From positions 1 to 51,245 of IMG/VR virus record IMGVR_UViG_3300025127_000061: 51,245 nucleotides of DNA, one strand, 5' to 3'. The first letter of the stretch is position 1. Each line of letters opens with the position of its first letter. Source of the DNA: a virus. Position numbers and translations under genes: made by a program. Under the pieces are notes generated by a model. It was not told the DNA's origin. It ran no database searches and saw only the letters and a list, made by a program, of their open reading frames with translations. This document shows positions 1-51,245 of this stretch, in pieces.

Positions 1-44
1 TGGCTGATGAACTCGTCGTTCGTCATGTCTTTGATGTTGTCCAT
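1..44 (-). CDS. Partial hypothetical protein, N-terminus only
   Basis: The start codon and the first 14 codons read MDNIKDMTNDEFIS on the minus strand, and the gene runs off the left edge. The start is supported by the leader cassette just upstream (motif at 56-66, hairpin at 77-137). It begins ATGGACAAC, exactly like the gene at 812-1060, which has the same leader. Nothing can be said about function. Confidence 0.6.
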   Translation of the reverse strand, partial: MDNIKDMTNDEFIS

Positions 45-55
45 TGGTATTGGAT

Positions 56-137
56 TTGAAGTTTGAAAATGTTGTTGAGAGGTGTTGTATATATCTCTCT
101 TCACTACGTTCAGAGAGAGATATATACTAACACTCTC
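56..137 (-). promoter_or_regulatory. Leader cassette 1: hairpin plus TCAAACTTCAA motif
   Basis: Reading the minus strand, a long hairpin comes first. Its inner stem is GTATATATCTCTCT (87-100) with 114-127. Its outer stem is 77-81 and 83-86 with 129-137, with single bulges at 82 and 128. The motif TCAAACTTCAA (56-66) and then the ATG at 44 follow. The same arrangement recurs at 1072-1149 and 2140-2219 with compensatory stem differences. There is no U-tract, so it does not look like a simple terminator. It may be a processing, stability or translation-control element; that role is inferred. Confidence 0.75.
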
Positions 138-283
138 TAAGTAAGGTCGAAGTTGGTGTTCTTGAAGGCTTCTTCGAGGGTAGCCTTGTTGCCCATGTCT
201 GCCTTGAACCACGCCTCGATGAGCGCACGTTCGAAGCTACCGCAGTGTGTCTGTCGGAGGGAAAGTCTTTCGTGTTGTGTCAT
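137..283 (-). CDS. Small early-type hypothetical protein (48 aa)
   Basis: I start the gene at the ATG at 283 (MTQHERLSLRQTHCGSFERA), not at an upstream in-frame ATG at 331. This makes a 4-base ATGA overlap with the stop of the preceding gene (280-504), the junction used repeatedly in this operon. The middle (SFERALIEAWFKADMGNKA) resembles small cytosolic helical proteins common in phage early regions. No domain is recognised. It is the last gene of the operon that begins at 1060; a leader hairpin starts at its stop codon. Confidence 0.7.
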   Translation of the reverse strand: MTQHERLSLRQTHCGSFERALIEAWFKADMGNKATLEEAFKNTNFDLT

Positions 284-504
284 TTCTTGGATGTATTGAT
301 AGTCTTCAATGAGTTGGTTACTCCCCACCATTCGATTTCTTCGTCATGGATTCGGAAGCTGTGTGTGTCCTGTAGTTCGTCGTTCCATACGTTGTCCAAC
401 CACACGCCGTGGTCGTCAGGTGCGCCCTGTACGTAGGAGGCATTGAAGCCTTCTTCTTGCAGTGCCTTGACTGCTGATTCGCATTGTTCTCGTGTTACTT
501 TCAT
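280..504 (-). CDS. Small hypothetical protein (74 aa)
   Basis: This is an acidic, Trp-containing soluble protein starting MKVTREQCESAVKALQEEG. It has no signal peptide or membrane segment. Both ends form ATGA overlaps, with the gene at 501-815 upstream and the gene at 137-283 downstream, so the four genes from 1060 to 137 are probably translationally coupled on one minus-strand mRNA. No family is recognised. A role in early host takeover is only an inference from position and size. Confidence 0.75.
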   Translation of the reverse strand: MKVTREQCESAVKALQEEGFNASYVQGAPDDHGVWLDNVWNDELQDTHSFRIHDEEIEWWGVTNSLKTINTSKK

Positions 505-815
505 AGGTCAATGATTACGCCCTTGGATTCAAGAGCATCGGTGATAAATTCAGGGAGTTCGAAGCATCCGTCGTACCCCGTAAGGCGTACATCTCCGTTG
601 TCATCCCAGTACACTTCGAGGCATCCGCTTGCATAGAAGCGGTCCCCTGCTGTTTCAACGTCGTAGGTTTCGTACCACCCACCCATTCCATGGTTGGGGT
701 CAACCTCGATGGTGGTGTCCATCTCCACATTCGTGGCGCGGTCGATGTCAATGTCCATGGATGTGGTCATAGCTACGTGTGGTAGCGTGGTCTTGAAGTC
801 GTGCTTGAATTTCAT
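501..815 (-). CDS. Hypothetical acidic protein (104 aa)
   Basis: The sequence opens MKFKHDFKTTLPHVAMTTSM and continues with an Asp/Glu-rich, probably beta-rich body (for example GWYETYDVETAGDRFYASG and LEVYWDDNGDVRLTGY). No catalytic motif or transmembrane segment is visible. It is coupled by ATGA to 812-1060 upstream and to 280-504 downstream. The function is unknown. Confidence 0.75.
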   Translation of the reverse strand: MKFKHDFKTTLPHVAMTTSMDIDIDRATNVEMDTTIEVDPNHGMGGWYETYDVETAGDRFYASGCLEVYWDDNGDVRLTGYDGCFELPEFITDALESKGVIIDL

Positions 816-1060
816 GACTTGTTGAGTTTGAAGATGAGGTCGTTGTCTACGTCGTTGGCGTAGCCTTCGAGCAGGTCGATGATGTCCTGAACGTGGTCAG
901 GGTCTGCGTTCGGTGTGTCCGAGAGCAGGGAGGCAAAGCCCTTGACGTCCTTGGGTACAAGTCGGGCCGCTCGGTTGAGCACAGCGAGATTCTTGCCGAA
1001 GTGGAAGTCGTTGAGGAAGAGCACCGCCGCACCGACGGGGCGTTTGAAGAAGTTGTCCAT
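812..1060 (-). CDS. Hypothetical protein (82 aa), first gene of a minus-strand operon
   Basis: The sequence begins MDNFFKRPVGAAVLFLNDFH. The short hydrophobic stretch GAAVLFL is too short for a clear membrane span. The start is fixed by leader cassette 2 (motif at 1072-1082, 11 nt upstream). A competing ATG at the motif itself opens a different frame and is ignored. Its stop overlaps the start of 501-815 as ATGA. No family is recognised. Confidence 0.7.
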   Translation of the reverse strand: MDNFFKRPVGAAVLFLNDFHFGKNLAVLNRAARLVPKDVKGFASLLSDTPNADPDHVQDIIDLLEGYANDVDNDLIFKLNKS

Positions 1061-1071
1061 TGAAATTGGAT

Positions 1072-1149
1072 TTGAAGTTTGACATTGAGAGGTCTTGTAT
1101 ATATTCTCTCTTCACTACGTTCAGAGAGAGAATATATACTAAGACTCTC
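1072..1149 (-). promoter_or_regulatory. Leader cassette 2: hairpin plus TCAAACTTCAA motif
   Basis: The inner stem pairs 1097-1111 with 1125-1139, 15 bp. It is one pair longer than copy 1 because a T and its matching A are both added. The outer stem pairs 1087-1091 and 1093-1096 with 1141-1149, with bulges at 1092 and 1140. Compared with copy 1, one outer G-C pair has become C-G (1094 with 1143). The loop matches copy 1. The motif lies at 1072-1082, directly before the gene starting at 1060. Confidence 0.8.
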
Positions 1150-1239
1150 TTAGGATTGGAGGATTGCCACCACCAAAAGCGTGGCCATCCATGCAAGGAA
1201 CGCGAGGAACGCGATGTTCAAGTTCTTGTTCATGTTCAT
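1150..1239 (-). CDS. 29-aa single-span membrane micropeptide
   Basis: The short frame reads MNMNKNLNIAFLAFLAWMA and then TLLVVAILQS, ending TAA at 1150-1152. A continuous hydrophobic stretch from about residue 9 to 27 makes one transmembrane helix with a short polar N-terminus. It lies 17 nt after the stop of the gene ending at 1257 and before hairpin copy 2, so it is probably the last gene of the operon starting at 1897. An alternative start is ATG 1233. Phage micropeptides of this kind can target membrane processes, but no specific role is visible. Confidence 0.55.
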   Translation of the reverse strand: MNMNKNLNIAFLAFLAWMATLLVVAILQS

Positions 1240-1256
1240 GGTCTTAAGTTACTGAT

Positions 1257-1475
1257 TCAGAGTGGTTTCACCGACTTGATTCGGTAGCAGTCAGGCACAA
1301 GTTCACGTGCCCGCTCTTTCGCATGGTCGAGTGACCATGCCTTGAGCGTCATGTCGTCCCAATCATCTCGGTCAAAGCCGAGGTAGTAGATGACTCTGTA
1401 CTCCTTGGAAGGAGTGGACTGAGGGAGCCAATCGCTCGTCGTGCCCCGCTTGGGGTAGCGTTCCCATACGTTCAT
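1257..1475 (-). CDS. Hypothetical protein (72 aa)
   Basis: I start at ATG 1475 (MNVWERYPKRGTTSDWLPQS) because it forms an ATGA overlap with the upstream gene stop. The longer reading from 1511 lies inside that gene. The protein is mixed-charge and soluble, with a C-terminal segment KERARELVPDCYRIKSV. No recognised domain. It is the second gene of the 1897-1150 operon. Confidence 0.7.
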   Translation of the reverse strand: MNVWERYPKRGTTSDWLPQSTPSKEYRVIYYLGFDRDDWDDMTLKAWSLDHAKERARELVPDCYRIKSVKPL

Positions 1476-1897
1476 GACAGCTTGATTTCGCAGTTGTTCT
1501 TGAAGTCCCAAATGGCCTCCTCTCCGCGCTCTTTACCCAAGGCGATTGCGCTGTCGCGGTCGAAGAGGATGTTTGAAATCTCAATGAAGGCATTGCCTTC
1601 ATCGTTCACCCATGCACCGATTACCTTCACGGTCAGGAAGTCGTCTGCGAACTCCGTTCGCTTGATGAACTCAATTTTCGAGTCCATGATGCGCTTGAAC
1701 TTGTTGAAAGACAAGTCGTCGTTGCACACGGACTGGCATGGAGTCGAGAAGCTTTCAAGCTCAGCTCCGCCCACTGCATAAGCCTCCCGTGTGGGGTTGT
1801 AGCCTTTGAGGTCTTTGTCAACGGAGAATCCGTTGCCGCTTTGTACGTTCATGTAGCGCAGCTCCATGAGTTCAGGATGTGAAAGATTTCTGCTCAT
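1472..1897 (-). CDS. Hypothetical protein (141 aa)
   Basis: The start is taken at ATG 1897 (MSRNLSHPELMELRYMNVQS), which follows motif copy TCAAACTTCAA at 1910-1920. An in-frame start at 1954 would put the motif and a hairpin inside the coding region and is less likely. The C-terminal half (TVKVIGAWVNDEGNAFIEIS) looks beta-rich and the tail is helical. No family is recognised. The coding sequence contains a few small perfect hairpins (for example 1584-1602), fewer than 2228-2797. Confidence 0.7.
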   Translation of the reverse strand: MSRNLSHPELMELRYMNVQSGNGFSVDKDLKGYNPTREAYAVGGAELESFSTPCQSVCNDDLSFNKFKRIMDSKIEFIKRTEFADDFLTVKVIGAWVNDEGNAFIEISNILFDRDSAIALGKERGEEAIWDFKNNCEIKLS

Positions 1898-1909
1898 CTT
1901 TGATGATTT

Positions 1910-1941
1910 TTGAAGTTTGATACTGACACCCCAAGGGGTGT
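1910..1941 (-). promoter_or_regulatory. Leader cassette 3: motif plus a different, shorter hairpin
   Basis: The 11-base motif at 1910-1920 lies 12 nt upstream of ATG 1897. Just before it on the minus strand is a small perfect hairpin, ACACCCC with GGGGTGT around a two-base centre (about 1925-1940). This leader shares the motif but not the long hairpin of copies 1, 2 and 4, so the motif is the constant element. Confidence 0.6.
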
Positions 1942-1982
1942 TTCGCCTATACAAGGCTCATCAGAGTACCTGTGAATTGAGA

Positions 1983-2129
1983 TTACATCTCAATGAGGTC
2001 TTCCATCGTCATCTGCTCAAGGCAGGTGAGTTCGTCCCACTCGGCGGTGGCACGCACTGCGTCGAAGGAAAGGTGAAGGTCGAGGAGGTCAGCAATGAGC
2101 TGACGGCGGGTATCTGCAAATGTCTGCAT
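1983..2129 (-). CDS. Hypothetical protein (48 aa)
   Basis: The frame reads MQTFADTRRQLIADLLDLHL and continues to ...MTMEDLIEM, stop at 1983-1985. It is predicted to be all-helical and acidic at the C-terminus. The start is supported by the motif at 2140-2150, 10 nt upstream. It is flanked by leader cassettes on both sides. No function is recognised; such helical early proteins often bind host proteins, but that is not shown here. Confidence 0.65.
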   Translation of the reverse strand: MQTFADTRRQLIADLLDLHLSFDAVRATAEWDELTCLEQMTMEDLIEM

Positions 2130-2139
2130 GGTGATTGAA

Positions 2140-2219
2140 TTGAAGTTTGAAAAAGGTTTCAAGAGTGTCCAGTGTGTATACTCTCTTCACTCTGTTCAGA
2201 GAGTATACACACGGACTCT
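2140..2219 (-). promoter_or_regulatory. Leader cassette 4: covarying hairpin plus motif
   Basis: The inner stem pairs 2172-2186 with 2198-2212 (15 bp, GTGTGTATACTCTCT on the plus strand). It matches copies 1 and 2 in position and loop (CACT..GTTC) but differs at many stem positions, each change compensated on the other arm. The outer stem pairs 2168-2170 with 2213-2215 and 2162-2165 with 2216-2219. The motif is at 2140-2150. It lies between the gene ending at 2228 and the gene starting at 2129. Confidence 0.8.
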
Positions 2220-2227
2220 CTAAGGGA

Positions 2228-2797
2228 TTAGAGTTCGAAGGGAAGCTCATCGATGCTTACAGCATCGATCGTGGGTGCCTGCTCACCCTGCATCTGCAAG
2301 GCGAGGAGGTTGGTCAGCATCTCAATCTTGTCTTCCAAGGAAGACAAACGTTGAGCTTGAGTTGGCTTCTTCGAAGCCACCTTTGAAGCTTTAGCTTCAA
2401 TGGCTTCAGCCATTGAGTGAGCTTTCAGCTCAGCTTTCTTTGCTGCTCTCTGAGCAGCACCAGTAGCTTCGCTAACTGCTTTGGCCGATGCTGCAGCTTC
2501 CTTAACGGAAGCTGTCTTAGCCTTCTTCGAAGGCTTGATTGGACCAACTTCGTTGGTCTTGAGTGCCGCTCTGTCTTGTCGGTCTGCCACCTTCTGTGAA
2601 GGTGTTCTCTTCGTCGTCTTACGACGACGCTTCTTGCCAGCCTTCTTCGAAGGCTTGTCGGCAACCTCTTCGAGGTTGTTGACGAAGTCCAAAGCTTCTT
2701 GCAGAAGCTTGACAGCCAGAGCTTTACGCTCTGCAGTGGGACGGAAGATGGCTTGGTTGGTTGCCTTACGGCAATCGGAGAAATTGAAGTTTGACAT
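2228..2797 (-). CDS. Lys/Ala-rich histone-like protein with C-terminal coiled coil (189 aa)
   Basis: The N-terminus is MSNFNFSDCRKATNQAIFRP, followed by a helical segment. Residues from about 50 form a strongly basic tract (PSKKAGKKRRRKTTKRTPSQK), then an Ala/Lys/Glu-rich helix resembling histone H1 tails. The C-terminus (LSSLEDKIEMLTNLLALQM) looks like a coiled coil. It could bind nucleic acid; this is inferred from composition only. The start overlaps the motif: TCAAACTTCAA forms codons 2-5. The coding DNA is extraordinary: about 18 small hairpins lie along it (see separate entry), so the nucleic acid itself may be functional. Confidence 0.75.
   Translation of the reverse strand: MSNFNFSDCRKATNQAIFRPTAERKALAVKLLQEALDFVNNLEEVADKPSKKAGKKRRRKTTKRTPSQKVADRQDRAALKTNEVGPIKPSKKAKTASVKEAAASAKAVSEATGAAQRAAKKAELKAHSMAEAIEAKASKVASKKPTQAQRLSSLEDKIEMLTNLLALQMQGEQAPTIDAVSIDELPFEL
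2249..2774 (-). repeat. Array of small perfect hairpins inside a coding sequence
   Basis: At least 14 perfect inverted repeats with stems of 7-9 bp and loops of 2-5 nt lie head to tail. Positions: 2249-2269, 2328-2347, 2363-2379, 2383-2400, 2398-2415, 2441-2459, 2494-2514, 2519-2535, 2542-2558, 2588-2604, 2611-2627, 2639-2655, 2662-2678 and 2692-2710. Weaker ones are at 2273-2288, 2418-2432, 2461-2478, 2717-2733 and 2760-2775. Arms differ in sequence but loops recur: on the minus strand six are C(GAA)G triloops, for example AACCTC-GAA-GAGGTT. By chance about 0.1 such hairpins would be expected over this length at equal base frequencies. Confidence 0.85.
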
Positions 2798-2850
2798 GAG
2801 ATAATGTATTAAATGAAACTCATAGAGTTTCGTTTCATTTAATACATATC
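2784..2850 (-). promoter_or_regulatory. Leader cassette 5: long hairpin before the histone-like gene
   Basis: Arms of 16 bp (ATGTATTAAATGAAAC with its complement ending near 2845) flanked by GAGAT/ATCTC form a stem just upstream of ATG 2797, with one bulged A. Inside it, GAAACTC and GAGTTTC form an alternative 7-bp hairpin that competes with the top of the long stem. The motif TCAAACTTCAA (2784-2794) lies after the start codon here, not before it. Its sequence is unrelated to hairpin copies 1, 2 and 4. Confidence 0.65.
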
Positions 2851-2852
2851 TC

Positions 2853-3205
2853 TAGCAGTTCGTGTCCTCACTACACTACCTTCGGTAGTAGTAGTGGAGT
2901 TGAAAGCTGCTAACACATTGAGAGATAACAAGTTATCTCCGTGCGTTAGCCATCGTGAAGGCCGACCAAATCGGCACCAATGTTTCCCCTAAGAGGGGAA
3001 GGGGTAAGTCGGTTAAGGAGGTTGGGGAGGGATTGTCCCACCCTGCTGGACTGCACGTCCCATCCTGCGGTCCTCCTGCGGTGGTAGAAGTGAAGCTACC
3101 TAACTGACTGAGAGTCAGTAGGTAGGCAAAGCTGAAAGATACAGCGCAACTATCGAAGATAGTTGAGGGGTGGGGTCCGAGAATCTGTTTCGGTCCGTAG
3201 GACCG
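2853..3205 (-). ncRNA. Highly structured noncoding leader or RNA candidate
   Basis: No convincing reading frame is present. The segment is a string of hairpins: 2853-2912 (outer stem enclosing a bulged stem capped CTACC-TTC-GGTAG), 2910-2949 enclosing the perfect 8-bp 2922-2939, 2961-2975, 2984-3000, 3029-3039, 3048-3060, 3096-3125 (13 bp with one bulge), 3131-3145, 3147-3165 (8 bp, GAA loop) and 3191-3205. Minus strand is favoured because it would be the 5' leader of the gene at 2797 and an AT-only tract (3213-3228) suits a promoter at its 5' end. A plus-strand or free RNA is possible. No known RNA family is recognised. Confidence 0.55.
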
Positions 3206-3545
3206 ACCGCTCTATAATATATATAATCCCCACGGTACATGCTACTCCCCTCTTTTTTCGCCGTGATCTTGAGTTTTTGCCTTCAGAACCAATTTCACAC
3301 GAAAACATCTAAGCCTTTCGTTTACAGCAACTTAGAATCCTTGCCTTAAAGCGTCACTAGACTATTGACTTTTCAAAAATTCCTTTATACCTTTACGGAA
3401 TCAAAGCGATTCAGATGAAGAAAGCAGCCAAAGATGGTTTTTTGCGTGTACGCAGATGAATCCTTTACTTTATGGCGCGAGGGTAGTAGTGTTTTAAATG
3501 TAAATACACCCTATGATCAGGCTAAGTCACTAAAAAAAGTCTGGT
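3206..3545. other. Divergent intergenic region
   Basis: The segment between the minus early-type module and the plus late module carries no credible gene. A TA-only run (TATAATATATATAATC, 3213-3228) is a plausible but unproven promoter for the minus strand. A small palindrome (TGCGT-GT-ACGCA, near 3444) is the only other structure noticed. The first late promoter begins at 3546. Confidence 0.5.
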
Positions 3546-3553
3546 TATATTTG
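3546..3553 (+). promoter_or_regulatory. Late promoter, TATATTTG box
   Basis: TATATTTG matches the Bacteroidota -7 consensus TAnnTTTG. The ATG of the next gene is only 5 nt after the G, so transcription should start at or within a few bases of the start codon. No clear -33 element is seen. It begins the late plus-strand operon. Confidence 0.75.
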
Positions 3554-3558
3554 CAGTC

Positions 3559-4170
3559 ATGCAAGTAACCAAGAATTATAAGCGCGGGGGCTTCTTTGGA
3601 AACTCTCAAGACAAGTTCTCAGACATGGAGGAGGCGGGCCAGGGCATAAACATGGCCTTTGCCAACAGAGGTTTCCTCAAAGGCAAGGGGGCTGCTCTCA
3701 GAAGAGAGAAAAGATACCTCAAGAAGCTTGAAAGAGAGGGTAGACTCAATGAGTACGGAACTCAGAGTGCTGACAGGCTCGATTACCTCAGAAACGTCCA
3801 GAAAGACAGAGCAAAGAAAGGCATAGCTGCTGGTGCTTTGGCTGCTGGCTTGGCATTTGGAGGGCCTGCTGCCCTCTCAGCCATTAAGGGTGGAGCCCTC
3901 AAAGGCGGTGCATTAAAAGCTGCAGGAAAGGGAGGGTTGAAGGGTCTTTTCAAGAACGCAGGAAACATTAAAAAAGGCAAGGAGATTTTTGACGCGCTTA
4001 CCCCTGATCAAGAAGCTCAGATAGATAGCGGTAATTTTTACGATGATCCCTCTATGAACCCATTTATGATGGGTGGTAAGATGAAGCTGCTCAAGGGTAA
4101 CGACGGTAAGATGACAGCTGAAGATCTCAAAATGCTTAGAGCTATGCTCGAAGCCAGACTCCCTAGATAA
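3559..4170 (+). CDS. Probable virion-associated protein with glycine/alanine-rich segment (203 aa)
   Basis: The protein has a charged N-terminal half with a Lys/Arg/Glu helix, then a Gly/Ala-rich hydrophobic region (about residues 94-135, GIAAGALAAGLAFGGPAALS). The tail is acidic and then amphipathic. The pattern suits a small internal virion or membrane-interacting protein, but no family is recognised. The start sits directly behind the late promoter. The stop overlaps the next start as TAATGG. Confidence 0.7.
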   Translation: MQVTKNYKRGGFFGNSQDKFSDMEEAGQGINMAFANRGFLKGKGAALRREKRYLKKLEREGRLNEYGTQSADRLDYLRNVQKDRAKKGIAAGALAAGLAFGGPAALSAIKGGALKGGALKAAGKGGLKGLFKNAGNIKKGKEIFDALTPDQEAQIDSGNFYDDPSMNPFMMGGKMKLLKGNDGKMTAEDLKMLRAMLEARLPR

Positions 4171-4598
4171 TGGCAACACTTACAGTAACTATACAGGAGA
4201 GCATCACTCTCAACGGATCTGAAAGAGGATCTACGAACACCATTGATATGACTGGCATCACCCAGTTGGATCAACGTATCGTAAAGGTGGGGACCTCGGA
4301 ACAGTCTTTAATCCTTTTCGATACGGCGGAGGCTGCTGGCCAGTTCGCTGACACCAGCGTAGACTACGTTCGTATCACGAACTTGGACCTCACGAACTTT
4401 GTCACATTGCGTATGACCGCTGGGGACGACGAGTACTTCGTAAAGCTCTCAGCTGGTGATTCCTTTGTATTGTTTGAAACTGTCATGGACACCGATGATG
4501 ACTCTGGCGCAGCTACAGCATCACTGGCTAACATTGACTCTATCAAGGCAGTGGCCAACTCTGCCGATTGTAACGTTGAACTATTTGTAGCAGCATAA
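4170..4598 (+). CDS. Virion surface/decoration-type protein, paralogue family (142 aa)
   Basis: A beta-rich, acidic protein. The segment VDYVRITNLDLTNFVTLRMT aligns by eye with YVRVVSSNATEFATLTFGSQ of 20160-20555 and YVYVRNLSSEKEHIVTLYVG of 20555-20950. All three then have a Gly-Asp/Glu-Phe-hydrophobic turn and a terminal strand. The three are probably paralogues of one small structural family; assignment to capsid or tail is not possible from sequence. Confidence 0.65.
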   Translation: MATLTVTIQESITLNGSERGSTNTIDMTGITQLDQRIVKVGTSEQSLILFDTAEAAGQFADTSVDYVRITNLDLTNFVTLRMTAGDDEYFVKLSAGDSFVLFETVMDTDDDSGAATASLANIDSIKAVANSADCNVELFVAA

Positions 4599-4608
4599 AA
4601 TAATAATC

Positions 4609-4893
4609 ATGAAGCACGCTAAGAAAATGCCAGGCGGCGGCAAAATCGCACAACAAGCCGCTATTGCCATGGCCATGAAAAAGGCTGGTAAGAAACCAAA
4701 GTCTATGAAGAAGGGCGGTAAGTTCCCTGACCTCACTGGTGACGGTAAAGTCACAAAAGCTGATATCTTAAAAGGTAGAGGCGTGAAAGTAAAGGGCAAG
4801 GACGGGATGAAAGTAAAAGGAATCGGCCTCAAGAAAGCCAAAGCTGGCATGAAGTACAAGAGTGCTGGGAAAGGCATGAAGTACGGCAAGTGA
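4609..4893 (+). CDS. Very basic small protein with dockerin-like EF-hand loop (94 aa)
   Basis: The protein is Lys/Gly/Met-rich (MKHAKKMPGGGKIAQQAAIA, later repeats of KVKGKDGMKVKG). In the middle, residues 41-52 (DLTGDGKVTKAD) match a dockerin or EF-hand calcium loop with acidic residues at positions 1, 5 and 12. Small proteins of this composition are common in marine phages and often found in virions; that role is inferred. It follows the gene ending at 4598 after 10 nt. Confidence 0.7.
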   Translation: MKHAKKMPGGGKIAQQAAIAMAMKKAGKKPKSMKKGGKFPDLTGDGKVTKADILKGRGVKVKGKDGMKVKGIGLKKAKAGMKYKSAGKGMKYGK

Positions 4894-5021
4894 GCAAACA
4901 CTACTTCAATCCTATAAGGAAACGAAAGGATCCTGGAGTAGAAAATGAAAAACGCAGACTCAATAATGAAGCTGTCAAAAAATATGTCGCTCGCCGAGGT
5001 GACAAAAAGCAACACGGCTAA
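4890..5021 (+). CDS. Possible small basic protein, GTG start (43 aa)
   Basis: A GTG at 4890 overlaps the previous stop as GTGA. The frame reads SKHYFNPIRKRKDPGVENE and then KRRLNNEAVKKYVARRG to a TAA at 5019-5021. It overlaps the start of the endolysin by about 55-75 nt. The basic composition and coupled start resemble other small genes here, but the overlap and GTG start make it uncertain. Confidence 0.35.
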   Translation: MSKHYFNPIRKRKDPGVENEKRRLNNEAVKKYVARRGDKKQHG

Positions 5022-5445
5022 AAGACTTGGTATAGACAACACACCTGATGACTGGGCCACAGAAAATTTACGAAAGATTGCAGAGCACGTATTTCAACCT
5101 CTTAGGGACGCTTTCGGGTGCCCTATATACGTGTCGAGCGGCTATCGTTCAGCTGAGCTCAACACTGCTATCGGTGGTTCGAGGCGCAGTCAGCATGTGG
5201 AAGGAAGAGCACTCGATTTGGACGCAGACGTATTCGGACGTTGTACAAACGGTGACATCTTCCGCTGGATACTCAACAACCTTACGTTTGATCAGCTCAT
5301 TTGGGAGTTTGGTGATGACGATAATCCTGATTGGGTTCACGTCTCTTTCGTTCATGATGGGGTTAATCGTGGTCGGTGTCTCAAAGCTTGTCGTGATGAT
5401 GAGGGAAAAACTTACTACGAAGTAATATTTGGTAAAGGACTATGA
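4966..5445 (+). CDS. Peptidase M15-type endolysin / D-Ala-D-Ala carboxypeptidase-like
   Basis: The fold is recognised from the ordered motifs SSGYRS, SQHVEGRALDLD and WVHVSF. The zinc ligands would be the His and final catalytic-region Asp of SQHVEGRALD and the His of WVHVSF, all present. Such enzymes cut the peptide part of peptidoglycan, here probably for host lysis. I prefer ATG 4966 (MKLSKNMSLAEVTKSNTAKR), where family proteins usually begin; ATG 4945 adds seven residues. No signal peptide is seen, so release would need a holin such as the one at 46251. Its stop overlaps the next start. Confidence 0.88.
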   Translation: MKLSKNMSLAEVTKSNTAKRLGIDNTPDDWATENLRKIAEHVFQPLRDAFGCPIYVSSGYRSAELNTAIGGSRRSQHVEGRALDLDADVFGRCTNGDIFRWILNNLTFDQLIWEFGDDDNPDWVHVSFVHDGVNRGRCLKACRDDEGKTYYEVIFGKGL

Positions 5446-5891
5446 TAGGACTAGGATTATCTATAGTAGGTGGCGCCGCAGCCGAGGCTTCTAGTCAGGG
5501 GAATAGAAATGCCCCTGCACTTACTACTTGGACTGAAACGTCAGTGGGGGCAGTTACCACCCCTGCAATTACAGTTTCTGGAAATGCTAGGGCGTCACTC
5601 ATTTCTTTGTTTATAGACGAGAGTGCTGACTGGAGCGGAACCCTTGGGGATTACAGCCTCGTAAACGCTTCGGTTATAAACCTCGGAACTTCAAACGGCT
5701 TAACTGGTCAAACATACACTTTCGGTACGGACCTTGGCTCTGTTGGAGATGCAAGGGTCATTTTCACGGCCCCTCAAACATTCAACAACTCGCCCGTAAG
5801 CGCTGGGCCAGGTCAAACAATTAGAGTTACTGGAGACCTGACTCGTTCTGGATACGAAGTAAAATCAATTACAGTAGATCACACTTACTAA
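5442..5891 (+). CDS. Beta-rich virion protein, unknown (149 aa)
   Basis: A short hydrophobic N-terminus (MIGLGLSIVGGAAAEASSQG) is followed by a Thr/Ser/Val-rich beta-strand body typical of phage surface or fibre-base proteins. The N-terminus could be an anchor or a tail-attachment segment. Its start overlaps the endolysin stop (ATGA) and its stop overlaps the next gene (TAATG). No family is recognised. Confidence 0.65.
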   Translation: MIGLGLSIVGGAAAEASSQGNRNAPALTTWTETSVGAVTTPAITVSGNARASLISLFIDESADWSGTLGDYSLVNASVINLGTSNGLTGQTYTFGTDLGSVGDARVIFTAPQTFNNSPVSAGPGQTIRVTGDLTRSGYEVKSITVDHTY

Positions 5892-6031
5892 TGAATCTCT
5901 GGCCTAACCATACATCCTTTAGCTCAGAAGAAATTGTGAGCTTCTGCAAGATGTTTCTTATTGTATTCCCTCAGGAATCATTTTCAGATGAGCATGACTA
6001 CTTTGCCTCATTAAAGGCTCAACACGAATAA
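5891..6031 (+). CDS. Small hypothetical protein (46 aa)
   Basis: The frame reads MNLWPNHTSFSSEEIVSFCK and continues to a TAA at 6029-6031. It is coupled to the preceding gene by TAATG. It is acidic and aromatic, with no membrane segment. No function is recognised. Confidence 0.55.
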   Translation: MNLWPNHTSFSSEEIVSFCKMFLIVFPQESFSDEHDYFASLKAQHE

Positions 6032-6050
6032 CAACAACACAACAAGTAAA

Positions 6051-6788
6051 ATGGCTATTAGAAGAAGAAGAACATACGGAGGATCTTCTGGATCAAGGCA
6101 AGGTTCTAGCGTTTCAGGGGGTGGCGTAAAGGCCCTTCAAAACACCATTTGGGACTATATGGTTCCAGGCATCCCACTTATCCCAAGTGTGGTTTTTAGC
6201 TTTGAGGGCTACAACGTCGGCTCCGACACTGACGTCGTGTCGCTTGAAGATGTGCTTGGAATAATTGGCACTGGAAATTTTCAAACCTGCAACTTTCCTG
6301 TATACCCAAGGGCTTCCCTCACTGGACTTCTTGTTAGAACAAACATTTCAGATTTCGTTCAATATGCAGACGAACCCTTAGAAAATATTCCAACCTCTCT
6401 GGCTGACACCATACAGGTTTGTTCAGACAAGGCTCAATACATTGGATGCGATAATGGAGGTGCAAATGTCAGTCAGATTGGACTGAGAATTAAAGCGACT
6501 CCAAAAATTCAGGCTATATCATCCATTTCACAAAACGAGGTGATCATATCTTTAGATATTACTAATTTCCCACAAAACATCTTTGAAGGTTTGGGGGGTC
6601 AAGAATTTTACCCGTATAATCAATCTGTTGCTGGTCAAATCGGAAGTCTTGCTACGCCTATCCCAATAGACACTTACTTGAATAAGGGTCAAATAGCAGC
6701 CACTGGTGTTTACGTTCGACACCTTCCAAACGCTATAAACACTTCTAAAACAACACTCTCTACGAACTTTAATTTCACCCTGGGTTAA
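6051..6788 (+). CDS. Virion structural protein, unknown (245 aa)
   Basis: An Arg-rich and then Gly/Ser-rich N-terminus (MAIRRRRTYGGSSGSRQGSS) precedes a beta-rich domain with several Pro/Gly turns. This suggests a structural virion or appendage protein, but no family is recognised. It ends the first late block; its stop codon and the stop of the opposing gene share the palindrome TTAA (6785-6788). A terminator lies 20 nt downstream. Confidence 0.65.
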   Translation: MAIRRRRTYGGSSGSRQGSSVSGGGVKALQNTIWDYMVPGIPLIPSVVFSFEGYNVGSDTDVVSLEDVLGIIGTGNFQTCNFPVYPRASLTGLLVRTNISDFVQYADEPLENIPTSLADTIQVCSDKAQYIGCDNGGANVSQIGLRIKATPKIQAISSISQNEVIISLDITNFPQNIFEGLGGQEFYPYNQSVAGQIGSLATPIPIDTYLNKGQIAATGVYVRHLPNAINTSKTTLSTNFNFTLG

Positions 6789-7210
6789 TCACCTTCTAGA
6801 GATCTGTAAAAAGCCTGCACTAACAAGCGGGCTTTTTGCGTTATGGCATATCTGACTCTGTAGTTGTACTTCGTTTCCTCTCTAAATAGGTGATCTTCCA
6901 TGGTGTTTGACGGGGTCATCTTATCAAAGTGTTTGTAGATGTAACCATGCTTAACTAACTCATATACAAGCCTTTCACCTAGTTTTTTCTCTGAGTAATC
7001 GTAGTCTTCCGCAGCGTACTTGAGTGTCCAGAACTCCAGGTCGTATGCCCACAGCAAAAACATGAGCTCTTTTTCGAAGATGTCCTTGTCTCTGCAGAAG
7101 CTTTTGACCGTAGTTCTCAGCCTCTTGAGGTAGTTGTTTTTTACGTACCTTTGATTTAATCTAGAAAATTCTCTAAAAAGCTTCTTCTTTGAGACTACGC
7201 TTTTTGGCAT
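6785..7210 (-). CDS. Putative winged-helix DNA-binding protein on the opposite strand (141 aa)
   Basis: A Lys/Arg-rich helical protein begins MPKSVVSKKKLFREFSRLNQ. Residues about 60-95 (LKYAAEDYDYSEKKLGERL, then VYELVKHGYIYKHF) and the C-terminal RYAITQKARLLVQAFYRSL resemble the recognition helix and wing of MarR-like winged-helix proteins. This is a resemblance only. It is the only minus gene in the late region, starts about 10 nt from a divergent plus gene, and ends in a shared TTAA stop. It could regulate late transcription. Its own promoter would have to lie within 7222-7527. Confidence 0.65.
   Translation of the reverse strand: MPKSVVSKKKLFREFSRLNQRYVKNNYLKRLRTTVKSFCRDKDIFEKELMFLLWAYDLEFWTLKYAAEDYDYSEKKLGERLVYELVKHGYIYKHFDKMTPSNTMEDHLFREETKYNYRVRYAITQKARLLVQAFYRSLEGD
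6808..6837. terminator. Intrinsic terminator, probably bidirectional
   Basis: AAAAAGCCTGC and GCGGGCTTTTT pair over 11 positions (one G-T) with an 8-nt loop and an A or T run on each side. It would end plus-strand transcription from 3559-6788. It lies inside the 3' coding end of the minus gene (6785-7210), so it could also stop that transcript before its stop codon unless translation prevents this. Confidence 0.75.
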
Positions 7211-7221
7211 GAAATGAAGTG

Positions 7222-7527
7222 ATGATGGATAACGAAGATACAGAAGATTACCAGTTCCTAATAGAGATGCAGCAGCTCCACGGTCAAATGGAAATTTTGA
7301 TTGAGCGCTACAACATGAGGGATAGGGTGATGTCTGTAGTTGTCACTGGTCTTCTCGAACCCATTGATGAAGACACCAGCCAAATGAAAGCCTTGTTTAG
7401 CTATAACCTCGGTTCAAGGGACGAGATGGAGGAGATGGTGAATTTTATATCAAGCACTTACGAGGATCAGAACGGCGGGCCAGATCTAGAGGACCTTCTG
7501 GGTGACCTCGGCATTTCATTGAACTAA
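7222..7527 (+). CDS. Acidic hypothetical protein (101 aa)
   Basis: Start choices are GTG 7219, ATG 7222 and ATG 7225; the first ATG is used. The protein is strongly acidic, helical at the N-terminus (DYQFLIEMQQLHGQMEILIE) and ends GGPDLEDLLGDLGISLN. It has no signal peptide. It overlaps the next gene start (TAATGG). No family is recognised. Confidence 0.65.
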   Translation: MMDNEDTEDYQFLIEMQQLHGQMEILIERYNMRDRVMSVVVTGLLEPIDEDTSQMKALFSYNLGSRDEMEEMVNFISSTYEDQNGGPDLEDLLGDLGISLN

Positions 7528-7763
7528 TGGACGGACTTATACGGAAGATCATCATCGGGAGAGACCCGAAGGATGCCATGGCTTATTACGTTGGCATGAG
7601 AGCTGGCGGAGGAGAGGTGTCAACCATTATTATGGACGACGAGCACCTGTTTAAGTACAATAAGAAGAGATACCTTGTATATTTGCAGAGAGACGACTCA
7701 CAAGTTTTGTGGAAGTGCGTTGATGACATGCCTTGCATTATAGAATATGACTGCAACTTCTAA
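7527..7763 (+). CDS. Hypothetical protein (78 aa)
   Basis: Starts MDGLIRKIIIGRDPKDAMAY, coupled to the previous stop. A compact alpha/beta pattern ends in WKCVDDMPCIIEYDCNF with three cysteines. It overlaps the next gene by 17 nt. A TATATTTG at 7678-7685 inside it could promote the next gene but has no close ATG. The function is unknown. Confidence 0.65.
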   Translation: MDGLIRKIIIGRDPKDAMAYYVGMRAGGGEVSTIIMDDEHLFKYNKKRYLVYLQRDDSQVLWKCVDDMPCIIEYDCNF

Positions 7764-7914
7764 GAGTAAAGGACTGGGTGATACAGTAGAGAAGATCACC
7801 ACAGCTACTGGAATTAAAAAGCTTCTTGAGAAATACGGCCCAGAAGACTGCGGCTGTGATCAACGACGCGATAAATTAAATGAAATGTTTCCCTACAAAA
7901 ATGAAAACTCTTGA
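7747..7914 (+). CDS. Small conserved-type CxC protein (55 aa)
   Basis: The frame reads MTATSKSKGLGDTVEKITTA, then TGIKKLLEKYGPEDCGCDQR, then RDKLNEMFPYKNENS. The pattern GLGDTVEKxTxATGIKK ... CGCxxRxxKLNxxFPY is one I associate with small proteins of Bacteroidota phages (from memory, not searched). The Cys-Gly-Cys could bind metal with other residues or a partner protein. It overlaps both neighbours (17 nt upstream, 14 nt downstream), consistent with translational coupling. Confidence 0.7.
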   Translation: MTATSKSKGLGDTVEKITTATGIKKLLEKYGPEDCGCDQRRDKLNEMFPYKNENS

Positions 7915-8506
7915 CCTATTCGTTGTCGAGCTAGACAAGCAGATCAAAGACACGATAACTACCGATGGGGGCTTGGAGCTGTATGTAGACTCCAAGTGGA
8001 ATGAGTTCGAACACCGAGTGACCGAGGGTCCCGTGGTGTGTGCCCCACTTAAGCATGATACTGGTGTAGAGCCAGGCGACACCCTATACTTCCACCACCT
8101 AGTTGTACTTAATGAGGGTCAAGTACTGACTGGACACGAGAAGCACTTCTTGGTTCGCTACGATGCCAAACACACAATCAACAACCAAGCAATCGCATAC
8201 AAGAGTTCAAAAAGTGGACACATATATACTCTCGGCGGTTGGGCTCTTCTCACGCCTGTTGAAGAGGGTCCTGATCCTGGAGAACAAAGCAACCTCATCG
8301 AGGTGGTTAAGCTTACCGAGTCTCCTGTTCGCAAAGCTCGCATTGCTTTTGACGCTCCTTGGCTTGAAGAGCTTGGGGTCAGTTGTGGCGATGTTGTGGG
8401 TATTAAGAAGAACCGAGACTACGAGATAACCATTGACGGTGTGAAGTACTTTAGAGTTAGAGTAGAAGATATTCTTTATGTCGAGGAAGAAGTTCACAAC
8501 GATTGA
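7901..8506 (+). CDS. GroES-like co-chaperonin (phage)
   Basis: The 201-residue protein shows GroES-like elements in two places. These are TEGPVVCAPLKHDTGVEPGD followed by TLYFHH, and GVSCGDVVGIKKNRDYEIT followed by YFRVRVEDILYVEEE near the C-terminus; the GD turn and final DILxV strand are typical. Phage GroES analogues such as T4 gp31 help the host GroEL fold the capsid protein; the same role here is inferred. It is twice the usual ~95-aa length. ATG 7901 follows an A-rich stretch and is preferred to ATG 7880. Confidence 0.7.
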   Translation: MKTLDLFVVELDKQIKDTITTDGGLELYVDSKWNEFEHRVTEGPVVCAPLKHDTGVEPGDTLYFHHLVVLNEGQVLTGHEKHFLVRYDAKHTINNQAIAYKSSKSGHIYTLGGWALLTPVEEGPDPGEQSNLIEVVKLTESPVRKARIAFDAPWLEELGVSCGDVVGIKKNRDYEITIDGVKYFRVRVEDILYVEEEVHND

Positions 8507-8768
8507 CGCTGCCGAGCGCCTTATGAAGTCGATGGAGGCGGCTATCAACAACATGATCGACGAAGTGAAAAAACCTGTTGATCCTGAGATCAACGGGAGC
8601 GCGAGAAAAGCAGAGCTTCAGTCCATCAAACAGACCGCTACAGATTGCAAAGAGCTGATCGTTGAGAGACAACGGTTGGAACAAATGATCAAAGACCTAC
8701 AAACAAATGGAGGAATCGAAGAAGCCAAAGACTACAGCGGAGGTTTCGCTGAGAGATACTCTAAATGA
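8478..8768 (+). CDS. Helical hypothetical protein (96 aa), possible small terminase
   Basis: Starts MSRKKFTTIDAAERLMKSME and overlaps the co-chaperonin by 29 nt. It is almost wholly helical with a coiled-coil stretch (ELIVERQRLEQMIKDLQTNG). Its place about 1 kb before the large terminase would suit a small terminase subunit, but no helix-turn-helix is clear, so this is speculative. Confidence 0.6.
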   Translation: MSRKKFTTIDAAERLMKSMEAAINNMIDEVKKPVDPEINGSARKAELQSIKQTATDCKELIVERQRLEQMIKDLQTNGGIEEAKDYSGGFAERYSK

Positions 8769-8850
8769 TTGGAAAGAGATAGTATGGCAGTACAATAGAA
8801 CAGACTTCAAGTTCTGGGAGGATTCCTGGAACGGAGAGTACGAGGATTGA
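8707..8850 (+). CDS. Small acidic Trp-rich protein (47 aa)
   Basis: The frame reads MEESKKPKTTAEVSLRDTLN, then DWKEIVWQYNRTDFKFWEDS, then WNGEYED, ending TGA at 8848-8850. It overlaps the end of 8478-8768 by 62 nt in another frame. Five Trp in 47 residues is notable. No function is recognised. Confidence 0.55.
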   Translation: MEESKKPKTTAEVSLRDTLNDWKEIVWQYNRTDFKFWEDSWNGEYED

Positions 8851-8898
8851 GTTGTTGGTTTTCGTCAGACGGCCCTCTACGCAAATGGGCTTATCAAC

Positions 8899-8972
8899 TG
8901 GGGCGTAGTTCAGTTGGTTAGAGCGTCTGTCTTATACACAGGAAGTCGCGGGTTCAAGTCCCGCCGCCCCAA
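8899..8972 (+). tRNA. tRNA-Ile (anticodon UAU)
   Basis: The cloverleaf folds fully. The acceptor pairs 8899-8905 with 8965-8971 (first pair U-A). The D arm is GTTC/GAGC. The anticodon stem is TCTGT/ACAGG with loop CTTATAC giving UAU. The T arm is GCGGG/CCCGC with TTCAAGT. CCA is not encoded. It reads AUA codons, which occur often in the late genes. Confidence 0.9.
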
Positions 8973-8980
8973 CAATTTAT

Positions 8981-8988
8981 TATATTTG
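8981..8988 (+). promoter_or_regulatory. Late promoter, TATATTTG box
   Basis: TATATTTG lies 8 nt after the tRNA-Ile and 4 nt before the ATG at 8993, predicting a leaderless transcript. Confidence 0.7.
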
Positions 8989-8992
8989 TACC

Positions 8993-9220
8993 ATGAAGCT
9001 CAAGAAGCGAGACTACAAGAAAGAATACGCTAAGTACGGAAAGGGCGGAAAAGCCAAGAAGTATCGCGCTTTCTTGAACCGAATCAATCGACGTAAGGGT
9101 ACATACGGAAATGGTGATGGTCTCGACGAAGCACATGTAGGGTCGTCTGACAAAACAACTCCTCAGTCTGAATCTCAGAACAGAGCAAACAATAGGCCTA
9201 GGCGAAGACGCAGTAGGTAA
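8993..9220 (+). CDS. Small very basic protein (75 aa)
   Basis: Starts MKLKKRDYKKEYAKYGKGGK, continues AKKYRAFLNRINRRKGTYGN and ends in an Arg cluster (RPRRRRSR). The segment NGDGLDEAHVG recalls the degenerate HNH-like GDGxDxxH motif of a small protein in marine podoviruses, but the key residues are incomplete. A role in DNA compaction or as a virion protein is possible. It sits between two tRNA genes. Confidence 0.65.
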   Translation: MKLKKRDYKKEYAKYGKGGKAKKYRAFLNRINRRKGTYGNGDGLDEAHVGSSDKTTPQSESQNRANNRPRRRRSR

Positions 9221-9226
9221 GGGCAT

Positions 9227-9300
9227 GCGCTCGTAGCTCAGTTGGATAGAGCATCTGCCTTCTAAGCAGACGGTCACAGGTTCGAATCCTGTCGGGCGTA
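9227..9300 (+). tRNA. tRNA-Arg (anticodon UCU)
   Basis: The acceptor pairs 9227-9233 with 9293-9299 (two G-U pairs). The D arm is GCTC/GAGC. The anticodon stem is TCTGC/GCAGA with loop CTTCTAA giving UCU. The T arm is ACAGG/CCTGT with TTCGAAT. Discriminator A at 9300; no encoded CCA. It reads AGA, the dominant Arg codon of the late genes by eye. Confidence 0.93.
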
Positions 9301-9314
9301 CTAAATTTAATACA

Positions 9315-9446
9315 ATGGCTAAAATCCAAATAAACAACTACAAGAAGAAGCGTGTAAGACGCAAGGGTGTTCACGCTAAGACGAAGCAGTCTAAGAACAA
9401 GGGTTCGGTAAACTACAAGAAGTCTTATGCTGGTCAAGGTAGATGA
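9315..9446 (+). CDS. Very basic small protein (43 aa)
   Basis: The frame reads MAKIQINNYKKKRVRRKGVH, then AKTKQSKNKGSVNYKKSYAG, then QGR. Nearly half of its residues are Lys or Arg. It overlaps the terminase start by 20 nt. It resembles nucleic-acid-binding or ribosomal-protein-like tails; the role is unknown. Confidence 0.65.
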   Translation: MAKIQINNYKKKRVRRKGVHAKTKQSKNKGSVNYKKSYAGQGR

Positions 9447-11544
9447 CTATGATCAGGATGTTGTCTCAATTTGCCCCCACGGTACGAAAGGAGAAGTTGT
9501 TCGGATCGGTGGGTTGGACATTGCACTTCCCGCTCAGCCTGCCAAAAAAGAAATTGCTGGATATGGAAAGCCAGACGACCTGCAGCTGTGGGAGAGAGTT
9601 CCTATGCCCAAGGAACTGTCTAGGATTAAGAGTATGGATGAGTGGGCCGAAATGCCTAAAGAATTCAGGCAGAAGTTTTCTCCGTATATCGAAGAGGAAT
9701 TTCGCCGTAGGCGTGAAGGCTTTTGGTTTTACAATGGGGGCGTCCCTACATATATTACGGGTAGGCACTACATGATGCTCCAATGGACTCGGATGGACAT
9801 AGGTTATCCGAGCTTCCTTTCGTTTCAAAGGGATATTTTCTTACATTTGTCTGCGTGTGAGGTGGACCCCCGATGTATCGGGCAGTTATATACCAAGTGC
9901 AGGCGGAGCGGATACACTAACATCTGCTCTGCCGTATTGCTTGATGAAGCCACGCAAGTAAAAGACAAGCTCTTGGGGATACAGTCGAAGACTGGTAAGG
10001 ACGCTCAAGAGAATATATTCATGAAGAAGGTCGTGCAGATGTTCAGGCACTACCCCTTCTTCTTCAAACCTATTCAGGATGGAACGACCAATCCGCGCAT
10101 GGAGCTGGCTTTTCGCGAGCCGAGTAAGAGAATCACGAAGAACAATAAGACTACGCAGAAGGGCGAGGCTCTTAATACGGTTATAAACTGGAAGAACACC
10201 ACCAACAACGCTTATGACGGCGAGAAGCTTCACCTCCTGTATCTTGACGAGGCTGGTAAGTGGGAAAAACCTACAGACATAAGGGACGCCTGGAGGATTC
10301 AACGAACGTGTTTGATTGTTGGACGAAGAGTCGTCGGAAAAGCAATGGTGGGAAGCACCGTAAATCCGATGGACAAAGGAGGGAAAGAATACAAAGACCT
10401 CTGGAGGGATTCTGATCCAGAAGAAAGGAACGCGAATGGGAGAACCAGGAGTGGACTTTACAGACTTTTTATCCCTGCATTTGAATCCCTAGAAGGATTC
10501 TTCGATAAGTTCGGTAATCCAGTCGTCAACGATCCAGACAGAGTCATAGAAGGACTTGATGGAGAGGACGTTATTTTTGGCGCCAAGACTTACCTAAAGA
10601 ACGAGAGGGAGAGTCTTAAGAACGACCCATCAGAACTTAACGAGGTAACACGGCAGTTCCCTTTTACAACGGATGAAGCCTTCCGCGACAGCATCGACGG
10701 CAGTCTATTCAACATCGGAAAGATCTACGAGCAGATTCAATACAATGACGATCTGTTTCCAAATCCTGTAGTCAGAGGCAACTTCGTCTGGAAGGACGGC
10801 GTCCAAGACACACAGGTTGTATTTAAGCCTGATGCGAAGGGTAGATTCAAGATTGCTTGGATGCCTCCCGACAATTTGAGAAACCTCAAAAAAGAAGAAA
10901 GGGGTAAACGTATTGCGCCTAATGCAGAGCTGGGGGTAGGCGGGGTTGACTCCTACGACCTTGACGCCACCGTCGATGGACGGGGGTCTAAGGGAGCGCT
11001 ACACCTTTACAACAAGTTTCACATGGAACATCCATCGAACATGTTTGTAGTGGAGTATGCGTCCCGTCCGCCTTTGGCTAAGATTTTTTATGAAGACTGC
11101 CTGATGGCTGCTGTGTTCTATGGATATCCACTGTTAATTGAGAACAATAAGTACGGTATCGCAAGATACTTTGAATCAAGAGGTTATGACGGGTATCTAA
11201 TGTCAAGGCCTTATCACTTGAGGGCCGCCAACTCAAAGGTCAATGTAAAGACCAAGGGTATTCCCTCAAACTCACAAGATGTAATCCAAGCTCATGCACA
11301 CGCCATTGAATCATACATACATGACCATATTGGCATGCACAGAGAGACAGGGGAGTATGGTAAGATGTATTTTAACAATACTCTTGAAGACTGGATTGGC
11401 TTTAAGATCAACGACCGTACTAAGTTTGACCTTACGATTAGTTCGGGTCTTGCTCTTCTTGGTGCCCAAAAGTCAAAGCTTAAAAAGAAAGAGGTAAACT
11501 TTGACGAAAAGAAGTTCTTTAGAAGATACAAGCCAATCGGGTGA
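9427..11544 (+). CDS. terL: Terminase large subunit
   Basis: DNA-packaging ATPase and nuclease, 705 aa, the usual size for this group. A deviant Walker A (KCRRSGYTN, residues about 158-165) has Tyr in place of the usual Lys. Walker B is LLYLDEAGK (about 270-278), with motif III near VGSTVN. The nuclease region shows GVGGVDSYDLD and later KINDRTKFDLTISSG, which carry the expected acidic residues. The start overlaps the small gene upstream; no better ATG is visible downstream before conserved sequence. The portal follows, as is usual. Confidence 0.92.
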   Translation: MLVKVDDYDQDVVSICPHGTKGEVVRIGGLDIALPAQPAKKEIAGYGKPDDLQLWERVPMPKELSRIKSMDEWAEMPKEFRQKFSPYIEEEFRRRREGFWFYNGGVPTYITGRHYMMLQWTRMDIGYPSFLSFQRDIFLHLSACEVDPRCIGQLYTKCRRSGYTNICSAVLLDEATQVKDKLLGIQSKTGKDAQENIFMKKVVQMFRHYPFFFKPIQDGTTNPRMELAFREPSKRITKNNKTTQKGEALNTVINWKNTTNNAYDGEKLHLLYLDEAGKWEKPTDIRDAWRIQRTCLIVGRRVVGKAMVGSTVNPMDKGGKEYKDLWRDSDPEERNANGRTRSGLYRLFIPAFESLEGFFDKFGNPVVNDPDRVIEGLDGEDVIFGAKTYLKNERESLKNDPSELNEVTRQFPFTTDEAFRDSIDGSLFNIGKIYEQIQYNDDLFPNPVVRGNFVWKDGVQDTQVVFKPDAKGRFKIAWMPPDNLRNLKKEERGKRIAPNAELGVGGVDSYDLDATVDGRGSKGALHLYNKFHMEHPSNMFVVEYASRPPLAKIFYEDCLMAAVFYGYPLLIENNKYGIARYFESRGYDGYLMSRPYHLRAANSKVNVKTKGIPSNSQDVIQAHAHAIESYIHDHIGMHRETGEYGKMYFNNTLEDWIGFKINDRTKFDLTISSGLALLGAQKSKLKKKEVNFDEKKFFRRYKPIG

Positions 11545-11559
11545 CAATCAGATTATTTC

Positions 11560-11567
11560 TATATTTG
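11560..11567 (+). promoter_or_regulatory. Late promoter, TATATTTG box, before portal
   Basis: TATATTTG is followed after 5 nt by an ATG at 11573. That ATG opens only a 4-codon frame (MQNL) whose TGA overlaps the portal ATG as TGATG (11585-11589). Confidence 0.72.
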
Positions 11568-11586
11568 CAAAAATGCAGAATCTCTG

Positions 11587-14043
11587 ATGTACGGTAATAA
11601 CAAAAGGCAGAGTAAGAGCTTTCCAGACCCACTAGCCCCTCAAGATGTAAAGCAGGGGAAGAAGTATGGTCTGAAGTACGCCAAAGCCATAGAGGGTCAG
11701 TGGGGCAAGATGCAGGATACTGAATCTCTCTACAGAAAGAGAAATAAGATATGGGAGAGAAATAGAGATTACGCTAACGGTACTCAAGACACGAATATCT
11801 ACAAGAGGATTCTTACCTCGATGGATCCCAACGCTGCTGACGGCAGCCTCGTAAATCTTGATTACACGCCAGTACCTATACTCCCAAAGTTTTCTCGAAT
11901 CGTTGGCAATAAGATTCTATCAAGAAATCCATATCCCAACCTTGAAGCTATCGACCCTATCTCTTCTTCTGAGAAGAACAAGGAGAAGCAGAGAATAAGA
12001 ACTCAGGTTCAGATTAAGCCAGAGCTTGAGGCCTTGAAACAAGAGACTGGAGGTCTCGTTCTTGATAAAGATCCATCTGAACTTCCAGACACACTGGAGG
12101 AGGCTGAGATCTTTTTGGAAACCAACCTCAAGACTGACGCTGAGATCTCAGCACAGATAGGTACAAATCTCACACTTTCTTGGAACAACTTCAACGACAG
12201 CATCTACAGAAGATGTGTCAATGATCTTGTTGCTTTGGGGATGGCTGTTGTTAAGAGGTCTAACGACCCCAACTATGGCATCAAAACAGATTACGTTGAT
12301 CCGTGCCTGTTCGTTCACAGCTACACGGAAGACCCTGGTCTCAACGACCTCACCTATGCTGGACACATCAAGAAGATCTCAATACAAGAGCTAAAGCGCT
12401 TGGCTGGCGATCAGTTTACAGAAGAGGATTACGCTAAGATGGCTCAAGGCGCTGCTGGCGTAAATGGAAACGATTCTAGCAAGCTCGGCTATCAATACTT
12501 TGATGACTATCTCAAGAGAAAAGTCTTTGGGTATGATGAATATATGATTGATGTCCTTGACTTTGAGTTTATGTCAGTTGACTGCATGCACTTTGAGGAC
12601 AAGGAGAATAGATACGGAAACAAGCTTTTCTTCTACGAAGGCTTTACATACAAAGAAAGACCTGGTAGCGTTTTTGAGCGTGAGCCCAGAAAGATGAACA
12701 TAGCCACCGTTTACGGTGGTAGCTACATCGTTGGTACCAACTTCATGTACGACTACGGCATGAAGGCGAATATGCCAAGAAACATTCACGACATTTCTAA
12801 GTGTCGCCTGTCTTACTCTGCCGTTGCCACAAACATTCGGAGAATGATTCCGAAGTCAATGGTTGACAGCTGTGTGGGATTCGCTGACATGCTTCAGATT
12901 ACACACCTCAAGATTCAGCAAGCTATCGCTAAGGCTAAGCCTGATGGCTTGATCATTGATATTGAAGGTCTGGAGAATGTTCAGCTCGGCAAGGGTGGTG
13001 AACTTCAGCCTTTGGAGCTGCACGACATCTACGAGCAGACTGGTGTCTTTTACTACAGGAGTAAGGACCCAGAAGGCGGTTTTCAAAATCCACCTATCCG
13101 TGAGATTGGAAACAGCATTAGAAACATAAACGAACTCATTGGTATTTACAACCACTACCTGCGACTCATCAGAGATGCTACGGGTGTTAATGAGGCGATG
13201 GATGCAAGCTCTCCTAAGGGTGATGCTTTGGTTGGCGTTCGCGAGCAAGCTATTGCTGCAGGAAACAATGCCATCTATGACATCACTAACGCATCTATGG
13301 TACTTTTCAAGAAGGTTTGCGAAGACATTGTCAAGTGTCTTCAAATCATTCCTTCGGGGTCTGTTTTGATGAAGGCTTACCAGAATGCCATTGGAGAGGA
13401 AAACATGAGAGTCCTTTCTACTTTCTCTGATCTCCCTATGTACAACTTTGGTGTGAGCGTGCAGAAAGAGATGGAGGACTCTGAGCGTCAGTTTCTTGAG
13501 CAAAACATTCAAGTATCTCTCTCACAAAAAGAGCTGGATCTTGAAGACGCTATCGCTATTAGACAGCTGAAGGATATCAATCAGGCCGAGCGTCTTTTGA
13601 TTGTGAGGCGTCAGAAGCGTATGAAGAAGATGCAGGAGCAAGCTCAGCAGAACTCTCAGATGCAGGCACAGCAGCAGGCTCAGGCTTCACAGGCTGCTTC
13701 TCAGTCTAGGCAGCAAGAGATGCAGATGGAGGCTCAGATAGAAGCTCAAAAGATGCAACTCAAGAATCAGCTTGAGATACAGCTGGAACAGGTTAAGCAT
13801 CAATACAGAAAAGAGATTGAAACCATCAGGGCTCAGGCAACGCTTGGATTTAGAACTGAGGATCAGGAGTTCAAGGAAAAACTCGAAGTTCTTAAGGAGG
13901 ATCGAAAGGACGATAGAGTAAAGAAAGAATCAGCAGAGCAGAGCAAGCTTATCTCTCAAAGACAAGGCAAGAGAGGTGAGGTGGCAGAACCGATGCAGGA
14001 GAGCCCTGGATCAGAAGACATTGAAGAAACACTCGGATTGTAA
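11587..14043 (+). CDS. Portal protein
   Basis: 818 aa, directly after terL. The central region (FADMLQITHLKIQQAIAKAK and RLIRDATGVNEAMDASSPKG) carries the helix-rich stem and crown features of portal proteins of Bacteroidota phages. Residues from about 680 form a long Gln/Ala/Glu coiled coil (QEQAQQNSQMQAQQQAQ). It forms the dodecameric DNA gate at the capsid vertex. The next gene starts in the stop codon (TAATGG). Assignment rests on pattern, position and size. Confidence 0.85.
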   Translation: MYGNNKRQSKSFPDPLAPQDVKQGKKYGLKYAKAIEGQWGKMQDTESLYRKRNKIWERNRDYANGTQDTNIYKRILTSMDPNAADGSLVNLDYTPVPILPKFSRIVGNKILSRNPYPNLEAIDPISSSEKNKEKQRIRTQVQIKPELEALKQETGGLVLDKDPSELPDTLEEAEIFLETNLKTDAEISAQIGTNLTLSWNNFNDSIYRRCVNDLVALGMAVVKRSNDPNYGIKTDYVDPCLFVHSYTEDPGLNDLTYAGHIKKISIQELKRLAGDQFTEEDYAKMAQGAAGVNGNDSSKLGYQYFDDYLKRKVFGYDEYMIDVLDFEFMSVDCMHFEDKENRYGNKLFFYEGFTYKERPGSVFEREPRKMNIATVYGGSYIVGTNFMYDYGMKANMPRNIHDISKCRLSYSAVATNIRRMIPKSMVDSCVGFADMLQITHLKIQQAIAKAKPDGLIIDIEGLENVQLGKGGELQPLELHDIYEQTGVFYYRSKDPEGGFQNPPIREIGNSIRNINELIGIYNHYLRLIRDATGVNEAMDASSPKGDALVGVREQAIAAGNNAIYDITNASMVLFKKVCEDIVKCLQIIPSGSVLMKAYQNAIGEENMRVLSTFSDLPMYNFGVSVQKEMEDSERQFLEQNIQVSLSQKELDLEDAIAIRQLKDINQAERLLIVRRQKRMKKMQEQAQQNSQMQAQQQAQASQAASQSRQQEMQMEAQIEAQKMQLKNQLEIQLEQVKHQYRKEIETIRAQATLGFRTEDQEFKEKLEVLKEDRKDDRVKKESAEQSKLISQRQGKRGEVAEPMQESPGSEDIEETLGL

Positions 14044-14540
14044 TGGCCAAAAAGGTAAACTTAGATATTGCACAGGACCTGAACATCACCTGCAGAAGAG
14101 GTGATACGTTCAACCTTACCGTAACCCTGAAGGATTCTGCGGGCACTGGTCTGCAGCTCAAAACGGGCAAGTACAAGTTTATCATGCAGGTTAGAGACAA
14201 TGCCTTTCAGGACGGCTCTGAAGGTCTTCTCCTGTGTACTGTGGCAGGTCAGCCTACTGGATCAAGTCCTGTTGGCAATATTGAGGCAATGGAGTCTGAT
14301 GGAACATCTGGTGGTACTACTAACGTAAACGACAGCGGTCAAGTCACGATATTTATTAGTGACTCTGTCATGAGAGAGGTTCCCTCTGGTAGATATGTTT
14401 ACGATCTGCAGTATGTCATTCCTGCGGCTGTTGCGGAAGGCGCTGATACTCACACTACCATTCTCAAGGGAGCCTTTGTTGTGAACGAAGATGTCTCTGA
14501 GTTTGCTGAGGCCGTACAGGAGAGAAGAAGAAAGCAGTAA
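14043..14540 (+). CDS. Beta-sandwich appendage protein, BppU-like N-terminus (165 aa)
   Basis: The start region (LNITCRRGDTFNLTVTLKDS ... GKYKFIMQVRD) has the RGDTF-x-L-x-V-x-L-x-D pattern I associate with BppU-type baseplate or fibre-attachment domains of phage tails. It is the first of a run of appendage genes up to 19201. The C-terminus is Arg-rich (QERRRKQ). Confidence 0.65.
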   Translation: MAKKVNLDIAQDLNITCRRGDTFNLTVTLKDSAGTGLQLKTGKYKFIMQVRDNAFQDGSEGLLLCTVAGQPTGSSPVGNIEAMESDGTSGGTTNVNDSGQVTIFISDSVMREVPSGRYVYDLQYVIPAAVAEGADTHTTILKGAFVVNEDVSEFAEAVQERRRKQ

Positions 14541-14542
14541 TT

Positions 14543-15772
14543 ATGGCAGATGCTCCGACCATTACGGTGAGTGGTGGCTCTTCTGCATCAATCACCATAG
14601 CTAACGATGCTTCAGTATCTACATTAGTAGCTGCTGCAGATAATTCGTTTTCAATAGACGTAGCCTCCCCTTCTTCTGAGTCCATATCTATATCCTCTGA
14701 TTCAGTCTCTCTTGCTGTCTCAAGTGCGTCTAGCACTACATCGACAGTAAAAGAACTGTTCAATACGATTGAGGTCGCTACTGCCGTCCCTGCTTTTGGG
14801 ACTATAAGGCTTAGAGATATCGCTGATGTCGTCGGTGACCCTACAAGCAATCAGGTACTGGTGTACAATCAGGGCGAGAACAACTTTCAGTTTGCTGATC
14901 AGGTGGGCACTGGAGGTCCAGGCGACGAGGCTCTTGATTTTGCGATACAGGTAACCAACACCGACGGGGCTTTTGATACCATATTAAGCTCTACTTTCGA
15001 AGCAGGCACCAGCATAACAAGCGTGCTTGATAGCATACTGAATCCTTATCAGTACACGACCCTTACTATAGATAAGTTTACTGGATCTATTAATGGTTCA
15101 GCACAAACCATAACGTCAGGCAAAAACGTCGAGGTTGGGTCTACCATTATACTATCTACGATAGGCTACACGATTGACAAGAGCTTTGAGTTCATTCAAA
15201 CCAACTCTGTTAAGCTATTGTTGGACAATGAGGTTCGGCAGACCAATATGCCTAGAACGACACAGACTGGACTAACCGTAAACCCATCTTACGCTACAAC
15301 AAACAACACCCCAACTAGTGACTCTTTTAAGATGCAGCTAGTGGATGTTGGGTCTGGCGCTTCACCATCTAAGACGATTACGAGTAATGTCTTCAACTTT
15401 AACTGGAGGTTTTCTACAAGGCTCTGCGTTGGGTCGTCTGTTGTCAATTCAAACGCCCTTGCGACCACTCTATATGGCGACGTTGTTTCTGCCACACTTC
15501 AATCCGATCCAGGATCTTCTTCATTCAATCTTACTACTGGAGCTAATAATCAGGCCGACGCCAACTTCACTTTTCTCATGATACCTCAGGACTTTGGAAC
15601 CCTTAAGTCTGTCACTCAAAATCAATCTACAGATGTTACTGCGGACTTTGTTTTGGATGGGACGTTCACGGCAACCAATTCCAACGGTGTAGGAGTCAGT
15701 TATTATATTTACAGAACGAACGACACTGGTGCTTTTAACAGTGGAGTTACTCTCACCGTAAAGCTGAACTAA
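14543..15772 (+). CDS. Tail fibre / appendage protein (409 aa)
   Basis: The N-terminal ~70 residues are a Ser/Thr/Ala-rich low-complexity tract (TITVSGGSSASITIANDASV). A short linker (VLVYNQGENNFQFAD) of a kind seen in fibre proteins follows, then a beta-rich body. It probably builds part of the host-recognition apparatus. It has no enzymatic motif. It starts 2 nt after the previous stop. Confidence 0.65.
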   Translation: MADAPTITVSGGSSASITIANDASVSTLVAAADNSFSIDVASPSSESISISSDSVSLAVSSASSTTSTVKELFNTIEVATAVPAFGTIRLRDIADVVGDPTSNQVLVYNQGENNFQFADQVGTGGPGDEALDFAIQVTNTDGAFDTILSSTFEAGTSITSVLDSILNPYQYTTLTIDKFTGSINGSAQTITSGKNVEVGSTIILSTIGYTIDKSFEFIQTNSVKLLLDNEVRQTNMPRTTQTGLTVNPSYATTNNTPTSDSFKMQLVDVGSGASPSKTITSNVFNFNWRFSTRLCVGSSVVNSNALATTLYGDVVSATLQSDPGSSSFNLTTGANNQADANFTFLMIPQDFGTLKSVTQNQSTDVTADFVLDGTFTATNSNGVGVSYYIYRTNDTGAFNSGVTLTVKLN

Positions 15773-15773
15773 T

Positions 15774-16478
15774 ATGCCAGAGTTTCCAGGACAAGTAAGA
15801 CACTCTAATGAGCTTTTCCCTGTACTAGATCTTACAGACGGATCTAATCAGTTTAATCAGACTGGCAAGAGTCCTGTTAAAGGCATTGGTGTTTTCACCA
15901 ACCTAGCAAGCAGAGCGGCTATAACCTCTAGATATAGAACTAAGGGATACTTAGCTGTAGTTGATTCAACTCCATTTGTATACACCAAAGACACAACAAG
16001 CGACGCTGACTGGACCACAGAGGGCAACTGGGCTGGTCTTGCTGCAACAAATGGATTGCCCGCTGGTGGTCTTGAGCACAATGCTCTAGTAAAACTTTCT
16101 GATACAAACTATGATGCTGGGTGGACTGGAGACCCAGAGTTTTCTACCCTTAGCCTCAAAAAGGCTGGTCCTCAGCTCAGCTTTGTAACTACTCAGGATG
16201 CTGACTCTAGCACGATGGCTAGAATACAGGTGGATAGCGGGTCACTAACTGGCCCTAAAATAGACTTTACTCAAGTGGGCGCTTCAGGCGGATCCTCTGT
16301 AGGGGCTAAGATTGATTTCTTTACATCTACGTCTAGTGGAGGGCACGAAAGGGCCTTTACACTCAACGAGGAAAAAACAGCTATATTTGCAACACATTCT
16401 TCAGAGCCTAGCCCTCACTTTGGAGGTTTGTATTACAACCAAACAGAAAATTGTTTTTACGTAGGGCTTGAAGATTAA
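15774..16478 (+). CDS. Tail fibre / appendage protein (234 aa)
   Basis: Beta-rich, with repeats of Asp/Gly turns and a terminal GGLYYNQTENCFYVGLED, the kind of ending found in fibre knobs. The middle contains ALVKLSDTNYDAGWTGDP, a common fibre linker pattern. A TATATTTG at 16382-16389 inside it has no nearby ATG and is not counted as a promoter. Confidence 0.62.
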   Translation: MPEFPGQVRHSNELFPVLDLTDGSNQFNQTGKSPVKGIGVFTNLASRAAITSRYRTKGYLAVVDSTPFVYTKDTTSDADWTTEGNWAGLAATNGLPAGGLEHNALVKLSDTNYDAGWTGDPEFSTLSLKKAGPQLSFVTTQDADSSTMARIQVDSGSLTGPKIDFTQVGASGGSSVGAKIDFFTSTSSGGHERAFTLNEEKTAIFATHSSEPSPHFGGLYYNQTENCFYVGLED

Positions 16479-16490
16479 AATAAATTAGAC

Positions 16491-17798
16491 ATGGCATTAG
16501 CTTGGAAAAAGGTCCTTACAGAGGGATCTACAGTAACAGTTCCTAATGGAGGTACAGGACAAACCACTCTCACTGATGGAGCTGTACTTATTGGGGATGG
16601 AGCAAATCCTATTGCAGCTGTACCTCTTGGTGATAATCAAATACTTATTGGTACTGGGGGCTCTGGAAATCCAGTTGCTCGAAGCGCTCACAACGACAGT
16701 GATGTAAAAATTTTAGACGACGGAACTACTTATGGGGCTACAATTCAGGCTGGAGTTGTTGAGGGTTCCATGGTTGCTGAAGATACTCTCGATTGGGTGA
16801 CTCATGAGAGTGATGGAACGCCGTATGCTGTACCGTACTACAACACCAGTGGAGCTGCTGCTTTAAGTGGAGTTCCATCTAGTACTGGAGATGTTTTGAC
16901 TTACGACGGTAGCGCTGTTGTTTGGGCTGCGGCTGGATCAGCCTCAACGTTGACCGTCAACGATCAAACCGACGCCAACAACGTCACAGGTTTTCTTGGA
17001 TTCTCTACTACCGCTAGTGGCAGCACCCAATTTAACATAGATCAAGGGTTCAAGATCAACACTGACCCTGGCTCAGATAACGGGGAGTCCACCCTATCTA
17101 TTAACGGCGGTGTTTCCGATGCTGACAATTCCGCTGGAGTTTTTATCTCGGCCTCACCTGGTGCGGCGGGGAGCTTTGTCAAAGCAGTTACGTTTGCAGG
17201 AACCGCGCATAATGCTCGCGGGGCGCAGCTCACAGGAGGCACTGTGAGTAACAACACGTATCAGCTTCCTCTGATTGACAGCGCCGACCACACAGAAGGC
17301 TTTAGCGTAGGTAGGCGTTTTTACAACAATGAATTCTTTACGGTATCTGTAGATGGGACTGGGGATGCAACACTTAACATTCCAAATATAAACGTTACTG
17401 GTACAACAACTACCGTAAATACCACCACGCTGGAGATTGAGGATCACTCCGTTAAAATTAGCGTTCCCGATGTAGCGGGCTCAGAACTCCTTAATGATAC
17501 CACAGCGGTAGGACAGGGGGAGGTTGGCATTCTTGTTGGATACAACTCTAACGCTGATGAACACATGCCCCGAATAGTATATAAGGGCTATCAAGATTCG
17601 GTTTCTGTCTTAGGCTGGAGGGTTGCTCAAGGCGCAGATAACACTGCCTCAGTAGCGGCTCCAGCTTACGGTGTAGGCGTTATGCACGTTGATACTAGTA
17701 CCCTTAGCGAAACTGGCGGAGCAGCCTCCTTAAATATAGGGATAGGTGCCATGGCCTTTGACACGGATGGCGATCTGTGGATTCAAACAGGTGTATAA
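16491..17798 (+). CDS. Tail fibre protein (435 aa)
   Basis: The start MALAWKKVLTEGSTVTVPNG followed by GTGQTTLTDGAVLIGDGANP is a typical phage fibre repeat unit (GGTGQTTL...GAVLIG). The rest is Gly/Thr/Ser-rich beta structure. The N-terminal WKKV block is shared with 18143-19201 (MPTWKKIGGST), suggesting that both attach at the same place. Its stop overlaps the next start (TAATGG). Confidence 0.75.
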   Translation: MALAWKKVLTEGSTVTVPNGGTGQTTLTDGAVLIGDGANPIAAVPLGDNQILIGTGGSGNPVARSAHNDSDVKILDDGTTYGATIQAGVVEGSMVAEDTLDWVTHESDGTPYAVPYYNTSGAAALSGVPSSTGDVLTYDGSAVVWAAAGSASTLTVNDQTDANNVTGFLGFSTTASGSTQFNIDQGFKINTDPGSDNGESTLSINGGVSDADNSAGVFISASPGAAGSFVKAVTFAGTAHNARGAQLTGGTVSNNTYQLPLIDSADHTEGFSVGRRFYNNEFFTVSVDGTGDATLNIPNINVTGTTTTVNTTTLEIEDHSVKISVPDVAGSELLNDTTAVGQGEVGILVGYNSNADEHMPRIVYKGYQDSVSVLGWRVAQGADNTASVAAPAYGVGVMHVDTSTLSETGGAASLNIGIGAMAFDTDGDLWIQTGV

Positions 17799-17974
17799 TG
17801 GGATTGCTTAGCGGTAAAAAAGACACTCAAGCACCGCACCCCACCGACACTCTCACAAAGGATGAGCTTGAGCACCTTTTGTGGGCAATTAGTGAGTCTA
17901 CTTTCAGAGGAAAGGACGTACATTTGTTAGCGAGCATTGTCAATAAGCTCACAAATCAATTAAATTCAAAGTAA
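17798..17974 (+). CDS. Small hypothetical protein (58 aa)
   Basis: ATG 17798 (MGLLSGKKDTQAPHPTDTLT) overlaps the previous stop and is preferred to an upstream in-frame start. A Pro/Thr linker precedes a helix (KDELEHLLWAISESTFRGKD). Small helical genes between fibre genes may be chaperones for fibre assembly; this is not shown. Confidence 0.65.
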   Translation: MGLLSGKKDTQAPHPTDTLTKDELEHLLWAISESTFRGKDVHLLASIVNKLTNQLNSK

Positions 17975-17975
17975 T

Positions 17976-18140
17976 ATGAAACTCGAAATTAACGAAGTAG
18001 GCTTCCTCCGAGAAGCAATTAACACCGTTACCATCAAGGCTTCAGATGCACCTAACGTGGCTTCTGTGATGTCTAAGCTTGACAAAGAGTTTAATCGACT
18101 CGTTAAGATTGAAGACAAGAAGGCTGAAGCGGCTGAGTAA
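17976..18140 (+). CDS. Small helical protein (54 aa)
   Basis: Reads MKLEINEVGFLREAINTVTI, then KASDAPNVASVMSKLDKEFN, then RLVKIEDKKAEAAE. It starts 1 nt after the previous stop and ends 2 nt before the next gene. Amphipathic helices suggest a coiled-coil or partner-binding protein. The function is unknown. Confidence 0.65.
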   Translation: MKLEINEVGFLREAINTVTIKASDAPNVASVMSKLDKEFNRLVKIEDKKAEAAE

Positions 18141-18142
18141 TT

Positions 18143-19201
18143 ATGCCTACCTGGAAAAAGATCGGCGGTTCTACCGACACCGATACACACATAGGTAATT
18201 CTGATCTTACCATACTTGGGGTCACGAACAGGATTCTTGATATTGATCATCTTAGCGGAAGTTTTTCTATAACGAATTTTGCTGATGACGATCTTCTTAA
18301 GATAAATTCTACACATATTACGTATGGAAATGACGAGACCTGTAATTTTCATAGTTTTAAATGTCTCGACCCTAGTGCTGAAGGCGGGTCTGGTCCAGGC
18401 TTACAAGTATTCTTTGGCGGAGGATCTGCACAGTTTACAAATTGTGATCAATTCTTAATTCGATCCAACGAAAATGACTCTTCAGCAGAGCCAAGATTGA
18501 TTCTAGAGAGACGAAATCAAGACGGAGAAGTTGTTAACAACGACTCTCTTGGTCAAATAGATTTTCAGGGGAGAAGATCCAACAACGTTCAGGAGTCCTA
18601 CGCCTCTATAGATGTTTTCGCAAGAAACGTTACCGCTGGATCAGAGGACGGAGAGATCGTATTATTTGTTAAGTCGAATGGAACTAGTCAGGCTGCCGTG
18701 CAGGCAAAGTCTTTGAATCAATCAAATGGTGTTGTCTCAAACTCCCTTTTGATATATGGCCGAACTCTATCTAGTCTCATACAAGGAGAATTTCAGGAAT
18801 TTTCTGTCAGTGGTCAGCTATTGAATCAAAGTGGAGGACAAATTTTTGTCAATGGTGATGACTGGTATGATGAACCCATAGTCATTTATGATGCTCAAAA
18901 AACTGGTTCGCTTAGATCCGTTTCTATTAGTTATAGTCAGCATAGTCTATGGCCATCTGATAAAATAGGGATAAGGATTTACAAAAACGGATCCCTTCAA
19001 GGGGATGAGATAACATTCACTCCACCCAACCTTGACGACACTGGCTTCAAAAGCAACTCAAATGTTGCTCACTTAGCGGCGCCTATAAGCTTTATTTCTG
19101 GAGACGAAATAAAAGTAACGTGGATGAATGCTGGAGCTATCGCAAACACGGCCCAACTTGCCCTGGTTAGTGCCACATTAAACATGCGATCATTCGACTA
19201 A
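18143..19201 (+). CDS. Tail fibre / appendage protein (352 aa)
   Basis: The N-terminus MPTWKKIGGSTDTDTHIGNS resembles that of the fibre at 16491. The body is beta-rich with many Asn/Ser/Asp turns. The last part (IGIRIYKNGSLQGDEITFTP) looks like a separate beta-sandwich. It is the last gene before a strong terminator, so it closes the portal-fibre operon. Confidence 0.68.
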   Translation: MPTWKKIGGSTDTDTHIGNSDLTILGVTNRILDIDHLSGSFSITNFADDDLLKINSTHITYGNDETCNFHSFKCLDPSAEGGSGPGLQVFFGGGSAQFTNCDQFLIRSNENDSSAEPRLILERRNQDGEVVNNDSLGQIDFQGRRSNNVQESYASIDVFARNVTAGSEDGEIVLFVKSNGTSQAAVQAKSLNQSNGVVSNSLLIYGRTLSSLIQGEFQEFSVSGQLLNQSGGQIFVNGDDWYDEPIVIYDAQKTGSLRSVSISYSQHSLWPSDKIGIRIYKNGSLQGDEITFTPPNLDDTGFKSNSNVAHLAAPISFISGDEIKVTWMNAGAIANTAQLALVSATLNMRSFD

Positions 19202-19202
19202 A

Positions 19203-19225
19203 AAGAGGCTTCGGCCTCTTTTTTT
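19203..19225 (+). terminator. Intrinsic terminator
   Basis: AAGAGGC and GCCTCTT pair perfectly around a TTCG tetraloop and are followed by a run of seven T. The next promoter starts in the T run. Confidence 0.95.
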
Positions 19226-19232
19226 ATATTTG
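19225..19232 (+). promoter_or_regulatory. Late promoter, TATATTTG box
   Basis: TATATTTG directly follows the terminator; the ATG of the next gene comes after 4 nt, predicting a leaderless transcript. Confidence 0.8.
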
Positions 19233-19236
19233 CATT

Positions 19237-19545
19237 ATGCCTACAGTAAAAAAGCGTAAGGGTACGATGCCAAAGAAGTTTTCCGTCAAAAGCGGAGACA
19301 AATCGGCGTCAGGAGGATTGACGGCCAAGGGTGTAAGAAGATACAGGGCAGCCAATCCTGGCAGCAAGCTTAAGACTGCTGTAACCACAAAGCCTTCCAA
19401 GCTCAAGAAGGGCAGTAAGTCTGCCAAGAGAAGGAAGTCCTTTTGTGCTAGGATGAAAGGAATGAAGAAAAGACTAACTAGTGCTAAGACTGCAAGAGAT
19501 CCAAACTCTCGCATCAACAAGGCTCTAAGAAAGTGGAACTGCTAA
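19237..19545 (+). CDS. Small basic conserved-type phage protein (102 aa)
   Basis: The ordered motifs GGLTAKGVRRYRAANPGSKL, KSAKRRKSFCARMKGMKKRL and the ending NKALRKWNC match a small protein found in marine podoviruses that I recall as a DUF6321-like family (recalled, not searched). It is strongly basic with two Cys. The function is unknown, perhaps virion-associated DNA binding. Its stop overlaps the next start (TAATG). Confidence 0.72.
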   Translation: MPTVKKRKGTMPKKFSVKSGDKSASGGLTAKGVRRYRAANPGSKLKTAVTTKPSKLKKGSKSAKRRKSFCARMKGMKKRLTSAKTARDPNSRINKALRKWNC

Positions 19546-19736
19546 TGAAAACTATCAAGTACAAGAAAGGAGGCAAGCTGTCAATTAGCAACAAGAAGGT
19601 CTCTATTGATCCCCCTAGTGGTCACCACTGGATGGAGGAGGGTGGTAGGTACTACCTTATGAAAGGTGAATATCAGCCTCATCCAGGAGCTGTAAAGAAG
19701 GCACAATTCAAACTTGTAAATCATCCCAAGTCATGA
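19545..19736 (+). CDS. Small basic hypothetical protein (63 aa)
   Basis: ATG 19545 (MKTIKYKKGGKLSISNKKVS) overlaps the previous stop. The middle GHHWMEEGGRYYLMKGEYQP is His/Tyr/Gly-rich. It resembles other short Lys-rich phage proteins with KKGGK starts. It overlaps the next gene as ATGA. Confidence 0.68.
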   Translation: MKTIKYKKGGKLSISNKKVSIDPPSGHHWMEEGGRYYLMKGEYQPHPGAVKKAQFKLVNHPKS

Positions 19737-19870
19737 AGACGAAAAAAGACGCATGCTATCACAAAGTGAAGGCAGGAGAAAAAGTGTTCCCAAGTGCATA
19801 CGCTAGTGGCAGGATTGCCAAGTGTAGAAAGATGGGTGCAGCCAATTATGGCAAGAGCAAGAAAAAGTAA
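19733..19870 (+). CDS. Small Cys-containing basic phage protein (45 aa)
   Basis: Reads MKTKKDACYHKVKAGEKVFP, then SAYASGRIAKCRKMGAANYG, then KSKKK. The pattern KKDACYxKVK ... PSAYASGxIxKCRKxGAANxG is one I recall from short proteins in many marine phages. Two conserved Cys are 24 residues apart. The role is unknown. It is coupled to both neighbours (ATGA and TAATG). Confidence 0.72.
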   Translation: MKTKKDACYHKVKAGEKVFPSAYASGRIAKCRKMGAANYGKSKKK

Positions 19871-20118
19871 TGCCGAGAGTCAGGAAGACAAAGGCTGGGC
19901 TCAACTTGAAAAGATGGTTCAAGGAAGAGTGGAGAACGCTGTCAGGAGATAAGGACTACTCCAAGGGAGATAGAACGTTTCGCCCTACAAAAAGGATTTC
20001 AAGTAAAACTCCAGTTACAGCATCGGAACTTACTCCAGCAGAGAAAGCTAGAGCTAGAAAAGAAAAGAGGGAGAAGGGTCGTGTGTCTAGGTATAGGATA
20101 AAAAAGAAGAAACGATAA
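19870..20118 (+). CDS. Small very basic protein (82 aa)
   Basis: Starts MPRVRKTKAGLNLKRWFKEE and contains WRTLSGDKDYSKGDRTFRPT; the tail is an Arg/Lys/Glu helix ending RIKKKKR. It is the last of four overlapping small basic genes, probably one functional set. The KRWFxEEW motif is a pattern I associate with marine phages; the function is unknown. Confidence 0.68.
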   Translation: MPRVRKTKAGLNLKRWFKEEWRTLSGDKDYSKGDRTFRPTKRISSKTPVTASELTPAEKARARKEKREKGRVSRYRIKKKKR

Positions 20119-20123
20119 ATCCC

Positions 20124-20131
20124 TATATTTG
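20124..20131 (+). promoter_or_regulatory. Late promoter, TATATTTG box, with ordinary leader
   Basis: TATATTTG lies 28 nt before the ATG at 20160. The leader is A/T-rich with no Shine-Dalgarno site. It is the only one of the recognised late promoters with a normal-length 5' leader, and it drives the surface-protein/scaffold/capsid block. Confidence 0.72.
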
Positions 20132-20159
20132 CGGAAAACAAACACAATCTTTTTTTAAA

Positions 20160-20555
20160 ATGGCTACAACCACTGCAACACTTACTCTCAACAGTCCTGA
20201 TCTGACTGGAGACGTATTGTCCCTGAATCAGACTACGACTCTGAGGAAAGCGGGTGTCTCTACTGGGCTTGATCAAACCACTGGTGTCGGTAGAAAGACT
20301 ACCACTGCTACTTCTCAGTACACTTTGTTTCTTGCTTCTGAATACACTGACTCCAAAGCCCACAAGGTTTACGTCAGAGTAGTTTCTTCAAACGCTACTG
20401 AATTTGCTACGTTGACCTTTGGGTCGCAAGCAATCGGAAGACTGTATGGAGGTGACTGGGCTTTTGTCCCATGGGACGGCACTACTGACGTTAAGATTAC
20501 TCCTAGCGTTTCCACAGAGTTCACAGTAGAGTACGCTCTTATCTTTGAAGCATAA
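20160..20555 (+). CDS. Virion surface/decoration-type protein, paralogue A (131 aa)
   Basis: Thr-rich N-terminus (MATTTATLTLNSPDLTGDVL) and then a beta domain with YVRVVSSNATEFATLTFGSQ and YGGDWAFVPW. It has the same length and order of motifs as the next gene and resembles 4170-4598. Its place before scaffold and major capsid suggests a capsid or head-surface protein. Overlapping stop/start with the next gene (TAATGG). Confidence 0.65.
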   Translation: MATTTATLTLNSPDLTGDVLSLNQTTTLRKAGVSTGLDQTTGVGRKTTTATSQYTLFLASEYTDSKAHKVYVRVVSSNATEFATLTFGSQAIGRLYGGDWAFVPWDGTTDVKITPSVSTEFTVEYALIFEA

Positions 20556-20950
20556 TGGCTAGTATAAGAGCTTCTTTTACTCTTTCTAGTCAAAACGCCC
20601 TTTCTTACCCATTTGCTCTTGAAGCTCAACTTTCTGCCAGGGCAGATTCTGGGCACAATATTAGGAGCAAAGTTTTGGGTACAGTACAGGGTGCGGATGC
20701 TGTAACTGTAGCCAAGGCCAATGACAAGACGGATGTAGCCTACGTCTATGTCAGAAACCTTTCTTCAGAGAAAGAGCACATAGTAACACTTTACGTCGGA
20801 ACAACCAACATCGCTAAAATCTCTGGTGGTGAGTTTGCATTTTTGCCAGCTTACCCAGACTTGGACTACAAGGTCTTTGCAGCTAAGGCTGGATCAACCA
20901 TCGAGTATGCAGTGTTCGGTGTTGACGATACACAAGCTAAACTCGGATAA
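20555..20950 (+). CDS. Virion surface/decoration-type protein, paralogue B (131 aa)
   Basis: Starts MASIRASFTLSSQNALSYPF. YVYVRNLSSEKEHIVTLYVG and KISGGEFAFLPAYPDLDYKV align by eye with paralogue A, including the GG-D/E-F/W-A-F-V/L-P turn. A tandem duplication is likely. The function is inferred as structural. Confidence 0.65.
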   Translation: MASIRASFTLSSQNALSYPFALEAQLSARADSGHNIRSKVLGTVQGADAVTVAKANDKTDVAYVYVRNLSSEKEHIVTLYVGTTNIAKISGGEFAFLPAYPDLDYKVFAAKAGSTIEYAVFGVDDTQAKLG

Positions 20951-20952
20951 TC

Positions 20953-21336
20953 ATGGCACATCCAACACAAGCATTTCCCAAGGGGTTTTATGTTATAGAC
21001 GAAGCTCAGACAGCTACGGCTGATTTCTACGCAGTAACCTGTGAGAAAGTTGGGGACATTACCGTCACTGGCGGTGGTAGATTTGAGTATGTAGACATTG
21101 ATGCCGCAAGTGGCTCAGACGTTGTTAAGTACATCAATCCAGATACTGGACAGCCCTTTCCAGCAGTGGTTGACGGCTCTGCTGGTGACCTCGCGAATGG
21201 CAAGGCTGCTGGTTTCTACGAAAAGATCCCAAGCGAAGTCACTACCATATCTTTGGCTGTTGGACAGACAGTTTACGGGGCTTTTACATCCGTAACTGGC
21301 GTCGGGACTGTCGAGGTTCTGGCTTACTACAAGTAA
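20953..21336 (+). CDS. Small virion protein (127 aa)
   Basis: Starts MAHPTQAFPKGFYVIDEAQT; beta-rich with short Gly turns and a hydrophobic C-terminus (VGTVEVLAYYK). It is 2 nt after paralogue B. It may be a third, more divergent member of that set. The structural role is inferred from position only. Confidence 0.6.
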   Translation: MAHPTQAFPKGFYVIDEAQTATADFYAVTCEKVGDITVTGGGRFEYVDIDAASGSDVVKYINPDTGQPFPAVVDGSAGDLANGKAAGFYEKIPSEVTTISLAVGQTVYGAFTSVTGVGTVEVLAYYK

Positions 21337-21360
21337 TCAAAAACAATAATTTAATTTAAG

Positions 21361-22452
21361 ATGGAAGAGAATATTACAAACTTTGAAATTGTCTCATCTC
21401 CAGAGGAGTTGCAGGCAAGCATGGATCGTGAGGCTCAACAAGAGCCTCAGAACCCAGTACAAGAGGCTGCTCAAGAGCAGGCACCAGAGCCTGTAGAGGA
21501 GACGCCTTATGTAGACCCTGATGCTGCTCCCTCCGAACCTCAGCAAGAGGCTCAGGTAGAGCAGCCACAAAACGAACAACAAGAGGAATATGACGACGAG
21601 GATATCGAGGGTGCTGTTCTCAACTACCTGAGCGAGAGGCTCGGAAGAGAGATTAGCGACTTTGATGCCTTGGCTGCACCTCAACAAAACGCTCTTGATG
21701 AGAGAATAGAGGCGATTTCTCGCTTTGTAGAAGAGACTGGAAGGGCTCCAGAAGACTGGTTTGCATACCAGCGGCTTGATCCGTCCGAGATGGACGACTT
21801 TACCGCTATTCGTGTAGACCTTGCCACGGAGTACCCTAGCTTGACTACTGATGAAATCAACACTCTTGTCAATAGCAAATACAAGTTGGACACCGACCTC
21901 CACTCGGAGGAAGAGGTCCAGCTGTCTAAGCTTCAGATGAAGATTGACGCTCAGAAAGCCAAGACCAACATCGAGACGATGCGTAATGAGTACATGGCGC
22001 CTGAGGGGACTGAATCAGCTAACGCGGACGACATTTTTGATGAGACTTGGATTCAGAACATGGTCTTGGAGGTAGATGCAATGACAGGGTTAGAATTTGA
22101 CCTTGGTAATGACAACACCTTCACGTTTGGCCTTGATGATGATTACAAGGCTCAGCTCATGGAGTCTAACGCTAGACTCGATGAGTACTTTGATCCTTAC
22201 GTCCGAGAGGATGGTAGCTGGGATTACGATATGCTCTCTTCACACAGAGCTGTGATTGACAACATCGACAAGATTGTTTCTGCTGCTTATCGGCAGGGCA
22301 TGGGCGATGGTCAGCGCGGCATTGTGGACAAGGCGGCTAACGTACAAGCTCAGACACCGCAGGTCGGACAGACTAATCAAGATGCTGACCCTGTCATTTC
22401 CCAACTAAAACAAATTATGGGTGACGGAGGTCGCATGACTTTCAAAATCTAA
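21361..22452 (+). CDS. Capsid scaffold protein (putative)
   Basis: A 363-aa, very acidic Gln/Glu/Pro-rich N-terminal region (QEAAQEQAPEPVEETPYVDP) is followed by helical segments (EEEVQLSKLQMKIDAQKAKT). The C-terminus is short and basic. It lies immediately before the major capsid gene, the usual scaffold position. No protease domain is seen. The leader before it is A/T-rich without a Shine-Dalgarno site. Confidence 0.75.
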   Translation: MEENITNFEIVSSPEELQASMDREAQQEPQNPVQEAAQEQAPEPVEETPYVDPDAAPSEPQQEAQVEQPQNEQQEEYDDEDIEGAVLNYLSERLGREISDFDALAAPQQNALDERIEAISRFVEETGRAPEDWFAYQRLDPSEMDDFTAIRVDLATEYPSLTTDEINTLVNSKYKLDTDLHSEEEVQLSKLQMKIDAQKAKTNIETMRNEYMAPEGTESANADDIFDETWIQNMVLEVDAMTGLEFDLGNDNTFTFGLDDDYKAQLMESNARLDEYFDPYVREDGSWDYDMLSSHRAVIDNIDKIVSAAYRQGMGDGQRGIVDKAANVQAQTPQVGQTNQDADPVISQLKQIMGDGGRMTFKI

Positions 22453-22458
22453 GAAACT

Positions 22459-23901
22459 ATGGCTACTTCTAGCTCATTGGGACCAGCAACCGCTACAGGT
22501 GCAAGCCCCAATTTTAGACTTACTCCAGAGAAGTACTCTTCTCTGAACGATTTGCTCACAGGAGTAAATGACATTAATAAGCCCGAGGTACGTGAACTGT
22601 TGATCAAGTCTTTTGGCGATCAAGGTATCACTGGCTTCTTGAAGCTTACTGGCGCTGTGAATAACGCAGGCTCTGCTGACCAAATCGAATACTACGAGGA
22701 AGGTCGTCGTCACAGAACCTTCACTGTCGACGCTGTCGAGGGTGGTGGTGATGCTACTGGCGCGACTGACAACTTTGAAGTTTCGGTTGACGAGACCGCT
22801 GATGCAGGTGACGATCCAGCATCATCTAAGTTCTTCCAAACTCGTGATGTTGTTATGAACACCGCAAACGGCGTTCGTTACATTGTTATGAACGACAACA
22901 GAGCGGTGAATGGTACTGGCGGAGACAAAAACGCTATTACCTTGGCTCGTTTGGATGGTGAAGCTCTTTCATCTGCTGACACCGTTTCTACTGCAACAAC
23001 CTTTGTTGTTTTGGGCAACTTGTACGCACAAGGAACCGATCAGCCTGAGCACTTCATGCAGCCAGACGTGATTCGTCAGAAGAACCCATTCATGATCATC
23101 AAGGATCGCTACCAAGTAAATGGTTCTCAGGCCACTAACGTTGGTTACATCAACATCGGCAACGGTGACTACAGATGGTTCATGTACGGTGAGCAGGAGG
23201 CTCGCAAGCGCTTTGAGGATCGCAGAGAAATGATGATGCTCTACAGCGAAAAGCACGATGGTGGACAAGCGACTGGCGCTGGCATTGCTGGCTCCGAGGG
23301 TTACTTCGCAGCCCTCAAGGACAGAGGTTTGGTTGCTACTGGCGCAGATGCTGCTCCTTTGACTCTCTCTAACTTTGACGATATCATCATCGAGCTGGAT
23401 AAGCAAGGCGCTCCTGCTGAGTACGCTATGTACTTGAACAGAAAGCAAGACCTCGCTATCGACGACATGTTGGCTGCAGGTATCGCTACTCAGGTGACTG
23501 CTGGCTTGGCTGGTCAGTTCGGCGCGTTTAACAACGACGCTGACTTGGCTGTAAAGCTCGGCTTTAAGTCATTCACTCGCGGTGGATACACTTTCCACAA
23601 GCACGATTGGAAGTTGTTGAACGACCCAACCTTGGCTGGTGCGTCAACTAAGATCCAAGGTGCTATGTGCCCAATGACCCAGGTTATTGACCCACGCTCT
23701 GGAACTAAGGCTCCAGCGTTGGAGATGAACTACAAGGCTTCTAACGGCTACAGCCGTGAGATGGAGCACTGGGTAACTGGCGGTGGAATCATGGGTCACA
23801 CCAACGGTGATGCTGGTAAGGACGTAATGACCTTCCACTACCGCTCTGAGATCAACTTGATCACTCGCGCTGCGAACCAGCACGTCTTGATCGAGGGATA
23901 A
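22459..23901 (+). CDS. Major capsid protein
   Basis: 480 aa. The N-terminus (SPNFRLTPEKYSSLNDLLTG) and the long central alpha/beta part (FMQPDVIRQKNPFMIIKDRY, RWFMYGEQEARKRFEDRREM) suit an HK97-fold major capsid protein of the kind seen in Bacteroidota podoviruses. Size and position after the scaffold agree. Codon choice is visibly more restricted than in neighbours, as expected for a highly expressed gene. It ends with tandem stops (TAATAA). Confidence 0.85.
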   Translation: MATSSSLGPATATGASPNFRLTPEKYSSLNDLLTGVNDINKPEVRELLIKSFGDQGITGFLKLTGAVNNAGSADQIEYYEEGRRHRTFTVDAVEGGGDATGATDNFEVSVDETADAGDDPASSKFFQTRDVVMNTANGVRYIVMNDNRAVNGTGGDKNAITLARLDGEALSSADTVSTATTFVVLGNLYAQGTDQPEHFMQPDVIRQKNPFMIIKDRYQVNGSQATNVGYINIGNGDYRWFMYGEQEARKRFEDRREMMMLYSEKHDGGQATGAGIAGSEGYFAALKDRGLVATGADAAPLTLSNFDDIIIELDKQGAPAEYAMYLNRKQDLAIDDMLAAGIATQVTAGLAGQFGAFNNDADLAVKLGFKSFTRGGYTFHKHDWKLLNDPTLAGASTKIQGAMCPMTQVIDPRSGTKAPALEMNYKASNGYSREMEHWVTGGGIMGHTNGDAGKDVMTFHYRSEINLITRAANQHVLIEG

Positions 23902-23916
23902 TAAACCTGAGGTGAC

Positions 23917-23938
23917 GGGAGGGGCTTCGGCCCTTCCC
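23917..23938 (+). terminator. Strong hairpin after capsid gene (partial terminator or mRNA stabiliser)
   Basis: GGGAGGGGC and GCCCTTCCC pair over 9 positions (one G-T) around a TTCG loop. No T-run follows, so it may only slow polymerase or protect the 3' end of the capsid mRNA. Confidence 0.65.
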
Positions 23939-23961
23939 AGATCTTCACAATACCTTTAATC

Positions 23962-24312
23962 ATGGCTGGATCAAAATTTTCAGAGAAGAACGCATTCTTG
24001 ATCGTAAAGGATGATGCTAAGCAAGACATCGGGGCTGGAGAGTCTTGGAATGGCTTGACTAGCAGAATCAAAATGACTGGTGCGTTTACATTGAAAGCAC
24101 CGTCTGGTGTTACTGTTGACGCGGGAACTGTCATCGTTGTTGCTAACGATGGTGGATCTGGAGCTCACAAGGTTACCCTTGAGCCAAATCCATTCCCAGG
24201 CGCTAACATGAATGAGTTCACTATTCCTCAAGATGACTATGCTTCGTTTGTTTACGTGAACGAAGACATTGGTTTTCTCCCATTGGGAACTGGACCCGCA
24301 ACTGTAGCGTAA
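23962..24312 (+). CDS. Putative head decoration protein (116 aa)
   Basis: A small all-beta protein: MAGSKFSEKNAFLIVKDDAK, then GAFTLKAPSGVTVDAGTVIV and DDYASFVYVNEDIGFLPLG. Its position directly after the major capsid gene and isolation between two hairpins suggest a separately dosed capsid accessory protein. Ends TAATAATAA. Confidence 0.62.
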   Translation: MAGSKFSEKNAFLIVKDDAKQDIGAGESWNGLTSRIKMTGAFTLKAPSGVTVDAGTVIVVANDGGSGAHKVTLEPNPFPGANMNEFTIPQDDYASFVYVNEDIGFLPLGTGPATVA

Positions 24313-24320
24313 TAATAACT

Positions 24321-24353
24321 GGGGGGCAGGGAATGGCTCTTCCCCCCTTTTAT
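24321..24353 (+). terminator. Intrinsic terminator
   Basis: GGGGGG pairs with CCCCCC across a 15-nt loop, followed by TTTTATTT. It ends the capsid block about 8 nt before the next gene. Confidence 0.75.
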
Positions 24354-24360
24354 TTCACTA

Positions 24361-25668
24361 ATGAAGAAATTCTTCTTATTCAGAAAGGAAGAGATTAACG
24401 CCTCTAGCGTCACTGCATCAGACAGTGGACAAGGCCTTAGTGTTCTCGCTCTTCCTGCCGACAGCCTAGCGTTTGCAAGCGCGGGTCGCGGCTTTGTCGT
24501 ATTGTCCTTTAACGGGGCCACACCATACGAAGAGAGCAATCTTACCGATGGAGAGTCTATTGAAAAGACCACGGTAAAAGTACCATGCGAGATTGGTAGC
24601 GAAGTGGATCTCATAGAGTCTATCCTTGCATTTATATCTCGTCAAGGCGGTAAGTCTGTAATGAAGTTTGACGCAGTGGATCAGAGCTCTACGTTCTCAC
24701 CTGTGTCTTACGACAGCAAGATTGAATCTAGGGTTCATGTAAACCCCACCAAGAGACTTACTGGGGAGTCAAGCACTCAAACCTTCCTTGGGTCTAGTGG
24801 AGCTTTAGGCATAACCGTTGCGTCCACTTCCATTGCTGGCATAGATTATGGGACAGCAGAGAATCAACCTACGATAGATTACAACCACGAAGGCCTTAGC
24901 TCTTTTGCTTCGAACGATGAGATTACATCTTGGGCCAATGCTGGTACAGGCGGAAGCGCCTACAACATAGCATCTAACGTTGGAGACCCTAGTTGTGTCA
25001 TTGCAAAGGCAGTTGCTTTTTCTCAGAAGTCTGCTTTCATTGACACGGCAGATCACTTTATCGTCCCTGAGTTTAGCACATCAAACGACTACACTCTTTA
25101 CGTTGTTTACCTGCAGAGTGAAAACGAAGCGCACCCCCTGTACTCTGATGCAGATGGTCAGTCTTTTGGATTTACCATTGGTCAGACAGTTGAGGACTCA
25201 AGCGGAAACATCATCAAGCACAAGCCCACATCAATCGGTAACTTCAATGTAAGGCACGATACGATGACTGGCGAGCCAGCAACAGCTCGTGTTTCAGGCA
25301 CAGAAAATGGTACGGTAGATTATACTTACCCAGACGCTGACGCTGACAACTATGAGCACGTATTGGTTTTTGTGATCAGAAGAGATGAGAACAACAACCT
25401 GTACATGTACAACAGGGATGGGGACATAGTATCTTTCATAGCAGCTAAGACGGATACATTTTCGTCTGAGATTGGGGCAAAGGCAACGCTCGCAACCCCT
25501 GGCAGAACTGACGGACCACTAAAGATCCAGCGGCTTGGAACTGTAAAAGATTACACAACATTCTCGTTTAAAGGAGGTGTTGCAAGATTCGGAGTTATCG
25601 AAAAGGATATCGGTTCTGCATCTTGTAGTAAATTAGCAACTGACTTATTTAAATTTTATAAATTCTAA
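24361..25668 (+). CDS. Structural protein with lectin-like domain (435 aa)
   Basis: The N-terminal ~110 residues form a small beta domain (MKKFFLFRKEEINASSVTAS). Residues about 225-430 (DHFIVPEFSTSNDYTLYVVY ... EHVLVFVIRRDENNNLYMYN) have the strand pattern of a concanavalin-like (LamG) sandwich, common in head or tail fibres that bind sugars. The fold is inferred from pattern. No promoter is visible just upstream, so it may rely on read-through of the terminator. Confidence 0.6.
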   Translation: MKKFFLFRKEEINASSVTASDSGQGLSVLALPADSLAFASAGRGFVVLSFNGATPYEESNLTDGESIEKTTVKVPCEIGSEVDLIESILAFISRQGGKSVMKFDAVDQSSTFSPVSYDSKIESRVHVNPTKRLTGESSTQTFLGSSGALGITVASTSIAGIDYGTAENQPTIDYNHEGLSSFASNDEITSWANAGTGGSAYNIASNVGDPSCVIAKAVAFSQKSAFIDTADHFIVPEFSTSNDYTLYVVYLQSENEAHPLYSDADGQSFGFTIGQTVEDSSGNIIKHKPTSIGNFNVRHDTMTGEPATARVSGTENGTVDYTYPDADADNYEHVLVFVIRRDENNNLYMYNRDGDIVSFIAAKTDTFSSEIGAKATLATPGRTDGPLKIQRLGTVKDYTTFSFKGGVARFGVIEKDIGSASCSKLATDLFKFYKF

Positions 25669-25672
25669 TTAA

Positions 25673-26503
25673 ATGGCACAACAAACCAGAAGGGCCCCAG
25701 GTCGCCCTAAAAAGACCGAAGCTGCGGCTGCACCAGTCGTAGAGAAGAAGGTGACTAAGAGGCCACCTATTGTACGCAACGAGAACCCTAACGAAAGAAA
25801 GGAGTTCGAAGTCATGGGAGGGGGTGGAATCGTATACATGCTCCCTCAGCAAGGAGAGACGGTGTACGACAAAGAAACCGACACTGTTCGTGAGATTCGC
25901 TACTGCCCTAACGAGAACTCTATCTGGGCTGATGAGCAGGGAAATGCTGCTGTAAAGAAGTCTGTGATCTTCCGTAATGGTAGAATCTTTGTAGACAAGA
26001 ACCAGCCCAATCTGCGACGCTTCTTGGAGCTTCACCCAGGCAATGCTGCCAACGGTGGTAGCAAGTTCAAGGAGGTGAACAAGAAGATGGATGCTGAGAA
26101 GGAGCTCCAAAAGGAGTTTCTTGTTACAGATGCAGTTGCTATGGTTCGCGATACAGACATCACGGACTTGTTCGCAGTTGCCCTGTACTTCAAGGTGAAC
26201 ATCAACGCTCCCACATCAGAGATTCGTCACAACTTGTTGCGTATCGCCAAGAGCAAGCCAAAAGAATTTATCGAATCCTTTGATTCTCCGACGGTCAGAA
26301 CTCGCGCTATTCTCAAGCAAGCATCTGATTATCAGATAATTAAAATGGACCGAAGCGCCTGCAAGTGGTTTGATTCCAACACGCAGATTGTTTCAGTTCC
26401 AGTGGGGCAAGACCCCACCGACGTTTTGACGAGGTTCTGCCTCACGGAGAAAGGATCCACGGTGCTGGCCGACATTGAAGATCGGCTAGAGCGTCTAGCA
26501 TAA
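25673..26503 (+). CDS. Structural/accessory protein, unknown (276 aa)
   Basis: A short basic, AT-hook-like N-terminus (MAQQTRRAPGRPKKTEAAAA) precedes a folded domain with KEFEVMGGGGIVYMLPQQGE and a helical C-terminus. Its place between capsid and connector genes suggests a virion role; DNA binding by the tail is possible. No family is recognised. A strong terminator follows. Confidence 0.6.
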   Translation: MAQQTRRAPGRPKKTEAAAAPVVEKKVTKRPPIVRNENPNERKEFEVMGGGGIVYMLPQQGETVYDKETDTVREIRYCPNENSIWADEQGNAAVKKSVIFRNGRIFVDKNQPNLRRFLELHPGNAANGGSKFKEVNKKMDAEKELQKEFLVTDAVAMVRDTDITDLFAVALYFKVNINAPTSEIRHNLLRIAKSKPKEFIESFDSPTVRTRAILKQASDYQIIKMDRSACKWFDSNTQIVSVPVGQDPTDVLTRFCLTEKGSTVLADIEDRLERLA

Positions 26504-26506
26504 AGG

Positions 26507-26535
26507 AAGGCCCCGAAAGGGGCCTTTTTCTTTTT
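26507..26535 (+). terminator. Intrinsic terminator
   Basis: AAGGCCCC and GGGGCCTT pair perfectly around a GAAA loop and are followed by TTTCTTTTT. The next promoter begins at 26537. Confidence 0.95.
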
Positions 26536-26536
26536 G

Positions 26537-26544
26537 TATATTTG
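26537..26544 (+). promoter_or_regulatory. Late promoter, TATATTTG box
   Basis: TATATTTG comes right after the terminator; ATG 26549 follows after 4 nt, predicting a leaderless mRNA. Confidence 0.8.
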
Positions 26545-26548
26545 CGAT

Positions 26549-27319
26549 ATGATCAGCGTAGTCGAAGTATACAACGCCGTTAGGGATTTAGCCAACAAAG
26601 ACCAGAAAGGATTCATTTCTCCAAAGGTCTTTAACTCTTTCGCTGCCATCGCGCAGGAGAACGTCTATATGGAGATGTACTCGGAGCTTACAGCGGCTTA
26701 TTCTCTCAGGGCAAGAGGAGCGGACGCATCTCAGGGTGAGTCAGCTTACAGGGGCGTTGAAGACGACCTCTCAAGATACATTGTGGAGGAAGTACTGGCT
26801 ACTTCTTCAGACTCATCCATAACGGGTGATTCTAATGTTTTCAGAAAGCCAGAGGACTTCTGTAAGCTAATATCCATTAGGGTGAATGATGACGAGAGAA
26901 CACAGGCAGAGTTGGTTTACAACTCATCTAAGATATCTCACATACTCAACAGTAAGCTCTCAGCGCCAACGGATTTGTTTCCAGTAGCGCTGGTGGCTAA
27001 AAACATAGAGATGTTCCCGACATCAGTTGGAAGCGTTATCATGACCTACTATAGGCAGCCAGCTTCGGTGTACGCTTCGGCGTTGGGCGGATTTAGCCTT
27101 GGGGATGTAGATTACGACTCTAAGCCTAAACTGGCTATCAATGGGGACTTTATTGACACGGAAGGATTCTTTGTTCCAGACATTTCTAACTCAAGGAACT
27201 TTGATCTTCCAACTAGATACATAGGAGAGGTAATCGCTGAGATCTCTAAAATGATCGGCGTCAGACTTAGAGATACTGTAATTGCTCAGTACTCTGCACA
27301 AGAAACACAAGTTAAATAA
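26549..27319 (+). CDS. Head-tail connector/adaptor protein (256 aa)
   Basis: ATG 26549 (MISVVEVYNAVRDLANKDQK) is used; an upstream TTG lies in the promoter box. A helical N-terminus with KVFNSFAAIAQENVYMEMYS, a beta middle and a helical C-terminus suit an adaptor or neck protein of a short tail. It overlaps the next gene (TAATGG). Assignment is by position and pattern. Confidence 0.62.
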   Translation: MISVVEVYNAVRDLANKDQKGFISPKVFNSFAAIAQENVYMEMYSELTAAYSLRARGADASQGESAYRGVEDDLSRYIVEEVLATSSDSSITGDSNVFRKPEDFCKLISIRVNDDERTQAELVYNSSKISHILNSKLSAPTDLFPVALVAKNIEMFPTSVGSVIMTYYRQPASVYASALGGFSLGDVDYDSKPKLAINGDFIDTEGFFVPDISNSRNFDLPTRYIGEVIAEISKMIGVRLRDTVIAQYSAQETQVK

Positions 27320-28173
27320 TGGCTTATCAAGACGTTTCGGCCTCTGGAATGAACTACGTTCCACTGAGCCAGATTATCAGTGATTTTAAGATAACTAGAG
27401 ATATTGACGACTTTGCCGCCAATGCCTCGGATGCGGCGCTTAGAAACTTTGCGCTCAGAGGCATTAGAGAGCTTGGGTTTGATGTAGTCAGCAGAGTAAA
27501 AAGTCTCAAGCTTACATGTGACAAGACCAATAACACTGTGGCTATTCCTGACGACTACGTTGATATGATCAAGCTTGGAGTCGTAGACTCGGATGGCATA
27601 TTGAAAATTTTTGGAGAAAACAAGCACATCAACTATTCTAGAAAGATCTCTGCAGGCACGTCTACTTCGGATAGCGAAGAGGGGCCCTTGCCTATTGAGG
27701 GTAACCTCATCCTCAACAGGGAAGATTCAAAGTCCTCAACGACTGAGGATATAAACACATCTGAAGATTACGACTACTATGTGTTTGAAAACTACATGTA
27801 CAACGGAACCCTTGGTCGCTTATACGGCATTGGGGGCGGACACAAACATGGTCAGTACAGAATCAACCTTGATCAGAACAGAATAGAAATCGACACGGAC
27901 GGTTCTTACAGCGATGTTGTCATGGAGTATATTGCTGACGAAGCTCGCTCCACCAACCCTGTAATACACGTATATGCGGAGGAGGCATTGAGAGCGTACA
28001 TTCACTACAAGCTGTGTGAGAGAAAATCAACTGTCCCTGCCAACGAGAAGGCTCGGGCTAGATCAGAGTACTACAACGAGCGACGAAAGGCTAACAGAAG
28101 GCTCTCGAACTTCTCCAAGGATGAAGCAATGAGAATAACTCGTAAGAATTTCAAACTAGCTCCTAAGTACTGA
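27319..28173 (+). CDS. Head-tail connector/neck protein (284 aa)
   Basis: Contains ASDAALRNFALRGIRELGFD and TVAIPDDYVDMIKLGVVDSD, patterns I associate with neck or tail-connector proteins of Bacteroidota podoviruses. The C-terminal ~60 residues are a basic helix (ARSEYYNERRKANRRLSNFS). Stop overlaps the next start (TGATG). Confidence 0.65.
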   Translation: MAYQDVSASGMNYVPLSQIISDFKITRDIDDFAANASDAALRNFALRGIRELGFDVVSRVKSLKLTCDKTNNTVAIPDDYVDMIKLGVVDSDGILKIFGENKHINYSRKISAGTSTSDSEEGPLPIEGNLILNREDSKSSTTEDINTSEDYDYYVFENYMYNGTLGRLYGIGGGHKHGQYRINLDQNRIEIDTDGSYSDVVMEYIADEARSTNPVIHVYAEEALRAYIHYKLCERKSTVPANEKARARSEYYNERRKANRRLSNFSKDEAMRITRKNFKLAPKY

Positions 28174-31100
28174 TGATTGATAAGAGATTACCTAGAAAGC
28201 TAAATAAGTCTTCAGACTCAAAGATTAGAGATAAGGCGGACATGTTCGAAGCCTTGAATGTCTCTATCTCTGAGGATGGCAGGCAGGGCGAGGGCAACGG
28301 AGGGGTTATCAAGCCCATCAAGTCAAACTTCGCTATGAATATGCTGGATGCGGACGAGAGCGTGAAGTACGTTCTCGGCAAGTGCATAGACAGCAAGTAC
28401 GATGTTATATACTTCTTTGTCCACGTTCCTGACGATCCGACTCTGGATGGAGTGTATGCTTACGACCCGAACGGATACCTTCCTGTTGATCACGACGTCA
28501 ACGATGTGGTGACCATATATAATTCTGCGTCTTTTAATTTTGATCCCACGCTCTTTGTCAAGGCGGACATTACCTATACGCAACAAAGGTTTGTTGACGA
28601 AAGTAACGACTACGAGGATACTCCTATGTTGTTCTTTACCGACAACAAGAATGAACCCAAGAAGCTAAACATCCTTAGGGCTATAACCAATGAGGGTCCA
28701 GCTGCAAGTGATGGGGCTACCGAGGCTGACTTTATTTTGGCTTGCACAAAGACTCCTATTGACCCCCCGACGGCTGATTGGGAGAACGACACTAGCGTAA
28801 CTGGCAATGAGTTTCTGAATATAGAAGGATTTCAGTTTGCCTACCAGTGCGTTTACAAGGATGCAAACGAGTCTGCTATATCCACTTACTCAGATGTTTT
28901 CGTGCCCCCTGGGTATCTCAACTACACCCCAAACGGGTCTTCGGCTTTGTTCAACTCTAACAATGCCCTTCGAATCAAGATTGCTTCAGATGATATATCT
29001 GATGAGGTAGAAAGCATTAAGATACTTGGCAGGAGGGGTGAGTCAGGGTCTTGGTTTCTTCTTTCTGAGGAGGCTAATAGCTCTAACATCAACTACCTGT
29101 TTAACAATACCGAAGTAAACTCTGCTATCCCTAGGGACGTGCAGACAAAGGACTTTGATGCGTTACCGTACAGGGCTCAGGCCCAAACCATCATCGACAA
29201 CAGGCTGATGTATGGTAACTATGTGGAGAACAGGGATCAGGCATCTATTTCTGCAACAATTACACCTGTGGCCGCAGAAAGACCTTCTGACTTTGCTGTA
29301 TACGAAGTGACAGCCACGCCCGCGACTACACCTTCTACATACACTACAAGCTCAGGTGCCCAGAACAAGAATCTGGGCTTTGTAATAGATACTGACGGTA
29401 TTACTGAGACAACCATTTTGGCTGGTTCTCTTGTGAATTTTTCGTTTACTGTAAGCCCTAAACAAAACTTTCACGTATACAACGCTACAAACTCTTATCA
29501 TCAGAGCCCTCAGATGGGTGATGACTTTAGCAATGAAGGTTTCTTAAAAAACATAAGGTCTCAGTTTCTTTCAGACGGAACTGCTGAAGGCAATCCTAAC
29601 CCCGTTGGCGCTAGTGAGGTGTCTACTGGTCAAAAAGGTTTTTGGTGGCAAAACTCCGAGCAAAGTGGTGCGGAGTTTATCAAGGAAATGAAACAGAATT
29701 ACGGAAGGGTTCCTCTCGCCTGTTCAGACGGAGTAAACAAGACGTGGTATGAGGATGGAGGAGAACAGTTTTCAACTCGCTGGAAGTGGAGAGCAACAGA
29801 TCCAGTCACAAACACCTCTGGGGCTAGTGGTAACCTTGATGCTGATTTTGGTACATCGGCCGCCAGTCCTCTGATTGTTCAGGGAAAGGACTTTACCGTT
29901 AGTTGTTCTTTTGTGGCCAAGCAAGACTTGTCAAAGGCGGACGTAAGCAGAGCTATAGCTCTTTTGCTGACTGGCGCCACACTGTCTCGTGATGATGAAG
30001 CTCCCAACGAGCTTGATACTTATGCGTCTTCAGTTACTCCTCCAACTCAAGAGAGTCTTTCCTACACGGTAGACGTTGGACTTTCTGAGCACTCCACGTT
30101 TCCAGACACGGGTGCCATCGGAAAACTTGTTACCATTGTTACGCGGTCTTTCACTTTGAGTGAGGTCCTTGATGACTATAAGTTTGGAGGTGGATCAGGT
30201 GGTACTGATACAGATGAGGGAGGCGATGACGGCGTGACGGATATAGGAAGAGTCCCTGTTAGCGCCAATGGCGACGGCGCACAGCGAGTCATTTTTGGGT
30301 TTTTTGTCCTTAACAAAGCAGAGGTACAGCTTGACATGTTCCTTGATGAACAGTATGCACAAGAAGATGATTATACAAATCAGCTTAACGGAAGCACTGT
30401 TGGCATTACAGGTAGCCAATCCTCTTTGTCAGAAAGAGACTCAAACACCAAGAACAGGATAGGAGTTTATATAAAGTCTATTGACTTGCCAAACGACAAT
30501 AGAGCCGTGATGACCTGTATGCGTCGTCCGTGGCCAGGATCAAACTGGTACGCTTACTCTCCGTGGACAAATCCAAATGGATTTACTACAGATCCTACGG
30601 GGTTTGTCAACAGAAGCCTCTTCCCGTCTGCGGAAACGCAAACACCTGGATTTCAGTTTGATGATGATTTCGCTGGGGCTCTAGGAAACAATATAGGGTT
30701 GTACGACGGCGGGTTTACAGATGAATCTCATCGCTTCAGCCTACCCTTGAATCACGGAGGCACTGGAGATAGACTTAGTATCATGACGGAGAAGATGTTG
30801 TTTAGGAATGAGGACTTCGACAACGACGATGCAGAGAGTCCAAACAACAGAGCCCCTTGGGGGGATGTCTTTGGTGGACTTCTCCCTAAGGGAGGTTGGC
30901 AGTCTTACTACGACAACAACTCAAGGCCTGTTCGATTCTTTGATGGTGAACACCCTGACGGCACCCCGCTGTACTCACTTATGGACGGCGCTGGTGGTCC
31001 AGGAGGATCCTCACCGCACCCCAAAAGCCACTACGGAAACTACGCTTTGTACACGCAAAATGGAATGGGACTGGAAGGAAGGGCTACGGGCATACAAAGT

Positions 31101-33416
31101 CTTGGTTCTGCTCCGCTATTTGGACTCACGGACACTACTGACAACTCAACCTTTTGGGAGACTTACCATCCTGGAGTGTATGGTCCAGCACTGAGCAACA
31201 ACATACTTGTAGGAATTAACACCAGAACTAATCCTGTATTTAATGGCAGTTCAGCCAACAACTTTAAGAATCCAAAGTATTTTGATCAAGATGATCAGGA
31301 ATTTTTACCTTTAGGTATTGCAAGTAGTGACTCAAACGCTTCCGATCAGCCCGACTATCACCCAGTAAGTTTTACTTGTAGTCTTCCCTTGCTGCACGGA
31401 TCTGAGCCATTTCCGCCAGCAGGCGCGGGTAGCGCTGGGGCATTCCTCCCTGCGGACCGTCCCGAGACCAACGGAGATAACGGAGGTAGTCATCACGACG
31501 GAGAGAACGACGGCCAGATTTACGAACTTGAGCTTCCCAACGCACAGAGCAGAAACATTCAAATGTACATCTTGCCTCCAGCTGTTGGTTCTGGAAGAAC
31601 ATTTAAGGCTGGTGCCAACCACTCTTTTGGAGTTGTTTTTTACGACGGCAGAGGAAGACCTTCGAATGTTCACCCAATAGGCTCTGTTAATGCTCCTTGG
31701 TATAGTGAGAGAGCGGATGGGCTTGAAGGGGCTGTGTCTATGACCATCTCCCTGAGCGGGACGGTTCCTCCATCGGCCAAAAAGTTTCAGATCGTTTACT
31801 CTGGACAAACATCTTACTCAAGGTACTTGCAATACGCTACAGCAGGAGCTTTCGTGTCAGAAGGAGGCTCTGAAAGTGGCAACATATATGTTTCGTTAAA
31901 CTACCTTCAGGATCACCCTGCATCTCTATCTAAATCTTACGGGGCCAGAAGTGTTGACGGGTCTCAAGACGTATATACCTATAGGCAAGGAGACAGGTTA
32001 AGAATTGTATCTCACTATGAAACGCCAACGGCAAGAATTTTTGCCCCTCAAGACTACGAGTTCAACATCGTGGATCAGGTTACGCTGTCCGAAGGAACAG
32101 ACAACCCACTCTACGACGTGGAGCAGGATGGTGAAGCGCCTCACCCAGCAAAGACTGGGTCGTTCTTGGTGCTTGAAAACAACTACAATGCCACAGGGTT
32201 CACGTTTGAAGATGTTGAAGCTGGCGATAACGATATAAACGCTCAAACTCACAACTGGAATAAGAGATGTATCGTAGAGATAAACTCCCCTAAGATCAGT
32301 TCTGACGAAGAGAATCTCGTGTATTACGAGACTGGAAATGTATTTGAAATAGGAGACTTCGCGCTTGAAGGTGGACACAATATAACCAACGGAGATTCTT
32401 GGTGGAGGTCTGTTCCTATGAATTTCTCAAAAGTTGATTCTGGCTTCTTTGAAACGCTTATCACATCGCAGACGTCCAACTCAAACTTTTTCCCATACTA
32501 TACTGAGTCTGATAGATTTAGCTACAAGGTTATTAACTCTGACGTAAACGGAAAGGGCAAGTTCAAAGTATTCCTTCCTGATCAACAAAGGTCAGTAAGA
32601 AGCTCTTCTATCACTTTTTCAGACAAGAATAACCCAGCCTCCAAGGTATTTACTTTGACGTCATTTAACCCAACAAAGGGACAGTTTAAAGATTTGCCGA
32701 TCGAGCACGGGGACATTAACTACATAGCTCACACTGATGACTCGATCTTTGTAATACAGTCAAACAGGTGCAGCTCAATCCCCGTAAACAGGAACATCAT
32801 TACGGACCTCGGAGACGCTCAGTCTCTTGTGGCGGCCAAATCTGTTCTTGGAACTGAGGGGTACTATGCTGGCGAGTTTGGCTGTGACAACAACCCCGAG
32901 TCGGTTTGTGAGGTTGACAACACCATATACTTTGCCAGCAAGTCCAAAAGGCAAGTCTATAAGTTCAATAGGGGATCAGGCATACAGGTTGTTTCTGATC
33001 TCGGAATGAAGTCTTACTTCAGACGCTTGTTTAAGCTTGCTGAGCAAGACGAGATCGACGGTCTTGGACAAGTCAAAGTTGTTGGGGGGTATGACCCAGA
33101 AAAGGATTCCTTTATCCTGAGCGTCTATAACCTGAACGACACAGTATCAAACCCAGTGGCTGATCCAGACTCAGACACTGCAGGAGGAGACGCTCCTGTT
33201 GTGACGGAAACGGTTGCTGTTCAGCTTTCTGCTGGAGAGATAGCAGATGCTTTGACTACGCGCCAAAGATTGGATACCAATAACGATGGCAACGTAAGTG
33301 TTGAGGATTTGCTTGCAATGCTTTCTGTTTTTGGGTTGGACGGCATTGAATTTGACAACGAGATTACATTTGATGGTACTGAAGCCATATTCTTAAACTC
33401 AGACGATTTAGAATGA
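28173..33416 (+). CDS. Giant tail hub/stabilisation-type protein (1747 aa)
   Basis: Starts MIDKRLPRKLNKSSDSKIRD. Long beta-rich stretches follow, then a C-terminal part (THTDD-like repeats, AAKSVLGTEGYYAGEFGCDN, VYKFNRGSGIQVVSDLGMKS) that looks like a beta-propeller. It resembles the large tail stabilisation proteins of crAss-like and related phages; that is an inference. Residues 1701-1712 (DTNNDGNVSVED) form a dockerin-like calcium loop. Its length and place between neck and internal proteins fit a tail hub or nozzle. Confidence 0.62.
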   Translation: MIDKRLPRKLNKSSDSKIRDKADMFEALNVSISEDGRQGEGNGGVIKPIKSNFAMNMLDADESVKYVLGKCIDSKYDVIYFFVHVPDDPTLDGVYAYDPNGYLPVDHDVNDVVTIYNSASFNFDPTLFVKADITYTQQRFVDESNDYEDTPMLFFTDNKNEPKKLNILRAITNEGPAASDGATEADFILACTKTPIDPPTADWENDTSVTGNEFLNIEGFQFAYQCVYKDANESAISTYSDVFVPPGYLNYTPNGSSALFNSNNALRIKIASDDISDEVESIKILGRRGESGSWFLLSEEANSSNINYLFNNTEVNSAIPRDVQTKDFDALPYRAQAQTIIDNRLMYGNYVENRDQASISATITPVAAERPSDFAVYEVTATPATTPSTYTTSSGAQNKNLGFVIDTDGITETTILAGSLVNFSFTVSPKQNFHVYNATNSYHQSPQMGDDFSNEGFLKNIRSQFLSDGTAEGNPNPVGASEVSTGQKGFWWQNSEQSGAEFIKEMKQNYGRVPLACSDGVNKTWYEDGGEQFSTRWKWRATDPVTNTSGASGNLDADFGTSAASPLIVQGKDFTVSCSFVAKQDLSKADVSRAIALLLTGATLSRDDEAPNELDTYASSVTPPTQESLSYTVDVGLSEHSTFPDTGAIGKLVTIVTRSFTLSEVLDDYKFGGGSGGTDTDEGGDDGVTDIGRVPVSANGDGAQRVIFGFFVLNKAEVQLDMFLDEQYAQEDDYTNQLNGSTVGITGSQSSLSERDSNTKNRIGVYIKSIDLPNDNRAVMTCMRRPWPGSNWYAYSPWTNPNGFTTDPTGFVNRSLFPSAETQTPGFQFDDDFAGALGNNIGLYDGGFTDESHRFSLPLNHGGTGDRLSIMTEKMLFRNEDFDNDDAESPNNRAPWGDVFGGLLPKGGWQSYYDNNSRPVRFFDGEHPDGTPLYSLMDGAGGPGGSSPHPKSHYGNYALYTQNGMGLEGRATGIQSLGSAPLFGLTDTTDNSTFWETYHPGVYGPALSNNILVGINTRTNPVFNGSSANNFKNPKYFDQDDQEFLPLGIASSDSNASDQPDYHPVSFTCSLPLLHGSEPFPPAGAGSAGAFLPADRPETNGDNGGSHHDGENDGQIYELELPNAQSRNIQMYILPPAVGSGRTFKAGANHSFGVVFYDGRGRPSNVHPIGSVNAPWYSERADGLEGAVSMTISLSGTVPPSAKKFQIVYSGQTSYSRYLQYATAGAFVSEGGSESGNIYVSLNYLQDHPASLSKSYGARSVDGSQDVYTYRQGDRLRIVSHYETPTARIFAPQDYEFNIVDQVTLSEGTDNPLYDVEQDGEAPHPAKTGSFLVLENNYNATGFTFEDVEAGDNDINAQTHNWNKRCIVEINSPKISSDEENLVYYETGNVFEIGDFALEGGHNITNGDSWWRSVPMNFSKVDSGFFETLITSQTSNSNFFPYYTESDRFSYKVINSDVNGKGKFKVFLPDQQRSVRSSSITFSDKNNPASKVFTLTSFNPTKGQFKDLPIEHGDINYIAHTDDSIFVIQSNRCSSIPVNRNIITDLGDAQSLVAAKSVLGTEGYYAGEFGCDNNPESVCEVDNTIYFASKSKRQVYKFNRGSGIQVVSDLGMKSYFRRLFKLAEQDEIDGLGQVKVVGGYDPEKDSFILSVYNLNDTVSNPVADPDSDTAGGDAPVVTETVAVQLSAGEIADALTTRQRLDTNNDGNVSVEDLLAMLSVFGLDGIEFDNEITFDGTEAIFLNSDDLE

Positions 33417-34219
33417 GACAGACAGTAGCCTTAAACAACAGCGAAAATTTTTGGTCAACAAGACTAAGCTACGTTCCATCCATGATGGCCTGGATTAAGC
33501 AGCACCACGTGTCGTGCCCACAGGCGGGCATTACTCCGTTTTGGAAGCACGATGAATCTGCATCTACTAACAATGAGTTTTATGGTGAGGAGGCTGTACC
33601 TAGTGTAATTGGGATTACGTTTAACGACAACCCATCTACAAATAAGATATACAAGGCCCTGTCCATTGAGACACCAGACATCAACAAGATTGAAGGTGTA
33701 AACACATTTGTGCCAAATTCAGGGACAGGCAATGCAACAGTCAAGACAGTTGTTTTGACAGCGCTGAAGGCCAAGGGTGGAATCGTCTACGGAGGCGTTC
33801 CTGGAGAGCAAAGAAAAACTGTAGCTAACATTCAGTACTTAGGCGTCGCAACGGGAGCACAAGAAGTTGTAGAGGGCTTTGAGAATCTCGGAGTGTTTAC
33901 CACACTTGACGGTGGTGGTGACACCTCTTGGACTGGTCAGGAGGCCATAATCGTGAGCGACCCAGCCAACATCCCCGAAGAGCAGGGAACAGGGTTTTCA
34001 CCAAGTATGGTTAGAGTGTTTGCGAACGGGTTCTTTTCAGATGCTCAGGCTTTTATTACTACCGTTGGCACACCACTGTTTCTTGTTTATCTTAACTCCA
34101 ATGGAGACCAAGCTCGTGGTCAGTTTGCAGACTCCCTTATTACACTTGGCTCTGGTGACTTTGAGGTTTTCGCAGTAAGCGTTGACTACGAGCCCACAGA
34201 TCTTGACCACGATAGATAA
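33413..34219 (+). CDS. Tail-associated structural protein (268 aa)
   Basis: Overlaps the giant gene as ATGA. Starts MRQTVALNNSENFWSTRLSY; mostly beta with GQEAIIVSDPANIPEEQGTG and a final domain YLNSNGDQARGQFADSLITL. It likely binds the giant tail protein, given coupling. No family is recognised. Confidence 0.62.
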   Translation: MRQTVALNNSENFWSTRLSYVPSMMAWIKQHHVSCPQAGITPFWKHDESASTNNEFYGEEAVPSVIGITFNDNPSTNKIYKALSIETPDINKIEGVNTFVPNSGTGNATVKTVVLTALKAKGGIVYGGVPGEQRKTVANIQYLGVATGAQEVVEGFENLGVFTTLDGGGDTSWTGQEAIIVSDPANIPEEQGTGFSPSMVRVFANGFFSDAQAFITTVGTPLFLVYLNSNGDQARGQFADSLITLGSGDFEVFAVSVDYEPTDLDHDR

Positions 34220-34226
34220 CATTTAT

Positions 34227-34234
34227 TACTTTTG
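34227..34234 (+). promoter_or_regulatory. Late promoter, TACTTTTG box
   Basis: TACTTTTG fits TAnnTTTG, with ATG 34240 after 5 nt. It differs from the other boxes only in the two free positions and one flanking base. Confidence 0.65.
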
Positions 34235-34239
34235 CAATT

Positions 34240-35175
34240 ATGAGTATAGACTTGAGCACATTAGGACAGCTTTTTGTTAAAGACGGCGAAGTCACAGACC
34301 TTGGCAAGAACGCAGCGACTCTTGGAGTTGGGCTTTTTGAGAGAGGCAGAGCGAAGAGAGGGTTAGAGGCGGGTATAAAGGACAGAAGAAGAGCAGCTCT
34401 AGAGCAGCAGAAAGAGGGTAAAAAGGCATACGAAAAGATGCTTGAAAAGCTGCGGTCTAGACCTGCAGTCACTCAAGCTAGTGAAGACTATATTCAGGGT
34501 CAAAAGGAGGCGGCAGAGGCCTTGCTGGGGGCTGGAGATAAAAGACTTCAAGAGCAAAGGAGCGACATTGTTTCTGCGCTGCAGTCTGGGGACCCAAGAT
34601 CATCCGCTGGAATTTTAAATACTTTAGACCAGCTTAACCTAGCAGACGATGAGCGAAGAGCTAAAGTTCTGGGGATGAAAACATCTGCCGAAGGTCAGAG
34701 GGCTGCACTTACAGAAAAAGAAAAAGACTTTCAATCAGCTATTGATCAGTTGCTTATGGAGAGAGGGGCTATGGGGGCAGACGAAGGCAGAAGAGAGCTT
34801 CTCGATCTCGCTGAAAGGGAGCAAGCTGCTGGACCTGCCGCAACTGCAAGCGGTCTGCAGACCGCCACGGCGCTGGCAACGCTGCTCAAAGATTTTAAGC
34901 CTGGAAATCCAGGTGATGATAAAAAGGGCGAGGCTGGCATGAGATATATGGCGGATGAGGGCTTCAAGACCAAGGGTGAGTTTAACCACAAAACCAACAA
35001 GAAAGCTGTCATTGACGAGGAAGACGGAAAGAAAGAAGCTGAACTCACAGGCGGGGAGCTGGTATTTAACCCAGATCAATCCGAAATGATGGAAAAGCTC
35101 ATTAAAAATGGCGACGAAAAAGGCCTCCTTGAGTTCATGAAGGATTTGATGTCTAAGCCTCAATTCCAAGACTAA
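34240..35175 (+). CDS. Internal virion protein candidate (311 aa)
   Basis: Lys/Glu/Ala-rich helices (GLEAGIKDRRRAALEQQKEG) run through the first two-thirds. The end (KKEAELTGGELVFNPDQSEM ... LLEFMKDLMSKPQF) carries a TGGELVFNPxQ motif I associate with phage internal or ejection proteins. It is the first of three consecutive probable ejection genes. The next ATG overlaps its stop region. Confidence 0.62.
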   Translation: MSIDLSTLGQLFVKDGEVTDLGKNAATLGVGLFERGRAKRGLEAGIKDRRRAALEQQKEGKKAYEKMLEKLRSRPAVTQASEDYIQGQKEAAEALLGAGDKRLQEQRSDIVSALQSGDPRSSAGILNTLDQLNLADDERRAKVLGMKTSAEGQRAALTEKEKDFQSAIDQLLMERGAMGADEGRRELLDLAEREQAAGPAATASGLQTATALATLLKDFKPGNPGDDKKGEAGMRYMADEGFKTKGEFNHKTNKKAVIDEEDGKKEAELTGGELVFNPDQSEMMEKLIKNGDEKGLLEFMKDLMSKPQFQD

Positions 35176-37178
35176 TGTACGTACCAGTAGGACAAAGAGG
35201 TCAGGGTCGAGGCGCTGCCTCTTCAGCTCAGCAGCAGCTTGTAGCCCAGCAAGGCTCTGGTATTGCAGCGGGGATTAGGGCTGCTGACGCATCTCTTCAG
35301 GCAAAGAAGAACGAGGCCAGGAGAATATATGAGCGTGCTGAAACTCAGATGCGAACGGACTTGAACGACGTCGCTCAATTTGACGCATCAGCTGCTGGGA
35401 CAGACGCAGCACCAGCTATTCGAGCAGCAGCACAGGAGCTCAGCGCAAACATAAGGGAGGCCAACGACCCCGTAAAGGCAAGAGCTATGATTGCGGAGTT
35501 TAGCCAAAAGTACAACCTCCTTAAGGCCAGAGAGGACCAAAGAAAAGAGGACGCCACTCAGCTTAATGAGATGAGCACTATGACTGGCTCTCAAATTGCT
35601 GGGCTCAACTCTGCTTTGCCTCCAGGAATGGAGTATAACGAGGTTGATGCTGGTTCTGTTGCCAGAGCTGATCAGGCGTTTAGGCAAAACTTTCAGTATG
35701 TAGATGGACAGATTATGGTTGAGGGTCCCGAGGGGGACCTTGTTCCTTTAGACGAGGCAGACTTCATAACTGACACGTCTATGTATCAGCCATCTCAGAG
35801 AAAGGTTGATGTAGGCGACCTACAGACGTCAGCTATGAGCGAAGCGGTTCAGACGAGAATCGTGAGCAGAAGTGGTGCAGACGGGTTTAAGGAAGAGGCT
35901 GCACAGATGGAGTATGACACCCTTGCTGGAAACAACAACAGAAGCGGTGTTACGCTTAGAATGCAGATCAACGAGGACTACCTCGATGAATCAGGCAATA
36001 GCAGATTCTTTGACTCTCAAGAAGAGGCTAAGGCTTTTGAGATTGGACCCAACGGGTTTTCTAGGATTGAAGGCAATCCTGATATGGAGCAGGCATGGAG
36101 AGATGTGTGGGGTGAGCCAGGGGCCGCCAGAGAGAAGGACGAACAGGGAAACGTCGTTGCTCAAGGCAGCGGCTGGGACCTTTTGAACACCGAGAGAAGC
36201 AAGTTCGTGGAATACGCAAGAACAGCTTATGAGGCCCCAAAGCGTGGCACTGGAACTGGAACTAGGCAGGAGACAGGTAGTAGATACTCTCAGGGATCGC
36301 TTGCTGTGACTACGGAGCAAAGAATGCAGGACGCGAGTAATGTCGAAGGACTTGGAGCTAGTGCAGCTGCTGAGGGCTACAGAATGACCGCCATTGTTGA
36401 TCCAAAATCTGGAGACTCCAAGCCGATTAAGATGCAAGGATCTGAGCTCGGGTACGAAGGAGAGTACCTTATACAAGGATTTGGTGTTGACCCTCTATAC
36501 GGGGTAACTGACGAGGGGGTTAAAGACGTTACAGATGCCCAGCCCATGGCTAGTGTGACCGTTGAGGTGGTGACCAAGCAATACGAAGGTCCAAATGGAA
36601 AGCTGACTCAAGAGGAGTTTGATGCGTTGCCTCAAAACGAAAAGCTTCTTTATGAAGAAGAGGAGGTCAAAACTACTAAGCAAAGGAGAATACCTATTGG
36701 CCCTGGAACGAGCCTTGAAGGTCAGGCGATTTGGAGCAGGATAACAAGAGACCCTGAGGCCATGCGGCTCTTGCAAGAACAACAAATGGAGGCTAATAGA
36801 ATTAGAGGGAACTACGCCAAGGCCCTTACAGATGGTCTCAACGCGCAACAAGAGCGTGAGAACGAGATGCAGCAGGCCGCAAATCAGGCGGCAGACGCTG
36901 CTGATTTTGAAGAGCAACGAAGAACAGACGAAATCCAACAAGGTCTTCGAAATGAAACCAGGGCGGCAGAAAGAGCAAAGGTTGTTCAAAGGGAGTCCTT
37001 CACTGATAGTAACATAGTAACGACTGTGGCAGGTAGACCTGTTTACTTCCCGCCACCAAATTCCGAGGTTAGAGACGGAAAGTGGTATTACCAAAATGTT
37101 GACGAGCCTATTGGCCAGGCGTATAGGTACGAAAATTCAGATGGTTCTGTTTCAGTTGGCCTGAGACCTCTTAAATAA
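35175..37178 (+). CDS. Internal virion protein candidate (667 aa)
   Basis: Mostly helical with Ala/Gln/Glu-rich coiled coils at both ends (AGIRAADASLQAKKNEARRI; AQQERENEMQQAANQAADAA) around a more compact middle (about residues 160-460). Large helical proteins before a giant polyvalent protein are typical ejection-core components of podoviruses. No enzyme motif is seen. Confidence 0.62.
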   Translation: MYVPVGQRGQGRGAASSAQQQLVAQQGSGIAAGIRAADASLQAKKNEARRIYERAETQMRTDLNDVAQFDASAAGTDAAPAIRAAAQELSANIREANDPVKARAMIAEFSQKYNLLKAREDQRKEDATQLNEMSTMTGSQIAGLNSALPPGMEYNEVDAGSVARADQAFRQNFQYVDGQIMVEGPEGDLVPLDEADFITDTSMYQPSQRKVDVGDLQTSAMSEAVQTRIVSRSGADGFKEEAAQMEYDTLAGNNNRSGVTLRMQINEDYLDESGNSRFFDSQEEAKAFEIGPNGFSRIEGNPDMEQAWRDVWGEPGAAREKDEQGNVVAQGSGWDLLNTERSKFVEYARTAYEAPKRGTGTGTRQETGSRYSQGSLAVTTEQRMQDASNVEGLGASAAAEGYRMTAIVDPKSGDSKPIKMQGSELGYEGEYLIQGFGVDPLYGVTDEGVKDVTDAQPMASVTVEVVTKQYEGPNGKLTQEEFDALPQNEKLLYEEEEVKTTKQRRIPIGPGTSLEGQAIWSRITRDPEAMRLLQEQQMEANRIRGNYAKALTDGLNAQQERENEMQQAANQAADAADFEEQRRTDEIQQGLRNETRAAERAKVVQRESFTDSNIVTTVAGRPVYFPPPNSEVRDGKWYYQNVDEPIGQAYRYENSDGSVSVGLRPLK

Positions 37179-37180
37179 GC

Positions 37181-37188
37181 TATATTTG
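37181..37188 (+). promoter_or_regulatory. Late promoter, TATATTTG box
   Basis: TATATTTG begins 2 nt after the preceding stop; ATG 37193 follows after 4 nt, predicting a leaderless mRNA for the giant gene. Confidence 0.78.
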
Positions 37189-37192
37189 CGTG

Positions 37193-40100
37193 ATGATTGA
37201 TCAGAACGAAAACAATCCACCCGTAGAGGTTGGGACTACACCACAGCAACCCAATCAGCAAGACCCCACGGCATACGTACCGCCTCATACTCAACAAGAG
37301 TACTTTGATGCGTTTTCTGCTCTAGGCATGACCGACAAGCAGAAGATGAATCTTCTTAACGCGCAGGGCTTCGATCCTGATAGTTCGTACAATATGATTA
37401 TGGACGACTACAATACGAAGCGTGAGGAGATGCTCGCTAACATTGATCGTCTCGAAAAGCTGGAGGAGGAGTCAAAAAAAAAAGAATCGACTTCCGCTTC
37501 TGGGGCAGAAGGATTCGAATCTGGTGGGACTGACTTTGGGGAACAGGCGTTTGGTCAGGACGTTGCGGTTGCTGACCCAAGGAATATACTTCAAGGAGAC
37601 GCTGACGAGAGCCTAATGTCTGCATACGAGTTCTCAAAGAGAGCTCAGGAGTTGAGAGAATTAGCCAGACAAGAGCAGGATCAGGCGAGACAAAACGAAA
37701 TTATGGCGGAGGCTAGAGAGCTGTCCGCCCAAGCTCACGTATTTAACCGAAAAGCCGCTGATTCCATGAATCAGGTGTTCGAGTTCAACGACTCGGACAT
37801 GAGAATCAATGCCGAGAGCGACGTCGATGCCAACTTCATGATGAGGGAGATGGCAAGAAGAGGCTTTGAAGAAGATGCTAGGATAAAGCGAGATTTTGGA
37901 TTTCTCGGCATAGAGAATGAGGCACAGTTTGAGGAGTTTAAGATGCTCGGAGGCTTTGAGACCAATGAGATGGTCGGGATGTTCGGGAGGCAGCTCGATT
38001 ACGACGACATCAAAGAGGGTCAGTGGGATGGATCTACTGGATTAGAAAGACTTTGGGATAACGCATACACCACCTTCGGTGCGGGTGTAACTGGTGCGGC
38101 TGCTGGATTGTCAGATATACTCGGTGGTGTTTTTGGGGTTGACTCAGACGATAACTCTATAGCTAAATACTACAGAGCCAAGACGAATCAGCTTAACATA
38201 AAGAACCAAAACTCAAGAATAAAGGGTATGGAGGAGCTTGGAATATCAAGCGACTACCACAACATGGGAGTTTTGGACACAGCTCAAGCTGCCTTTTCAG
38301 ACTCAACAGCGCTTAAGAAGTTCATTTCTGTAGACCTTCCAGATACCATAGGTATGGTTTTTGGCGAGGCCGCTATATTTATGGGAACCAGAGGCATTGG
38401 TAGAAGTGGCATGCTTGCAGATAGGCTCGCCAGATCTGGAAAAATATTTGGGAAGGGTGCTGAGGCATTAACCGTAGGTCAAAGCATGTTGAGTGCTGGT
38501 GCTCAATCACTTGCACCAACGCTCTTGTCGTATATACCTAGGTCATACGAAGGGTTTAGAGAACGCCACCCTGACTCTCCTCAATCTCAAGCACTGTTCT
38601 TTGGTACACTTGGAGGTGTGGCGGAGGGTATGATGAATGCCTTAATGTTGGGTGCGGGAAGGGGTTCGGTTGCTGCAATTCAGAGGCCATTTAACAAGGC
38701 TGGCACGAGAGCCGCCATACAAAAAGAGGTTAGAAAGGCAGTGGGCCAAAAGAGCGGGAGTCCTTTCCTTGCAGACATGGGGGCAGAGGGCCTTGAGGAA
38801 GGGTTTGTGGCCTACACAGAGCAACTTCTGAACGCGCTCTCTGACGTATCGAACGGAAAGAAGCCCGAAGATTTGAATATGCACGCAGTATTGGATGCTG
38901 CATTTGTGGGACTTCTGGGAGGCTCTGGTCCAGCTACGCTGTCTGCGGCAGCATCTGGAATGAGTCACAGCGGCAACATGAAGCAGGCTCAAAATCGTGC
39001 TGATGTAACTAGAAGGCTGAGGTACGCATACGAGTCTGAAACAGACCCCAAGAAGAAGGCTTTCCTAAGAACTCGATACGCTGAGTCACTTAAGAAGCTG
39101 AAGAATGTTAAGGATAAGGACGTTGCCCTTTACGAGAGCCTTGATCAAAATCAGGTTGATGAGCTGATGGGTGTACACCAGGAGATTGCTCAAATATCTT
39201 CTGATCTTCAGAAAGGAGAATACATCAACGGGGCCAAGATTACGAAGGAGGAAAAAGATGCCATGAAGGGCAGACTTGAATCCTTGTTTACGAGAAAGGC
39301 GGAGATTGAAATGGAGGCTGAGGCAAAGGCCTTCAAAGACAGTGTTCCAGACTCGATCTCTGTCCCTGATGCTGAAAACCAAGACGCTCCTGCAAAGGAG
39401 AGAACTGTCGAGAAGGTAGAGAAGAAGTCTCACGAAAATATACCTGAAGCGCCAGAGGCTGCTCCTGCTGACGTACAGCAGCAAGAGGGACAACTTTCTA
39501 TGTTCGACGAGAACACCATGGATGACATGGTTCAGAGAAAGGAAGACCCTAAGGCTACCGCAGAGTCACCCACCGCTGAGGCTGAGACAACTGACACGGA
39601 AATGGTTTCAGATGAGCCTGCCAAACAAGCAAAGAAAGAAACTGAAACAGCTGAAGAAGCTGAAGTACAGGAGGATGCCTTTGAACTGGATCTTGCCGCT
39701 GGACAAAAGTTTAACCTCAAGGACACCAAGATTGTTGGCGAGGGCGCTGGTCAGGTGCCATTGCAAGTCGCAGCTACGGTAAACCGCATGACAAAGTCGT
39801 TCGGTAAGGCTCTTTCCGCTGCTGGCGCTAAGCTCAAGGCTCACAGAACCATGGAGTCGTTTAACAACATCGACCCCAGAATTAAGCAGCAGAACGGATA
39901 CCTTGAAAAGACTGACGCTGACGGTCAAGTTGTAGCTTACTACAACCCCAAAACCAACGAGATACACCTCAGCCCGCTTGTTGATTCGATGGACGTCATG
40001 GAGGAGTTTGGACACATGGTCCTCAAGCCCATGATTGGTAAAAACGCTGCAGCAAGAGAGGCTCTTTACAAGGAGATGGAGGAGATTGCCAAGGGCAAGT

Positions 40101-43100
40101 CTCTCGGAGCTAGAAACGTTAAGAAAATACTTGCTCAAACCAAGCAAGACTACGGAAACAGACCTATCTCCGAACAACAAGAAGAGGCCATCATTAGTGT
40201 GCTCGTAAACTACGCTAATGACTCATCTAGCTTCAAGGGGGTAGAGAACAGAATCATTAAGGCAATCAACAAGATTGCAAAGTCCTTTGGATTCAAGAAG
40301 AACATCATCTCTGGTAAGGAGGGGCTGTTCAAGCTTGCCGAGAAGTTTAAGGAAGCCTCAGAGGGCGTAGAGACAGAGGTGGCCGTAGAAGACGCCCCAA
40401 CTGCAGAAGCACCTGCTGCTGAGGAAGCGCCTGCTGCTGAAGAAGCTCCAGCGCAAGAGGAGGCGACTCAGGAGAAAGAGCCAGTCTCGAAGAAGCGAGT
40501 TGCTTTGGATCAAGACAAGACCGACAGGTTCTATAACAGAATACTTAGCAACATAAAGGGTCTCGCGTCAAATGCTGACATCGACGTTATGGACACTGCT
40601 AACTCGGAGCCAGCACCGAGAGATGGAAACGTAAGGGCTGGAAGAACGCTTAGGGGACTTATGATGCGCGGCGAAAGAATTTTCGCTGAATACGAAAACG
40701 ACATAACGGCTCAGGAGCTTGCCAGTGGTGAGCGAGAAGAAGGCATCTTCTATTACGACGGGGTTCACGGGCGTAAAACAGGACCAACTGGCAAGATAAC
40801 AGGGCCTAAGTTTCAGAAGAGAAACTGGGAGACGGCTAACCACGGCCCAGATGTCACCCCAGGCATGATCGGTGGATACCAAGTGACCACAAAATCTGAC
40901 GGCAAGGGTGGCTACGTATACGAGGTGTTTATGGCTTCGGATGCAGATGGAAAGATGGGTCAAAAAATGGCCACTAGCAGCACGGTTGTGGTTGTCCCTA
41001 GCACATCAGAAAACAACTTTGACGGATCAAGAACTGGAAGTCTAGAGCAGTTCCAAGAAGCTGTTAGGAGGGAAAAAGCAGAAAGAGATAAGATTTTTGC
41101 AGACCCAAAGTCTACAAGTAAGGCCAAACGAGGCGCGAACCTAAAACTTCAGGAAATCGAAGCCGCTAGGGATGTTGTTCTTCAGGTTCAAGAAACCATC
41201 AAGAACCCATCTAAAGCCGCTGAAGGAAGAAAGAAGATAGAGGACCACGCCAACGAAGTAGCAAGAAGAGTTTCTAGAATCTTGGGGCCTGACACAAGGT
41301 TTGAGTCTGAATATGCTGCGGCCACCACTAGCTTTAACTTGAGGCCACCTACAACTGATCAGAAGGTTGAGGCCTTTTTGACGTTCTTGAACAAATCATC
41401 ATTCTGGGGATGGGGAGAGGGCAAGAACCTTGGAGACCGTCCCCATGCTGGAGACGTTCTGAGAAAAGAACTTGCGAAGGAAATTGAGGCTGAAAGGTCA
41501 AAGGACGTTGGAACTGTCGCGCAGGAGATAGATGCAGACGAAACCCTCAATAAAGAGCAAAAGCAAAAATCTCTTGAGGAGATAACTACGGAGCTCTTGG
41601 GTGATACCGAGGGCATATCTACGCCAGAGGGTGATGCACTTGATCAAGCGGAAGACATCGGCGCGATGGAGGGTCGCATGTCTATTAGAAGAAAGAAGGA
41701 GTTCGATTACCTGAAGGACACTGAAATTTTCTACGAGAGTCACCCATATCTCTCGCCTGGTCAGAGTCAGATTGTTAGCGGAAGATACACCTCATTTAGA
41801 GTCGATAGATCTATCAAAGTAAACGACTACTTTCACTTCAGAAACTGGTACAACAAGACTACGGGCAACCAAAGAGCCGACAGGATTCAAAACATGTACT
41901 TCATTAAGGACGGAAAGAAGTACAAGGTGAAGCCGCCACGTCCGAAGGTTGACAAAAATGGCAAGCCAGTGTATATGGAGGTCCCATTGACGCCTCAGCA
42001 AAGAAGGCGTCAAGAAGGCTTCGAGAGACAGGATGAAGCTATGGATCTCAGAAAGCAGGCAGCTGCGATAAGAGACGAAAGCAGAGTTTTGCTCAGACAA
42101 CTGCCTTGGCGAGGATTTGTAAACGGAGCGGTGTTTGAGCCTGGAGAGAGGCTTACCGTAGAGGGCGGAAGAGTCTCTGCTGATGTGGACTACAGGCTTG
42201 CAGTTATAGGCAAGAAGAACCTTGAGGCTGCCCTTCAGATGGGGCTTACCAAGGAGGATATACAGAAGCGGTTTGATGATAGTGGAAGGACGCTTCGTTA
42301 CCTGAGTAGATCACAAGATGGAGACCTTGTCAATGCCTCTGGTCTTAAGCTCGCGGATGACGCAGGAGACGGAGACAACGTTGGTATGTTTTCTGTTCGG
42401 TCTCAGTTAGAACTGGAAAAGGCAAAGACTCCGTTCAAGGCGATCACAGATTCAGTCAGGAGCTTCTTCGGAAAGACAGAGGAAGGTAGCATTGACGACC
42501 TTATGGATGTGTTCACCATTGTCATGGGTTATGACAGAACAGGAAAGAGAAGGCAAGGCATCACATCTGGGATTGTGGCGCTCCTTGGGCTTGAGGATCA
42601 GGACGTTGTGTCAACACACGTTGACGTGGCTACGGCACAAAAAATAGTGACAAGGTTTAAGAACAACGCTATAGCACAATACAAAAAGACAAAGAAGACT
42701 TCTGGAGAGTTTGCTATAGGTTTCTCTAGTCTTGATCCAAACGCAACCCTTGGCAACCCAGATGTATTCATCCAATACATGGAGGGGGTGAAGAAACTGG
42801 TTGAAAGCGGGGAAATAAGTCCAACTGAGTTTTTGTCAAACAGAACTGGCATTGGACTAAGTGCAACTTCAATTCCTAGCTTGAGGTACGCACTGCAGCA
42901 GGAGGCAAATAACGGCAACGCGACAGCGGCAGCTGTTCTTAACGACATCATCCTTGACGTTGATGGATCTGTCAAGTATTTTGTTCGAGAGGATGTGATG
43001 ACAAAAGATCATGTGTTGACGATGATTGACGCATTGAGCAAGCATCACAAAAACTTCCCAGATTCATTTAGCTCAAGAAAGAAAATGTTTTCAGCTAACC

Positions 43101-46100
43101 TGACTCACAGGTGGCTTAATAGCTTGGGGGCACCAGGTGCCGACATGAAATTTGAAGACAGAGTTTCAAACTATTATAACGACTCTGCCTTGGATGGCGC
43201 CGAGTCAGCTACACTTACATCTTACAGAAAGTTCCCCTATGAACTTGAGGTTGTTGTTGAGCCTGATGCTAACGGAGAAGGGGGTGTATTTAACTTGAAG
43301 GGCATTGAGGTCAAGGGAGATCCATCACTTGGCTTCGGGGGCATGATCGTTGCATCAAATCCTTCAAAGATGAAGCACATGAGAAAGCTTTATCGGCTTG
43401 AGGACATAGACCCAGACTACAAGTTTAAGTCAGAGGTGGTTGGAGCGAAGAAGAGGCGGGATGATGCCAGATCCCCAAGGGATAGAGCCCTCGATGCAAA
43501 CAAGTACAGCCTTTACGAATTCAACCAAGAGGCGCAGGATGTAGACATCTCAGACAAGTCTGATGGGGGAAGGTCCTCTGTCAGAAGACGTGGAGGCTTT
43601 AGAACCGTCAGAACGGATCAGGGCAACTGGCAGATGCGAGAGCTCAATGGATTCCAGACGTGGAGAAATAAGTGGCTCAAAAGACTTCAAGACAAGTACA
43701 TTGACGTGTTCCAACTCCAGGAAGATGTCGAGGCAGCTAGAGGCAGAAGAGCTGCGGATCAAGACTTCAGAATGGCTGAAGAGCTCATGTACGGTAAGGC
43801 GGCTGAAGATCTCAATAAGCTTGACGAAAAGGTCGATAAGCTCACTGAGTTGATGAAGGAGAAAGGCTTCACGGTTCAGGAGATTTCCGACTACATCTAC
43901 GCCCTCCACGCCAAGGAGAGAAACGCTCTGATTGCCGAAAGAACAGAAGGGGAAGAGACAGAGGGTTCAGGTATGAGCAACGCTAGAGCTGACGAAATCA
44001 TTGCTTCGTTCCAAAACAAGCAAGAAGACGTCAGAGAGATACTTGATATAATTAGAGACATCCAGCAAGACACCAGAGACACTATGGTCAAGTTTGGGCT
44101 TGAGTCTCAGGAGACTATTGACGCCTTTGAAGCGCAGTTTGAGAACTACGTTCCTTTGTCTGGCATTGCCATTGACGAAGAGACGTCTGTGACTTCTGCT
44201 TACCCAACAGGTGGGGCAGGCATGTCCGTACACGGGCCTACAACCAAGAGAGCTGAGGGTAGAAAGAGTGAGGCCACAAACATCCTTGCTCAGATCATTG
44301 CTCAGAACTCATCTGTACACATCAAGGCAAGAACAAACGAGGCGCTGCAGGCGCTGCACAACCTCGTCGAAGACAACCCTAACAAGAATGTATGGGCCAT
44401 CCTCGACGGCAAGAACGTCAACTCACAAGACCCGCACATTGTGTCGGTTCGGGTCAATGGAGAGCAGAAGTACATAAGATTCAAGGATGCCAGCTACGCT
44501 GAGACCCTTAGAAACATGAACATGCCTCAGACATCGTTCTTCGTGAAGATGCTTAGGGCACCTTCAAACTGGCTTAGAAGATCATTCACCACTCTGAACC
44601 CAGAGTTTATGATCTCCAACTTCTCTCGTGATATCCAAGCAGCCATGTTTAATGCAGCTGCTGAGGCTGACATTGAGGGAGGCCTTATTGAAGGCAAGGG
44701 GATTGTTGCTGAAATGCTTAAGTTGACACCAAAGACTCTTAAGGTATTGATGAGGGCTGAAAGTCCAAAAGCGATGAAGACTCTATTTGCTGAGAATCCA
44801 GAGCTTGAGAGATACTATCAGGACTTCAAGGACGATGGTGGTAAGACTGGATGGAGCTATGCAAAGCCACTCGACCAAATCGCAGCTGATCTGGAGAAGA
44901 AGTCGTCAGACAAGAACGCTCTTCAAAACGTGCTCGGCAAGGCAGAGAACTTTGCTCAGGTTGTGGAAGGATACAACGATGCGTTTGAGAACAGCATCAG
45001 ACTCTCCGCATACATTGCGGCTAGAAAGAATGGGGTCAGTAGAGAGAAGGCAGCTCAGATGGCCAAGAACATTACCGTGAACTTCAACAAGTCGGGTGAG
45101 TACGGTCAGCTCCTCAACTCTGTATACCTTTTCTTCAACGCATCGGTTCAGGGTTCGTTTAGACTGGGCAGGTCATTGCTTACCATGAAGCCGCCGACAT
45201 ACCCAGACGGCACTCAGAGAGCGTTTAAGGACAGGTTCAACAACGCTCAGAAGATGGCAGCAGCGCTTACCGTATTTAGCGGCATGGCGGCTATGCTTGC
45301 TCTGGCGATGTCTGACGAAGATGAGGATGGTGAGTTGTACTACAACAAGATCCCTGATTACATCAAGGAGAGAAACCTCATTTTCATGCGCCCCAACGGA
45401 AAGGACTATTTCAAGATTCCTCTCCCATACGGATTCAGCATGTTTTCAAACCTCGGAACGGCGGCTGTTGAGGTGGGGGCTGGGCACAAGGAGATAGACA
45501 CTGCAATGATGCAAATGGTATCATCGTTTATGAACTCCTTCTCTCCGATCTCATTTGGTCAGTCAAAGGACCTGTTCACAAAGGCTGGTAAGTCTGCCGT
45601 TCCAACGGTGTTCAAGCCTCTCGTGGATGTAATGACAAACGAAACATACTTCGGGGGCCCTGTATACTCTGAGAACCTTCCTTATGGCTTGCAGAGACCA
45701 GAGTCTTCTCTGTCGTTTAGATCTCCAGAGTCAGTAAAGTCATTCTTCAGGTGGATGAATGAAGCTACAGGTGGATCGGTAGACGTTAAGGGTGACCTTG
45801 ACTTCAACCCAGACAAGATGTACTACATCTTTGAGTATTTCATCGGGGGTGCTGGTAAGTTTGTGACTAGAACGGGGGAGGTTGCAAGAGGACTTGCTGC
45901 CAAGGTTGAAGACAATGACTTCAGGATTGATGCCAACGATGTTCCGTTTGCTAGAATCCTCTATGGACAGCCATCTAAGTATATGGACATGGAGGACTAC
46001 AGATCTCGTAGGCAGGAGATTATGCAGCTTAGCAAGGAGCTGAAAAACAACCCAAGAGCAGATAAGCCTGAGAGATACATAGGTGTCAGGAAACTCAACA

Positions 46101-46273
46101 ACATCCTCAAGAAGCTGGACAAGAATCTAGAGGCACTCAGGAATGCCAAGAGAAGAGCCCTAGACATAGAGGATTACACTCAGAGAATGATTAGAATCCA
46201 AGAGATTCAAGACAAAGAGAGAAAGATCGTGATGCAATTCAACAAGTACTATGAGCAAATCAGAAAGGACTAA
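37193..46273 (+). CDS. Giant polyvalent ejection protein (3026 aa)
   Basis: Single 9-kb frame. ATG 37193 (MIDQNENNPPVEVGTTPQQP) is used over GTG 37190. In order: acidic helical N-terminus; Ala/Gly-rich hydrophobic segments about residues 300-320 and 400-500; a zincin-like segment YYNPKTNEIHLSPL ... VMEEFGHMVL (about 920-945) where the first His of HExxH-type motifs is Glu; long helical middle; and a C-terminal region (NPEFMISNFSRDIQAAMFN, then KNITVNFNKSGEYGQLLNSV, then hydrophobic ALTVFSGMAAMLALAM) resembling large polyvalent protein-associated domain LPD38. Such proteins are packaged and injected with DNA. The assembly role is inferred. Confidence 0.8.
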   Translation: MIDQNENNPPVEVGTTPQQPNQQDPTAYVPPHTQQEYFDAFSALGMTDKQKMNLLNAQGFDPDSSYNMIMDDYNTKREEMLANIDRLEKLEEESKKKESTSASGAEGFESGGTDFGEQAFGQDVAVADPRNILQGDADESLMSAYEFSKRAQELRELARQEQDQARQNEIMAEARELSAQAHVFNRKAADSMNQVFEFNDSDMRINAESDVDANFMMREMARRGFEEDARIKRDFGFLGIENEAQFEEFKMLGGFETNEMVGMFGRQLDYDDIKEGQWDGSTGLERLWDNAYTTFGAGVTGAAAGLSDILGGVFGVDSDDNSIAKYYRAKTNQLNIKNQNSRIKGMEELGISSDYHNMGVLDTAQAAFSDSTALKKFISVDLPDTIGMVFGEAAIFMGTRGIGRSGMLADRLARSGKIFGKGAEALTVGQSMLSAGAQSLAPTLLSYIPRSYEGFRERHPDSPQSQALFFGTLGGVAEGMMNALMLGAGRGSVAAIQRPFNKAGTRAAIQKEVRKAVGQKSGSPFLADMGAEGLEEGFVAYTEQLLNALSDVSNGKKPEDLNMHAVLDAAFVGLLGGSGPATLSAAASGMSHSGNMKQAQNRADVTRRLRYAYESETDPKKKAFLRTRYAESLKKLKNVKDKDVALYESLDQNQVDELMGVHQEIAQISSDLQKGEYINGAKITKEEKDAMKGRLESLFTRKAEIEMEAEAKAFKDSVPDSISVPDAENQDAPAKERTVEKVEKKSHENIPEAPEAAPADVQQQEGQLSMFDENTMDDMVQRKEDPKATAESPTAEAETTDTEMVSDEPAKQAKKETETAEEAEVQEDAFELDLAAGQKFNLKDTKIVGEGAGQVPLQVAATVNRMTKSFGKALSAAGAKLKAHRTMESFNNIDPRIKQQNGYLEKTDADGQVVAYYNPKTNEIHLSPLVDSMDVMEEFGHMVLKPMIGKNAAAREALYKEMEEIAKGKSLGARNVKKILAQTKQDYGNRPISEQQEEAIISVLVNYANDSSSFKGVENRIIKAINKIAKSFGFKKNIISGKEGLFKLAEKFKEASEGVETEVAVEDAPTAEAPAAEEAPAAEEAPAQEEATQEKEPVSKKRVALDQDKTDRFYNRILSNIKGLASNADIDVMDTANSEPAPRDGNVRAGRTLRGLMMRGERIFAEYENDITAQELASGEREEGIFYYDGVHGRKTGPTGKITGPKFQKRNWETANHGPDVTPGMIGGYQVTTKSDGKGGYVYEVFMASDADGKMGQKMATSSTVVVVPSTSENNFDGSRTGSLEQFQEAVRREKAERDKIFADPKSTSKAKRGANLKLQEIEAARDVVLQVQETIKNPSKAAEGRKKIEDHANEVARRVSRILGPDTRFESEYAAATTSFNLRPPTTDQKVEAFLTFLNKSSFWGWGEGKNLGDRPHAGDVLRKELAKEIEAERSKDVGTVAQEIDADETLNKEQKQKSLEEITTELLGDTEGISTPEGDALDQAEDIGAMEGRMSIRRKKEFDYLKDTEIFYESHPYLSPGQSQIVSGRYTSFRVDRSIKVNDYFHFRNWYNKTTGNQRADRIQNMYFIKDGKKYKVKPPRPKVDKNGKPVYMEVPLTPQQRRRQEGFERQDEAMDLRKQAAAIRDESRVLLRQLPWRGFVNGAVFEPGERLTVEGGRVSADVDYRLAVIGKKNLEAALQMGLTKEDIQKRFDDSGRTLRYLSRSQDGDLVNASGLKLADDAGDGDNVGMFSVRSQLELEKAKTPFKAITDSVRSFFGKTEEGSIDDLMDVFTIVMGYDRTGKRRQGITSGIVALLGLEDQDVVSTHVDVATAQKIVTRFKNNAIAQYKKTKKTSGEFAIGFSSLDPNATLGNPDVFIQYMEGVKKLVESGEISPTEFLSNRTGIGLSATSIPSLRYALQQEANNGNATAAAVLNDIILDVDGSVKYFVREDVMTKDHVLTMIDALSKHHKNFPDSFSSRKKMFSANLTHRWLNSLGAPGADMKFEDRVSNYYNDSALDGAESATLTSYRKFPYELEVVVEPDANGEGGVFNLKGIEVKGDPSLGFGGMIVASNPSKMKHMRKLYRLEDIDPDYKFKSEVVGAKKRRDDARSPRDRALDANKYSLYEFNQEAQDVDISDKSDGGRSSVRRRGGFRTVRTDQGNWQMRELNGFQTWRNKWLKRLQDKYIDVFQLQEDVEAARGRRAADQDFRMAEELMYGKAAEDLNKLDEKVDKLTELMKEKGFTVQEISDYIYALHAKERNALIAERTEGEETEGSGMSNARADEIIASFQNKQEDVREILDIIRDIQQDTRDTMVKFGLESQETIDAFEAQFENYVPLSGIAIDEETSVTSAYPTGGAGMSVHGPTTKRAEGRKSEATNILAQIIAQNSSVHIKARTNEALQALHNLVEDNPNKNVWAILDGKNVNSQDPHIVSVRVNGEQKYIRFKDASYAETLRNMNMPQTSFFVKMLRAPSNWLRRSFTTLNPEFMISNFSRDIQAAMFNAAAEADIEGGLIEGKGIVAEMLKLTPKTLKVLMRAESPKAMKTLFAENPELERYYQDFKDDGGKTGWSYAKPLDQIAADLEKKSSDKNALQNVLGKAENFAQVVEGYNDAFENSIRLSAYIAARKNGVSREKAAQMAKNITVNFNKSGEYGQLLNSVYLFFNASVQGSFRLGRSLLTMKPPTYPDGTQRAFKDRFNNAQKMAAALTVFSGMAAMLALAMSDEDEDGELYYNKIPDYIKERNLIFMRPNGKDYFKIPLPYGFSMFSNLGTAAVEVGAGHKEIDTAMMQMVSSFMNSFSPISFGQSKDLFTKAGKSAVPTVFKPLVDVMTNETYFGGPVYSENLPYGLQRPESSLSFRSPESVKSFFRWMNEATGGSVDVKGDLDFNPDKMYYIFEYFIGGAGKFVTRTGEVARGLAAKVEDNDFRIDANDVPFARILYGQPSKYMDMEDYRSRRQEIMQLSKELKNNPRADKPERYIGVRKLNNILKKLDKNLEALRNAKRRALDIEDYTQRMIRIQEIQDKERKIVMQFNKYYEQIRKD

Positions 46274-46694
46274 AATAAAAGACACAGGACTGGGCAAGTG
46301 GCTTAAGTCAAAAGCGCCAAACGTCCTTGAGACTGTGGGTGATCTGCTGCCAGATCAAGGTGCCTTGGGCGTGGTGAAGAACCTTTTGGATAAAGAGCCA
46401 GACATAGATCCAGCCGAGGCCAAAGCTATGCTTGATGCAGAGGTTCAGTTCCAAAACAACGTAAGCGAAAGATGGAAGGCTGACATGGGTAGCGACGTAA
46501 AGCTCGCAAAGCTGATCAGACCAGTGACTTTGATCGTCCTTATGAGCATGTTTATGGTGACCATGGTAGCTGATAGCATGGATAACTGGCCATTTAACGT
46601 CAAGGATTCATACGTATCTTTGCTGGAGATCTTAATGCTAACAGCATTTGGTGCATATTTCGCAGGTAGAACTATTGAAAAAGCAAAAAAATAA
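46251..46694 (+). CDS. Holin-like protein (3-TM holin family)
   Basis: 147 aa, overlapping the end of the giant gene by 23 nt. An amphipathic N-terminal half precedes hydrophobic segments LIRPVTLIVLMSMFMVTMVA and SLLEILMLTAFGAYFAGRTI, ending in a basic tail. The spacing and the LTAFGAYFAGRT pattern match the 3-TM holin family I know. It would open the inner membrane for the endolysin at 4966. A third segment is weak. Confidence 0.72.
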   Translation: MSKSERTKIKDTGLGKWLKSKAPNVLETVGDLLPDQGALGVVKNLLDKEPDIDPAEAKAMLDAEVQFQNNVSERWKADMGSDVKLAKLIRPVTLIVLMSMFMVTMVADSMDNWPFNVKDSYVSLLEILMLTAFGAYFAGRTIEKAKK

Positions 46695-46695
46695 T

Positions 46696-46827
46696 ATGGA
46701 AGAGGACTTCGACGACATCAGCTTTTTGGATCAAGACAAACTCAAGGAGCAAGAGAAGAAGATTGAAGACGGTGAAATCACCTGCAACATTGACAATCCA
46801 GAAGATTGCGAGTCATGCAGCGGCTGA
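46696..46827 (+). CDS. Small acidic Cys-containing protein (43 aa)
   Basis: Reads MEEDFDDISFLDQDKLKEQE, then KKIEDGEITCNIDNPEDCES, then CSG. It is very acidic with three Cys in the last 14 residues and has no signal peptide. It starts 1 nt after the holin stop and overlaps the exported-protein start by 13 nt. The function is unknown; it could bind metal. Confidence 0.6.
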   Translation: MEEDFDDISFLDQDKLKEQEKKIEDGEITCNIDNPEDCESCSG

Positions 46828-49235
46828 TATCCGTGCTTTTTCTTTTACCTTTTTTTGCATCGGCACAGATAGGTTGGGTAAATCTTGAGTTTCAGACCGA
46901 CGGATACGGAGGAGAGAGCACTTGGGAAATTTACATGGTCGGCTCTGACAGCGTTTACGCTGCAGGTGGCCCATACCCAAACAACTCATACAATCAACAG
47001 CTAGTAACTATACCAGCAGGGGAGTACAACCTCGTGGTAAATGATGCTTTTGGAGACGGTATATGCTGTGAATTTGGTGAGGGGTGGTTTGGTGTTGAAA
47101 ACACCTGTGGCACAAGCACATACGTTTACGATTTTGCTGCGGCTCAAATCACGGTTCCTTTTAACGTCTTGCCCTGTCCTCCCCCAGTTTACGGCTGCAT
47201 GGACGCAGAGGCAAACAACTATGACCCACAAGCGTACTTCGACGGCAACAACTGTCTATATGACGTTACGTTCAGGCTGGATCTTAATGGACCGCATCCG
47301 CCTGAGATAGACATTCCAGAGGTAAACTCATCAGCGAACGCATGGTGCGGAAGTTGCTGGGCCATGTCTGATGAAGACGGAAATGGGGTTTGGGATTTGA
47401 CGGTAGAGATGCCAGAGGGTCAACACCTTTGGAAGTTCTCTGCAGACGAGTGGGAGGTTCAGGAGTTGCCAGTAGGCGTTTCTGAATCTCCTTGTTTTTT
47501 GTTCGATGAGTTTGGATATGTAAACAGAACCATCAACGTGCAGAGTCACATGGTACTGCCTCCCTTTTGTTGGGAAAGCTGCCTACCATGCGGAGCTGTC
47601 CCTGGTTGCACCAATCCCAACGCAGATAACTGGAGTCCTTGGGCAAACTTTGACAACGGATCATGCACTGGCCTCGGAGCTGACTGTCAGCCATGGGAAA
47701 CAGAAATCACCACCGTTCTTATTTTGGATAACTACCCAGAAGAGACCGCGTTTAATGTTTACAATGTTACGTCAGGAGAACAGCTCTTGGATGTTTCTAT
47801 CGGAAACATATCGGAGTCAATCATTGGGGTTCCGTTTGCGTTCCCTACGTGCGTCACGACTGGAGATGTAGTCGAGGTAGAGATATCTGACAGCTACGGT
47901 GACGGCCTTGGAGCTTCTCAGTGGGGCGGTCAAGACGGAGACGTATTTGTGATCGCTTGTGGAGACACTTTGTGGGAACTGCCTGAGCCTGACTTCGGAT
48001 ACAGCGTGTTCACGGAGTTTACTGCGCCTCTATGTCTTGATGTTGAAGATGTTGTTGGCTGTGGCAATCCAGACTACATAGAATACAACCCCGACGCCAC
48101 TATATTTCTAGAAGCTCTGTGTCAAACCCCAGTCGTTTTTGGGTGCACAGATGACTCATATTTTAACTACGACTCGCTGGCAAACACAGATGATGCAGTA
48201 GATTCTTGCTTCTACACACTGACCATTACTGACGGGGTGGGCGATGGGTGGTTTGGTAGCTGGCTTGGCATCTATCAAGATGGGTGGACATCTCCACAAT
48301 ACAAGATGGGGCCAAACGACGGAACAGAGGAGTCCTTTGACGTGTATCTGTCATCAGAAGAGGAGATAGAGCTGTTCTTCTTTACAACCCCTCAGTCTCA
48401 GAACCAAGTCGATCAATGCGGCTTCATGCTCGTAGGTCCTACGGGCGACACTCTTATTGACATTTCGCAGTGGAATGTGACTCCGTTTCCAAACACATAC
48501 ACAACGACACCTTACTGCGGTAACAGCTGCGTTCCTTTTGTGTACGGATGCACAGATGAGACTGCACAGAACTACATGGAGAGTGCTAACGCAGAGGACA
48601 ACAGTTGTTATTACAGTGCTGGCTGCACCCAGGCGGGATACCTGGAATACTACACACAAGGGTACGATGCCGATTACGATGACGGAAGCTGCATCACACT
48701 GGCTGTATTTGGGTGCACCGACCCTGACGCCTTGAACTACGATCCTGAAGCCAACGTAGACATAGACTCATGCGTCCCTGTGATTGAGGGCTGCATGGAC
48801 ATTGACGCATATAACTACAATGAAGAGGCCAACACGTCTACAGACGACTGCGTGTACGACGCTGGATGCGTGACTGGGCCTGGGTCACCATACTGGGCCA
48901 ACGACTACTGCTACTCTTGGGTGATCGAGGTTGACCCATACTGCTGTGAGACAGCATGGGATGCGGTATGTGAAGAGATGTACGACTACTGCGGAGAGGG
49001 TGTGACATCTGTAGAGACAATGGTGAGGTCAGCGCTTCATTTCTTTCCAAACCCAACATCAGGGCTGGTAAACATTCAGGCCCCTATAGGGACGATAATT
49101 ACGTTGTTTGACGCAAGAGGTAGAGTTGTTGAAACAACCACGGGCAGCACGGTTGAGCTCCCCTCTCCTGGGCCGTATGTAATCATGGCTAACTACAAAG
49201 GCAGAATTAAAAGAGAAACAGTCATAAAGCAATGA
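46815..49235 (+). CDS. Secreted Cys-rich repeat protein with T9SS type A sorting domain
   Basis: 806 aa from ATG 46815 (MQRLISVLFLLPFFASAQ is a clear Sec signal peptide). Two or three beta domains carry aromatic GDGxxC-type loops (NDAFGDGICCEFGEGWFG). At least eight short Cys repeats then follow, such as GCTDPDALNYDPEANVDIDS and GCTDETAQNYMESANAEDNS, with Asp/Asn spacing that would suit calcium. The last ~70 residues (FFPNPTSGLVNIQ, then ITLFDARGRVVETT) are the C-terminal sorting domain read by the type IX secretion system. The product should be exported across the host outer membrane. It is coupled to the barrel gene downstream (ATGA). Confidence 0.88.
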   Translation: MQRLISVLFLLPFFASAQIGWVNLEFQTDGYGGESTWEIYMVGSDSVYAAGGPYPNNSYNQQLVTIPAGEYNLVVNDAFGDGICCEFGEGWFGVENTCGTSTYVYDFAAAQITVPFNVLPCPPPVYGCMDAEANNYDPQAYFDGNNCLYDVTFRLDLNGPHPPEIDIPEVNSSANAWCGSCWAMSDEDGNGVWDLTVEMPEGQHLWKFSADEWEVQELPVGVSESPCFLFDEFGYVNRTINVQSHMVLPPFCWESCLPCGAVPGCTNPNADNWSPWANFDNGSCTGLGADCQPWETEITTVLILDNYPEETAFNVYNVTSGEQLLDVSIGNISESIIGVPFAFPTCVTTGDVVEVEISDSYGDGLGASQWGGQDGDVFVIACGDTLWELPEPDFGYSVFTEFTAPLCLDVEDVVGCGNPDYIEYNPDATIFLEALCQTPVVFGCTDDSYFNYDSLANTDDAVDSCFYTLTITDGVGDGWFGSWLGIYQDGWTSPQYKMGPNDGTEESFDVYLSSEEEIELFFFTTPQSQNQVDQCGFMLVGPTGDTLIDISQWNVTPFPNTYTTTPYCGNSCVPFVYGCTDETAQNYMESANAEDNSCYYSAGCTQAGYLEYYTQGYDADYDDGSCITLAVFGCTDPDALNYDPEANVDIDSCVPVIEGCMDIDAYNYNEEANTSTDDCVYDAGCVTGPGSPYWANDYCYSWVIEVDPYCCETAWDAVCEEMYDYCGEGVTSVETMVRSALHFFPNPTSGLVNIQAPIGTIITLFDARGRVVETTTGSTVELPSPGPYVIMANYKGRIKRETVIKQ

Positions 49236-50278
49236 GAAAAATCATACCTCTTTTGATCATTTGTTTGCCTTACACGGCAATCGGTCAGAGCGACTTTTAC
49301 AGAAACGTTTTACGACGCGCTACATTCTACGCAGCGGTAAACGGAGGTAACTCTGTATCAGACAGAGATGTGTTTTCTGTGGCTACAGGGCCGCTCATCA
49401 CTGAAGTTGTAGAAACCCCGTTTGACTACTCCCTCACACTTGGGGTAAGAAAGATCGCAAGGTTTGGATACGAGAACAGAGCAAACATCTTCTACGACGG
49501 CACAGAGAAGACGTACGGGGATGCCGCCACGGTTGGTAAGTACGATGGTTTTGAGTTCTTAGCTGAGGCTGACTGGCGCAGGCAGCAGGGCAAGAACTTC
49601 CTGGATCAAGACTACTTTGCCAGATATGTTGCTGACGACTGGGTCGTAAAGGCCGAATACTTGCAGGATGGGTTTGCGGACGTGAGATACTTTGAAGCTT
49701 CGGAGAGGCTGAGGCTGAAGCTTGGAACCAAGCTGTCGTTGAATGTCGGTGTTGTGCAAAGGATTTCTCAGCCATACGGATACGACCCACTTCAGCTGTG
49801 GTTGCTTGACAACAATGAGATACACTACACCGCACTTGCGCTTGAGCAGGGATACACGGCAGACGTAAACACAGGAGAGTTCTTCTCTCCAGAGGGCGAG
49901 ATGGTTGCAAACGATCAGGCCGTTTGGGAGCAGGTAGTGATCCCTCAGATTCTAGACGAGTATGTGTCTCAAAAGAGGGCGGAGCTGGACAACCAGTGGC
50001 TGTACTCTGCTGTGCTGGGGTTTGATTTCTACCATTACGAGAGAGACTTTTGGTTGCACTCTTGGGGAAATATCATGCCTTACCACCTTGACACAGGTGA
50101 CGAATACTCGTATCACAACTTTGTGAACAGCAGTCAGTGGCTTGACGTGGGCTTCGGACTTGTCTTCGGGACCAAGATTACCAAAAGTCTTGGTATATTT
50201 ACAGAAGGCAAGTACAACAGATACTGGAACAGAGAGTGGCACGACTTCTCTGTGGGATTAAACTACATACTATTGTAA
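49232..50278 (+). CDS. Outer-membrane beta-barrel protein (348 aa)
   Basis: Signal peptide MRKIIPLLIICLPYTAIGQ. Alternating-residue strands follow (SLTLGVRKIARFGYENRANI, EASERLRLKLGTKLSLNVGV), and the protein ends DFSVGLNYILL with a hydrophobic last strand typical of outer-membrane barrels. The last ~80 residues contain many Trp/Tyr/His. Its start overlaps the T9SS cargo stop. PorP/SprF-like barrels partner with T9SS cargo in flavobacteria; whether this is such a barrel is unknown, but length (~350 aa) and context make it worth testing. Confidence 0.7.
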   Translation: MRKIIPLLIICLPYTAIGQSDFYRNVLRRATFYAAVNGGNSVSDRDVFSVATGPLITEVVETPFDYSLTLGVRKIARFGYENRANIFYDGTEKTYGDAATVGKYDGFEFLAEADWRRQQGKNFLDQDYFARYVADDWVVKAEYLQDGFADVRYFEASERLRLKLGTKLSLNVGVVQRISQPYGYDPLQLWLLDNNEIHYTALALEQGYTADVNTGEFFSPEGEMVANDQAVWEQVVIPQILDEYVSQKRAELDNQWLYSAVLGFDFYHYERDFWLHSWGNIMPYHLDTGDEYSYHNFVNSSQWLDVGFGLVFGTKITKSLGIFTEGKYNRYWNREWHDFSVGLNYILL

Positions 50279-50562
50279 TGGCACAGCAAATCGGAGAGGA
50301 CACTAAGGTTACGCTAGATCTCAAGACACTTGGGATGGTCGCGGCGGGGATAGGAACGATTGTGGGGATGTGGTTTGCCTTGCAAGCAGACATAGCAGAG
50401 GCAAAGGAACTGCCTCTACCCTCTGAACCCGAAATCACCCGCATGGAGTTTGACATGAAAGATCAGCTCGTGCGTCAAACAATCATGACGACTCAAGAAG
50501 ATGTGACTGAGATCAAGGAAGATATCAAGCGCATTGAAGAGAAAATAGATCAACTAAAATGA
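50278..50562 (+). CDS. Membrane protein with C-terminal coiled coil (94 aa)
   Basis: ATG 50278 (MAQQIGEDTKVTLDLKTLGM) overlaps the barrel stop (TAATGG). One transmembrane segment (GMVAAGIGTIVGMWFAL) is followed by a charged linker and a long coiled coil (DVTEIKEDIKRIEEKIDQLK). The layout resembles inner-membrane spanins or small anti-holin/anchor proteins. With the holin and barrel nearby, a role in lysis or envelope bridging is plausible. Confidence 0.65.
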   Translation: MAQQIGEDTKVTLDLKTLGMVAAGIGTIVGMWFALQADIAEAKELPLPSEPEITRMEFDMKDQLVRQTIMTTQEDVTEIKEDIKRIEEKIDQLK

Positions 50563-50565
50563 GAA

Positions 50566-50931
50566 ATGAAACTAACATCAACCCTATGTGTATCCTTTGT
50601 ATTATTGTTGGCGGCGGCCTTTGTGACGCCTGCAGAAAGTAAAGAGCTCTGCGGATCAGGAATCTGTGTTGTTGAGTTTAACGCAAGTTTTAACTCACAA
50701 AACAGTGTGCCATGGATAGAAAGCCTGAACGACTGCGAGACTGCCCGTGTGGACATCGCTACTGCTCCAGATCTTCAGAAGAAGCACAAGATTGTTGTCG
50801 TCCCGACGATTGTTGTTTTCAACGAGGGAGAGGAGCAGGAGAGGTTTCAGGCGAACATCATGATGACGATGGAGGCCACTGCTGAGGAGGTTCAGGAGGC
50901 CATAGACGACATCATGCTCAACGACTTTTAA
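50566..50931 (+). CDS. Exported thioredoxin-fold protein lacking CxxC (121 aa)
   Basis: Signal peptide MKLTSTLCVSFVLLLAAAFV ending near SKEL. The fold is suggested by VVEFNASFN, the cis-Pro segment IVVVPTIVVFNEGEEQERF, and a C-terminal helix. The usual CxxC is replaced by FNSQNSV. Cysteines lie elsewhere (ELCGSGIC, NDCETA). A redox role is therefore uncertain; it may be a chaperone or bind the Cys-rich exported protein. It ends in TTAA shared with the opposing gene. Confidence 0.65.
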   Translation: MKLTSTLCVSFVLLLAAAFVTPAESKELCGSGICVVEFNASFNSQNSVPWIESLNDCETARVDIATAPDLQKKHKIVVVPTIVVFNEGEEQERFQANIMMTMEATAEEVQEAIDDIMLNDF

Positions 50932-51245
50932 CGAAACAAGGTGAGGTGACCGCTCATGCTTACCACCTTCGTTGACCTGTGCGTGGTGCCTTTTATGCTC
51001 CAAACGTAAACGCCATCTGGTGCATAGCTCCATCCAGTAGCCCCATCCCACCCCTCTCTAGGATCATTCGTGCGCCACACTAGTTGGCCCCATCGGTTGT
51101 ACACCGTACACTCCCATCTCCACCAACAGTCTGGCTTAGTTACTGGCTTCCAGTAGTCGTTCATCCCGTCGTTGTTTGGGGTGATGGCGTTCGATACGTA
51201 TATACAAGGATCGTGGCAGTCGTCTACGATAGGTGGTGGACCAGA
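50928..51245 (-). CDS. C-terminus of a T9SS type B (gliding-motility CHU_C-like) protein, partial
   Basis: The frame is open to the right edge. Reading inwards it gives SNAITPNNDGMNDYWKP, then TVYNRWGQLVWRTNDPREGW, then PDGVYVWSIKGTTHR and GHLTLFR at the stop. This is the gliding-motility-associated C-terminal domain, the type B sorting domain of T9SS cargo. The rest of the protein is outside the window. Stop codons of this gene and the Trx-like gene share TTAA (50928-50931), as at 6785-6788. Confidence 0.85.
   Translation of the reverse strand, partial: SGPPPIVDDCHDPCIYVSNAITPNNDGMNDYWKPVTKPDCWWRWECTVYNRWGQLVWRTNDPREGWDGATGWSYAPDGVYVWSIKGTTHRSTKVVSMSGHLTLFR

Follow-up and report, generated by a model that had tools for sequence, protein, structure and literature searches.

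The window analysed here is the whole of a 51,245-base virus record (IMGVR_UViG_3300025127_000061), to which unqualified coordinates refer. On its minus strand, at 2228..2797, lies a gene for a basic, mainly helical protein of 189 amino acids that matches no known family. It is preceded by an untranslated leader of about 416 nt (2798..3213, minus strand), whose hairpins keep a conserved register, as judged from pair counts and fold z-scores, and by a conserved promoter-like box, GTGGGGATTATAT (3221..3233, minus strand), which marks where the hairpin domain begins and has its only exact match in the window here. Together with part of the genes that follow, leader and coding gene form a domain of ~2 kb with about 27 small perfect hairpins, at a density of 14.1 per kb over 1300-3213 vs 0.39 per kb in the rest of the window. 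The original prediction had placed this region at 2228-3205; it is real but wider, extending over about 1320-3206 in the window.

Terminase and portal families were detected in the window. By terminase the nearest relatives are an uncultured podovirus (48% identity), the Flavobacterium elemo phages (41%) and Cellulophaga phages (35-37%); judged from these relatives, the virus probably infects Bacteroidetes. A protein search with the 189-aa product returned 15 relatives (with the window, 16 first loci), and a profile search returned 73 loci, those 15 included; the hairpin-bearing viruses are a marine family, and the cellular genomes searched contain no homologue of the protein. Directly ahead of the terminase, the window encodes tRNA-Ile (anticodon tat, 8899-8973) and tRNA-Arg (tct, 9227-9301). 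At 46806-49235 a phage-encoded protein has a weak Por_Secre_tail match, a type IX secretion sorting signal, and in genome G002 (L020 13173-16087) an M43 peptidase adjoins a CHU_C domain protein, with type IX secretion sorting signals.

Architecture of the hairpin domain

The box occupies the same place in 16/16 first loci and in most of the 73 loci from the profile search. The first hairpins lie 24-73 nt downstream of it in 16/16 loci, and the next hairpins keep their spacing while their arms differ. Nearest the box in the window is TCGGTCC-GTA-GGACCGA (3190..3206), with a C(GTA)G core, followed by 'hairpin 2', CAACTATC-GAA-GATAGTTG (3147..3165), which stands +67..73 from the box in 16/16 loci, again with differing arms. 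Further into the leader are the perfect inverted repeats ACTGACT-GAG-AGTCAGT (3103..3119) and TTCCCCT-AAG-AGGGGAA (2984..3000), then GAGATAAC-AA-GTTATCTC (2922..2939), nested within an outer stem, and ACTACC-TTC-GGTAGT (2874..2888), at which relatives have the loops GAA, TTC, AAG and CTT. Just ahead of the start codon is a long bulged stem with 16-bp outer arms, ATGTATTAAATGAAAC (2804..2847), which covaries in both leader clades. The estimate of about ten further hairpins in the leader was generous: there are six with arms of at least 7 bp, one 6-bp hairpin and the bulged 16-bp stem.

Within the gene, from its start towards its end, a perfect inverted repeat with an arm of 8 and a loop of 3 (2692..2710) is followed by a series in which CAACCTC-TTC-GAGGTTG (2662..2678), AGCCTTC-TTC-GAAGGCT (2639..2655 and again 2519..2535) and GACCAAC-TTC-GTTGGTC (2542..2558) each read C(GAA)G on the minus strand. 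Interspersed among these are CGTCGTC-TTAC-GACGACG (2611..2629), which forms in two registers, and the perfect repeat CACCTTC-TGT-GAAGGTG (2588..2604). The inverted repeats CAGCTTCC-TTAAC-GGAAGCTG (2494..2514) and TGCTGCTC-TCT-GAGCAGCA (2441..2459) lead to a lineage-specific segment that most relatives lack, and which holds TCAATGGCT-TC-AGCCATTGA (2397..2416), TTGAAGCT-TT-AGCTTCAA (2383..2400) and TGGCTTC-TTC-GAAGCCA (2363..2379); TTGTCTTCC-AA-GGAAGACAA (2328..2347) and ATCGATGCT-TAC-AGCATCGAT (2249..2269) complete the gene. The motif GCGAAGC, which had been pointed out on the minus strand, is present there once (2466-2472). Beyond the gene a thinner tail (1321..1994) carries six perfect inverted repeats over the next small leftward genes, at 1321-1340, 1400-1415, 1584-1602, 1819-1835, 1926-1941 and 1976-1994.

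Four long relatives are arranged likewise, with one single hairpin cluster each. Averaged over the 16 loci, hairpin density per 200 nt is ~2 from -600 to 0, 5-5.6 from 0 to 400, 3 up to 600, about 1.2 up to 1400 and about 0.1 outside, so that the domain has sharp limits. Perfect stems of 15-16 bp exist elsewhere in the operon. Among intergenic stem-loops, those with a 14-15 bp stem at 87-127, 1097-1139 and 2172-2212 of the window, and at 38361-38403 and 40334-40374 of G002, share a related loop of 11-13 nt (sense CTGAACGTAGTGA in most), then TCAAACTTCAA before an early gene; they look like a repeated regulatory or processing element of the early operon.

The protein itself had been described as histone-like, a label to be dropped, as family and fold searches give it no support: there is no Pfam or PHROG match, and no OB-fold or histone/HU domain was recognised. 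The structure predicted by AlphaFold is helical, its confidence is modest (mean pLDDT 70) and it has no match in the PDB. The C-terminus (2231..2251, minus strand) reads DELPFEL, and several relatives end in DELPF, DGLPF, DQLPF or DVPF; the SSB protein of E. coli ends in the tip DDDIPF, which these termini resemble, a likeness of sequence and nothing further. A second early protein with an SSB-like tip (EDALPF) and no Pfam match is encoded at 7333-7635 of L020.

Excess over shuffled controls and a standard unit

With arms of at least 7 bp and loops of 2-5 nt, the gene (2228-2797) contains 15 perfect inverted repeats, and the original prediction of at least 14 even understated the case. Lowering the arm threshold to at least 6 bp gives 17, covering 50% of the gene, compared to means of 0.78 in dinucleotide shuffles (maximum 5), 0.54 in codon-order shuffles (maximum 3) and 1.73 in synonymous-codon shuffles (maximum 6). 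Synonymous shuffling preserves both the protein and codon usage, and was repeated 300 times per locus; for arms of at least 7 bp it yields 0.83 hairpins (maximum 4) vs the 15 real ones. The excess therefore stays at about 18-fold, although the earlier expectation of ~0.1 hairpins was too low. For none of the 16 first loci was the real count reached in any of the 300 synonymous shuffles. Chance and amino-acid repetition are ruled out as the source of the hairpins by the dinucleotide, codon-order and synonymous shuffles; that repetition is not the explanation had been argued from loops falling at different codon phases, and all three phases are indeed occupied, unevenly (164/123/34 in 47 loci).

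The hairpins approach a standard unit, with arms of 7 (6-8) bp and a loop of 3 nt, or 2 nt. In genes, for 3-nt loops, arms of 5-10 bp number 36, 46, 94, 18, 9 and 1 respectively, giving a mode at 7 and a cutoff at 9, whereas arm lengths in control DNA fall monotonically with no peak at 7; loop length peaks at 3, with 2 next. The loop-closing pair is 5'C-G3' in 64-65% of hairpins vs 23% in the control, GNA loops, counted on either strand, reach 44-58% vs 9%, and C(GNA)G cores on either strand, which are not universal, account for 30-34% vs 1%. A C-G closing pair, a G..A loop of 3 nt and a short stem are also the rule for hairpin extrusion from DNA in the promoters of phage N4 (PMC4496689), and it is mainly because loop and closing-pair statistics match this rule that we favour duplex DNA able to extrude cruciforms. 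The DNA nearest-neighbour parameters of ViennaRNA do not reproduce the observed closing-pair preference, so the argument from the closing pair rests on the N4 experiments. The suggestion of a single-stranded DNA element, with GCGAAGC as a stable mini-hairpin, pointed in the right direction to the extent that closing-pair and loop statistics follow the rules of DNA hairpins.

Conservation, covariation and strand symmetry

All 15 of the first relatives share the excess, with 8-15 hairpins in the gene and 4-8 upstream; among them, too, shuffled versions lack the real hairpin count and pairing is kept between homologues, and the observation is confirmed as real, stronger than first stated, conserved and unusual. 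In the six closest leaders, all 426 of 426 cells from 71 pairs are paired and none is broken; double changes number 21 vs 2 single-sided ones, and shuffles of the same leaders give 6.4 double-change cells vs the 21 observed. Leader arms covary. Arms in the gene also change in step, sometimes altering amino acids, as where S-N-E-V-G becomes A-N-E-V-S around AAC-GAA-GTT, and new gene hairpins sit in segments without counterpart in most relatives. Retention of the pattern while the letters change points to an unrecognised role or to a mutational process acting on the DNA itself.

The pattern has also been lost. The gene of L065 is free of hairpins (fold z -1.4), those of L052 and L079 have weak ones, and in a distant clade (L087, L088, L093-L095, L102 and L104) the leader is unstructured, with the box and mostly the leader length kept. 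Because some relatives have lost gene or leader hairpins, the array is not strictly essential, and any function it may have would be dispensable or lineage-specific. The hairpin-free leader of L095 is rich in alternating purine-pyrimidine runs (CGCACGCATG...), a pattern prone to non-B-DNA.

Folding compared with controls on both strands, as had been suggested, is strong and nearly equal, with z about -7 (leaders -7.3 and -7.0, genes -7.0 and -6.4), the sense strand folding slightly more strongly than the antisense in most genes. Counted over distinct 7-bp stems with loops of 3-4 nt, perfect stems number 123 in leaders and 86 in genes, those with a single internal G-U 8 and 4, and those with a single internal A-C 8 and 6, respectively. 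Such mismatches occur near control rates, with G-U not exceeding A-C, and each pair of arms is either perfect or broken. Loops of the noncoding leader are strand-symmetric (TTC 18/GAA 11, CTT 9/AAG 8, GTA 8/TAC 7), a symmetry that would be explained by a cruciform, since this bears a hairpin on each strand.

Matching hairpins have reverse-complemented loops in 19 cases vs 9.2 expected (p 0.0005), or 18 vs 8.3 for 7-nt arms (p 0.00025); the sequences are related and not independent, making these p-values approximate guides only. L040, which bears an apparent inverted second copy, was left out of the test, and the outcome was unchanged. One leader hairpin has the loop GAA, TTC, AAG or CTT across six close relatives. 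Arm homogenisation together with spacer inversion is the footprint of template switching (PMC8604942, PMC8794818).

A proposed DNA hairpin array and its rivals

Our best explanation of the whole, to which we give a probability of about 0.5, is a DNA hairpin array that follows an early box, is subject to template switching and is put to torsional use. Its first part is fairly probable: pairing would act or arise in DNA, and switching between arms during replication would restore perfect pairing and flip loops. As in N4, negative supercoiling of the DNA might then make the hairpins extrude, and with gyrase supercoiling the injected genome, the head of the early operon could become a zone that absorbs or senses torsion; about 27 extruded units of 17 nt would remove roughly 40 supercoils (17/10.5 each), an arithmetical figure which assumes that all extrude. 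Alternatively, the array could be used as a platform for a hairpin-binding protein. That the tiled gene and leader constitute a new cis-element, whether torsional sink, torsional sensor or hairpin-protein platform, controlling the early operon, and kept up by template switching evolved for its maintenance, is a tentative proposal that we hold with considerable doubt.

Nearly as likely as the preferred torsional zone is a mutational by-product: a non-adaptive hotspot at which template switching makes and perfects hairpins, a low-complexity protein tolerates them and the array has no function, transcription or fork stalling near a strong early promoter perhaps driving the switching. All-or-none pairing and loop inversions are what such a process would leave, hairpins do lie within lineage-specific inserts and are lost in several relatives, and a parallel argument has been made for the palindromes of nematomorph mitochondria (PMC6649704). 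However, selection is suggested by the uniform arm length, which has a sharp upper bound, by the C(GNA)G cores and by box-relative positions that stay fixed over deep divergence, and a hotspot leaves unexplained why 2 kb alone should be affected when perfect stems of 15-16 bp occur elsewhere in the operon. A structured RNA, in which hairpins of the early transcript guard against nucleases, regulate translation or serve as binding sites for the encoded basic protein, is slightly less likely again. The domain does begin just past a promoter-like box, the leader covaries and its nested, bulged stems resemble folded RNA, folding is strong with a small sense-strand bias in the gene, and some RNA loops, too, prefer a C-G closing pair; yet selection on an RNA fold alone is argued against by near-equal z on the two strands, pairing that is all-or-none and shows no G-U preference, symmetric leader loops, loop inversions and loops of 2-3 nt. 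Nor do positions 1-6000 of the window match any Rfam family significantly. The structural or decoy RNA and the protein-bound RNA scaffold that had been offered as roles are accordingly not favoured; the leader may have an RNA role in addition.

We consider improbable a zone of replication start or priming, where exposed single strands fold into origin-type hairpins, possibly bound by the protein with the SSB-like tip. Such a zone would suit the junction of leftward and rightward operons, the AT-rich stretch at the box, the C-terminal tip itself and two genes of G002 located about 7-12 kb downstream, for a DnaA-type HTH protein and a DnaB-type helicase; against it, no iterons were recognised and the GC skew of G002 keeps its sign at the domain, changing about 7 kb away. 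A bidirectional origin located by GC skew was rejected on the lack of a switch at the hairpin domain of G002. Least probable is that the hairpins serve a virion RNA polymerase as N4-type promoters. Hairpin geometry and the C(GNA)G rule are alike (PMC4496689) and a giant 3027-aa protein is encoded, but a scan of the giant proteins with simple motif patterns gives no sign of an RNA polymerase, though a distant one is conceivable, and these proteins match only LPD38 and families of unknown function, with no PDB match. Moreover, the hairpins far outnumber what promoters would need, lie inside a gene and have no conserved flanking sequence.

The array is filed under no known structural family because it lacks a defining feature of each family tested; by analogy, it would work like N4 hairpin extrusion and evolve like template-switch palindromes. 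Early promoter hairpins of N4 share its short stem, 3-nt loop, C-G closing pair and G..A loop (PMC4496689), but are few and are read by a virion RNA polymerase, whereas here about 27 hairpins lie in a transcribed region and no polymerase was found. Coding palindromes of Nematomorpha mitochondria, for which a non-adaptive origin has been suggested and maintenance by template switching proposed, are likewise perfect inverted repeats in coding genes, all-or-none and subject to gains and losses (PMC6649704); their arms, however, reach 284 bp and are scattered over genes, compared to units of 7 bp tiled in 2 kb, and only here are there a register with one box, a rule for closing pair and loop, and an extension into a noncoding leader. 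Template-switch mutations likewise homogenise arms, invert spacers and produce compensatory double changes that lack intermediates (PMC8794818, PMC8604942), but have been described as occurring sporadically, in rRNA, microRNA or yeast genes, and not as a dense array. Genome-scale ordered RNA structure (GORS) of RNA viruses also pairs pervasively through coding sequence, unlike the single 2-kb, strand-symmetric domain of perfect Watson-Crick pairs in this DNA virus.

The locus is a natural case in which DNA hairpin structure and protein sequence are co-written and kept over deep divergence, and it makes testable whether perfect inverted repeats persist through selected structure or through rewriting by template switching; covariation by itself is no proof of RNA structure. 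It also suggests that hairpin extrusion driven by supercoiling, known from N4 promoters, may be far more widespread in phages. Dozens of relatives, some without gene or leader hairpins, provide a ready comparative system.

No such cluster is present in the scanned stretches of those isolated phages that were checked for having a related terminase, namely an elemo phage, Cellulophaga phi19:3 and phi40:1, and MW202828. The last of these, MW202828 (L032 43745-47668), has a single palindrome, GTGTCGTTAACGACAC, in nine copies across its early operon, which is probably an operator. The locus is differently arranged in L105, L106, L107 and L109, and in L105 consists of two adjacent related genes, with hairpins reaching further upstream. 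Among the 73 relative contigs (L038-L110), 24 break off downstream of the gene start within 1.4 kb, in some cases inside the gene, compared to one upstream; library preparation or assembly may fail at the hairpins, or a genome terminus may lie nearby, and selection of contigs by hallmark gene may add to the effect.
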